Position numbers and translations under genes: made by a program. A model generated the notes under the pieces. That model was given only the letters and a program-made list of their open reading frames with translations, searched no databases and was not told the origin of the DNA. Positions 1-32,586 of a DNA stretch of 32,586 nt are shown here, one piece after another. Numbering within the stretch: position 1 is the first letter of the stretch; the number at the start of each line of letters is the position of its first letter. The DNA is from a virus: IMG/VR virus record IMGVR_UViG_3300045009_000361, positions 1 through 32,586 of that record. One strand, written 5' to 3'.

Positions 1-1
1 C

Positions 2-52
2 ATTCTCAACAACTACGTGCGACATATCTGGTCAAAAAAAAAGTATGAGTAA
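2..52 (+). CDS. C-terminal end of a truncated upstream gene
   Basis: An open frame enters from the left edge and ends at a TAA at 50-52, giving the basic tail ILNNYVRHIWSKKKYE. The next gene starts at 45, so the two would overlap by 8 bases, like many gene pairs here. Another frame is also open to a TGA at 46-48 and cannot be excluded. Sixteen residues are too few to name a family. Confidence 0.35.
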   Translation: MLNNYVRHIWSKKKYE

Positions 53-749
53 AAAATGCATCGAGTTTTTGCCGTCTTGTCAACTAGTCAGAGATGTTGT
101 ACCGCCACCAACGCCCGCAAGAAAATTTATTCCTCAATGGTACAAAAACGCGCCAAGTGACTATCTGAAAAATACTAGAATTATGCAGGGTGAGTTAAAA
201 AATACAAGTCTTAAACAATGTATGCCTTTCTTTGACGCATTCTACTTAGGATATGTGCAAGTCACTTGGTCTGACATTTTCATAAAAAATGAAAACGGAA
301 AAATATCATGGTTTTTAGCAAGCAAACCTGAAGTTTTAGGTTGGCGTGAGACAAAACACGTTCCCACTTTCGATGAAGTTTTTTATGAAAAGGAGTTTGT
401 TTGGTATCAACCTTTCATACCCAAGACACCAAAAGATTATTCCGTTTTAGTGACGCACCCACTAAACCGTTTTGACTTGCCTTTCGTAACCCTTGCGGGC
501 GTAATGGATAGCGACGGTTTTCATCACTCGGCTAACGGGCAGATACCTTTTTACGTAAAACACGGCTTCTCGGGCTTGATTCCAAAAGGCACGCCGATGT
601 TCCAGATAATTCCGTTCAAGCGAGAAGCGTGGGTGTCAGCCGTGCGCGAGTTCGACCAAGACGCAATGGACGCAAAGCAACGAGAGCGCCATTCGGTATT
701 TTGGCACTTCTATAAAGACAAGTTTTGGCAAAGAAAGTCATACGAATAA
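45..749 (+). CDS. conserved phage protein of unknown function
   Basis: A 234-residue soluble protein with no signal peptide or membrane segment. Near the N terminus it has a Pro-rich stretch followed by ARKFIPQWYKNAP; the C-terminal half is rich in aromatic residues (NGQIPFYVKHGFSG, FWHFYKDKFW). The 'IPxWYK' opening and aromatic tail remind me of uncharacterised proteins common in aquatic phages, but I cannot assign a function. The ATG at 45 overlaps the end of the preceding frame. It is more A/T-rich than the minus-strand block that follows, which suggests a different origin. Confidence 0.7.
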   Translation: MSKKCIEFLPSCQLVRDVVPPPTPARKFIPQWYKNAPSDYLKNTRIMQGELKNTSLKQCMPFFDAFYLGYVQVTWSDIFIKNENGKISWFLASKPEVLGWRETKHVPTFDEVFYEKEFVWYQPFIPKTPKDYSVLVTHPLNRFDLPFVTLAGVMDSDGFHHSANGQIPFYVKHGFSGLIPKGTPMFQIIPFKREAWVSAVREFDQDAMDAKQRERHSVFWHFYKDKFWQRKSYE

Positions 750-784
750 CCCGATAACCCGCCCCTATCCAAATGACCCGATGA

Positions 785-1057
785 CTAGGTGATAGCCCGC
801 CACGCCCCCGTGTCGTGCCGCCAACTCCTGACCCCCTCGCCGTCAGCCACCACCTCAACCTCGTCCTCGGCGTAGATGTCCGACAGGTGCAGGGTCTCTC
901 CCTTGTCCTTCGGCTCGGCCCAAACTATCCCCGCGTAGGCGTCCTCTTTCACATTCCACTCTTTGGTGTCGTCCCACTCGTTGTCGGCGAACACCGTGCG
1001 GTTGGCGTCGTCAAGCCAGTCGCTCAGGTCGTCTACCTCTGGTTGTTGCTTATCCAC
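785..1057 (-). CDS. small acidic hypothetical protein
   Basis: A 90-residue protein on the minus strand from a GTG start (CAC at 1055-1057 on the + strand). It is strongly acidic with several Trp residues (DDLSDWLDDANRTVF, WNVKEDAY, WRHDTGAW), and no domain is recognised. Its start overlaps the end of the upstream 27-residue membrane protein gene by 25 bases, suggesting translational coupling in a minus-strand mini-operon. Base composition is G/C-rich like its minus-strand neighbours. Plus-strand frames also cross this stretch, but they read as Arg/Pro/Leu-rich shadow translations. Confidence 0.55.
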   Translation of the reverse strand: MDKQQPEVDDLSDWLDDANRTVFADNEWDDTKEWNVKEDAYAGIVWAEPKDKGETLHLSDIYAEDEVEVVADGEGVRSWRHDTGAWRAIT

Positions 1058-1116
1058 ACCAACGCGCCCACGAGCAACACGACGAAACCGAATATGCCGA
1101 CCTCGAACAGGGTCAT
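1033..1116 (-). CDS. 27-residue single-pass membrane protein
   Basis: The minus strand encodes MTLFEVGIFGFVVLLVGA followed by LVWISNNQR and a TAG at 1035-1033. It is essentially one hydrophobic helix with a short polar tail. The ATG (1116-1114) overlaps the TGA of the preceding minus-strand micro-ORF in an ATGA arrangement, which supports real translation. The helix could be a holin-like, antiholin-like or membrane regulatory peptide, but nothing specific can be recognised. Confidence 0.5.
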   Translation of the reverse strand: MTLFEVGIFGFVVLLVGALVWISNNQR

Positions 1117-1196
1117 TGGATAATCCAGATGATGAGAAGTGCTATGGCGACGCCGATAGCTGCGTACATCAGCCCCGTGAAGTCGTTTAGGTTCAT
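1113..1196 (-). CDS. 27-residue single-pass membrane protein
   Basis: The minus strand from an ATG at 1196-1194 encodes MNLNDFTGLMYAAIGVA followed by IALLIIWIIQ and a TGA at 1115-1113. It is a short polar N terminus followed by one transmembrane helix. It is coupled by an ATGA overlap to a second 27-residue membrane protein. Two consecutive tiny hydrophobic frames joined this way are unlikely by chance in G/C-rich DNA. Function unknown. Confidence 0.5.
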   Translation of the reverse strand: MNLNDFTGLMYAAIGVAIALLIIWIIQ

Positions 1197-1221
1197 TCGG
1201 TCAGAGTACGCCGACACGGGT

Positions 1222-1241
1222 AAAAAAGCCGGCGAGCGCCG
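1222..1241 (-). terminator. possible Rho-independent terminator after the minus-strand gene
   Basis: Read on the minus strand, a CGGCG-CT-CGCCG hairpin (1241-1230) is followed within two bases by six T residues (1227-1222). It begins immediately after the stop codon of the 1242-1925 gene, where a terminator is expected. The stem is only four to five pairs. If it works, the two micro-ORFs and the 785-1057 gene need their own promoter or partial read-through. Confidence 0.5.
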
Positions 1242-1925
1242 TCACCGCTTCGACACCTCGTAGTTGTATCTGTCGCTGTCCTCGGTAATCCATTTGTCGG
1301 CGTCCTCTACGTCGTATTTGTGATTGTTCAACAATCTGTCGATTACTAGGTTCTTTTTGGTGGTGAAGGACGGGTCAAGCAGCAGCACGCGGTTGTTGGG
1401 CTGGACGGCAAAATTGCCATCGTCCCGCTGAATCACATGCCCACACTTGTGCTGCCCAGGCACTTCGCTGAATCCCGTGTCCACGATGTTCGATTCCGCC
1501 GCGTGCCAATCAAGGGTAAACAGATACTTGCCCTTGACCCGTTGCTTGTGCCTATCCATGTAATGCATACGCATGTTGTAAAGGCTCTCGAACCTCGTCA
1601 CCGACACGTAGGGGCTAAACGAGTTCCAGAGCACCAAATCGTGCAAGTCCACCTCGGGCACTTCGGGCTCGGTGCAGAAGGCGCTTATGGGCATGCGCCA
1701 CCACAACCCGCCGTCTTCCATTAGGAAGTGGAATAGGGGGCTGCGACTTTTTACGCTGGCTACCCCGAATATCACGCAGGGGTAATAGGTATTAAAGGAA
1801 TCCCTTTGGTCTCTTAAATAGTTGCCGCGCACGTACGCCTCGATGGGCGGGATATTCGCATTGAGCTCAGGCATGCGAAAAGCATAAATCACACTGGTGT
1901 AATTCACCCCTACTATCTCCGGCAT
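1242..1925 (-). CDS. conserved aquatic-phage protein of unknown function
   Basis: A 227-residue minus-strand protein taken from the ATG at 1925-1923 (MPEIVGVNYTSVIYAF). Conserved-looking blocks include YPCVIFGVASVKSRSPLFHF, GGLWWRMPISAFC, VLWNSFSPYVSV, YLFTLDWHAAESN and GQHKCGHVIQRDDGNFA. I recognise this type of sequence from marine and freshwater phages, where it is uncharacterised. No membrane segment or known catalytic motif is visible. In-frame Met codons at 1934 and 1943 are possible alternative starts. The chosen start overlaps that of the divergent Ntn-hydrolase gene. A hairpin with a T-run follows the stop codon. Confidence 0.75.
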   Translation of the reverse strand: MPEIVGVNYTSVIYAFRMPELNANIPPIEAYVRGNYLRDQRDSFNTYYPCVIFGVASVKSRSPLFHFLMEDGGLWWRMPISAFCTEPEVPEVDLHDLVLWNSFSPYVSVTRFESLYNMRMHYMDRHKQRVKGKYLFTLDWHAAESNIVDTGFSEVPGQHKCGHVIQRDDGNFAVQPNNRVLLLDPSFTTKKNLVIDRLLNNHKYDVEDADKWITEDSDRYNYEVSKR

Positions 1926-2463
1926 GACCTGCATTGTGGGCATAGCCGACGGCAAATCCGGCAAGGTCTTTTTGGCGGGGGACAGGGGAGCCTCAACCGA
2001 CGACACGATTCTCGCCTCGCAAGACCCCAAAATCGCACGTAGGGGCGCTTTTGTAATCGGTTACGCAGGAAACTACGGTCTAGGTCAATTGATGCTACAT
2101 GGCTTCAAAATCCCTCCTCTTCCACGTAATAAAAATCCCTTACTACCTTTCATGCGCACGACATTTCACGACGCCTTCATTCGATTAATAGAAAAGACAA
2201 AATACAAAATGGAAGTGGCCCACGAAGACACACAATCGGGTTTTCTTCTTGGGGTAAGAGGAGAATTGTTTGAGTACGAGCCAATTGATGGGCAGATGGC
2301 GCAGTTTGAGGAATCAACCTTAGGTGCAGGTGCACAAATCGCATTAGGTGCTTTGTATGCCACTAAGGGCATGAATCCCGAGGACAGGGTTAAGTTGGCA
2401 GTCGGCGCCGCGTGTTTTTACTCCACGTCATGTCGTGAGCCAATCGATTTTTTGATGCTATGA
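1924..2463 (+). CDS. proteasome-like Ntn-hydrolase family protein
   Basis: A 179-residue protein beginning MTCIVGIADG. The family (20S proteasome beta, HslV and relatives) uses an N-terminal Thr exposed by removing Met, and here Thr is residue 2. Asp20 in AGDRGAS and Lys36 in DPKIAR are 16 residues apart, the same spacing as Asp17 and Lys33 in the proteasome. GAGAQIALGAL near residue 132 matches the family's GSGxxxAxGAL strand and helix. It is probably a peptidase or amidohydrolase, but the substrate is unknown. The required Thr2 fixes the start at 1924, although no good ribosome-binding site precedes it and it overlaps the start of the divergent gene. The next gene overlaps by ATGA. Confidence 0.75.
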   Translation: MTCIVGIADGKSGKVFLAGDRGASTDDTILASQDPKIARRGAFVIGYAGNYGLGQLMLHGFKIPPLPRNKNPLLPFMRTTFHDAFIRLIEKTKYKMEVAHEDTQSGFLLGVRGELFEYEPIDGQMAQFEESTLGAGAQIALGALYATKGMNPEDRVKLAVGAACFYSTSCREPIDFLML

Positions 2464-3167
2464 AATGCGTTGCCTGCAATAGCTCTTACCTTCAAGAAAG
2501 CATCGTGCCTCGTGCTGCGTTTATTGTTGAGCGGGCGGTGATAGATAAGTCTTGCTATTCATATAAGTGTGAGGCATGCGGGACGACTTTCTCACATCCA
2601 AGATACACCGAGACGCAGATGAATTTAATTTATCTAAATTACCGCGGTATTGAATATGACAAAATGCGAGCCAAACACGAGCCCAATTATCAGCCCCATG
2701 TCGAGAATTCTGAAAGTTGTCAGAGGGTGTTGAACGCTGCTGAATATATGTTGCAACCTTATCTCAAGGAACCGCGCATTCTTGATGTTGGGGGTTTCGA
2801 TGGATTGCATACACCACTACGACATATTGCAGCGGCACACCACGTGCTTGACCCATTTACAGCAAAATTGAAAGCGGGGATGAGAGTTGATTTGCCAGAG
2901 CCACCATATGACCTTGTAGTACTTTCAAACTTGTTAGAGCACGTCTCTAACCCGTACGAATTTTTGCTGGATTGGATACAGCACTCCTCCAAAATGATTT
3001 ACCTTGAGGTGCCATTAGCCAACCTCAGGAGGCCCCCGTCGCATATTCATGAGCATCAAATTTTTTTTACGGTCGCTGGAATGAGCCTTTTGCTCGAGCG
3101 CGCGAGGTTGAGATTGCTAGATTTAAGAATTCGACAGCGCCAGATACTCATCGCCGCAAAGCGTTAG
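2460..3167 (+). CDS. SAM-dependent methyltransferase with N-terminal zinc ribbon
   Basis: A 235-residue protein. The N terminus has two Cys pairs (MKCVACNSS and YKCEACGTTFS), as in sugar C-methyltransferase-like proteins with a zinc-binding domain. The class I methyltransferase core follows: motif I as ILDVGGFDG near residue 107, then PYDLVVLSNLLEHVSNPYEF for motifs II and III. A late HEHQIFFT resembles the HixxFs motif of type 11/12 methyltransferases. It may act on a phage or host sugar, lipid or small molecule; the substrate cannot be read from sequence. Its ATG overlaps the stop of the Ntn-hydrolase gene, so the two are probably co-expressed. Confidence 0.8.
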   Translation: MKCVACNSSYLQESIVPRAAFIVERAVIDKSCYSYKCEACGTTFSHPRYTETQMNLIYLNYRGIEYDKMRAKHEPNYQPHVENSESCQRVLNAAEYMLQPYLKEPRILDVGGFDGLHTPLRHIAAAHHVLDPFTAKLKAGMRVDLPEPPYDLVVLSNLLEHVSNPYEFLLDWIQHSSKMIYLEVPLANLRRPPSHIHEHQIFFTVAGMSLLLERARLRLLDLRIRQRQILIAAKR

Positions 3168-3271
3168 AACATATGTTCGAGCCCTTAAAAGGGGCCAGAT
3201 TCATGAGCCTCGCTCCCGAGGGGGGCATGCAGCCTCAGATTATGAGAGGTCAAAGCCAGGAATATTCGGTA

Positions 3272-3303
3272 GGGGGTGTATAGTTACACCTATTGAAAGG
3301 GGG
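3272..3303 (+). promoter_or_regulatory. palindromic promoter/operator element 1 with GAAAGGGG leader
   Basis: Between the methyltransferase and the ArdC gene is a perfect palindrome GGTGTA-TAGT-TACACC (3275-3290) inside GGGGGTGTATAGTTACACC, with a TATAGT that could be a -10 box. The ribosome-binding site GAAAGGGGG (3295-3303) lies six bases before the GTG start at 3310. Related elements occur at 6047, 7464, 13290 and 13581. The rest of the 3168-3309 gap shows no gene. Confidence 0.5.
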
Positions 3304-3309
3304 TAATAC

Positions 3310-4173
3310 GTGAAAAACCAGTTGGCAGAACGTGTTACACAACGCATCATCGACCAGCTAGAGAGCGGCGTCGTCCCTTGGCAAAAGCCATGGACGGTCG
3401 ACGGCTTACTACCCACGTCGGGTGCTAGCAAAAAAACGTACCGTGGAATCAATACCTTGATTCTGTCTACAGTTCAATTTGCGGAGGGCTACAAAAGCCC
3501 CTACTGGCTCACCTACAAACAGGCAGAAAAAGAGGGTGCTCACGTCCGCAAGGGCGAGAAGGCGACGCCGATTGTCTTCTGGAAGGTCATTGATAAGCCC
3601 GAGGCCAAAGAGGATGAGAGTTCAAAGTACGTCGTATCAAGGTCATACAACGTCTTCAACCTCGACCAAATCGAGGGTTTGGAAATTGAGACGCCAGAGT
3701 TCGTTATTGAGCCTCCCGACCAAATTCAACGGCGGGTCTTGTCAGGATACGAAAAGGCCCCTCAGGTGATTTACGCGGCGCAGGGACGGGCATCTTACTC
3801 GCCCGCTCTTGACCGAGTGACTTTGCCGCCCTACTCCGCTTTCAACTCAAACACGGGTCACCTTGCAACGCTGTTTCACGAATTGGTGCATTCGACGGGT
3901 CACGAGTCCAGATTGAACCGATTCGCAAAGACTGGCCTGCCTAACGAAGAGTATGCAGAGGAGGAGTTGGTCGCAGAGATTGGCGCGGCCATTCTTAACG
4001 GCTACTTTGGCTTAGACGTACAGCATGAGCAATCCGCAAGTTACATTGCGAGTTGGTTGAGCGTGCTTAAGAACGACCGAAACCTGCTGGTCAATGCGGC
4101 GCAGAAGGCACAGAAAGCAGTGGACTTGCTAAACGTCGACGGCTTGCAGGTGGACTTGGCTGTTGCTGCTTGA
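3310..4173 (+). CDS. ardC: ArdC-like antirestriction protein (ssDNA-binding plus zincin)
   Basis: A 287-residue protein with the two-domain layout of ArdC. The N-terminal domain (about 1-120) has the hallmarks RVTQRIIDQLESGVVPWQKPW and YRGINTLIL, typical of the ssDNA-binding region of this family. The C-terminal domain is a zincin-like metallopeptidase with H190-E191-L192-V193-H194 inside FHELVHSTGHESRLNR and a downstream YAEEELVAEIGAA helix that should supply the third ligand. Known ArdC proteins protect entering DNA from restriction. The GTG start is set by the GAAAGGGGG site just upstream, behind palindromic element 1. The following gene starts in a TTGA overlap. Confidence 0.88.
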   Translation: MKNQLAERVTQRIIDQLESGVVPWQKPWTVDGLLPTSGASKKTYRGINTLILSTVQFAEGYKSPYWLTYKQAEKEGAHVRKGEKATPIVFWKVIDKPEAKEDESSKYVVSRSYNVFNLDQIEGLEIETPEFVIEPPDQIQRRVLSGYEKAPQVIYAAQGRASYSPALDRVTLPPYSAFNSNTGHLATLFHELVHSTGHESRLNRFAKTGLPNEEYAEEELVAEIGAAILNGYFGLDVQHEQSASYIASWLSVLKNDRNLLVNAAQKAQKAVDLLNVDGLQVDLAVAA

Positions 4174-4739
4174 TATACCAGCCACTAGGCGTGTTGTGGC
4201 GGCTTGAACCTTTTGAGGTCTGGGCCGCCCAACAAATTGCGCTACGGCGCACTTTTGAAAATAAAAACATCCAGCACATTTATCGCAACTATGACCATTT
4301 AGAACCTCAACCCCTAGCAGAATTGAGCGCGGCGTGTTGTGAGATGGCTGTTGCATCGCGATTAAATCGCTATTGGGGTGGGTTAGCGTGGAAGCTCGAG
4401 GAGCACAAAATCTATTCGGAGCGTGTCGCTGATGTGAGCGACTGTATTGAGGTGAAAAGAATCCGATATCAGCACTCGCATTGCAAATACAACGAGCTTG
4501 ATTTGAAATATGACCGCTGGGTCTTTTGTTGCTTGCCTTTGTTCGTAGACCCCGAGAATATTCGCGCGGTATGGGTAGATATTGTTGGTTACCAAAAAGC
4601 ACGAATTCTTCATAAACACCATCACGCTAGGCATTTTGACCACCGTGGGGAGATTCAATATAGCGTACGCAAAAAATATCTGCTGAAACTACCCGTAGAA
4701 CCTAGAAGACCACAGTCAGTATTTACAAATAATCCATGA
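4170..4739 (+). CDS. hypothetical protein, possible PD-(D/E)XK-like fold
   Basis: A 189-residue protein from a TTG start overlapping the ArdC stop (TTGA). No signal or membrane segment. The middle reads KIYSERVADVSDCIEVKRIRY, later KYDRWVFCCLPLFVD and AVWVDIVGYQKARIL. An Asp followed by E-x-K (IEVKR) and beta-rich segments fits a restriction-endonuclease-like fold used by several small phage proteins, but this is pattern-level evidence only. Coupling to ardC would suit a role in entering-DNA protection or DNA processing. The His-rich stretch HKHHHARHFDH near residue 148 is unusual. Confidence 0.6.
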   Translation: MIYQPLGVLWRLEPFEVWAAQQIALRRTFENKNIQHIYRNYDHLEPQPLAELSAACCEMAVASRLNRYWGGLAWKLEEHKIYSERVADVSDCIEVKRIRYQHSHCKYNELDLKYDRWVFCCLPLFVDPENIRAVWVDIVGYQKARILHKHHHARHFDHRGEIQYSVRKKYLLKLPVEPRRPQSVFTNNP

Positions 4740-4756
4740 TTTCATAGAATAATTTA

Positions 4757-4987
4757 GTGAGACCGCCACCGTGGAAGATTCGAAGACGTGTCACCATCGG
4801 CACTTTGTTTTTTTGTGCTTTGATGGTGCTCTATGTCGCGTTTCGTTGGGAATCTACATCGCTTGCTGAGACGTTGGTTCTCTCGATGGCGGGCTTGGCA
4901 GGCACAATCGTGGCGTCATATGTTGGGTTTGCCACATACGAGGATACAAAACTCTATCGACCCAAAAGGGACGATAGTGAGGAGTAG
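4757..4987 (+). CDS. two-pass membrane protein, holin-like or lysis-associated
   Basis: A 76-residue protein from a GTG start, with a basic N terminus (MRPPPWKIRRR), two hydrophobic segments (about 14-30, TLFFCALMVLYVAF, and 37-60, LAETLVLSMAGLAGTIVASY), and a charged tail ending KRDDSEE. Its size, topology and position directly before an r1t-like holin suit a second holin or antiholin, but the family is not recognised. Another frame over part of this region is a low-quality shadow. Confidence 0.6.
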   Translation: MRPPPWKIRRRVTIGTLFFCALMVLYVAFRWESTSLAETLVLSMAGLAGTIVASYVGFATYEDTKLYRPKRDDSEE

Positions 4988-5014
4988 GTCAATAACTTAC
5001 ATACGGGAGGAAGA

Positions 5015-5239
5015 ATGATTTTTACCTTGAGTTTTTGGAAGTTGGCTACGGAACGAGCCGTCAAGACTTTTGCGCAGACAGCATTAGCACTACTTGGTGC
5101 ATCAACCTTGAACGTTTTGACGGTTGATTGGCAACAAGCGATTGGTGTGAGTGCAGGCGCCGCGGTTCTAAGTTATCTCACGTCCGTCGTCTCCGTCGAG
5201 ATAACTAAATCAGGCATCAGTCTGGTCAAACCAGAATAA
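5015..5239 (+). CDS. phage holin, r1t-like
   Basis: A 74-residue protein with the pattern of the r1t-type holin family: FWKLATERAVKTFAQTALALLGA, then a VDWQQAIGVSAGAAVLSYLTS hydrophobic segment and a short polar end. Holins of this group form membrane lesions that release or activate the endolysin. A GGGAGG ribosome-binding site (5005-5010) precedes the ATG. An M15 endolysin lies two genes downstream, completing a compact lysis module. Confidence 0.82.
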   Translation: MIFTLSFWKLATERAVKTFAQTALALLGASTLNVLTVDWQQAIGVSAGAAVLSYLTSVVSVEITKSGISLVKPE

Positions 5240-5280
5240 TTTACGTTGCTTGATTAACGACGTGAAAGTATTTTGCGCCA

Positions 5281-5631
5281 ATGCCAATTCTCGAAATTGT
5301 CGCTGCGCTGACAGGAATACTAACGTTCATTTTCTTAGTCAACCGCTTCGTCACGCCAGCAATCAAGAGGGTCAGTAGATATCTCGACTGGCAAGATGAG
5401 TTCAAAAAGGATTGGCAGGGTGAGCCTGCTAGGGCGGGACGTGATGCGACTCTTGGTGTCATGGAAAGATTGAATCGGTTGGACGGTGAGTTGAGCCGCA
5501 ACGGTGGAGACTCCGTGAAAGATGTGGTTGAGACGATGCAAAAAGATGTTTGCTCTGTCAATAAGCGTCTGACGAAACTAGAGAAGGCGCAGGAAAATCT
5601 TAATAACGTAATATTAGAAAGGCTCTCATGA
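5281..5631 (+). CDS. N-terminal membrane helix plus coiled coil, DUF2746-like
   Basis: A 116-residue protein with one hydrophobic helix (about 4-23, LEIVAALTGILTFIFLVNRF), then WQDEFKKDWQGEPARAGRD and a long heptad-like helix (VMERLNRLDGELSRN to KLEKAQENLNNVI). This membrane-anchor-plus-coiled-coil layout next to holin and endolysin genes is common in actinobacterial phages and resembles proteins annotated DUF2746. It may be a lysis accessory or spanin-like factor, but no function is established from sequence. The endolysin ATG overlaps its stop. Confidence 0.7.
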   Translation: MPILEIVAALTGILTFIFLVNRFVTPAIKRVSRYLDWQDEFKKDWQGEPARAGRDATLGVMERLNRLDGELSRNGGDSVKDVVETMQKDVCSVNKRLTKLEKAQENLNNVILERLS

Positions 5632-6032
5632 TTAATTGGAAAGACCCCTCATCAAAAATCTCAAAACATTTCACAGTCAAAGATGTCACAAAGGGTGACA
5701 CAAAGAGGATTCCACCAAGCATAAAACTAAAAAGAAATGCCAAAAAATTGGCAAAAGCAATGGATAAAATTGTGGAGGAAAACGGGCGCATCATCATCAA
5801 TTCTTGGTATCGCGACCCAGAGACTAATCGTCGAGTTGGCGGTGCCCCCAATAGCCAACACCTTGAAGCGTGGGCAGCCGATATCAAATTGGCTTACGCG
5901 AACGCGAGCAAGCAGATTGAGTTCGAGAAAAAGCTAGACCGCACCTGGAAAGGGGGAGTGGGTCGGGGTGTTAAGTCAGGCAAGGGATTTACGCACGTTG
6001 ATTTAGGCTCAAACCGTAGGTGGGACTACTAG
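5628..6032 (+). CDS. endolysin, peptidase M15 (D-Ala-D-Ala carboxypeptidase-like)
   Basis: A 134-residue single-domain protein of the M15 zinc peptidase type. It opens with SSKISKHFTVKDV, typical of the subgroup, and shows INSWYRDPETNRRVGGAPNSQ, H78 and D85 as zinc ligands in SQHLEAWAADI, and H123 in FTHVDLG. Family members cleave peptide bonds in the peptidoglycan stem or cross-bridge. No cell-wall-binding domain and no signal peptide are visible, so export should rely on the upstream holin. It overlaps the preceding membrane-protein gene by ATGA. Confidence 0.87.
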   Translation: MINWKDPSSKISKHFTVKDVTKGDTKRIPPSIKLKRNAKKLAKAMDKIVEENGRIIINSWYRDPETNRRVGGAPNSQHLEAWAADIKLAYANASKQIEFEKKLDRTWKGGVGRGVKSGKGFTHVDLGSNRRWDY

Positions 6033-6046
6033 AACCCTTTTGTCGG

Positions 6047-6078
6047 GGGGGTGTGGTATAAATACCCCCGAGAGGGGG
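6047..6078 (+). promoter_or_regulatory. palindromic promoter/operator element 2
   Basis: GGGGGT (6047-6052) and ACCCCC (6064-6069) flank GTGGTATAAAT, which contains a nested GGTAT-AA-ATACC palindrome and a TATAAA box. GAGAGGGGG (6070-6078) follows as the ribosome-binding site for the GTG start at 6083. This is the start of the recombination and replication operon. Confidence 0.55.
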
Positions 6079-6082
6079 ACAT

Positions 6083-6592
6083 GTGTCAGAAGACAGAGAA
6101 CCGTTTGAAATCACGGACGATTCAACCGCTGCATGGGCTATGCGAAAATTACGTGCCTTACGTCAGCAGATAGAGGCGGCACGCAAAACCGCAGAAGATG
6201 AGACAGTCAGAGTTCAAGACTGGTTAGAGCGACAGACTGAGAAAATCGAGAGAGACGCTCAGTACTTTGAGAATTTATTGATTCATTACGCGATTGAACA
6301 AAGACAAAACGCAGACCGCAAGACGATTGACCTTCCCACGGGTCGCGTAAGCTCGAGAGCGTCGCATGAATCATGGAGCATCGACAAAGAAAGTTTCATC
6401 AAATGGGCGAAAGATTTTGCGCCTAATTTGGTGAGAATCAAGACGACTGAGTTGCCAGAGACCGTCGAGGTGTTGGAAGAGCACCTTGTCAGCGCTAATG
6501 GCAAAGTGGTTGTAAAGGAGACAGGCGAAATCGTCGACGGCATCGAGATAAAAGACGCGACGATATTTTACAAAGTGGAGGTAGACAAATGA
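6083..6592 (+). CDS. gam: Gam-like host-nuclease inhibitor protein
   Basis: A 169-residue protein. The N-terminal half is a long charged helix (AAWAMRKLRALRQQIEAARK to VQDWLERQTEKIERDAQYF) followed by TIDLPTGRVSSRASHESWSI and KWAKDFAPNLVRIKTTELP. This is the pattern of the Mu Gam family, which binds DNA ends and blocks host exonucleases such as RecBCD or AddAB. It is the first gene after promoter element 2, starts with GTG, and overlaps the Sak4-like gene by ATGA, consistent with a recombination operon. Confidence 0.82.
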   Translation: MSEDREPFEITDDSTAAWAMRKLRALRQQIEAARKTAEDETVRVQDWLERQTEKIERDAQYFENLLIHYAIEQRQNADRKTIDLPTGRVSSRASHESWSIDKESFIKWAKDFAPNLVRIKTTELPETVEVLEEHLVSANGKVVVKETGEIVDGIEIKDATIFYKVEVDK

Positions 6593-7455
6593 GTACATTC
6601 AAGAAAGCATCAAAATCACAGGCAAAAGCACGAATAGCAATGCACGGGCCAAGCGGCTCAGGCAAGACTTTCACCGCACTTGAATGGGCGACCGTTCTTG
6701 CGGATAACGGCAAAATTGCCGTCATCGACACCGAGCGCAACTCGGCAAGTCTGTACGCAGACAAGTTTGAGTTCGATGTGTTGTCATTCAACCCGCCATA
6801 TCACCCCACGCGTCTAATCGAGGTATTTGATGTCGCAGAAAGCGACGGCTACGCCGTCGTCGTGATTGATTCCCTTTCACATTTCTGGGCAGGCGCAGGT
6901 GGCGTGTTGGAAATCGTTGACGAAGCTCGAGCCAGTTTCGCAAAAAATAACACCTATGCGGCATGGGGTATAGGTACGCCCCTACAACAAAAGATGATTG
7001 ACAGGATTCTTTCTCACCCTGCACATGTCATCGCGACCATGAGGTCGAAGACTGATTGGCAAATTAACAACGACAACGGTCGAATCACACCCACAAAAGT
7101 GGGCTTGGCACCGCAGCAACGTGATGGTGTTGAGTATGAATTTACTTTGGTGTTAGACATCGACATCAGGCACCGTGCGTCAGTGTCCAAGACGCGCTAT
7201 GCAGCAATTGCTGACCAGACGTTCGACACAAGCGAGACTAAGAAAGCCGCTCAACAGGTTTTGAGTTGGCTGAAGGAGGGCACGGAGGAGACCCCTGACT
7301 TCCGTGACAATTTAAGGCAACGCATTAGCTTGATGCCTGAGCACAAGAAAGAAACCTTGCGCTCACTTTGGGACGCTAAGGGTTTGCCAAAATTAGACAA
7401 CCTCACGCAAACCGATTTGACGCAGGTCGAGGAGTTATTCAGCCTCGCTGAATAG
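6589..7455 (+). CDS. Sak4-like RecA-fold ATPase / recombinase
   Basis: A 288-residue protein with a Walker A GPSGSGKT at residues 20-27 and a Walker B ending at Asp94 (VVVIDSLSHFW). Next come AAWGIGTPLQQKMIDRIL and HVIATMRSKTDWQIN, the layout of the AAA_24/Sak4 group of phage single-strand annealing or recombination ATPases. The region after about residue 225 is a variable helical tail. It is coupled to gam and lies before the replication initiator; an SSB encoded at 16451 would be a natural partner. Confidence 0.85.
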   Translation: MSTFKKASKSQAKARIAMHGPSGSGKTFTALEWATVLADNGKIAVIDTERNSASLYADKFEFDVLSFNPPYHPTRLIEVFDVAESDGYAVVVIDSLSHFWAGAGGVLEIVDEARASFAKNNTYAAWGIGTPLQQKMIDRILSHPAHVIATMRSKTDWQINNDNGRITPTKVGLAPQQRDGVEYEFTLVLDIDIRHRASVSKTRYAAIADQTFDTSETKKAAQQVLSWLKEGTEETPDFRDNLRQRISLMPEHKKETLRSLWDAKGLPKLDNLTQTDLTQVEELFSLAE

Positions 7456-7463
7456 GTGACGGG

Positions 7464-7488
7464 GAGGGGTGGGGTATCCTCACCCCTC
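7464..7488 (+). promoter_or_regulatory. palindromic promoter/operator element 3
   Basis: A perfect 8-base inverted repeat GAGGGGTG (7464-7471) and CACCCCTC (7481-7488) flanks GGGTATCCT. It lies between the Sak4-like gene and the replication initiator, followed by AAGGGG (7501-7506) five bases before the ATG at 7511. It could be a promoter, an operator or an RNA hairpin. Confidence 0.5.
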
Positions 7489-7510
7489 ACCGCAAAGACT
7501 AAGGGGCCTT

Positions 7511-8242
7511 ATGAGCGTCGAAGCAATTAGCGCCGTGCTGCACAACAGCAAGGCCAAAGGCACAACGAAGTTAGTACTTATCGGAATCGCAAACCACGAG
7601 GGCGACGGGGGCAGTTGGCCCTCGATTGAGACGTTATGCAAATACGCAAACTGTGGGCGAACACAAGTGAAGAAATCCATTAAAGAATTAAAAGCCATGG
7701 GTGAGTTGGAAGTATTAATCCAACAGGGGGGCAATCAAAAAACTAGGGGAGACAAAAGACCCAATTTGTATCGAGTTCTTGTGCCTCCATATTTAAAGAG
7801 CGGGGGTCACACGGGTGACCGTCGTAAAGACGAACGGGGGTCACTTTTGGACGAGCGGGGGTCACTTTTTGAGCCCGCGGGGGTCACACGGGTGACCCCT
7901 AACCGTCCTATAGAACCGTCCATATTAGAACCGTCCATAAAGACATCATTCGAGGTTTTTTGGGACAACTACCCCCGCCACAGCGCCAAGCCCAAGGCGG
8001 CGACGGCTTTCACCAAGGCAATAGGGAGGGGCAACTCGGCGGCAACGATTATCGAGGGGGCGGCTAGATTCGCCGACGACCCCAACCGCATAGACGAGTT
8101 CACGCCCTTGCCAGCGACTTGGCTGAATCAAGAGCGCTGGGCTGACGACCCCTTACCGCAGAGGCAAGACCGGGGGCACGCGCGGCTGAACAAGTTGGAG
8201 CAGATGACCAAGCGCCTCAACGCGCTGAGAGAGTTGCCGTGA
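7511..8242 (+). CDS. replication initiator with winged-helix N terminus
   Basis: A 243-residue protein. The N terminus (about 1-90) reads as a helix-turn-helix replication protein: KLVLIGIANHEGDGGSWPSI, LCKYANCGRTQVKKSIKELK, MGELEVL. A low-complexity middle (about 95-140) is encoded by repeated DNA. The C terminus has FEVFWDNYPRHSAKPKA and PLPATWLNQERWAD, typical of phage replication-initiation proteins. The ATG at 7511 is preferred to an upstream frame extension because AAGGGG is well spaced before it and the family starts about here. The internal repeats suggest the gene contains its own origin, as in lambda O. It overlaps the next gene by GTGA. Confidence 0.8.
   Translation: MSVEAISAVLHNSKAKGTTKLVLIGIANHEGDGGSWPSIETLCKYANCGRTQVKKSIKELKAMGELEVLIQQGGNQKTRGDKRPNLYRVLVPPYLKSGGHTGDRRKDERGSLLDERGSLFEPAGVTRVTPNRPIEPSILEPSIKTSFEVFWDNYPRHSAKPKAATAFTKAIGRGNSAATIIEGAARFADDPNRIDEFTPLPATWLNQERWADDPLPQRQDRGHARLNKLEQMTKRLNALRELP
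7801..7936 (+). repeat. iteron cluster, candidate replication origin inside the initiator gene
   Basis: CGGGGGTCAC occurs four times (7801-7810, 7835-7844, 7856-7865, 7878-7887). The first and last extend into palindromes of the form GGTCAC-ACGG-GTGACC; the last has perfect 8-base arms (7880-7899). AACCGTCC follows three times (7901, 7914, 7929), separated by A/T-rich DNA. The peptide encoded there is low-complexity, so the DNA rather than the protein seems to be conserved. An origin inside the initiator gene is known from lambdoid phages. Confidence 0.6.
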
Positions 8243-8655
8243 GGCACGCCGAGGTCGAGCAAGTTTTAGGCGCTGTCATGCAAGTAGACGACCGCGTGAC
8301 GCTAGACGATTATCGGGTGGCGGCGTGGGTCGAGATACTCGACGCCGACATGACGCTGGACTTCGCGATTGGCGCGGTGCGCAACCATTACGCGAGCGAG
8401 ACGACGGTGCTCATGCCAGCGCACGTAAATCGTGCGTGGCGTCAAGTAAGATTGCGTGAAAAGGAAAAATCACGTACAAAAGCAATCACGGGAGTTCAAA
8501 AACAAGCATTGTCTGCGGAATCCGCAGCCCAATTAGATTATTTGAAACGGAGGTTCCTGAGCATTGCCAATTCAGCGAATCCCGACAAGGCGGAGGAAAA
8601 AACAGACAGGAGCAGACCAGAAAATTCGACGCTTAATTCGACAACGGGCTTTTAA
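8239..8655 (+). CDS. hypothetical replication-region protein
   Basis: A 138-residue soluble protein from a GTG start overlapping the initiator's stop. The first 75 residues are well ordered (LGAVMQVDDRVTLDDYRVAA, AWVEILDADMTLDFAIGAV, PAHVNRAWRQVRLRE) and resemble small proteins placed next to initiators in actinobacterial phages, where a helicase-loader role is sometimes suggested. The tail (about 100-138) is polar and probably disordered, and it is encoded over the first part of the HNH gene. Function is not established. Confidence 0.6.
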   Translation: MRHAEVEQVLGAVMQVDDRVTLDDYRVAAWVEILDADMTLDFAIGAVRNHYASETTVLMPAHVNRAWRQVRLREKEKSRTKAITGVQKQALSAESAAQLDYLKRRFLSIANSANPDKAEEKTDRSRPENSTLNSTTGF

Positions 8656-8980
8656 TCGTTGCGAGCGATGCGGCGTGGAAATCACATGGCTGTATTCGAT
8701 ACACCATCGCATGCCGCGTGGTATGGGCGGCACCTCTCTTGACCTCAATAAAACCTCGAATCTTGTCCTTCTTTGTGGTTCTGGCACGAGCGGGTGTCAT
8801 GGGTGGATAGAGCACAATCGACAGGAGGCCCGTGAGTTCGGTTTCCTGCTAAATCGCAATCAAGACAGCACAAAAATACCCATCATTACGTCATCAGGTC
8901 TGCAAAGATATCTTGATGACTCGGGTCACTCTCACGCTGCACAAGAGACCTTGGACGTTCAATCAGGAGCGGGCAGGTAA
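8564..8980 (+). CDS. HNH endonuclease
   Basis: A 138-residue protein. A basic N terminus is followed by an HNH core: FNRCERCGVEI (first Cys pair), YSIHHRMPRGMGGTS (His of the HNH motif), LNKTSNLVLLCG, then SGCHGWIEHNRQEA. The second Cys pair, in LLCGSGTSGCHG, should hold a structural zinc. It may nick or cut DNA in replication, repair or packaging. The TTG start at 8564 has GGAGG ten bases upstream but overlaps the previous gene by 92 bases, an unusually long overlap here. It also overlaps the RusA-like gene by about 65 bases. Confidence 0.8.
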   Translation: MPIQRIPTRRRKKQTGADQKIRRLIRQRAFNRCERCGVEITWLYSIHHRMPRGMGGTSLDLNKTSNLVLLCGSGTSGCHGWIEHNRQEAREFGFLLNRNQDSTKIPIITSSGLQRYLDDSGHSHAAQETLDVQSGAGR

Positions 8981-9293
8981 TCGCTTCTCGCGGGCAAAAC
9001 TGACGAAAGAATGGCGTGGTGAGTTCCATTCCATAGCTGTTTCCAAAAAGATTCCGCTCATGACAAGGTGTATTATTACGGCAACCCCGTATCAGAAATC
9101 GGGACGTATGCAAGATGTAGCCGCATGTGTCCCTGCCGTAAAGGCGGCAATCGACGGGCTAGTCGACGCTGGCGTTTTTTTGGACGATTCGCCAGCTCAC
9201 GTCACAGCCGTCGTTTTTAAGCAACCTGAGAGGGGAGAGCCCGCATTACGACTAGAGATAGAGGGGGAGTTACTAAGTGGCCAAATTAGGTAG
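8916..9293 (+). CDS. rusA: RusA-like Holliday junction resolvase
   Basis: A protein of about 125 residues starting at ATG 8916 (a TTG at 8913 is the alternative). The diagnostic part is VAACVPAVKAAIDGLVDAGV followed by FLDDSPAHVTAV: in RusA the first conserved Asp lies before the helix with Lys, and the DD pair binds magnesium. The Asp pair here is at about 93-94. RusA proteins resolve branched recombination intermediates, in keeping with the Gam and Sak4-like genes upstream. The start lies inside the end of the HNH gene in another frame. Confidence 0.8.
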   Translation: MTRVTLTLHKRPWTFNQERAGNRFSRAKLTKEWRGEFHSIAVSKKIPLMTRCIITATPYQKSGRMQDVAACVPAVKAAIDGLVDAGVFLDDSPAHVTAVVFKQPERGEPALRLEIEGELLSGQIR

Positions 9294-9510
9294 ACCACGC
9301 ATTGAGCCAAGCGAGGATTTGATTACAGACCTAACGAAAATTAAGGAGGTTACTAAAGAGATACACGACACGCAAAGACTTCTACTTAATTTAGCAAAAA
9401 CGCGAAGACGCCTAGTGCGTTATGCAAAAGAGAAAGGTGCAACTCATAGAGCCATATACGAGTACGGAGGGGCTTACGTGCGCAACGCCAAAGTAAAAAA
9501 TGAGGCTTGA
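9277..9510 (+). CDS. small basic protein, possibly DNA-binding
   Basis: A 77-residue protein from a GTG start preceded by GAGGGGGA. It is helical and very basic (RLLLNLAKTRRRLVRYAKEK) and ends in ATHRAIYEYGGAYVRNA, which could form the recognition half of a helix-turn-helix. The family is not recognised. It overlaps the RusA-like gene by 17 bases and the ParB-like gene by 11 bases, so it belongs to the same operon. Confidence 0.6.
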   Translation: MAKLGRPRIEPSEDLITDLTKIKEVTKEIHDTQRLLLNLAKTRRRLVRYAKEKGATHRAIYEYGGAYVRNAKVKNEA

Positions 9511-10060
9511 AACCGTTTCACTCTCGGCCATAAAACCCGACCCTGAAAACTCGCGAAAACACTCTAAAAAAAATATTGATGCCATTATGGGAAGTCTGAC
9601 CAAATTCGGACAACGCAAACCTATCGTAGTCTGGCGAGAGTTCGTAATTGCGGGGAATGGCACTTTGCAGGCTGCGCAAAAATTGGGTTGGACACAAATT
9701 GAGATAACACGAGTGCCTGAGGATTGGTCACATGAAGAGGCGCGTGCTTACGCAATAGCTGACAATCGCACAAGTGAATTAGCCGAGTGGGACGACTTTA
9801 TGTTGGCAAATCAATTAATTGAATTAGATGCCGTCGGTTGGGATATATCTGAGTTTGGTTTCGACCCATTGACACCACCGACCGAGCAGCCTGAGTTGGC
9901 TGAGACGGGCACGGTTAGGCGCATCTTTCGTTTGACAGAATCACAAGCGGATTTAGTAGATTTGGCGATAGCGAGAGCCAAGACCAAAGCACCGTCGGTT
10001 GATTATGAGAATGCCGATGCGAATGCTCTGGTGCAGATTTGTCGGGAGTGGTCAACATAG
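9500..10060 (+). CDS. ParB-like N-terminal domain protein
   Basis: A 186-residue protein with a ParB/sulfiredoxin-type domain in its first 100 residues: LETVSLSAIKPDPENSRKHS, FGQRKPIVVW, VIAGNGTLQAAQKLGW (the G-N-G-T box replacing the usual G-x-x-R), and EARAYAIADNRTSELAEWD. In phages such domains lie beside terminases or methyltransferases and may bind DNA or CTP, or act as nucleases; sequence alone does not settle which. It directly precedes and overlaps the small terminase gene, suggesting a packaging or genome-handling role. Confidence 0.78.
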   Translation: MRLETVSLSAIKPDPENSRKHSKKNIDAIMGSLTKFGQRKPIVVWREFVIAGNGTLQAAQKLGWTQIEITRVPEDWSHEEARAYAIADNRTSELAEWDDFMLANQLIELDAVGWDISEFGFDPLTPPTEQPELAETGTVRRIFRLTESQADLVDLAIARAKTKAPSVDYENADANALVQICREWST

Positions 10061-10533
10061 GTGAGCTTGGACGGAAGCCTCCGTCTCTTAATGACGCCAA
10101 AATTACGGCGCTTATCGCTGCCTTGGCCACGGGTCATTACGTCGAACGTGCCGCGTCATTGTCTGGCGTATCAGCACCGACAATTTATAGATGGTTGGAC
10201 GAAGGGCGAATCGAGCGTGAGAGCATTGAGGCGGGCAACCCACCAAGTGAGCGTGGACAATCCTATTTAATAATTGCAGAGGCAATTCAAAAAGCGCGTG
10301 ATGCGGGAGCAAACCGCGCCATGATTGCAATTCAGAATGCCGCGAAAGAGGGAACGTGGCAGGCGGCAGCGTGGTATTTAGAGCGGACAGACCGCGAGCA
10401 TTACGGCAGGGTGACACAGGTGTCTGGCCCCGACGGCGGAGCGGTAAAACTGCAGGTCTCAGTCGATGATGTCGAGAGATTATTACAAGACATCATTGAT
10501 GAAGAAACAAAACATGCCGACAACACAAATTGA
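10039..10533 (+). CDS. terminase small subunit-like DNA-binding protein
   Basis: A 164-residue protein from a TTG start; an in-frame GTG at 10048 is equally possible. The N-terminal helix-turn-helix reads LNDAKITALIAALATGHYVE followed by RAASLSGVSAPTIYRWLDEG, typical of small terminases that recognise the packaging site. A helical middle (YLIIAEAIQKARDAGANRAM, AAWYLERTDREHYGR) and an acidic C terminus (VDDVERLLQDIIDEE) follow, where oligomerisation and contact with the large subunit are expected. It overlaps the large terminase gene by 20 bases. Confidence 0.8.
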   Translation: MSGVVNIGELGRKPPSLNDAKITALIAALATGHYVERAASLSGVSAPTIYRWLDEGRIERESIEAGNPPSERGQSYLIIAEAIQKARDAGANRAMIAIQNAAKEGTWQAAAWYLERTDREHYGRVTQVSGPDGGAVKLQVSVDDVERLLQDIIDEETKHADNTN

Positions 10534-12121
10534 CCGACTTTTATCATTAAGCCCGGCGCAAAGGCGAAACACTCTTCAAAAATTAGATGCTAATGCCCTC
10601 GCACGCGTATACGACCTTACCAAAGAGAGACAACGCAATCCGTGGTTGCGTTTCGCAGATAAACCAATTGAGTTCGTCGAGGAGGGTCTTGGCGAGACTT
10701 TGTGGTCAAAACAAAAAGAAATCCTTATGTCATTGCGTGACAACAAACGCACAGCCGTGCCCTCATGTCACGGTTTGGGGAAATCGCATTTAGCGGCTAG
10801 AGCGGTTGCGTGGTGGGCCATGGCTCACCCCGTTGGAACGGCCCGGGTTGTTACGACCGCAACTAATTACCGACAGGTGCGCGGCGTGCTGTGGCCTCAT
10901 ATCCGCCGAGTTGCCCGGCGACATGACCTTATTGGCGAGGTGTTCACGACTGAGTGGCAGATAAACGGCGAGATAGTCGCAGACGGTTTTAGCGCCTACA
11001 ACCACGACGAGACCGCCGTGCAGGGCGTGCACGCGCCGCACCTTCTTGTTGTAGTAGATGAAGCGGGCGGTATCAGCCCAATTCTCGGAAATGCCTTGGA
11101 ATCCTTGATGACGGGTGGACACACACGTCTTCTGATAATTGGCAACCCGCCAGTCGATAATGAATCGTCATGGTTTGAGCGCGTTTGTAATTCAGATGTT
11201 TACAACGTCATTCCAATCGCCACCAAAGACACGCCTAATTTTACCGGGGAGAAGGTAGGTCTGTGTAAAGCGTGCCCATCATCAACGGCGCCTCATGAGT
11301 TAAAAGAGCACTTAGTAGATTTGCAATGGCAAGAAGATGTCATAAAAGAATTTGGTGAGGACTCCCCATTCGTTGAGGCACGTGTCCACGCTCGCTTTCC
11401 GCGAGTAACAGCCAACCGAGTCATTCCCTTTGACTGGGTTGAGCGCTCACAAGACATGACACCATTACAAACGGGTCACTTGAAGCTGGGTGTGGACGTA
11501 GCCGCAGACGGCGGTGACGAGTTTGCCATCGCAGTGCAAGATGGTATGAACGTCTCGCTCGTACATAAAACAAGTGGAGCGGCTAACGCCTCTGCCGTGG
11601 ACGTAGCAGGTATTGTGCTGCAGCATATTTTGGAGGCTGAAAAAAAGCACAAAGAGCGGCAAATTGCTGACCCCGTTCGGGTCAAGGTTGATGTTATCGG
11701 CGTTGGTTGGGGCGTGAGTTCAATCTTGAGAGCATGGAGAGACGAGCAAAGACATCGCGCGGATATTGTCCCGGTAAACGTTGCAGAGCGCTCAAGAGAT
11801 GCAGACAGATTCAATAATCAAAGAGCCGAGATGTGGTGGAACATGCGGGTTCTTTTACAAACTGACCAAAACAATCCGTTCCCCCAAATCAAAGTTGACC
11901 TCGACCAAAAAACGATTGCGCAGTTGACCTCGCCTATCTACAAATCAGATAGCGCGGGCCGCATACAAATCGAGTCAAAAAAAGAAATGAAACGTCGCGG
12001 TCGCAGCTCCCCAGACCGTGCAGAGGCAATTCTTCTAGCGTTATATGAGCCTAAAAGTTTTGTGGTGCCTGAGTTCAATGCCATCTCTCTTGAGGGTACG
12101 AATGAGTGGGGAGCGTTTTAG
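10514..12121 (+). CDS. terL: terminase large subunit
   Basis: A 535-residue protein from the ATG at 10514. The ATPase has a Walker A of the form SCHGLGKS (84-91) and a Walker B LLVVVDEAGG with D182-E183. The C-terminal RNase H-like nuclease shows LGVDVAADGGDEFA (Asp328), VKVDVIGVGWG and RSSPDRAEAILLA, the three acidic clusters. Together with the small subunit it translocates and cuts DNA at the portal. Upstream in-frame Met codons at 10466 and 10499 would lengthen the overlap with the small terminase; family alignment would decide. The stop abuts the GTG of the next gene. Confidence 0.93.
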   Translation: MPTTQIDRLLSLSPAQRRNTLQKLDANALARVYDLTKERQRNPWLRFADKPIEFVEEGLGETLWSKQKEILMSLRDNKRTAVPSCHGLGKSHLAARAVAWWAMAHPVGTARVVTTATNYRQVRGVLWPHIRRVARRHDLIGEVFTTEWQINGEIVADGFSAYNHDETAVQGVHAPHLLVVVDEAGGISPILGNALESLMTGGHTRLLIIGNPPVDNESSWFERVCNSDVYNVIPIATKDTPNFTGEKVGLCKACPSSTAPHELKEHLVDLQWQEDVIKEFGEDSPFVEARVHARFPRVTANRVIPFDWVERSQDMTPLQTGHLKLGVDVAADGGDEFAIAVQDGMNVSLVHKTSGAANASAVDVAGIVLQHILEAEKKHKERQIADPVRVKVDVIGVGWGVSSILRAWRDEQRHRADIVPVNVAERSRDADRFNNQRAEMWWNMRVLLQTDQNNPFPQIKVDLDQKTIAQLTSPIYKSDSAGRIQIESKKEMKRRGRSSPDRAEAILLALYEPKSFVVPEFNAISLEGTNEWGAF

Positions 12122-12816
12122 TGACCCTTATAACAAACGGCAATAGTGACTTGCGACGTGATGGTATCTGGACTTGGAGTTTGCCAGCGTGGGTAACACA
12201 CTTGCCAGACGGTCGCGTAGTAAACGTCTGCCCATCTGCAGGGGAGTGCGCAAAACCTTGTTATGCGCGCAAAGGCAGTTATCAATTCTCTAACGTAAAA
12301 CGTAAGCACCAAGCCAACCTCATGCGCGTATTAGATGACATGGAAACTTGGGAGGCCGAGATGATTGAAGAATTACGAAAGCCTAAATTCAGGGGCAAAT
12401 TTATTCGCATTCATGACGGCGGTGATTTTTTTAGTTTGGATTACTTGCAAGCGTGGCTACGCATAATGAGAGCGACGCCTACGACAACGTTTTATTGCTA
12501 CACGAAAGAGGTCAAGATGTTCAAAGAGTTCGTCGAGCCCGATTATCCAAGTAATTTTTATTGGGTGTTTTCTTTCGGAGGTCGCCAAGACCACTTAATA
12601 GAGGACAATGACCGACAGGCCGATGTGTTTCCGACCTTAGAGGCTTTGGAGGCTGCTGGCTTTCACGACCAAGCCGAAAGCGACCTACTAGCCATCAAGG
12701 GCCCACACAAGGTGGGGATAGTCATCAATAATCACAGGGGAGCCGTAAAAAGCCTTCAAAATCAATCCTTTCGGCAGCGTCAAAAAGCGCGACACACCCG
12801 GGCCCCCGTGCATTAG
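12121..12816 (+). CDS. GP88-like protein (Cys-motif phage protein)
   Basis: A 231-residue protein from the GTG at 12121, overlapping the terminase stop by one base. It has the pattern of the GP88 family known from mycobacteriophages: VCPSAGECAKPCYARKGS with three Cys, FIRIHDGGDFFSLDYLQAW, FYCYTKEVKMF, FSFGGRQDHLI, ADVFPTLEALEAAGF and VGIVINNHRGAV. The Cys cluster suggests a metal or iron-sulfur centre, and the family has been compared with radical SAM-type folds, but I know of no proven function. It is not an expected neighbour of terminase, so its role here is open. Confidence 0.8.
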   Translation: MTLITNGNSDLRRDGIWTWSLPAWVTHLPDGRVVNVCPSAGECAKPCYARKGSYQFSNVKRKHQANLMRVLDDMETWEAEMIEELRKPKFRGKFIRIHDGGDFFSLDYLQAWLRIMRATPTTTFYCYTKEVKMFKEFVEPDYPSNFYWVFSFGGRQDHLIEDNDRQADVFPTLEALEAAGFHDQAESDLLAIKGPHKVGIVINNHRGAVKSLQNQSFRQRQKARHTRAPVH

Positions 12817-12827
12817 TTCCCACGGGG

Positions 12828-12871
12828 CGTGCTATAATCTAATTGTTGAGACGGGGTTTGAGCCCGCCTCA
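12828..12871 (+). promoter_or_regulatory. extended -10 promoter and 5' UTR hairpin
   Basis: TGCTATAAT (12830-12838) is a consensus extended -10 sequence. It follows an inverted repeat CCGTG / CACGG (12806-12825). The transcript would begin with an imperfect hairpin, TGAGACGGG (12847-12855) against CCCGCCTCA (12863-12871), with one mismatch. GAAAGGGG then precedes the ATG at 12892. No TTGACA-like -35 box is apparent, as is common for extended -10 promoters. Confidence 0.6.
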
Positions 12872-12891
12872 GCGCGACAGAAAGGGGAAGC

Positions 12892-13281
12892 ATGGTCAAC
12901 GCAGTTCAAAAAGCCCGAGTGGGCTCAAAGTGGTCGAGGGATTACCGACCGCTCAAAGACATCGCAGCCGACATTCGTGCTGACGTAAAAGCCACGAAGC
13001 AGGCAGGGGGGTTGCCCAAAGACCTAAAAGTCAGTGTGCGCACCGACCTTTTCTCAGGTGGCGGCGCGATTCGAGTCACGTTGTCAGGATGGGACAAACA
13101 GCGTGTCTATGAGGAAAGGGCCGACGGATACCTCAACTTGACGGAAGAGGCGAGACAAGCTCAAGAGCAAGTGGAGGCGATTCGGCTGGCTTATAACAAA
13201 GATGAATCAGACCCCACAGTTGATTACTTCAACGTGACCTACTACGGCAGTACTGATTGGGACTGGAGACTCCGACAATAA
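12892..13281 (+). CDS. hypothetical protein, resembling LPD29-type domains
   Basis: A 129-residue soluble protein. SRDYRPLKDIAADIRADVKA, LKVSVRTDLFSGGGAIRVTL and a C-terminal DYFNVTYYGSTDWDWRL give a pattern like the LPD29 family of small domains found in phage, plasmid and polyvalent proteins. Function unknown; the beta-strand-rich centre would suit nucleic acid or protein binding. It has its own consensus promoter and GAAAGGGG ribosome-binding site, so it is likely expressed on its own and strongly. Confidence 0.68.
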   Translation: MVNAVQKARVGSKWSRDYRPLKDIAADIRADVKATKQAGGLPKDLKVSVRTDLFSGGGAIRVTLSGWDKQRVYEERADGYLNLTEEARQAQEQVEAIRLAYNKDESDPTVDYFNVTYYGSTDWDWRLRQ

Positions 13282-13289
13282 TCGTAAGG

Positions 13290-13310
13290 GGGGTGGGGAA
13301 TAAACACCCC
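13290..13310 (+). promoter_or_regulatory. palindromic element 5
   Basis: GGGGTG (13290-13295) and CACCCC (13305-13310) flank GGGAATAAA. Downstream, GTTACACATATTGGAAAG (13320-13337) resembles the GTTACACCTATTGAAAG that follows element 1 at 3284, so the similarity extends beyond the palindrome. AGAAAGGGG then precedes the ATG at 13375. Confidence 0.5.
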
Positions 13311-13374
13311 GCCCCTATGGTTACACATATTGGAAAGACGACCTACGCGGTCGGCGTAATTTAGAAAGGGGAAT

Positions 13375-13572
13375 ATGGATACGAAATACGACATTACAGT
13401 CAAACTGGTGGGCGAGGACGGCAACGCCTTCAACATCATGGGTAAAGTCATACAAGCTCTTAAGAAGGCAGGGGTAAGCAAAGAGGAGCGCGACCTTTAC
13501 TACAAGGAGGCGACCAGCGGTAACTACGACAATCTGCTGGCGACGACTTGCCGATGGGTCAAGGTCAAATAA
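13375..13572 (+). CDS. small conserved phage protein
   Basis: A 65-residue protein: MDTKYDITVKLVGEDGNAFN, IMGKVIQALKKAGVSKEERD, LYYKEATSGNYDNLLATTCR, WVKVK. I recognise this as a very common small phage protein with the core LvGeDGNAFnImGkV and EAtSGnYdnLL, which has no known function to my knowledge. It stands alone between two palindromic elements with its own GAAAGGGG site, so it is likely an early or regulatory protein. Confidence 0.82.
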   Translation: MDTKYDITVKLVGEDGNAFNIMGKVIQALKKAGVSKEERDLYYKEATSGNYDNLLATTCRWVKVK

Positions 13573-13580
13573 ATTGTCAG

Positions 13581-13619
13581 GGGGTGGCTATATACTCACC
13601 CCAACACAAAGAAAGGGGG
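13581..13619 (+). promoter_or_regulatory. palindromic element 6
   Basis: GGGGTG (13581-13586) and CACCCC (13597-13602) flank GCTATATACT, giving a TG-rich upstream edge and a TATATA-like centre. GAAAGGGGG (13611-13619) follows six bases before the ATG at 13625. The layout repeats elements 1 and 5. Confidence 0.55.
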
Positions 13620-13624
13620 CATAA

Positions 13625-13891
13625 ATGGGTCACTTAGCAGCGGTCGAGTTCGCTGAACACGCACCAAATCTGGAAATCGCACTGCGATGGCACTTGCAAT
13701 CGAATCATTATCCGCCAGTTCCGTCGTCGTTAATTCCAGCATGTATCGAGGCGATAGAGGCTTACGACGCAGAGGATTACGAGCAGCTAATTAAGTTGCC
13801 TGAAGGCATTTTGTGGAAAGGTTATACAAAAGCACCAGCAGGAGCCATCATCGATACTTACAATCTGCATGCGTTTTTGGCGGACGAATGA
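13625..13891 (+). CDS. hypothetical protein
   Basis: An 88-residue soluble, mostly helical protein (AAVEFAEHAPNLEIALRWHL, SLIPACIEAIEAYDAEDYEQ, LIKLPEGILWKGY). It is preceded by element 6 and a strong GAAAGGGGG site, and its stop overlaps the next ATG (ATGA). No family recognised. Confidence 0.6.
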   Translation: MGHLAAVEFAEHAPNLEIALRWHLQSNHYPPVPSSLIPACIEAIEAYDAEDYEQLIKLPEGILWKGYTKAPAGAIIDTYNLHAFLADE

Positions 13892-14241
13892 AACTAGCCG
13901 TCAAGATTAATGCGGATAAAACGTGTGAGGTCATTGACATATCGGGCAATGAGTTGAAAGCCCTTCAAGGCGCCGTCGATGGCCACGTAGGATGTCTTAC
14001 CCTTGCAAATAATCTTTTGTTGTGGGTTAACGAAGAGGGCCAATATTCTCACCTAGATTTTAACCCCTTGGCCACCATCATTAGCGAGCAAGCGCTTGGT
14101 GAAATTGTGCCAATTATGGGGGACGTTGTAGTTACGGGCGGCACAGATTACAAAGGCGACATCGTGGGTCTGACTGACAGAATCGTTACCCGAATTCAAG
14201 AATGGGTATTAAAAGACAGTGACAAGCTGGCAAGCTTATGA
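13888..14241 (+). CDS. DUF3846-like protein
   Basis: A 117-residue protein from the ATG at 13888. It starts MKLAVKINADKTCEVIDI and has SGNELKALQGAVDGHVGCLT, NLLLWVNEEGQYSHLDFNPL and GDVVVTGGTDYKGDIVGLTD. This matches the pattern of the DUF3846 family of small phage and actinobacterial proteins, where the late GG-x-D-x-x-G segment is characteristic. Function unknown. It is translationally coupled on both sides by ATGA overlaps. Confidence 0.7.
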   Translation: MKLAVKINADKTCEVIDISGNELKALQGAVDGHVGCLTLANNLLLWVNEEGQYSHLDFNPLATIISEQALGEIVPIMGDVVVTGGTDYKGDIVGLTDRIVTRIQEWVLKDSDKLASL

Positions 14242-14336
14242 AAGAAATAATTCTGCAAGTAAAATCTGATTTTGGAGTGGGTTTTCTAACGGGCTTCATG
14301 TTCGCCGCTGTTGTTGCATTTGTGGTGACGAGATGA
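14238..14336 (+). CDS. 32-residue single-pass membrane protein
   Basis: The frame reads MKEIILQVKSDFGVGFLTG followed by FMFAAVVAFVVTR and a TGA. Residues 13-30 form one transmembrane helix with a lysine-bearing N terminus and a terminal Arg. It is linked by four-base ATGA overlaps to both neighbours, strong evidence for translation despite its size. No family can be named. Confidence 0.6.
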   Translation: MKEIILQVKSDFGVGFLTGFMFAAVVAFVVTR

Positions 14337-14518
14337 TGACCCTTGACGGCTCGGACGATTTCAGCCGAGATGACCAAGTGCTATTGCAGGTAGAGCGCGT
14401 GAATCAAGCGGTGGAGAACGTGCACAACACGGTCAACAACATTTGCGCGATTCTTGACCGCATGGAGGCAAACCAGAAAGCACTTGCAGAGAAGGTGGAG
14501 CAAATTGTCAAAATATGA
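14333..14518 (+). CDS. small coiled-coil protein
   Basis: A 61-residue protein from ATG 14333 (a second ATG follows at 14336). A short acidic start is followed by an uninterrupted amphipathic helix, VERVNQAVENVHNTVNNICA then ILDRMEANQKALAEKVEQI, with heptad spacing. It probably oligomerises and could pair with the membrane peptide encoded just upstream, to which it is coupled by ATGA. Confidence 0.6.
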   Translation: MMTLDGSDDFSRDDQVLLQVERVNQAVENVHNTVNNICAILDRMEANQKALAEKVEQIVKI

Positions 14519-14735
14519 GGATTTGGATTTGGAGCCAGATGGCGACCTCGATTACGAGCGAGTCCGCGAATATAGGGTGACGGTTGAGCGCACCAAGTTA
14601 CCCGACAGCGACATCTACAAGGTTTGGATAGACACCGATGAAGGTGAGCAATTGGGTGGGGCAGAGGGCAGGACTGTCGCTGACGCTGCGCATAGCGCGT
14701 TCGCAAGATGTGTAGGTGAGTTCTATGACGACTGA
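14505..14735 (+). CDS. hypothetical protein
   Basis: A protein of about 76 residues from a TTG at 14505 (MSKYEDLDLEPDGDLDYERV), preceded by GGTGGAG. The body has two beta-like stretches (YRVTVERTKLPDSDIYKVWI, DTDEGEQLGGAEGRTVADA). The frame is also open upstream to an ATG at 14454, but that extension (MTAWRQTRKHLQRRW) lies inside the previous gene and reads as a shadow. No family recognised. Confidence 0.5.
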   Translation: MSKYEDLDLEPDGDLDYERVREYRVTVERTKLPDSDIYKVWIDTDEGEQLGGAEGRTVADAAHSAFARCVGEFYDD

Positions 14736-14934
14736 TTTACGTCGCGAGGTGACTGAGCGCGAGATAGCTCATTTGAGTTGCGAGTATTGGGCTGAGCAGG
14801 CTTGGCATACGCGATTGCAGAAAGACAAATCATTGATGTACAACCTTGCGGCTCGTGCGATTGATAAACATGATGCGCATCACGCCAGTGTCCTCAGGCG
14901 GTTGGCTAGCCGATTTAAGGAAGGGAGCAACTAA
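14725..14934 (+). CDS. small helical protein
   Basis: A 69-residue protein from the ATG at 14725, with AGGTGAG just upstream; an in-frame GTG at 14716 is possible. It is rich in His and Arg in its second half (AARAIDKHDAHHASVLRRLA). It overlaps the preceding gene by 11 bases, and its TAA overlaps the next ATG. Function unknown. Confidence 0.55.
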   Translation: MTTDLRREVTEREIAHLSCEYWAEQAWHTRLQKDKSLMYNLAARAIDKHDAHHASVLRRLASRFKEGSN

Positions 14935-15098
14935 TGAGTGCATGGTTACGTCGCATGGCGGCAGAGCAGGCGGCAAGGGACGCCAAAGTGAGGGCGTTTT
15001 TAGAGCAAATGGCAGAGCAGGAGGGTGACGATTTAGTGACGGCAGCGTTAATAGGTCGTGAGTATCATCTTTACCCCGAGCCAGAGGATATTCCTTAA
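14934..15098 (+). CDS. 54-residue hypothetical protein
   Basis: The frame reads MSAWLRRMAAEQAARDAKV, RAFLEQMAEQEGDDLVTAAL, IGREYHLYPEPEDIP and ends at TAA 15096-15098. The start shares a base with the previous stop (TAATG), and AAGGGAG lies eight bases upstream. The helical, acidic composition suits a real small protein. No family recognised. Confidence 0.55.
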   Translation: MSAWLRRMAAEQAARDAKVRAFLEQMAEQEGDDLVTAALIGREYHLYPEPEDIP

Positions 15099-15152
15099 AG
15101 TCCTCGTTGCGCCTTAGTGCGCCAAACCCCTACCCCAAGCGAGGTGTTTGTT

Positions 15153-15704
15153 ATGCGCTACCCGATTGCTCTGACAGCGACACTGATAGGCGTGTTGCTA
15201 ATTATCCCTGCACCCCAACCCACAATTGACCTAAAATCTAATTCTATGATAGAGACCCTTCAAGAGGCGGTCGTATCGGTCAAGGCTGCCGAGAGACCAA
15301 AGCCCAAGCGCGATTGGTCGCGCAAGAAAACCCTGACCCCGCGCGAGCTAAAAGACCTACTGCATGAGGTCGGGTTTAGGGGCGAGGCGCTCAAGACCGC
15401 GTGGGCGATTGTCATGCGCGAATCGAACGGGCGACCGCGTGCCTACAACGGAAATCGCAATACGGGCGACAGTTCTTACGGCTTGTTCCAAATTAACATG
15501 TTAGGCAGCATGGGTTACGCCCGCAGAGAAAAATACAACCTTGCGAGTAACGATGATTTGTTCCATCCAAAAAAGAACGCACGCATCGCCTACAAAATGA
15601 GTAATGGCGGCAGAGACTTCGGCGCCTGGGCAGTCGGCAACAACTCATATAGGGGCGACAATGCGCACACGCTCGACAAGTGGCTAAGGGAATTTCCACA
15701 ATGA
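15153..15704 (+). CDS. lysozyme-like transglycosylase with N-terminal hydrophobic segment
   Basis: A 183-residue protein from the ATG at 15153, with GAGGTG six bases upstream; a GTG at 15117 would add 12 residues. Residues 2-24 (RYPIALTATLIGVLLIIP) are a signal peptide or signal anchor. A basic linker leads to a goose-lysozyme/SLT-like fold: E90 in VMRESNGRP is the expected catalytic acid, followed by DSSYGLFQINM and GGRDFGAWAVGNNSYRG. It should cleave the glycan strand of peptidoglycan. It lies far from the holin and M15 endolysin, so it may act at DNA entry, in the virion, or as a secreted hydrolase. It overlaps the next gene by ATGA. Confidence 0.8.
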   Translation: MRYPIALTATLIGVLLIIPAPQPTIDLKSNSMIETLQEAVVSVKAAERPKPKRDWSRKKTLTPRELKDLLHEVGFRGEALKTAWAIVMRESNGRPRAYNGNRNTGDSSYGLFQINMLGSMGYARREKYNLASNDDLFHPKKNARIAYKMSNGGRDFGAWAVGNNSYRGDNAHTLDKWLREFPQ

Positions 15705-15925
15705 ACGAGTTTGAAATCGACGCAAGACATCGCATGCTTTTGCATGACGTGGCAAACCACATTAGACAAACACCTGACCCTGACAGTGCTGCCGCAAAAG
15801 CGGTATATGCCGTCGCTGAGTGGCTTATCGCCCCTGCGACCGATTTAGCGTTGCCTGAGCAAATGCATTACGCCAATCATTCAACGGCTCAATTGTTAAG
15901 GCTTGGCGCGCCAAGTGACGACTAG
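15701..15925 (+). CDS. hypothetical protein
   Basis: A 74-residue helical protein from the ATG at 15701 (MNEFEIDARHRMLLHDVANH), overlapping the stop of the lysozyme-like gene. It contains AVYAVAEWLIAPATDLALPE, a moderately hydrophobic helix that is probably not membrane-spanning. No family recognised; the coupling suggests co-expression with the transglycosylase. Confidence 0.55.
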   Translation: MNEFEIDARHRMLLHDVANHIRQTPDPDSAAAKAVYAVAEWLIAPATDLALPEQMHYANHSTAQLLRLGAPSDD

Positions 15926-15936
15926 CATGATTAGTT

Positions 15937-16149
15937 ATGCAAACCGCAAGATTATTGCAAGAATTAGAGCACACAGGGCAGAAAATAAAATCTGCAACAT
16001 CAATTATGACGGACAAGGAATTAACAAAGGCTTTGATATTCAATGAGCAACTAGGACTGCACTTATATTTTGAAGCTTACGTTCGAATTAGAGAAGCAGA
16101 GCGACATGACATCGACCCATACCCGTTCCCTATCCCCAACAGAAATTGA
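15937..16149 (+). CDS. hypothetical protein
   Basis: A 70-residue soluble protein (MQTARLLQELEHTGQKIKSA ... DPYPFPIPNRN). It is largely helical and its last 44 bases overlap the WhiB-like gene in another frame. No clear ribosome-binding site precedes the ATG. The real gene may be shorter, or start at the internal ATG encoding MTDKELTKAL. Confidence 0.45.
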   Translation: MQTARLLQELEHTGQKIKSATSIMTDKELTKALIFNEQLGLHLYFEAYVRIREAERHDIDPYPFPIPNRN

Positions 16150-16447
16150 GCGCTTTTTAGAACACGCCGCGTGCAGGGGAGTAGCCCCAAGCGTCTTTGA
16201 TGCAGACGAATATCCTAACGCATGGCAGGCAATAAAGATTTGCAGTACGTGTCCACGCAAGGCACGTTGGGCTTGTCTGCAAAAAATAGAACCACACAAA
16301 TCATGGTTCGACGGGGTTGCTGGGGCGATGGTGTGGAGGAATGGAATTGTGCAGACAATCATCGGCAAAACCTTGCATTTATCCGACGAGTCATTGGCAA
16401 ATTACTTTGAGGAAAGAAATCCAACAAGCGAAGATGAAAAGGAATAA
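16106..16447 (+). CDS. whiB: WhiB-like iron-sulfur transcriptional regulator
   Basis: A 113-residue protein from the ATG at 16106. Four Cys are arranged C23-x22-C46-x2-C49-x7-C57 (HAACRGVAP, KICSTCPRKARWACLQ), followed by WFDGVAGAMVWRNG, which takes the place of the usual G[VI]WGG turn and basic tail. WhiB proteins are [4Fe-4S] regulators restricted to actinobacteria and their phages, so this gene is the best host clue. The last Cys spacing (seven residues rather than the usual five) and the altered turn are unusual. It may redirect host transcription by binding the principal sigma factor, as other WhiB proteins do. Confidence 0.75.
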   Translation: MTSTHTRSLSPTEIERFLEHAACRGVAPSVFDADEYPNAWQAIKICSTCPRKARWACLQKIEPHKSWFDGVAGAMVWRNGIVQTIIGKTLHLSDESLANYFEERNPTSEDEKE

Positions 16448-16450
16448 AGA

Positions 16451-16876
16451 ATGAGCGCAAACACAATGTTGATAGGAAACCTCGCAGCCGACCCCGAGTT
16501 AAAAACAACCAACAAAGGCACCTCAGTTTGTAACTTCACGGTCATCACCTCACGCTCAACAAAAAATGCAGCGGGGCAATGGGAATCGGTTGATGTCACG
16601 GGATTCCCCTGCACGGCATGGGGCGGACTCGCGGACGCCATCACCAACACATTTCACAAGGGGGATGGGGTCATTGTGTGGGGCGCATTGGCGGAGAAGA
16701 GCTGGACGAACAAACAAGGGGAGCAGAGAAGCCGCTTAGAGTTGAACGTGAAAGAGGCGGCCTACAGATTGAAAAAGGGCTACAACGACAACACCCCGGA
16801 AATCAAAGAAAAATCAGAAGTCGACCCTTGGCAAGCGCCGCCGCAAGTTTTGGGCGAGCAGTCCGCACCATTTTGA
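16451..16876 (+). CDS. ssb: single-stranded DNA-binding protein
   Basis: A 141-residue OB-fold protein of the bacterial SSB family: TMLIGNLAADPELKTTNKGT, SVCNFTVITSR, VTGFPCTAWGGLADAI, GDGVIVWGALAEKSW and SRLELNVKEAAYRLKK. The C-terminal linker is short and ends QSAPF; the cluster of Asp that usually precedes the terminal Pro-Phe is missing, so binding to host SSB partners may be weaker. It begins three bases after the WhiB-like gene and probably serves the Sak4-like recombinase and the replication initiator. Confidence 0.9.
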   Translation: MSANTMLIGNLAADPELKTTNKGTSVCNFTVITSRSTKNAAGQWESVDVTGFPCTAWGGLADAITNTFHKGDGVIVWGALAEKSWTNKQGEQRSRLELNVKEAAYRLKKGYNDNTPEIKEKSEVDPWQAPPQVLGEQSAPF

Positions 16877-16932
16877 GTAAATGAGAGAAATAAGAGACTA
16901 AAAAAAGGGTCGGCATCACTATCATTCGTCGA

Positions 16933-17076
16933 ATGCAAAACGATGTCGACTTACTACCACTTGAGGTTTTAGCGGTGCAAATGCACGAGTTTTTTACGGT
17001 CTTAATAGAACGCGGTTTCACGGAAGACCAAGCCCTCAAAGTGCTAGTCATGAAGTTGGAGCAAGGCAATGGTTGA
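16933..17076 (+). CDS. 47-residue hypothetical protein upstream of portal
   Basis: The frame reads MQNDVDLLPLEVLAVQMHE, FFTVLIERGFTEDQALKVL, VMKLEQGNG and overlaps the portal ATG by 8 bases. It is helical and acidic with an ERGFTEDQALKV segment typical of small proteins placed beside portals or tail chaperones. The 56 bases after ssb hold no other gene. Confidence 0.55.
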   Translation: MQNDVDLLPLEVLAVQMHEFFTVLIERGFTEDQALKVLVMKLEQGNG

Positions 17077-18331
17077 TTTATCCGAAATCGGCACGACAGG
17101 CTTACGGCGTGCTGGTGGCTTCATCACCGAGGAGTTTCTGCCCTCCCTCCAGCAAGTACGAGGCACGAAAGTCTGGCGAGAGATGTCAGACAACGACCCC
17201 GTTATTGGCGCGATGCTTTACGCAATCGACAAAATCGTCACTCGACTTGACTGGCGAATAGATGCCTATGACGAGACACCCGAGGCTGCAGAGATACGTC
17301 AGTTCATAGAGGAATGCTTATATGACATGAGTGATTCGTGGGACGCCACACTCTCAGGAATCCTCTCAATGCTCACCTTTGGCTTCAGTTACCACGAAAT
17401 TGTTTACAAGCAAAGAGCTGGAGACAGCAAAGACCCAAAAAAGCGTTCTAAGTTCGACGACAAGAAAATCGGATGGCGTAAGTGGCCCATCAGGTCGCAA
17501 GAGACCTTGAACAATTGGAGGCTTGACCTCAATGGGGGCATACAAGGTGCGATATTTTTAGACCCGAGCACAGGACGACGTTTTGATATCCCCATCGACA
17601 AGGCATTATTATTTCGCACCACCACAGTAAAAAACAATCCCGAGGGACGTTCGCTTCTACGCAACGCCTACCGTCCGTGGTACTACAAGCGCCGAATCGA
17701 GGAAATCGAGGCGATAGGTATCGAGCGCGACCTTGTTGGGCTGCCCGTCGCACACGTGCCTCCCGAATATTTAAGTTCAAGCAGGACGGACGCACAGGCA
17801 GCCGTGTTGGGTCGTATCCAAGAAATCGTCACGCGGGTTAAACGCAACGAGCAAGAGGGCGTGATATTCCCCGTGATGTATGACGAGGCAGGTCACAAAC
17901 TTTTCGACTTGACGTTGCTAAACAGCGGTGGCTCAAGACAATTCGACACCGATAAGGTCATTACGAGATACGACACACGCATCGCGATGTCGATTCTTTC
18001 TGATTTTATTCTTCTAGGTCATGACCGTGTTGGCTCGTTCTCATTGGGTTCGTCAAAAATTGACCTTTGGACGATGGCAGTTGACGCAATAGCACAATCG
18101 ATTTCCGAGGTCATTAACAGCCATGCCATCCCACGGCTTTTGAGAATCAATGGTATGAATACAAACCTTACGCCAGAGTTGGCTTATGGTGACGTTTCTG
18201 CTGTGAATCTCACGGAGATGGCTGACTTCGTGCAGAAGTTGACCGCGAGCGGAGTCCTGACCCCAGACGAAAACCTTGAGAATTACATGCGCGAGTTAGG
18301 AAAGTTACCGCAGGCGACCGAGGCGGAATAA
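17069..18331 (+). CDS. portal protein (DUF935 / Mu gp29-like)
   Basis: A 420-residue protein. Key stretches are KVWREMSDNDPVIGAMLYAI, IRQFIEECLYDMSDSWDATL, LTFGFSYHEIVYK, NPEGRSLLRNAYRPWYYKRR, LVGLPVAHVPPEYL and GSFSLGSSKIDLWTMAVDAI, the pattern of the DUF935 portal group. The portal is the dodecameric ring through which terminase packs DNA and to which the head-tail connector attaches. GGAGCAAGGCA before the ATG at 17069 supplies a ribosome-binding site. It is immediately followed by the MuF-like gene, the usual order. Confidence 0.88.
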   Translation: MVDLSEIGTTGLRRAGGFITEEFLPSLQQVRGTKVWREMSDNDPVIGAMLYAIDKIVTRLDWRIDAYDETPEAAEIRQFIEECLYDMSDSWDATLSGILSMLTFGFSYHEIVYKQRAGDSKDPKKRSKFDDKKIGWRKWPIRSQETLNNWRLDLNGGIQGAIFLDPSTGRRFDIPIDKALLFRTTTVKNNPEGRSLLRNAYRPWYYKRRIEEIEAIGIERDLVGLPVAHVPPEYLSSSRTDAQAAVLGRIQEIVTRVKRNEQEGVIFPVMYDEAGHKLFDLTLLNSGGSRQFDTDKVITRYDTRIAMSILSDFILLGHDRVGSFSLGSSKIDLWTMAVDAIAQSISEVINSHAIPRLLRINGMNTNLTPELAYGDVSAVNLTEMADFVQKLTASGVLTPDENLENYMRELGKLPQATEAE

Positions 18332-19315
18332 GTGCCGCTAAGACCAGACAGGGACAAACTTCGTAGTCATCTGACCAAAGACCGCCATGTCCGACGGTCA
18401 CGTCTCGAGCCGCTGACAGCGGATGAGCGCGCGATATCTGCGGCGATAGCGCTTGGTGTAAAAAGGGCGCAAGACAGAATAAGGTCACGGCGTTTACTAG
18501 ATGCAATTGCTCGCAACAATCTAGTGGACATACAAGATTCGGTGGACACCGACGCTCTAAACAGCGTCTTTGAACCCTTGAGTGATTTACTGAAGAAGGT
18601 AATTCTTAAAGAATTAACAAAACAACTTGAATCCACGGGTGTTGCCACCGTGTTGACCTCGCTGCAGTTCGACCTTATCAACCCGAACGTGGTGCGTTAT
18701 GCGAGAGAACAGGCCGCCAAATTGGTCACACGCCTCACTGCAGAGCAGCGTAAGGCAGTGAATCAGGCAATCGTCGATTCCGTGATGGGCAAATTCACCG
18801 TAGATGAGACTGCTCGCATAATCCGCTCTTCTATCGGGCTGACAGAGCGTTATACGCAAGCGGTAGCGACGCGATATGAGGGAGTTAGGGATATAGCTCT
18901 CAAAGACAAATTAACGCCCGCTGCGGCTGCGAAAGTGGCCACCAAGGCAGCGGTCAAATATGCCGACAAACTGGTTCGAGCACGAGCCCGCACCATCGCA
19001 CGTACGGAAATCATGGCTGCCTCAAATGCGGGGAAACAAATTGGTTGGCAGACGGCAGTCGACCGTGGTGTGCTGACCTCGACCTCGCGCAAAAGATGGG
19101 TGCTGGCTGCTGATGCGTGTGAGATATGCCAGCGCATCGCTCAAGAGTTCAATCTGACCGCGGATATGCCCACAGTCAACATGGAATTTTACGACGATGA
19201 CTCAGGGTGGCATGGGCTGCAGCCGCCAGTTCACCCTAATTGTCGTTGCACGACTTCGCTGATTACACCTGCAAAAGCAATCATTGATGAGTTGCTGTTG
19301 CAAACGGTGGCGTGA
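18332..19315 (+). CDS. MuF-like minor head protein
   Basis: A 327-residue protein from a GTG directly after the portal stop. A helical N-terminal region of about 200 residues is followed by the MuF domain: RARARTIARTEIMAASNAGK, WVLAADACEICQRIAQEF with C263 and C266, and VHPNCRCTTSL with H301, C304 and C306. These residues form the domain's probable metal site. MuF proteins are minor capsid components at the portal; in temperate phages of other hosts toxin domains are fused to their C terminus. Here the protein ends about 20 residues after the Cys box without a toxin, and separate enzyme modules follow. Confidence 0.87.
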   Translation: MPLRPDRDKLRSHLTKDRHVRRSRLEPLTADERAISAAIALGVKRAQDRIRSRRLLDAIARNNLVDIQDSVDTDALNSVFEPLSDLLKKVILKELTKQLESTGVATVLTSLQFDLINPNVVRYAREQAAKLVTRLTAEQRKAVNQAIVDSVMGKFTVDETARIIRSSIGLTERYTQAVATRYEGVRDIALKDKLTPAAAAKVATKAAVKYADKLVRARARTIARTEIMAASNAGKQIGWQTAVDRGVLTSTSRKRWVLAADACEICQRIAQEFNLTADMPTVNMEFYDDDSGWHGLQPPVHPNCRCTTSLITPAKAIIDELLLQTVA

Positions 19316-19326
19316 GATTTTGACCC

Positions 19327-20724
19327 ATGCACAAAATAACCCTTGACCTAACTAAAGCCACGAGCAGCACGGACGTGCCTCTGACTTTGGTCGCTGCCGT
19401 ACGTAACGCAATCGAGCGTGGATTCACCGTGGCTGACTTGGTATTCAATCTGACCGACCGCGGCTATGACATGGTGCTGGTGCCTAAGGGCATGAAAAAC
19501 GGCATTCCTGTGCCGCTTTCACCGAATGAGTTGGTGCAGCGAATACAGAAACACCAAGGTGGTAGGCACGACCAACAATCTCACGGTAACTGGGCTGACT
19601 CTGGCTCACCAAAATTAAAAATTATTGGTCAATATCAAAAACCTTTTTTTGTGCCAAAAGAGCAAACAAGAGTAGTGCGTTATGAATCACAAAATGAAAA
19701 AACTGATTTTTTACTGTATGCAAAAAAGGGAACCAAACTTGAAGGCATATCTATATATGCACATCGCCTTAGTTCAAAAAACGATATGTTGGAAACGGTT
19801 GGTCAACTTGTTGATTGGGACGAAGATGACGGTACGTCGAAAATTATGCACGTGCATGTGTCATCTAGCCACCGACGAAGAGGCATCGCTTCTGCCATGC
19901 TGCGGTTGTATCGAGATATGTATCCTGAGAAAAAAATCAGACACTCCGAGTCTTTAACTCCAGACGGTAGAGCATGGGCAAGTGTCGTGAAGCATCAGTC
20001 GGGCACACACGACCAAGAAAGCCACGGGAATTGGGCTGACAAACTAAGTGGCACAAGGACGGGTGACAATCGACTAGACCTTTACGAGTCAATGGAATTG
20101 CTAAAGGGTCAACCTGACCCTCAACAATACCGCGTTTATGAGGCACAAGAGAAAGCCTTTCCTGGAAAACAAGTTATTGCTCCTGATTTTGACAATGACC
20201 CAAAAGCATATGGCTCTTCACAGGAATATAACGACGCCTATAAAAAATACTCAAAAGAGTACACCGCATACGTGCGAGCACAAACAAAAAACGTCATATC
20301 ACCACTTGCAAAAAAACATTTGAATGGTATGCCGAAGGGAGTTAAAAATTACATAGAGGAGGTTATTGCACAAGATTGGTTTGTGGAGGCTTTCGGCAGC
20401 GCCGATTTTTTTCCAACACTTGAAATCAAAATCAATCAAGCAAACGTGACTGCTGGGGGCTATTTTCAAGAATTTAACACCCGCACGAGGCGGAGCAGAC
20501 ACGGGATTACCATTGGTCGCAATTTCGCACAAGATGAAAGATTGATGTTGCATGAAATCGCCCATTACGCCACAGCCATAAGTGCCACAGAAAAATATCA
20601 ACACCATGGACGTGAGTGGGCGGGCAATTTTCTTTACATATTAGAAAAGCAATTTGGAAGAGCGAGCGCCGAGCGTCTGCGAAAAGCATTCGACAAAAAC
20701 AAGGTTGAGTACACCAATGATTGA
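19327..20724 (+). CDS. tagged cargo protein 1: GNAT-like domain and HExxH metallopeptidase
   Basis: A 465-residue protein made of modules. Residues 1-74 are an unrecognised N-terminal domain (LTLVAAVRNAIERGFTVADL). Tag copy 1 is K75-D91. Residues about 92-221 hold a GNAT-type acetyltransferase core with HVHVSSSHRRRGIASAM, the acetyl-CoA loop being R183-RRGIA. Tag copy 2 is K222-D238. The C-terminal 225 residues end in a zinc peptidase-like domain: L-H409-E-I-A-H413-Y and a later HHGREW (426-431), a SprT-like HExxH...HGxxW arrangement. The second half is visibly A/T-rich. The next gene overlaps by 8 bases. I infer a head-packaged multi-enzyme; enzyme activities are not proven. Confidence 0.8.
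   Translation: MHKITLDLTKATSSTDVPLTLVAAVRNAIERGFTVADLVFNLTDRGYDMVLVPKGMKNGIPVPLSPNELVQRIQKHQGGRHDQQSHGNWADSGSPKLKIIGQYQKPFFVPKEQTRVVRYESQNEKTDFLLYAKKGTKLEGISIYAHRLSSKNDMLETVGQLVDWDEDDGTSKIMHVHVSSSHRRRGIASAMLRLYRDMYPEKKIRHSESLTPDGRAWASVVKHQSGTHDQESHGNWADKLSGTRTGDNRLDLYESMELLKGQPDPQQYRVYEAQEKAFPGKQVIAPDFDNDPKAYGSSQEYNDAYKKYSKEYTAYVRAQTKNVISPLAKKHLNGMPKGVKNYIEEVIAQDWFVEAFGSADFFPTLEIKINQANVTAGGYFQEFNTRTRRSRHGITIGRNFAQDERLMLHEIAHYATAISATEKYQHHGREWAGNFLYILEKQFGRASAERLRKAFDKNKVEYTND
19549..19599 (+). repeat. HDQ-HGNW tag, copy 1
   Basis: Encodes KHQGGRHDQQSHGNWAD, residues 75-91 of cargo protein 1, standing before the GNAT-like domain. Confidence 0.9.
19990..20040 (+). repeat. HDQ-HGNW tag, copy 2
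   Basis: Encodes KHQSGTHDQESHGNWAD, residues 222-238 of cargo protein 1, standing before the metallopeptidase half. Confidence 0.9.
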
Positions 20725-23551
20725 AAAAATCGATATCGTCGACCCGATACCCCCCGCTCTGTTACCAAAACCCTACAAAGGCTCATTGCCTGAGTTCGCA
20801 ATGTTTAAACACGAGGGCGGGGGCCATGACCAAATGACACATGGTAATTGGGCTGATGGCAACGCCGACATAAAAACAGGCTTAGAAAGATTAGCCAGTC
20901 AATTTGATGACTTTGAAAATTTTAGTCGTGCTATAAGTCAAGACACTTTAAGGCCGAGAGCATGGCACATCGCAGGTGACGATTTTGAATTAGACCCAAA
21001 TTTCGAGCCTTCTGGAAGATTAGGTGAGCCAACACGAGGCGGTGGTCTTTTCGTGGGTAGTCCAGAATATTGGGAAGAATACGCCACGAATCGTGATACT
21101 GTCATTGAGTTTGATTTAAGTAATCTAGATTTCACAAGTAATCCGCTACAAAATACAAACGCGGATTTTTACGCAGACCAATCAGGTAATCAAGGTTTTT
21201 TTGTCCGACCTACGGCGTTTCCAAAATTGCAAGAGGTGGGGCGTTACACCCTCGATGAGGCCAAGGAGCGCGCAGAACAACAACAAAAACAAATGCCAAA
21301 ATCAAAAGCGGAGGCACGAGAGATTTGGGAGCGGGCACGCAACGTTGCAAAACACCAAGCAGGTCAGCACGACCAGCAAAGTCATGGAAATTGGGCCACA
21401 GGTTATACGGAGGCAGAGCGCGCAGGTATTGAGGCGATGCAGGACGAGGGGCCGACGCTGGAGGAAATACAAGCCTTCCTCAAGGGCGGGAGACCCAAGC
21501 CACTAACTATGGAACAAGCGACACTTCTTATTAACAATGAGGAAGAGCTTTACGAGGCTTACGTTGCGGCCGTTGGCAAATACGTGAGTGACAAGAATCC
21601 AAAGGCAGACGCGGACAAACTCAACGATTTAATTGAAACTGCACTAAACGACGACACCTACATCGAACGATATATCGAAGATTACGACATTCGCACGGAG
21701 TTTTCTGAGGAATTACAAGTCGGCAGACCCGATGAGATAGACATGATGGAAAAATTTAACGAGGTGTACGGAGTCTCAGTCGATGACGGGAAATTAGAGA
21801 CAGTGGTAGAGGGAGTCAAGCGCCTTGGCGAAAACACGATTGAGGTGACGGGAAACGTTTATGCGGCGCAGATTGTTGTTGGAGGCTTTGAGAGGGTTTT
21901 GTCGCTCAATCGCGGAGCACTGTCGGTCGAGCACCAGCTGTTCCAAATAGAGCCCGATTACAGAGGGTTAGGGCTCGGACAAGAGTTTTTGAGGCGGAGT
22001 GAGGATTGGTACATCGCGCGCGGCATCACCAAAATCGGAGTGAGGACGGCGTGGGACGGCGCCTACACGTGGTCGAGGGCGGGGTTCGACTTTTCTCGCC
22101 CAATGGAGGCAGTCCGCACTTTAATTAAAGGCGTGAGGAATGCCGTCAACAATGACGTGTTGGATGTTGCGGAATTAGACGTTTGGAGGGACTTACTTGA
22201 GCGCTCGACGGAGGGCCTCAACCTGTACCAAAAAGACGGCGACCTTTTCATCGACTACGAAAGTACTAAAGACATCAACGTCGAGGACTTCCCGCTACCC
22301 GCTGAGTTTGCGAGGGCGCCGCAGGCGAAAGAGGTCATGAGAGACATGGGAATGGGAATGGTTAAGTACCTCACACCCGAGGGCCGTGCCCTTGCGGAAG
22401 GGCCAATAGACAGAGACGGCGACGGCATGGTGTTTGATGGTACGCCGCGCGAGCGTCCGGCGAGACCGAGTGAACGTGTTGCCGCCGCTAAATGGAGTGC
22501 GAGAGACACCAAACTCCAAGCGATATCTAACGCTTACTACAAATACGGTAAAGACGATTTTATGAATGAGAATGAAGGAAGCGACCAAGACAACCCCGAG
22601 TTGGACAAAGCAATAGACAAGATTTTGGGCAAAAACAGTTTCATGAAGCGCTTGATGTCATTCAGTTACTCGGTAATCAAGCATCAAGCAGGGACACATG
22701 ACCAGCAAAGCCACGGGAACTGGGCTGATGGTCTGGGTTATCGAGACAAAAATTTTGATAGAAGTGGTCTTAGTCAAGACGACATCACGAAGGCTTATCG
22801 AGAGGCAGGTGTTAGTGAGGGAAAAATAAATCAAGAGGTTGAGGCTCTAGCATTTTATACAGGTGCAGGATTTTCAGACATAAATAGAACTCTTCGTGAG
22901 CAAGAACTCGACCCCACACTCGACGATAGTGAGTGGACAACGGAGCAAATAGAGGGCGCAATTTTTACTGTTTTTTCTGACGAGTACAAAAACTATCAAA
23001 ATTTCGCAGGCGACGACGCCTCACTTGAGGATTTTATCGACACAAACATCGAGAGAATAACGGAGTATTTAGAAGGTGCTCGTGAAGAGCGACTTACTGC
23101 TGCGGAACGCCTTACCTCTCCGTTACGAGGGTTAATAGAACGCATGCCCGCGATGCTCGGAAACACTACGGTGTATAGAGTTTTTTCGAAAAATGTAACT
23201 GATGAGCTTGACGTGGGTGACGTAATCACCGATAAAGGTTTTCTATCGACGACCGCACGGGATTTGACTAATCCTCAAGAAGCCGTGGCGCGCTCTCACT
23301 TTGCGGACATGTCAGGCACAGATGATGTGGTGGGTGTGATATTGCCTAAAAGCGGCGGGGACGGGAAGGGGCTTTACGTAAATTCTTTTCTTGAGGCTAT
23401 AGGTGAGCCCATACCTCCTTTTTTTGATACAGAATCAGAGGTGTTATTACCACCATCAACCCGCCTACGTTTAGTCAGAGTTGAAAAGCGTAGTGCGGAA
23501 GGGTCAAACGGTTTGATAGAAGACGTTTATGTATTTGAGCGTGAGAATTAA
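20717..23551 (+). CDS. tagged cargo protein 2: GNAT-like and ADP-ribosyltransferase domains
   Basis: A 944-residue protein from ATG 20717, inside the previous gene's end. Order: short leader; tag 3 (K31-D47); module A to about 205, with RAWHIAGDDFELD, GGGLFVGSPEYWEEY and NQGFFVRPTAFPKL, perhaps a distant ADP-ribosyltransferase-like fold; tag 4 (K212-T228); a helical region; a GNAT-like domain with YRGLGLGQEF (RGLGLG at 416-421) and TAWDGAYTWSRAGF; an EF-hand-like loop DRDGDGMVFDGT (565-576); tag 5 (K655-D671); and a C-terminal ADP-ribosyltransferase with the R-S-E signature: R821 in VYRVF, S844-T-T in GFLSTTA, and E906-S-E908 in DTESEVLLPPSTRLRLV. The ExE form implies arginine modification in known families. 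Targets are unknown. Confidence 0.82.
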   Translation: MIEKIDIVDPIPPALLPKPYKGSLPEFAMFKHEGGGHDQMTHGNWADGNADIKTGLERLASQFDDFENFSRAISQDTLRPRAWHIAGDDFELDPNFEPSGRLGEPTRGGGLFVGSPEYWEEYATNRDTVIEFDLSNLDFTSNPLQNTNADFYADQSGNQGFFVRPTAFPKLQEVGRYTLDEAKERAEQQQKQMPKSKAEAREIWERARNVAKHQAGQHDQQSHGNWATGYTEAERAGIEAMQDEGPTLEEIQAFLKGGRPKPLTMEQATLLINNEEELYEAYVAAVGKYVSDKNPKADADKLNDLIETALNDDTYIERYIEDYDIRTEFSEELQVGRPDEIDMMEKFNEVYGVSVDDGKLETVVEGVKRLGENTIEVTGNVYAAQIVVGGFERVLSLNRGALSVEHQLFQIEPDYRGLGLGQEFLRRSEDWYIARGITKIGVRTAWDGAYTWSRAGFDFSRPMEAVRTLIKGVRNAVNNDVLDVAELDVWRDLLERSTEGLNLYQKDGDLFIDYESTKDINVEDFPLPAEFARAPQAKEVMRDMGMGMVKYLTPEGRALAEGPIDRDGDGMVFDGTPRERPARPSERVAAAKWSARDTKLQAISNAYYKYGKDDFMNENEGSDQDNPELDKAIDKILGKNSFMKRLMSFSYSVIKHQAGTHDQQSHGNWADGLGYRDKNFDRSGLSQDDITKAYREAGVSEGKINQEVEALAFYTGAGFSDINRTLREQELDPTLDDSEWTTEQIEGAIFTVFSDEYKNYQNFAGDDASLEDFIDTNIERITEYLEGAREERLTAAERLTSPLRGLIERMPAMLGNTTVYRVFSKNVTDELDVGDVITDKGFLSTTARDLTNPQEAVARSHFADMSGTDDVVGVILPKSGGDGKGLYVNSFLEAIGEPIPPFFDTESEVLLPPSTRLRLVRVEKRSAEGSNGLIEDVYVFEREN
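20807..20857 (+). repeat. HDQ-HGNW tag, copy 3
   Basis: Encodes KHEGGGHDQMTHGNWAD, residues 31-47 of cargo protein 2, standing before module A. Confidence 0.9.
21350..21400 (+). repeat. HDQ-HGNW tag, copy 4
   Basis: Encodes KHQAGQHDQQSHGNWAT, residues 212-228 of cargo protein 2, standing before the helical region and GNAT-like domain. Confidence 0.9.
22679..22729 (+). repeat. HDQ-HGNW tag, copy 5
   Basis: Encodes KHQAGTHDQQSHGNWAD, residues 655-671 of cargo protein 2, standing before the ADP-ribosyltransferase domain. Confidence 0.9.
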
Positions 23552-24709
23552 ATGAGCCGATTCATCACCTTACGAGAGCACGTACAGATAACCCGCGGCA
23601 AGAAAATCATCAAACACCAATCAGGAGGCCACGACCAAGAATCGCATGGGAACTGGGCTGATGGCGGAAGTGGAACGTTCACAGGGGGACAATTTGGAAT
23701 AGCGTTAAAAAACTATAGTGTAAAACAAGACATCGACACCCCACAAGTTGCAAAAGCGTTCGTCGCAAAACGTTTGAGCGAGAGAATTGATGCCACGACT
23801 GAAGAATTAGTTAATGCCTTTCAAGATGATGGTCTCGGGGTACAAACGCCATTTGGTAAAAAATTGCAAGCGGCTGTTGACGCCGATGCGATTTGGACGG
23901 ATAATCTTGGTCGTCCAATATCGAGCGTTGACCAGGATGAACTAGGAACTCACGTTGCGTTAAATAGTTATGGCAACTTACTTTTTTACACGATTGGCTC
24001 TCACGATGTGCCACCGGGTGACGTGTTGGAACGACCATGGGTCAAGCGTGGCTCACCTGAGGCCAAAGAATACGCACGCGTAGCAGCCGTTGGTGAGCTT
24101 GTAAATCAATGGGCAACAACGTCGAATGATGATGAAGCAATCTCTTTGGCCATTCAAAAAGCGGCTGAAGTGGAATTCAATATGAAGAATGTCGCTCCGT
24201 GGCAGACAACGGATGACACGAAAATACGTCTGGACTATCAGATTCGGAATAATCAGAAAGTGCATCGTGCGTTCTTACGCGCGCAGTATGAAGATACGCA
24301 GAGAGTACTGGCCGACATGGGCGTCAAAGAAGTTGAGTTGTATCGTGGCAAGATTGTTGACGCAACAAATCCGCTAGGAACTGTTGCTAAACAACATGCT
24401 TATGGCACTTCGTCGACGACCACCGTGCAACAAAGACCTTTGTCAAGTTGGACATTCGACGTGGGTGTAGCTGATAGTTTCTCAGAGGGGGCTCAACCAT
24501 TTTCATCTATTGGCGTGACCATGAGAACACTCGTGCCTGCGCGCCGAATTCTTGCAACGTCGCTAACTGGGGTTGGCTCGATGGTCGAGGGTGAAGTGGT
24601 GATTCTTGGTGGCGGTTCTATGAAAACGAATGTGCGGCTTCCTGACGATTGGTTTGCGTTATACGAACCTGTGGCGGTTGATGACAACACGACGGACTAC
24701 AAGCCCTGA
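23552..24709 (+). CDS. tagged cargo protein 3: ADP-ribosyltransferase
   Basis: A 385-residue protein starting directly after the stop of cargo protein 2. A 20-residue basic leader precedes tag 6 (K21-D37). Residues about 45-255 are mainly helical and unrecognised. The C-terminal domain is a clear ADP-ribosyltransferase of the R-S-E type: R265 in ELYRGKIVD, S298-S-W-T in RPLSSWTFDVGVADSFSEG, RILATSLTG, and E346-G-E348 in MVEGEVVILGG. It has the layout of bacterial exotoxin-like and T4 Alt-like enzymes that transfer ADP-ribose from NAD to protein Arg. With the tag and its place among head genes, delivery with the virion is the favoured inference. Confidence 0.85.
   Translation: MSRFITLREHVQITRGKKIIKHQSGGHDQESHGNWADGGSGTFTGGQFGIALKNYSVKQDIDTPQVAKAFVAKRLSERIDATTEELVNAFQDDGLGVQTPFGKKLQAAVDADAIWTDNLGRPISSVDQDELGTHVALNSYGNLLFYTIGSHDVPPGDVLERPWVKRGSPEAKEYARVAAVGELVNQWATTSNDDEAISLAIQKAAEVEFNMKNVAPWQTTDDTKIRLDYQIRNNQKVHRAFLRAQYEDTQRVLADMGVKEVELYRGKIVDATNPLGTVAKQHAYGTSSTTTVQQRPLSSWTFDVGVADSFSEGAQPFSSIGVTMRTLVPARRILATSLTGVGSMVEGEVVILGGGSMKTNVRLPDDWFALYEPVAVDDNTTDYKP
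23612..23662 (+). repeat. HDQ-HGNW tag, copy 6
   Basis: Encodes KHQSGGHDQESHGNWAD, residues 21-37 of cargo protein 3. Its DNA is nearly identical to copy 7. Confidence 0.9.
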
Positions 24710-24710
24710 A

Positions 24711-27287
24711 ATGAATAAGCCAATCAACATCGATGATGATTTGTTAAGTACCGACTGGATAAAAACCTCGTCGTGGGATTTGCCAACCGACGCTGAATAT
24801 TTTCAAGACACATATAGTGATGACTGGCGTGACGCTCTTAGCAAATTGCCTGCATGGCAAGCAGCCCCCGCGAGTCTTAAAAACAAAATGAAAAAACACC
24901 AATCAGGAACACACGACCAAGAATCGCATGGGAATTGGGCACGCGGTTTTACGGAGGATTTAAAAAACTTTGACCCAAAGGCGCCCGTAGCGACAAGCCC
25001 TCGCAATGCGGGGGGAGTTACTGAGCGAATGTGGTGGGCATGGGAAAAGGGGCCCGACGGTAACAATTACGTGGAGCTTTATCGCAAATATGCTGCTGAA
25101 GTTTTAGGTTTACCCATTCCAGAAAACACGGGTTATGAACGTGGTGGCTATCGCGACTACATGTTGGAACGTGGGTGGGGTGCTCCAACAAAAGCGAAAA
25201 CTGAGGCTTTCTTAAATGCGATTAGCAACAGTCAACCTCAACCAACTCTGTATCGAGGCATTGGTCAATACGCGACACAAGCACCAGAAGAAAGAGAAAC
25301 GTTTGAGACATTTGCAAATGTAAAAAAGGGCGACCAACTCGATATGGTCATGGCGTCAACAACCCGTAGCCTTGGTGTTGCTGCTTGGTATGCGGCTAAT
25401 AGGTCGGGCTTTCCCTACGAGACGGACAGGGGCAAAATTCTCATAAAAATTCAAGCGGGGGCAAAAGGTTGGAGTCCATCAAAAAAACAGGCTTGGTGGC
25501 CTGATGACCACGAGGTTGTGACTAGCGGCAAATTCGAGGTGGTTAATGTTGAGAAAGTCAAAACGCCTTTTTGGTTTAGACAACCTTACGAAGTGCGACG
25601 ATTGGCTTATCGAGGGGGTAACGAGGAGGTGCCTGAATCACAAATCAATTACCAAATTTCAGATTTCAGCACAGGTCTTGCGGAGCTAAACGATTACATA
25701 CCGAGTGCTGAGGGCGGGCGAAAGATTTATGACGCGATGATGGCGAACGACATGTCCCAGTACGAGACACCAACAAAAAAAATAGTAAGACGGTCTGATA
25801 CAAATATCGCGAACGGTCACGTGTGGACACTACGGGAGCCGACTGAGTTCACCATAATTGAGATGAAAATGATTGAGCCCCACGCTGTAAAAAAGGCCAA
25901 TGATTTTGGCAACGATTTTTATTGGCTATTTGAGGAGACGCCCTTTATACGCGATGTCAAATTAGAAAAACACCAATCAGGAAGCCACGACCAATTAAGT
26001 CACGGAAATTGGGCTACGGGCATAGACCCCGAGGTCGGTCAAAAGGTAAGACAGTTCACCCAAGAATGGGGTGGCCTTTCAATCAACATGGTCGATGGCT
26101 CCATGCCAGATAAGGGCTACATGGTCGCCAAGCCGCCTCAGTTCGGCGAGGTAGTGGACGCAGCCGACTTTCTGAACCCCTCTAGGGGTGATAAGATTCT
26201 GTCAGCCTATATGCGCAGGCATAAGGCAGATTTGAGTACGGGCAAGAATTATTTGGGCACGTGGCTCAATGAGGGCAAGGTATATCTCGACGTATCGCAG
26301 AACGTACAGCAGCGTGAGACAGCCGTAAGGTTAGGCAGGGAACGTAACCAGAAAGCAATCTGGGATGTTGTGAACATGGTAGAAATAGAGACGGGGGGAA
26401 CGGGTGCCGCAGAAAAAGCAAGTCGACATGGTGGAATTGAAGAGTTTGAAAGATATGACCGACGAAGAGATAGACGAGTACGCCAAGGTTATCTACAAGA
26501 AAATGGCTTTAGCTATGAAGGAACGTCAAGCCAAACAGGGTTAGACAAGCATTTCAGTCATGAGCAGCGAGACCACGGCAACTGGGCGCGCGGCAAGAGC
26601 TCGTTACCCGCGGTAGAAAATCCAAAGGCAAATCGCAGCCCTGAGATAAATCAAATCGCACAGGATATTCGCAAGCGACGCGCAGCCGACGAGCCGAAGG
26701 TCACGCAAGACATGATGACGTTAGCGGAAAAATACGGCGGAAACATGGTCGACCTGCAATACCGTTTGAAAAGCGAGAAATCTATCGCACGCAAGGTCGA
26801 GGCTGACGCGCAAGAAAAAAGAATCACACCGCAGAAGGCGGCAGAAGACATGAGTGACGTTATCCGCTACACCATGCAATTCGACACCGACGGATACACC
26901 CGCGGAGTTCAAGGCACAATTGCAGGCTTACAAGAGGCGGGCTACACGATTGATGAATCACGAGTAAAGAATTTTTGGGAGCCTATAGATGGCTATCAAG
27001 GTCTGAATGCGAAGATGCGTCACCCCAACGGATATGAGATTGAGTTGCAATTTCACACGCCCGAGTCCTCAAGGGTCAAGGCAAATACACACGCCGTCTA
27101 CGAGGTATATCGCGAGACAAATAATCCGCAACAGAGATACAAGTTGTATGACCGCATGCGACGCATAGCACGGCGAGCGACAACACCGTCTGGAGCCCTC
27201 GCCATCGGTCTACCCGCGGTGATACCTTTAGTTGTGGGGGGTAAGGAATTTCTCTTGAAGATGCTGAAAAAGCGGTTTCTCAAATGA
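24711..27287 (+). CDS. tagged cargo protein 4: ADP-ribosyltransferase-like and RelA/SpoT-like domains
   Basis: An 858-residue protein from ATG 24711. Order: acidic leader; tag 7 (K62-R78); an ADP-ribosyltransferase-like domain with R182 in LYRGIGQY, S216-T-T in VMASTTRSLGVAAWYA and D266-H-E268 where ExE is expected; a linker to about 419; tag 8 (K420-T436); a domain with KGYMVAKPP, KVYLDVSQNV and QKAIWDVVNMVEIETGGTG (to 565), a combination I believe recurs in phage head proteins; an Arg-rich stretch (565-612) that reads like an out-of-frame translation; degenerate tag 10 (K613-R627); and a RelA/SpoT-like nucleotidyltransferase with RLKSEKSIARK (685-695), DVIRYT (716-721), YQGLNAKM and E778-L-Q-F-H-T. 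It ends in a hydrophobic segment and basic tail. Function is inferred from these folds. Confidence 0.8.
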   Translation: MNKPINIDDDLLSTDWIKTSSWDLPTDAEYFQDTYSDDWRDALSKLPAWQAAPASLKNKMKKHQSGTHDQESHGNWARGFTEDLKNFDPKAPVATSPRNAGGVTERMWWAWEKGPDGNNYVELYRKYAAEVLGLPIPENTGYERGGYRDYMLERGWGAPTKAKTEAFLNAISNSQPQPTLYRGIGQYATQAPEERETFETFANVKKGDQLDMVMASTTRSLGVAAWYAANRSGFPYETDRGKILIKIQAGAKGWSPSKKQAWWPDDHEVVTSGKFEVVNVEKVKTPFWFRQPYEVRRLAYRGGNEEVPESQINYQISDFSTGLAELNDYIPSAEGGRKIYDAMMANDMSQYETPTKKIVRRSDTNIANGHVWTLREPTEFTIIEMKMIEPHAVKKANDFGNDFYWLFEETPFIRDVKLEKHQSGSHDQLSHGNWATGIDPEVGQKVRQFTQEWGGLSINMVDGSMPDKGYMVAKPPQFGEVVDAADFLNPSRGDKILSAYMRRHKADLSTGKNYLGTWLNEGKVYLDVSQNVQQRETAVRLGRERNQKAIWDVVNMVEIETGGTGAAEKASRHGGIEEFERYDRRRDRRVRQGYLQENGFSYEGTSSQTGLDKHFSHEQRDHGNWARGKSSLPAVENPKANRSPEINQIAQDIRKRRAADEPKVTQDMMTLAEKYGGNMVDLQYRLKSEKSIARKVEADAQEKRITPQKAAEDMSDVIRYTMQFDTDGYTRGVQGTIAGLQEAGYTIDESRVKNFWEPIDGYQGLNAKMRHPNGYEIELQFHTPESSRVKANTHAVYEVYRETNNPQQRYKLYDRMRRIARRATTPSGALAIGLPAVIPLVVGGKEFLLKMLKKRFLK
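24894..24944 (+). repeat. HDQ-HGNW tag, copy 7
   Basis: Encodes KHQSGTHDQESHGNWAR, residues 62-78 of cargo protein 4, before the ADP-ribosyltransferase-like domain. Confidence 0.9.
25968..26018 (+). repeat. HDQ-HGNW tag, copy 8
   Basis: Encodes KHQSGSHDQLSHGNWAT, residues 420-436 of cargo protein 4, before the AIWD...TGGTG domain. Confidence 0.9.
26404..26544 (+). other. alternative-frame ORF inside cargo protein 4 (relic or overlapping gene)
   Basis: In the +1 frame a GTG at 26404 (or ATG at 26428) opens VPQKKQVDMVELKSLKDMT, DEEIDEYAKVIYKKMALAM, KERQAKQG and a TAG at 26542. This reads like a natural helical phage protein, whereas the main frame there is Arg-rich and odd (EEFERYDRRRDRRVRQGY). 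A one-base indel in the nearby G6 (26393-26398) or A5 (26413-26417) run would join it to the upstream domain. Confidence 0.35.
26547..26591 (+). repeat. HDQ-HGNW tag, degenerate copy 10
   Basis: Encodes KHFSHEQRDHGNWAR, residues 613-627 of cargo protein 4, before the RelA/SpoT-like domain. The QxGx spacer is shortened and Asp is replaced by Glu, but both the first and last parts of the tag are kept. Confidence 0.7.
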
Positions 27288-27511
27288 GCCGATATTTCTA
27301 CCTTTATGACGGCGACAAAATCGTCTCCCTTTTCAAACTCGACGTAGACGACGAGGCCAAGACCTTTGATGAGTTCATGTGGACATCAGCAGGGTGGGTA
27401 AAGAGCGAGTACGGGCGGGTTTTCAGTTTCGTCATGAATGGCGCCCATGACATGCTGGAGGTCAGCTCCGAGGAAGTCTCGCAGTCCGTACCAGCGGCTT
27501 TAAAAAACTAA
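27284..27511 (+). CDS. hypothetical protein
   Basis: A 75-residue soluble protein (MSRYFYLYDGDKIVSLFKLD, VDDEAKTFDEFMWTSAGWVK, SEYGRVFSFVMNGAHDML). It is coupled to cargo protein 4 by an ATGA overlap and has no tag. The family is unrecognised. It could be a chaperone or immunity-type partner of a cargo enzyme because of this coupling, but nothing in the sequence shows it. Confidence 0.6.
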   Translation: MSRYFYLYDGDKIVSLFKLDVDDEAKTFDEFMWTSAGWVKSEYGRVFSFVMNGAHDMLEVSSEEVSQSVPAALKN

Positions 27512-27546
27512 AAGACAAGCAGGGCGCCACCAACTAGCATTTATGA

Positions 27547-27563
27547 CTCCCACAGGAGGTGGC
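27547..27563 (+). promoter_or_regulatory. ribosome-binding site inside a small hairpin
   Basis: A CTCC-CACA-GGAG hairpin (27547-27558) covers the strong AGGAGGT site (27554-27560) of the gene starting at 27564. GCCACC at 27526-27531 can alternatively pair with GGTGGC at 27558-27563. Such pairing could throttle initiation. Short stems like these can arise by chance. Confidence 0.35.
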
Positions 27564-27992
27564 ATGTCCATCAAGCAGGAAAACGGCAGATTCACCGTGT
27601 ACTCCAGAGACGGCAAGCGTCGTTTTGGAACATATGACTCAAAGGAAAAAGCAGAAGAGCGCCTCACTCAGATTGAGAGAATTTACAAAGCAAAGGGCTT
27701 GAAGGTTGGCGATTTCGTCTCGTGGGACTCATCAGGCGGGCGTGCTCAGGGCAAAATTGTTCGTGTAGTTCGAGACGGCAAAATCAATGTGCCAGATTCC
27801 AGCTTTACCATCGCGGGCACCGAGGACGACCCTGCAGCCTTGATTCAACTTTACAGAGACGGCGAGAGGACAGACCGACAGGTCGGACACAAATTGTCGA
27901 CGTTAAACCTAATCCGTCCGCTGGAAAAGATGCAGCCAACCTCAGCCCAAGTCCATGTGCCCACCACACAGCGAGAGCGTAAAAAAAAATAA
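27564..27992 (+). CDS. DUF2945/HVA1-like domain protein
   Basis: A 142-residue protein from the ATG at 27564, set by AGGAGGT. The N-terminal part, GRFTVYSRDGKRRFGTYDSK followed by EKAEERLTQIERI, is a short element often found fused to phage proteins. The second part, LKVGDFVSWDSSGGRAQGKI, DDPAALIQLYRDGERTDRQV and GHKLSTLNLI, matches the small Tudor/SH3-like DUF2945 (HVA1) domain. A binding rather than catalytic role is likely. It lies between the cargo genes and the protease. Confidence 0.7.
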   Translation: MSIKQENGRFTVYSRDGKRRFGTYDSKEKAEERLTQIERIYKAKGLKVGDFVSWDSSGGRAQGKIVRVVRDGKINVPDSSFTIAGTEDDPAALIQLYRDGERTDRQVGHKLSTLNLIRPLEKMQPTSAQVHVPTTQRERKKK

Positions 27993-28006
27993 AGTCTGAG
28001 CCAGTC

Positions 28007-29497
28007 ATGGCTCAGAAAGACAATTTTAAACCGCCCGTTGGTGTAGCGAGAGCCGCGGAGCGCGCGCTCCGTTGGATAGCAGACGGTAAGCAAGGCTCAG
28101 GTTTTACAGACGTGGGTAGACGACGCGCAGCACAATTAGCGGCGCGTCAACCCGTCTCAGCAGACACCATCAAGCGCATGAAGTCCTTTTTTGCTAGGCA
28201 CGCGGTCGATAAAGAGGCGTCAGGTTTTCGTTTGGGCGAGAAGGGCTATCCGTCGGCAGGTCGCGTCGCATGGGACGCATGGGGTGGTGACGCTGGTAGG
28301 GCATGGGCAAACGCGATTGCTGTCAGGTTAGAACGCGAGTTGGAGAAGCACGCACAAAACGAGCATGACCAGTTGACGCACGGTAATTGGGCTAATGGTG
28401 GCGGCGATTCCACCAAAATCTATCAAACGGCAAATTTTGAGGAGGCGGTAGCAAGATTAGCCAAAGGGGAAATGGTAGAGCTAAAAGATGTTCAAGCTGT
28501 CCACACATTCGTTAAAGATTTACATCGTTACGCAATCGCTGCCCAAAAGCGAGGTGAGCAAGCGCCAAACCTCGATTTATGCAAAGTGTCTGTGCCTAAG
28601 ACAAATCTATTTTGTGGCAAATCATTGGGGATTCAACGTGTTGATATGCCACAACTTGAGGGAACACCACGTGAGGGCTCAGAAGCCTCGAAGTTGCCCC
28701 GCTCAAAAAGCGGCAATGTCAATGTTGGAAAACAGTTCACTGATTATCTAGAACGTCAAAACGTCGAGGTGCGCAACCGAACCGTAAGGGCATCGTCATT
28801 AAGTGCCTCACAGGGTCAGTTGGTCGGGCCGAAAGTGGCTGCCCTCATGGATAAAGGCACTGATGCATTGGCTGACGAAAGAATTTTTGTGTCACGCGAC
28901 GGTTACGTGATAGACGGACACCACCGATGGGCTGCGCTAATCGGTCTCGATGCAAGTGACAATCAGTTGGGCGATGTCGATATCAAGGTTGTAGAGATAG
29001 ATATGCCAATTGCTCAAGTTTTAAAAGAGGCAAACGATTTCACGAGGCGAGTCGGCATCTTGCCGCAGGTGGCAAAGGCGTTAATCAGTTATGTCGGCAT
29101 AGCACAGACATTAAAAAAGGAACAGGAGCGCCGATACACGCTGGGCCCCCTATACATCCCCGACCGTGTTGACGCACACGGCGAATTTACCGATGCCGAC
29201 GAATTACAGAAGGCGGTGTGGAAATACGTTCGAGACGGCGACCGACGAATACGTTTGCAGCACAACCGCGACGTGGTAGCCGGAGAGTGGGTCGAGGTAA
29301 TGACTTGGCCGTATGAAATGACCATTGAGCACCAAATGGCAGACGGTTCAATTCAAAAAGCCGAGTATCCCGCTAACACCGTCTTCATGGGCGTAGTTTG
29401 GAAGGATTGGGCGTGGAATCTTGTAAAACAAGGCAAAGTGCGCGGCTATTCCATAGGAGGTAAGGCAGAGCGCGTCGAGGTTGAGTTAGAAGATTGA
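28007..29497 (+). CDS. prohead protease (XkdF/S78_2-like) fused to tag and ParB-like domain
   Basis: A 496-residue protein. Residues 1-105 form a small domain (PPVGVARAAERALRWIADGK ... GYPSAGRVAWDAWGGDAGRA) that I recognise from phage head proteins. Tag 9 is K114-N130. Residues about 250-345 hold a ParB-like fold with VSRDGYVIDGHHRWAALIGL (H305-H306-R307). The C-terminal 130 residues match the XkdF/Peptidase S78_2 group: LYIPDRVDAHGEF, H419 in RLQHNRD and S482 in RGYSIGGKAE as probable catalytic residues. It should mature the prohead and perhaps trim cargo. It stands three genes before the major capsid protein, as expected for a head-maturation protease. Confidence 0.8.
   Translation: MAQKDNFKPPVGVARAAERALRWIADGKQGSGFTDVGRRRAAQLAARQPVSADTIKRMKSFFARHAVDKEASGFRLGEKGYPSAGRVAWDAWGGDAGRAWANAIAVRLERELEKHAQNEHDQLTHGNWANGGGDSTKIYQTANFEEAVARLAKGEMVELKDVQAVHTFVKDLHRYAIAAQKRGEQAPNLDLCKVSVPKTNLFCGKSLGIQRVDMPQLEGTPREGSEASKLPRSKSGNVNVGKQFTDYLERQNVEVRNRTVRASSLSASQGQLVGPKVAALMDKGTDALADERIFVSRDGYVIDGHHRWAALIGLDASDNQLGDVDIKVVEIDMPIAQVLKEANDFTRRVGILPQVAKALISYVGIAQTLKKEQERRYTLGPLYIPDRVDAHGEFTDADELQKAVWKYVRDGDRRIRLQHNRDVVAGEWVEVMTWPYEMTIEHQMADGSIQKAEYPANTVFMGVVWKDWAWNLVKQGKVRGYSIGGKAERVEVELED
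28346..28396 (+). repeat. HDQ-HGNW tag, copy 9
   Basis: Encodes KHAQNEHDQLTHGNWAN, residues 114-130 of the prohead protease. The spacer differs from the cargo copies but HDQ and HGNWA are intact. Confidence 0.88.
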
Positions 29498-29988
29498 GGT
29501 ACGTCTTTTGCGAGAGCGAAAGCCCCGACGAGCATTGGGGTTTTTTGGACGTAGACGGCAAGGTCGTGCTTGACCTTGGATGCGGCAACTTTGGGGCTGA
29601 GGTAACACAGAGCACGCCAGAGTTCTTCATCGAGCGCGGCGCAAGCAAGGTGATAGGCGTGGACGTTTGGATAGACAGCCTTGACCAGATTGAGCACCCC
29701 GACATCGCGCTGATAAGCGTCAAGATTGACAACGCGGACGAAATAGCCAATTTAATCAGGCGTTTTCGACCAGATGTGGTCAAGTGCGACCTCGAGGGCG
29801 GCGAGGTGCACCTATTTGACTTACCCGAGAACGTGCTCCAAATGGTTAAGGCATACGCGATAGAGACGCACGATGACGACAGCTACGACCGCGCTTGGCA
29901 GGTGTTGCGCGGCAACGGCTACAAGATACGTACGACGGTAGACCTGCTGCACTCGCAACCTTGCAAGGTAGTCCACGCGACCAAGTAA
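29494..29988 (+). CDS. FkbM-like SAM methyltransferase
   Basis: A 164-residue protein from a TTG overlapping the protease stop (TTGA). Motif I is VVLDLGCGNFGAEVTQ near residue 27; KVIGVDVWIDSLDQI follows, then VVKCDLEGGEVHLFDLPE, the D-x-E-G-x-E box typical of FkbM methyltransferases, and VKAYAIETHDDDSYDR. It could methylate a glycan or small molecule. Its place between protease and scaffold genes suggests an inserted accessory gene. Confidence 0.72.
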   Translation: MRYVFCESESPDEHWGFLDVDGKVVLDLGCGNFGAEVTQSTPEFFIERGASKVIGVDVWIDSLDQIEHPDIALISVKIDNADEIANLIRRFRPDVVKCDLEGGEVHLFDLPENVLQMVKAYAIETHDDDSYDRAWQVLRGNGYKIRTTVDLLHSQPCKVVHATK

Positions 29989-30070
29989 ATAGTTTGCTTG
30001 CAGGGCGTTGAGCCTCTAAGTAGATTCCGCGTGTGTCTCGGCAAATCCGAGGCGAGCGCAGGAGGTTTTT

Positions 30071-30859
30071 TTGCGTAAGAAACGACGCAAGATGGTAAAT
30101 CTTGCTATCGAGGAGACCTCCGGCGTTGACCACCCTGCTCATCTTTCTGAGGGTTGGGTTGTCATGAAAAACGCTTCAACTGAAGGTGTGCTAGGCGCGC
30201 TTTCAAAGATTAAGGAGTCGCAAATGACTGAAGTCGATGAAATTGTCGAATTACAAGACGCGCTACTTGCTTCTGAGGCACGAGTCCAAGAATTAGAGAA
30301 AGCCATGCACGACATGGATGAGGACGACGAGAAAACCAAGAAAGGCAAAAAGCGTAAGACAAAGATGGAAGAGAATATGCATTACGACATGGACGAGGAA
30401 GACGATGAGGAAATGATGAAGTCGGTTCCCGAGCCAGTCCGCAAAATGATTCAGAAGTACCGTGATGAGGCCCGTAGCGCTGCTGCTGAGTTGCGAGAAG
30501 AAAGAATTGCGAGAGCTGACGCTGACGCAATTACTCTTGTGAAGTCTTGGCAATCGTTGTCGCTAGACGCCGACAAGGTTGGGCCTGCCCTAAGAAAATT
30601 AGGCGAGGTTGACGCCGACCTTGCTAAATCTGTTGAGGATGTTTTGACTGCGGTTAATGGTCAGGCAGAAAGCGCCAACATCTTTGCAGAAATCGGTAAT
30701 TCAAAAGGTAGCAACTCGAGCGACGCTTACGAGCGTCTTTCGGCAATGGCAAAGGCAGCCGTATCTGAGGGCAAGGCTGCAACCTTTGAGCAGGCGTTGG
30801 TGGATGTCGCAACCGCTAATCCAGACATCTATGCACAGCACCTAGCGGAAGGAAGGTAA
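30071..30859 (+). CDS. capsid scaffolding protein
   Basis: A 262-residue protein from a TTG with AGGAGG six bases upstream. The start, LAIEETSGVDHPAHLSEGWV, resembles a segment usually found around head-protease cleavage regions. The middle is extremely charged (MDEDDEKTKKGKKRKTK, MDEEDDEEMMK), followed by a long helix (KYRDEARSAAAELREERIAR) and a C-terminal segment (AYERLSAMAKAAVSEG) typical of scaffolds. It lies directly before the decoration and capsid genes. The 82-base gap before it holds a CTCGG-CAAAT-CCGAG hairpin (30037-30051) and no other gene. Confidence 0.75.
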   Translation: MRKKRRKMVNLAIEETSGVDHPAHLSEGWVVMKNASTEGVLGALSKIKESQMTEVDEIVELQDALLASEARVQELEKAMHDMDEDDEKTKKGKKRKTKMEENMHYDMDEEDDEEMMKSVPEPVRKMIQKYRDEARSAAAELREERIARADADAITLVKSWQSLSLDADKVGPALRKLGEVDADLAKSVEDVLTAVNGQAESANIFAEIGNSKGSNSSDAYERLSAMAKAAVSEGKAATFEQALVDVATANPDIYAQHLAEGR

Positions 30860-30865
30860 AAAAAC

Positions 30866-31267
30866 ATGGCATACGAAATCAGTCCGTATGCGGTACGCGT
30901 GACGTTCCCCGCAGGTGCAGACCTGTCAGCGTCGCAATACCGCTTTGTCAAGATGTCAGGCGCCTCAGTGGTCGGCGTTAGCGCCATCACTGACCGTCCA
31001 ATCGGCGTCTTGCAAAATGACCCAACATCAGGCAAAGAAGCAGTGGTCACCGTTGCGGGTGGCACCAAAATCGTGAGCGCAGCAGCACTATCGGCTGGCA
31101 ACTCGATTTTTACCGCCGCAAACGGGACTGCAAGCCCAATCGCCGCGTTCGGTGACGCAATCGCCTCGACCGTGTTCGTACAAGGACAGGTCATCTTGGC
31201 GAGTAGCGCAGCGAGCGAAATCGCAACTGCAGTCGTGTCCTGCGCCACCGCAGCACGAGGCAACTAG
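30866..31267 (+). CDS. head decoration (cement) protein
   Basis: A 133-residue protein rich in Ala, Val, Ser and Thr: VTFPAGADLSASQYRFVKMS, ITDRPIGVLQNDPTSGKEA, VTVAGGTKIVSAAALSAGN, IFTAANGTASPIAAFGDAI. This is the beta-rich DUF2190/lambda D-like pattern of trimeric proteins that stabilise the mature capsid. Its position between scaffold and major capsid protein supports the call. GGAAGG precedes the ATG. Confidence 0.8.
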   Translation: MAYEISPYAVRVTFPAGADLSASQYRFVKMSGASVVGVSAITDRPIGVLQNDPTSGKEAVVTVAGGTKIVSAAALSAGNSIFTAANGTASPIAAFGDAIASTVFVQGQVILASSAASEIATAVVSCATAARGN

Positions 31268-31282
31268 GGAGAGTGAGAAACC

Positions 31283-32260
31283 ATGCCACAACCAACTAGC
31301 AACCAAGTCCACATTGACGCGATTCTCACCAACATCTCTGTCGCCTACATGCAGAGAGCGGAGAATTTCATTGCCTCATCCGTATTTCCATTAATTCCGA
31401 CGGAAAAACAATCTGATAAATATTTTTTGTATACGAAAAATGACTGGCTACGTGATGAGGCGCAACGTCGTGGCCCGGGCACGGAATCGGCAGGCGGGGG
31501 ATACAACCTCACCACCGCTACGTACTCGGCAGATGTCTTTGCATTCCACAAGGACATCAGCGACCAAATCCGGGCGAACGCCGATGCCCCGCTAAACCTC
31601 GACCGTGAGGCCGTGGACTTCGTAACCCACCGCCTCCTGCTACGTCGCGAAATTCAGTTCATGGCTGATTTCATGACGACAAGCATCTGGTCGTTGGATA
31701 TCACGGGTGTCGCGTCGTCACCGAGCGGCAACCAAGTAATCCAGTGGAGTGACTACGCAAACAGCGACCCGATTGATAACGTGGAAGCCGGAAAAGCGTA
31801 TGTATTGTCAAAAACCGGGTATTTGCCGAATACGCTCGTCCTCGGTTATGACGTATTCCGCGAGTTGAAGAATCACCCCGACTTGGTGGACAGAATCAAA
31901 TACACGAGTAGTCAGACGATTACTGCGGACATGATGGCCCGCATGTTTGAGTTGGACAGGGTGCTTGTGTCGCAGTCAGTAAAGGCAACCAACAACGAGG
32001 GCGGCACCGAGGGTTACGACTTCACGATGGGCAAGCAAGCTCTTCTGGCTTACGTGCCCGCGTCCCCTGGATTGCTGACCCCTGCCGCTGGATACACCTT
32101 TGTATGGACTGGTGTGTCACAAGGGCTAGGCGCAAACATCGGCGTTTCATCGTTCCGCATGGAATCGCTGAAATCGACACGAGTTGAAGCAGAGTTGGCG
32201 TTTGACAACAAGGTTGTCTCACAAGACCTCGGCTACTTCTTCACCTCGATTGTTGCCTAA
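31283..32260 (+). CDS. major capsid protein
   Basis: A 325-residue protein. VHIDAILTNISVAYMQRAEN followed by FIASSVFPLIPTEKQSDKYF, DEAQRRGPGTESAGGGYNL, VFAFHKDISDQIRANADAPL and REIQFMADFM match a group of HK97-fold capsid proteins I know from metagenomic phages. LVLGYDVFRELKNHPDLVDR and RMFELDRVLVSQSVKATNNE form the later domain. A GGGAGAGTGAG leader precedes the ATG at 31283. Confidence 0.88.
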   Translation: MPQPTSNQVHIDAILTNISVAYMQRAENFIASSVFPLIPTEKQSDKYFLYTKNDWLRDEAQRRGPGTESAGGGYNLTTATYSADVFAFHKDISDQIRANADAPLNLDREAVDFVTHRLLLRREIQFMADFMTTSIWSLDITGVASSPSGNQVIQWSDYANSDPIDNVEAGKAYVLSKTGYLPNTLVLGYDVFRELKNHPDLVDRIKYTSSQTITADMMARMFELDRVLVSQSVKATNNEGGTEGYDFTMGKQALLAYVPASPGLLTPAAGYTFVWTGVSQGLGANIGVSSFRMESLKSTRVEAELAFDNKVVSQDLGYFFTSIVA

Positions 32261-32269
32261 GGGGGCGAT

Positions 32270-32586
32270 ATGCCTTTCAACCGCGTAACACGTGGTAACG
32301 CGCTTACGGGTGCGCTCAACGTAGGTGCTGGCACGAGCATCAAAAAGATTCAGAGCGGGTCGGTCGCAATCGACTTCCCCGCCGCGAGTGCCAACAACTA
32401 CGCGAGCGCGACGTTCACCGTGACGGGCGCGGCAGTTGGAGACATCGTGCTGCTAAGCACGAGCGTCACCCCCGCCGCCTCATTCACGATTCAGAACGTG
32501 GGCGTGACCTCGGCAAACACGGCAGTCGTGCAGGGCTTCAACCACGGCGCTGCCTCTGTCAATCCCGCGGAGTTCACTGCTCACTT
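32270..32586 (+). CDS. truncated structural protein at window end
   Basis: An open frame starts at ATG 32270 after AAGGGGGCG and runs off the right edge without a stop: MPFNRVTRGNALTGALNVG, AGTSIKKIQSGSVAIDFPAA, SANNYASATFTVTGAAVGDI, VLLSTSVTPAASFTIQNVGV. The Ala/Thr/Val-rich beta pattern is typical of head or neck structural proteins placed after the capsid gene. The family cannot be fixed from 105 residues. Confidence 0.7.
   Translation, partial: MPFNRVTRGNALTGALNVGAGTSIKKIQSGSVAIDFPAASANNYASATFTVTGAAVGDIVLLSTSVTPAASFTIQNVGVTSANTAVVQGFNHGAASVNPAEFTAH

Follow-up and report, generated by a model that had tools for sequence, protein, structure and literature searches.

The replication-initiator gene of this phage very probably carries the phage's own origin of replication, a lambda-type in-gene site that combines lineage-specific iterons with a more conserved unwinding element. 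The site lies in the window, by which we mean the whole contig of 32,586 bases that was analysed, a complete IMG/VR virus record that contains terminase, portal, head and endolysin-like genes and comes from a tailed phage, of which it is possibly a fragment. Two repeat families within the initiator's disordered linker are under selection at the DNA level, and relatives preserve the order and spacing of the two. Every computable part of the origin reading offered in a preliminary description of this DNA holds. What that description missed is that the two families evolve differently, the first being lineage-specific and the second common to many phage initiators.

The protein had been called a replication initiator, and this identification is borne out: phrog_270 (replication initiation protein; E 5e-34) is the PHROG family that it matches best, and HTH_36 (E 2.5e-11) is its single Pfam domain; the O-like families phrog_8540 and phrog_391 also match. 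The AlphaFold model is composed of a winged helix (residues ~1–92), a disordered stretch (residues 99–137, pLDDT <50) and a helical C-domain from residue 143, and the repeats take up most of the disordered stretch. This segment had been described as low-complexity, as expected when DNA repeats dictate the peptide; disordered is the better term, while the dictation by DNA stands in light of the three-frame reading and the synonymous null described below. A sequence search of solved structures found no relative. The winged helix gave three weak fold matches, 4pql, 4pt7 and 5kbj (E ~0.02–0.07), which we take to be pSK41-type RepA initiators and which are shared with many winged-helix regulators. 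Upstream of the initiator lie genes for a RecA/Sak4-like ATPase and a Mu Gam-like protein. The next gene downstream (8239–8655) has PHROG matches that are all of unknown function, and thus neither a helicase nor a loader was recognised beside the initiator; in Gordonia, Mycobacterium and Brevibacterium phages, annotated DnaB-like helicase or helicase loader genes come after the genes with related C-domains. Elsewhere in the window, 3310–4173 encodes an ArdC-like anti-restriction protein with a zincin-like metallopeptidase domain, and 20654–23551 and 24630–27287 encode two very large proteins that both match phrog_2859, the latter with a C-terminal head-morphogenesis (minor head) domain.

Four copies of CGGGGGTCAC followed by three of AACCGTCC are present where the preliminary description had placed them (Table 1). 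All four CGGGGGTCAC copies fall within 87 nt, and the word is absent elsewhere on both strands of the contig. The copies are spaced by 34, 21 and 22 nt, approximately two helical turns, and lie entirely inside the initiator coding sequence. Good inverted repeats are formed at two of the four iterons, copies 1 and 4, in agreement with the two palindromes noted earlier. The clustering of CGGGGGTCAC is not attributable to chance. Indeed, none of 500 Markov-1 contigs contained at least three non-overlapping copies of any 10-mer in 90 nt, 20,000 synonymous recodings of the segment never produced a 9-mer in four copies, and within the contig the iteron site alone has a 9-mer present at least three times in 140 nt. 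Moreover, the copies of CGGGGGTCAC between them occupy all three codon frames, and selection on one peptide cannot keep one DNA word in three frames.

Table 1 Features of the initiator gene, its two repeat families and the genes upstream of it.
Feature	Position	Strand	Codon phase	Peptide	Remarks
Replication initiator gene	7511..8242	+			243 aa; HTH_36, phrog_270, AlphaFold model
Iteron 1, CGGGGGTCAC	7801..7810	+	2	GGH	
Iteron 2, CGGGGGTCAC	7835..7844	+	0	RGS	
Iteron 3, CGGGGGTCAC	7856..7865	+	0	RGS	
Iteron 4, CGGGGGTCAC	7878..7887	+	1	GVT	
Inverted repeat extending iteron 1, GGTCAC-ACGG-GTGACC	7805..7820				arms 7805–7810/7815–7820; loop 4 nt
Inverted repeat extending iteron 4, GGGGTCAC-ACGG-GTGACCCC	7880..7899				arms 7880–7887/7892–7899; loop 4 nt
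AACCGTCC copy 1	7901..7908	+	0	NRP	starts 23 nt after the start of iteron 4
AACCGTCC copy 2	7914..7921	+	1	EPS	
AACCGTCC copy 3	7929..7936	+	1	EPS	
Proposed unwinding region with the AACCGTCC array	7900..7965				stability dip
RecA/Sak4-like ATPase gene	6589–7455				upstream of the initiator gene
Mu Gam-like gene	6083–6592				upstream of the initiator gene

The three AACCGTCC copies directly follow the iterons and occur nowhere else on either contig strand. They are also the sole instances of the shorter word AACCRTC on the plus strand of the contig. Because three copies of some 8-mer in 40 nt arise in ~1% of random contigs (2 of 200), the AACCGTCC array needs comparative evidence. The stretch had been described as A/T-rich, which holds to a moderate degree only: positions 7900–7949 are 60% AT and belong to approximately the least stable 5% of the contig's 50-nt windows. 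An unwinding region had been proposed to adjoin the iterons, and a stability dip is found beside them in the window. The dip is sharp in the mean of 52 aligned sequences, in which duplex stability is lowest at the array (+0.19 kcal/mol per step relative to the gene mean) and exceeds the average across the iterons. Cumulative GC skew, which had been suggested as a check, speaks neither for nor against the origin; over the whole contig it has no turning point at 7.8 kb, its raw minimum is at position 2182, and nearly all genes lie on one strand. That minimum adjoins a minus-strand gene (1242–2027) that matches phrog_3704, labelled ferredoxin (E 2e-54).

Relatives of the initiator were gathered from viral contigs by protein search (47 loci) and profile search (78 loci), and 124 phage records, mostly of Arthrobacter phages, matched it at E 1e-5. 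Relatives retain the repeats in altered sequence and spacing: among 57 relatives with a comparable N-domain, taken after removal of near-duplicates, linker 8-mer repetition exceeded that of synonymous recodings in 54 (p<0.05 each), and more than one codon phase was used in 52 of 57 loci with clustered repeats. The iteron sequence itself is lineage-specific (CGGGGTGAC, CGGGGTGAA, CGGGGTGCA, CCCCGGTCGC, GGGGCGGTGT, GCCCTGCCAGT and others), with a spacing that peaks at 22–24 nt and shows minor peaks at 18–19 and 30–33 nt. A peptide kept by relatives that had lost the repeats was named at the outset as the outcome that would count against an origin, and nearly all relatives show the opposite. The small clade of L054, L055 and L057 has the initiator N-domain and a linker with one or two AACCRTC words and without clustered iterons. 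Iteron sequence and recognition helix co-varied by partial Mantel test (p 0.001) with no signal in pairs <70% identical over residues 1–40, and we therefore do not claim such co-variation.

The closest relative, L052, encodes a protein 57% identical to that of the window and retains CCCCTAACCGTCCTATAGAACCGTCC letter for letter despite divergence of its linker peptide. Its last palindrome, GGGGGCGA-AGGG-TCGCCCCC, when compared by eye with GGGGTCAC-ACGG-GTGACCCC in the window, shows three arm changes that are each matched in the opposite arm. Thus, it is the dyad symmetry itself that has been preserved, which fits a site to which a dimer binds. Paired changes would also be expected of an RNA hairpin, and the inverted repeats could in principle act as mRNA hairpins that control translation or termination. 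This explanation is extremely unlikely, as good inverted repeats accompany only half of the iterons, and what is conserved is a set of direct repeats at helical spacing together with the AACCRTC array, which is not self-complementary.

Comparison across phage initiators showed that AACCRTC recurs over lineages with unrelated iterons, in copies ~11 bp apart and in all three frames. Among 64 non-redundant genes identified by N- or C-domain protein homology, the linkers contained 98 AACCRTC words, whereas 19.7 were expected by synonymous recoding (maximum 34 in 1000). The density of the word in these linkers was ~20 times that in the rest of the genes, with at least one copy in 50 of the 64 genes and at least two in 34. 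When no motif was preselected, the most widespread 6-mer after the last iteron was AACCGT, found at 31 loci with 48-fold enrichment. The first AACCRTC lies 22–25 nt after the start of the last iteron in 22 of 44 measured loci, and the outliers, at 9–46 nt, are partly due to the automatic choice of iteron.

Viral contigs were also scanned by DNA only. An exact scan of 2.9 million viral contigs for three AACCGTCC copies within short gaps gave 15 matches, 11 of which are in the linkers of HTH initiators beside various iterons, as judged from translations and repeats. A reversed-motif control gave 16 matches, none of them in an initiator, and hence it is the location of the matches, not their number, that is informative. 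A looser scan for AACCRTC with gaps of 10–13 nt yielded, among the matches listed, 63 non-redundant same-strand ORFs of at least 100 aa, of which 50 matched phrog_270, similar numbers matched other replication-initiation families and 46 matched HTH_36. By contrast, none of the eight opposite-strand ORFs scanned among these listed matches matched a replication family, indicating that the word is directional and belongs to the coding strand. In the 63 ORFs, again among the matches listed, the copies are separated by gaps of 10 (19 cases), 11 (73), 12 (41) and 13 nt (7), and the words fall in the three codon phases 50, 107 and 49 times.

These data also bear on whether the EPS/NRP-type segment is instead a conserved linear peptide, such as a docking motif, with the DNA repetition arising from codon choice or local duplication. 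The word is most often read as EPS (87 of 206 words among the matches listed), and phase 1 predominates in the homology set (68 of 98 words), as a peptide motif would predict. However, the other two frames read AACCRTC as NRQ, NHQ, RTV, GTV and others, 55 of the 63 arrays use more than one frame, and the spacing follows 11 bp, with gaps divisible by three in only 41 of 140 cases, all among the matches listed. Synonymous recoding, moreover, fails to yield the array. Selection for a peptide is thus a very unlikely source of the repeats, and the array is better read as a DNA element of the origin.

AACCRTC is not universal among phage initiators. The word is absent from lambda and P22 and from six of the eight gammaproteobacterial phage genes checked, four of these six having related words such as GAACCAGTCA. 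A protein search of genome contigs found nothing, and a pattern scan of genome contigs returned mostly tandem repeats; initiator-like linkers, recognised by eye rather than by profile, were present in pattern matches titled Proteobacteria, Actinobacteria and Campylobacter.

DNA-level selection on the repeats could also arise if they functioned as an operator for autoregulation of the initiator operon or as parS-like partition sites, bound by the initiator or by a ParB_N-like protein. Iteron-binding initiators can also autoregulate, and a ParB_N-like gene, which is also similar to methyltransferase-fused ParB domains, is located 1.3 kb downstream (9500–10060). The repeats, however, sit in the middle of the initiator gene, away from its promoter, and are coupled to the stability dip, and their layout follows the initiator family across phages and matches the mapped lambda and P22 origins. 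An operator or partition role is therefore improbable, and an in-gene origin best accommodates this arrangement.

To our knowledge, in-gene origins are known from experiment for few phages. In lambda, O binds iterons within gene O beside an A/T-rich tract (PMC7466680). Analysed in the same way as the window, lambda shows the word ATCCCTCA in three frames, and the starts of its annotated iterons are separated by 20, 24 and 23 nt. The window resembles the lambda ori in gene O, P22 gene 18 and the Stx phages in having mid-gene iterons, ~20–24 nt apart and in several frames, that are followed by an easily melted region (PMC7466680). It differs from lambda and P22 in its iteron sequence, in the possession of an HTH_36/phrog_270 initiator rather than O itself and in the presence of AACCRTC. 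The RepA_N plasmid pSK41 likewise has its repeats inside the initiator gene, with four Rep boxes central in rep and the matching protein segment forming a linker (PMC5703833); unlike pSK41-type proteins, the window initiator lacks RepA_N, the Pfam scan giving HTH_36 only. Closer at hand, the Arthrobacter phages HannahPhantana, Cupello, Eesa and Leona encode initiators ~35–40% identical to the window protein, in which iterons ~22 nt apart are followed by three to four copies of GAACCGTCC at 11–13 bp in three frames, although their iteron core is CGGGGTG where the window has CGGGGGTCAC. These genes are annotated as HTH protein or replication initiation protein, and the annotation of the regions fetched contains no origin feature. 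In the case of mycobacteriophage RepA, the origin has been suspected to lie either upstream of repA or within it, with repeats not identified in the regions examined (PMC7157519).

The second array also invites comparison with the DnaA-trio and plasmid 13-mers, opening-region repeats that are bound single-stranded by initiators (PMC10797057). The likeness lies in short repeats of fixed orientation located by the initiator sites at the opening region (PMC10797057), and the differences in sequence and repeat length. A DnaA-trio unwinding element as such was rejected, as the window repeat is an 8-mer beside initiator-type iterons and does not have the DnaA-box trinucleotide layout.

We infer binding, unwinding, helicase loading and origin activity at this site, with a mechanism drawn by analogy with lambda O (PMC7466680). 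The initiator winged helix would bind the four GC-rich iterons, as half-sites or full dyads, approximately two helical turns apart. The resulting nucleoprotein complex would strain the adjoining AACCGTCC region and favour its opening, and the initiator C-domain or a partner may then help to place the replicative helicase at the opened region. In more general terms, we consider it an even call whether AACCRTC, repeated roughly once per helical turn, is a directional element for unwinding or loading that is conserved among in-gene origins in phages of Actinobacteria and Proteobacteria and depends little on iteron sequence or on the initiator C-domain. Such an element would be a phage counterpart of the DnaA-trio or 13-mers, recognised by a conserved partner, and would make it possible to find origins by sequence in many phages that are uncharacterised. 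The signature of variable iterons with a more conserved AACCRTC array already marks candidate origins in many such phages, and it explains odd initiator linker peptides such as TVLEPSLNRPVEPS. It also suggests a two-part model, in which a module for specificity evolves fast, a module for opening evolves more slowly, and both are embedded in a protein-coding stretch. Neither the AACCRTC array nor the difference in pace between the iterons, which change fast, and the more conserved second array was found described in the searchable literature, the coverage of which leaves out most subscription papers.

Other repeat layouts were observed among further phage initiators. Related proteins at loci L101, L102 and L107–L122, many of ~140 aa, end shortly after the winged helix, and in some of these genes a 9-mer recurs with a spacing of 22 nt close to the end of the gene (CGACCGGAC, CATTTAAGA). 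In Mycobacterium phage Beakin (L136, 967–1770), a RepA-like gene contains four tandem 8-bp repeats of the GGAACAGA type in all frames. In Gordonia phage Splinter (L139, 1018–1809), an initiator with an unrelated N-domain contains five copies of GGACCGGCG, spaced 11 bp apart and read in all frames, which make it a candidate for a different type of in-gene origin.

What the first reader, a model, noticed from the sequence alone, without database searches (positions are those of the whole stretch)
26706..27287. RelA/SpoT-like nucleotidyltransferase as a phage cargo domain
The C terminus of cargo protein 4 contains RLKSEKSIARK, DVIRYT, a YQGLNAKM strand and ELQFHT in the order seen in (p)ppGpp synthetases and toxic small alarmone synthetases. 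A head-delivered alarmone or pyrophosphate-transfer enzyme could stop host translation or growth at entry. It is preceded by the degenerate tag and followed by a hydrophobic segment and a basic tail.
Basis: partly seen in the sequence, partly recalled or inferred. Interest (0 to 1): 0.75.

Follow-up and report, generated by a model that had tools for sequence, protein, structure and literature searches.

The report
Tagged phage alarmone-synthetase toxin with immunity gene
The end of this phage protein is almost certainly a nucleotide-poisoning enzyme of the (p)ppApp/(p)ppGpp-synthetase toxin kind, followed at once by its immunity gene; the enzyme is a known kind, but here, as in many uncultured phages, it hangs behind a short repeated peptide tag instead of the usual MuF head domain.

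Summary
Window 26676-27197 (C terminus of the 885-aa ORF 24630-27287) encodes a complete RelA/SpoT-type synthetase (SYNTH) domain. Its closest solved relative is SaEAS, an exported alarmone synthetase (phmmer 6.5e-18; model pLDDT 93.7; VIA Z 23.2); next comes the T6SS toxin Tas1/Apk1 (Z 13.8). All six catalytic residues named for SaEAS (D, R, K, N, E, Q) are present, and the syn motifs (RYT, GxN, FH) are of the adenosine 3'-pyrophosphokinase (Apk) type. PF04607 itself is only a sub-threshold hit (E 0.01). In known phages this domain is the C terminus of MuF-Apk2 toxins. Here a degenerate HDQxxHGNWA tag sits 42 residues upstream and there is no MuF domain. That tag-Apk-IapK layout recurs in 24 of 70 nonredundant loci (11 of 51 found by enzyme motif alone); in 15 the immunity domain is fused to the head-maturation protease. 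So: a toxin-immunity pair of a known kind in a new delivery arrangement. Activity, packaging and delivery remain inferred.

The parts
24630..27287 (+). Cargo protein 4 ORF (885 aa; annotated start may lie further in): three tags, an N-terminal domain with ART-like motifs (read by eye), a phrog_17808-type domain, the Apk/SYNTH domain and a hydrophobic-basic tail
24894..24941 (+). Tag 1 KHQSGTHDQESHGNWA
25968..26015 (+). Tag 2 KHQSGSHDQLSHGNWA
26547..26588 (+). Tag 3 (degenerate) KHFSHEQRDHGNWA, 42 residues before the Apk domain
26676..27197 (+). Apk/EAS-type alarmone synthetase (SYNTH) domain, residues 683-856
26763..26795 (+). RLKSEKSIARK, ATP-binding basic motif; two Lys (K714, K722) invariant in 70 sequences
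26856..26873 (+). DVIRYT (syn2): D743 and R746 match SaEAS D121 and R124; RYT is the Apk signature
26964..26978 (+). VKNFW: K780 matches SaEAS K154
26991..27017 (+). GYQGLNAKM (syn3): N793 matches SaEAS N169; GxN is the Apk signature
27042..27059 (+). ELQFHT (syn4): E805 and Q807 match SaEAS E182 and Q184
27189..27284 (+). Hydrophobic segment and basic C-terminal tail, similar in relatives L015 and L020
27284..27511 (+). IapK-type immunity gene (75 aa), start overlapping the toxin stop codon (ATGA)
28007..29497 (+). XkdF-like head-maturation protease (PF14550) with its own tag and a ParB-like (by eye) N-terminal domain; in relatives its N terminus carries the IapK domain
28346..28393 (+). Tag in the protease protein, KHAQNEHDQLTHGNWA
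17069..18331 (+). Portal protein
18332..19315 (+). Separate MuF-type minor head protein, without tag or toxin domain
31283..32260 (+). Major head protein (phrog_1005)

Best explanation
The C-terminal domain of cargo protein 4 is an active toxic alarmone synthetase of the adenosine 3'-pyrophosphokinase/exported alarmone synthetase (Apk/EAS) kind. It would move pyrophosphate from ATP to the 3'-OH of ATP/ADP (possibly also GTP/GDP), draining ATP and poisoning the cell. The adjacent 75-aa protein (27284-27511) is its IapK-type immunity protein, which would block the active site while virions are made. The cargo protein is probably loaded into the procapsid through its short HDQxxHGNWA tags, in place of the fused MuF domain used by Apk2 toxins. 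It would be freed of immunity during head maturation and injected with the DNA. Shown: domain identity, intact catalytic residues, adjacent IapK homologue, head-gene context, recurrence of tag-Apk-IapK. Inferred: activity and nucleotide preference, the tag as loading signal, release from immunity, injection.
For: PDB 8vx3 (SaEAS) by sequence, E 6.5e-18. AF2 model pLDDT 93.7; Foldseek's top hits are all 8vx3, then Tas1; VIA Z 23.2, rmsd 1.8 over 187 residues for 8vx3, 13.8 for Tas1. Catalytic residues D/R/K/N/E/Q present and near-invariant in 70 sequences (residue roles from PMC12691689). Apk-type syn motifs RYT and GxN (PMC12226406). GenBank homologues are the MuF head proteins of Streptococcus, Pasteurella and Mannheimia phages, followed by iapK and usually aph1; members from these hosts are proven bactericidal or toxic, with (p)ppApp synthesis shown in vitro for two. 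IapK profile trained without the window hits ORF 27284-27511 at E 3.1e-10, the next window ORF at E 51; shuffles score at most 10 bits against 39.3; 39% identity to L020. Gene order portal, MuF, cargo, IapK, protease, scaffold, major head protein. Tag-Apk in 24 of 70 nonredundant loci, 23 of them with IapK. A well-supported 33-row tree clade mixes tagged and MuF-fused forms, so the two look interchangeable.
Against: No assay and no virion proteomics. PF04607 is below its cut-off. Syn motifs do not fix the substrate: SaEAS shares RYT, GLN and FHT and makes both (p)ppApp and (p)ppGpp. Packaging through the tag rests on position and module swapping only. Unlike most known Apk2 loci, no Aph1 hydrolase is encoded in the window. 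Tags also occur before domains not known to be toxins and in the protease, so they may serve another purpose such as cleavage or scaffolding.
Confidence: 0.75

Rival explanations
1. Same enzyme, different product: it makes mainly (p)ppGpp, or pyrophosphorylates the tRNA CCA end as FaRel2/CapRel do, and so stops translation rather than draining ATP.
For: Same SYNTH superfamily; the VIA list includes the tRNA pyrophosphokinase CapRel (Z 12.2) and FaRel2 (Z 7.9). VpEAS and AaEAS make only (p)ppGpp.
Against: Much closer to SaEAS and to the Apk2 domains. Carries the Apk-type RYT/GxN motifs rather than the RSH-type ones. An IapK-type immunity protein accompanies proven (p)ppApp synthetases.
Confidence: 0.2
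2. Not an injected weapon: a structural or assembly protein of the head whose SYNTH domain is a relic, or acts inside the producing cell during the late phase (for example slowing the host, or excluding other phages).
For: It sits in the head cluster; GenBank relatives are annotated only as head morphogenesis proteins. Delivery by the head has not been shown even for Apk2 (discussed as a hypothesis in PMC5576092).
Against: Intact active site across 70 divergent relatives and a dedicated immunity partner in 23 of 24 tagged loci argue against a relic; a protein meant to act in the producer would not need linked immunity.
Confidence: 0.15
3. The 75-aa ORF is not an immunity protein but an unrelated small head protein that happens to follow the toxin.
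For: No hit in Pfam, PHROGs or NCBIfam; direct BLAST to the GenBank IapKs is not significant; an early profile of 20 sequences did not separate it from shuffles.
Against: Broader profile built without it: E 3e-10; single-pair E 3e-19 to the IapK domain next to the L020 toxin, one of the window toxin's nearest relatives; nearly all profile hits lie directly downstream of Apk genes.
Confidence: 0.07

Closest known systems
Apk2: MuF-fused adenosine 3'-pyrophosphokinase toxins of temperate phages (S. pneumoniae, M. haemolytica, P. multocida, B. caccae; PMC12226406)
   Same: Homologous toxin domain (29-34% identity to phage members), same position in the head cluster, IapK-type immunity gene next door, Apk-type syn motifs.
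   Different: No MuF domain in the toxin protein; short HDQxxHGNWA tags instead; domain joined to other cargo domains; no Aph1 hydrolase in the window.
SaEAS, exported alarmone synthetase of Streptomyces albidoflavus (PDB 8vx3; PMC12691689)
   Same: Closest solved structure (Z 23.2, 28% identity), all six catalytic residues.
   Different: SaEAS is a stand-alone Sec-exported enzyme without immunity gene or phage context.
Tas1/Apk1, T6SS (p)ppApp synthetase toxin of Pseudomonas aeruginosa (PDB 6ox6)
   Same: Same fold (Z 13.8) and delivered-toxin logic with an immunity protein.
   Different: PAAR-linked T6SS effector; 20% identity; different delivery.
RelA/SpoT domains in phage polyvalent proteins (PMC5512222)
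   Same: Alarmone synthetase as one of several domains of a phage cargo protein, proposed to act at entry.
   Different: The passages read describe no HDQ tag, no IapK partner and no fusion of immunity to the maturation protease.

Membership tests
RSH synthetase (SYNTH) superfamily | SYNTH fold | tested here: met
   AF2 pLDDT 93.7; VIA Z 23.2 to 8vx3, 13-14 to RelP/RelQ-type SAS
RSH synthetase (SYNTH) superfamily | ATP/Mg-binding residues (SaEAS D121, R124, K154, N169, E182, Q184) | tested here: met
   Read from the alignment with residue roles; conservation
Pfam PF04607 RelA_SpoT | Score above the curated cut-off (27 bits) | tested here: not met
   16.5 bits, E 0.01; 22 of 64 relatives match at E <= 0.01, best 1.8e-4. 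A curation threshold, not a structural criterion
Adenosine 3'-pyrophosphokinase (Apk) | Apk-type syn2-4 motifs (RYT, GxN, YH) | tested here: met
   RYT and GLN exact; syn4 is FH as in SaEAS and 52 of 70 relatives
Adenosine 3'-pyrophosphokinase (Apk) | (p)ppApp synthesis | not testable with these tools
   Needs an enzyme assay
Apk2 (MuF polymorphic toxin) | N-terminal MuF domain in the toxin protein | tested here: not met
   No MuF match in the 885-aa protein; its phrog_7625 match covers only the C-terminal part; MuF is a separate protein at 18332-19315
Apk2 (MuF polymorphic toxin) | Adjacent IapK immunity gene | tested here: met
Apk2 (MuF polymorphic toxin) | Adjacent Aph1 HD-type (p)ppApp hydrolase | tested here: not met
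   Profile from five phage Aph1 proteins finds none in the window
IapK immunity family | Sequence homology and place directly downstream of an Apk domain | tested here: met
   E 3.1e-10 with a model built without the window; start overlaps the toxin stop
IapK immunity family | Known structure match | tested here: inconclusive
   Model pLDDT 90.5; no convincing PDB match
toxSAS acting on tRNA (FaRel2/CapRel type) | Pyrophosphorylation of the tRNA CCA end | not testable with these tools
   Fold relatives only

The most novel reading that the evidence does not exclude
The HDQxxHG(N/S)W tag is a general procapsid-loading signal that replaces the MuF domain, so one phage carries several tagged toxins. 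In these phages the immunity protein is tied to the head-maturation protease (fused in 15 of 24 tagged loci), so that immunity is removed from the toxin only when the protease matures the head: a built-in arming switch.
Probability: 0.3. Interest if true: 0.78.

Novelty: new variant of a known kind. Interest (0 to 1): 0.52.

Why it matters
Phage-borne alarmone toxins are so far characterised as MuF fusions from a few cultured prophages. This locus and its relatives suggest that the same enzyme is widespread in uncultured phages behind a short tag, next to other presumed effector domains, with immunity often built into the maturation protease. If the tag loads proteins into heads, it gives a testable answer to how phages choose which proteins to inject, and a small handle for studying virion cargo.

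Tried and rejected
(1) Frameshift between the middle domain and the Apk domain: another frame at 26427-26545 reads MVELKSLKD...KQG (read by eye), but relative L017 keeps the same GGTG...DRRVR sequence in the window's frame, so the long ORF is taken as real. (2) Single-sequence searches of viral and genome collections with the toxin and of viral contigs with the 75-aa protein found nothing; alignment queries worked. (3) Direct BLAST of the 75-aa ORF against the GenBank IapKs: not significant; solved by an iterated profile and by nearer relatives. (4) PDB fold search with the IapK model: no match above Z 4.4. (5) Papers on the tag or on immunity-protease fusions: none found, in an open-access library only. 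(7) Selection bias: the loci were picked by RYT or E-Q-HT motifs and the loci by the tag itself, so motif invariance and tag counts are partly built in; by enzyme motif alone 11 of 51 viral loci are tagged, and none of the loci from cellular genomes.

Full report
OBSERVATION. The window is a whole IMG/VR virus record of 32,586 bases. The profile match runs over residues 683-856, nt 26676-27197, so the domain begins slightly upstream of the reported start. The degenerate tag (26547-26588), the hydrophobic segment and the basic tail are real.

WHAT THE DOMAIN IS. A single-sequence search of solved structures gives one strong hit, 8vx3, at E 6.5e-18. This is SaEAS, an exported alarmone synthetase of Streptomyces albidoflavus (PMC12691689). 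Pfam RelA_SpoT is matched only weakly (16.5 bits, cut-off 27, E 0.01), and 22 of 64 relatives match it at E <= 0.01. An AlphaFold2 model on 64 sequences has mean pLDDT 93.7. Foldseek ranks 8vx3 first and Tas1 next; VIA-align gives Z 23.2 (rmsd 1.8, 187 residues) for 8vx3, 13.8 for Tas1/Apk1, and 12-14 for ordinary small alarmone synthetases. The residues named for SaEAS (D121, R124, K154, N169, E182, Q184) correspond to D743, R746, K780, N793, E805 and Q807 here. They are near-invariant in 70 nonredundant sequences, with the caveat that loci were collected by two of these motifs. The syn motifs are RYT and GLN, the forms described for adenosine 3'-pyrophosphokinases rather than for (p)ppGpp synthetases. 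SaEAS has the same motifs and makes both products, so the substrate stays open. NCBIfam also matches the C-terminal part of XopAD-type proteins (E 3.6e-29), a group that PMC12691689 lists among exported alarmone synthetases.

RELATIVES AND IMMUNITY. All 42 GenBank phage matches are in Streptococcus, Pasteurella, Haemophilus/Aggregatibacter and Mannheimia phages, mostly annotated as head morphogenesis or minor head proteins. In the six fetched they are followed by a 68-73-aa gene and usually an HD hydrolase. This is the published apk2-iapK-aph1 arrangement, whose toxin domains are toxic and make (p)ppApp. In the window a 75-aa ORF starts inside the toxin stop (ATGA). Direct comparison with GenBank IapKs is not significant. 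A profile iterated over other loci, never including the window, reaches E 3.1e-10 for this ORF against 12,148 ORFs, while the next window ORF has E 51. The best of 2,000 shuffles scores 10 bits against 39.3. Its nearest relative found, beside the L020 toxin, is 39% identical. No Aph1 hydrolase is present in the window.

DELIVERY ARRANGEMENT. The toxin protein has no MuF domain; MuF is a separate protein at 18332-19315. Instead, ten KH..HDQ..HGNWA tags lie in five genes between MuF and the capsid genes: cargo 1 to 4 and the maturation protease. Of 70 nonredundant Apk loci (window included), 24 have such a tag within 110 residues upstream of the domain; 23 of these have IapK, none has the hydrolase, and in 15 the IapK domain is the N terminus of the XkdF-like head-maturation protease. 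Counting only loci found by enzyme motif, 11 of 51 are tagged. In L021, L023 and L024 toxin and IapK share one ORF, and in L025 toxin, IapK and protease do (assembly error cannot be excluded for the single L025 case). No Apk locus from cellular genomes is tagged. On a tree of 120 domains the window groups with four tagged relatives (98/84), inside a 33-row clade (99/87) that mixes tagged, MuF-fused and very long untagged proteins. Exchange of tag and MuF around a conserved toxin suggests that the two do the same job.

MECHANISM. Shown by computation: a complete Apk/EAS-type domain, a cognate-type immunity gene, a head-cluster context, and a recurrent tag-toxin-immunity layout. Inferred: enzymatic activity, preference for ATP as acceptor, the tag as loading signal, release from immunity on maturation, injection and harm to the recipient. 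The common fusion of IapK to the maturation protease suggests that immunity is brought to the procapsid and removed when the protease acts; this is a hypothesis.

COMPARISON AND NOVELTY. RelA/SpoT domains in phage cargo were predicted in 2017 (PMC5512222; PMC5576092), and MuF-Apk2 toxins are biochemically characterised (PMC12226406). The enzyme is therefore a known kind. By definition it is not an Apk2, because the MuF domain was tested and is absent; it works like one. The tagged, MuF-less arrangement and the IapK-protease fusion were not found described in the open papers searched, which is a limited library. Verdict: new variant of a known kind.

Noticed in passing
L015, L016, L017, L020, L111, L156, L171 (downstream of Apk): The IapK-type immunity domain is fused to the N terminus of the XkdF-like head-maturation protease.
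   Followed up: partly
window 19327-29497: Ten KH..HDQ..HGNWA tags in five head-region genes, including the maturation protease; portal and MuF carry none.
   Followed up: partly
window 22700-23548: C-terminal part of cargo 2 matches ADP-ribosyltransferase exoenzyme PF03496 (E 6e-8).
   Followed up: no
window 24945-25967 and 23552-24709: First domain of cargo 4 and cargo 3 show ART-like motifs by eye (LYRG, STT/SS, late E), but no Pfam ART hit.
   Followed up: no
window 26016-26546: Middle domain of cargo 4 (phrog_17808, E 1e-11) recurs in L017 and L022 in front of a ParB-like domain and the Apk domain.
   Followed up: partly
L053, L071, L086 and L087 upstream of the Apk domain: Other short motifs (NPDQPRDERGRF-like; HYGIPGMKWGVRR in L087) stand where the HDQ tag stands elsewhere, possibly further tag classes.
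   Followed up: no
window 28007-29122: The protease protein carries a ParB-like domain (by eye) also found as cargo in L017 and after IapK in L136; in Arthrobacter phage Kovu a protein annotated RNA ligase ends in the same protease.
   Followed up: partly
window 17069-18331: Portal is 57% identical to that of Arthrobacter phage Kovu; an actinobacterial host is possible but unproven. Kovu itself has no HDQ tags in that region.
   Followed up: partly
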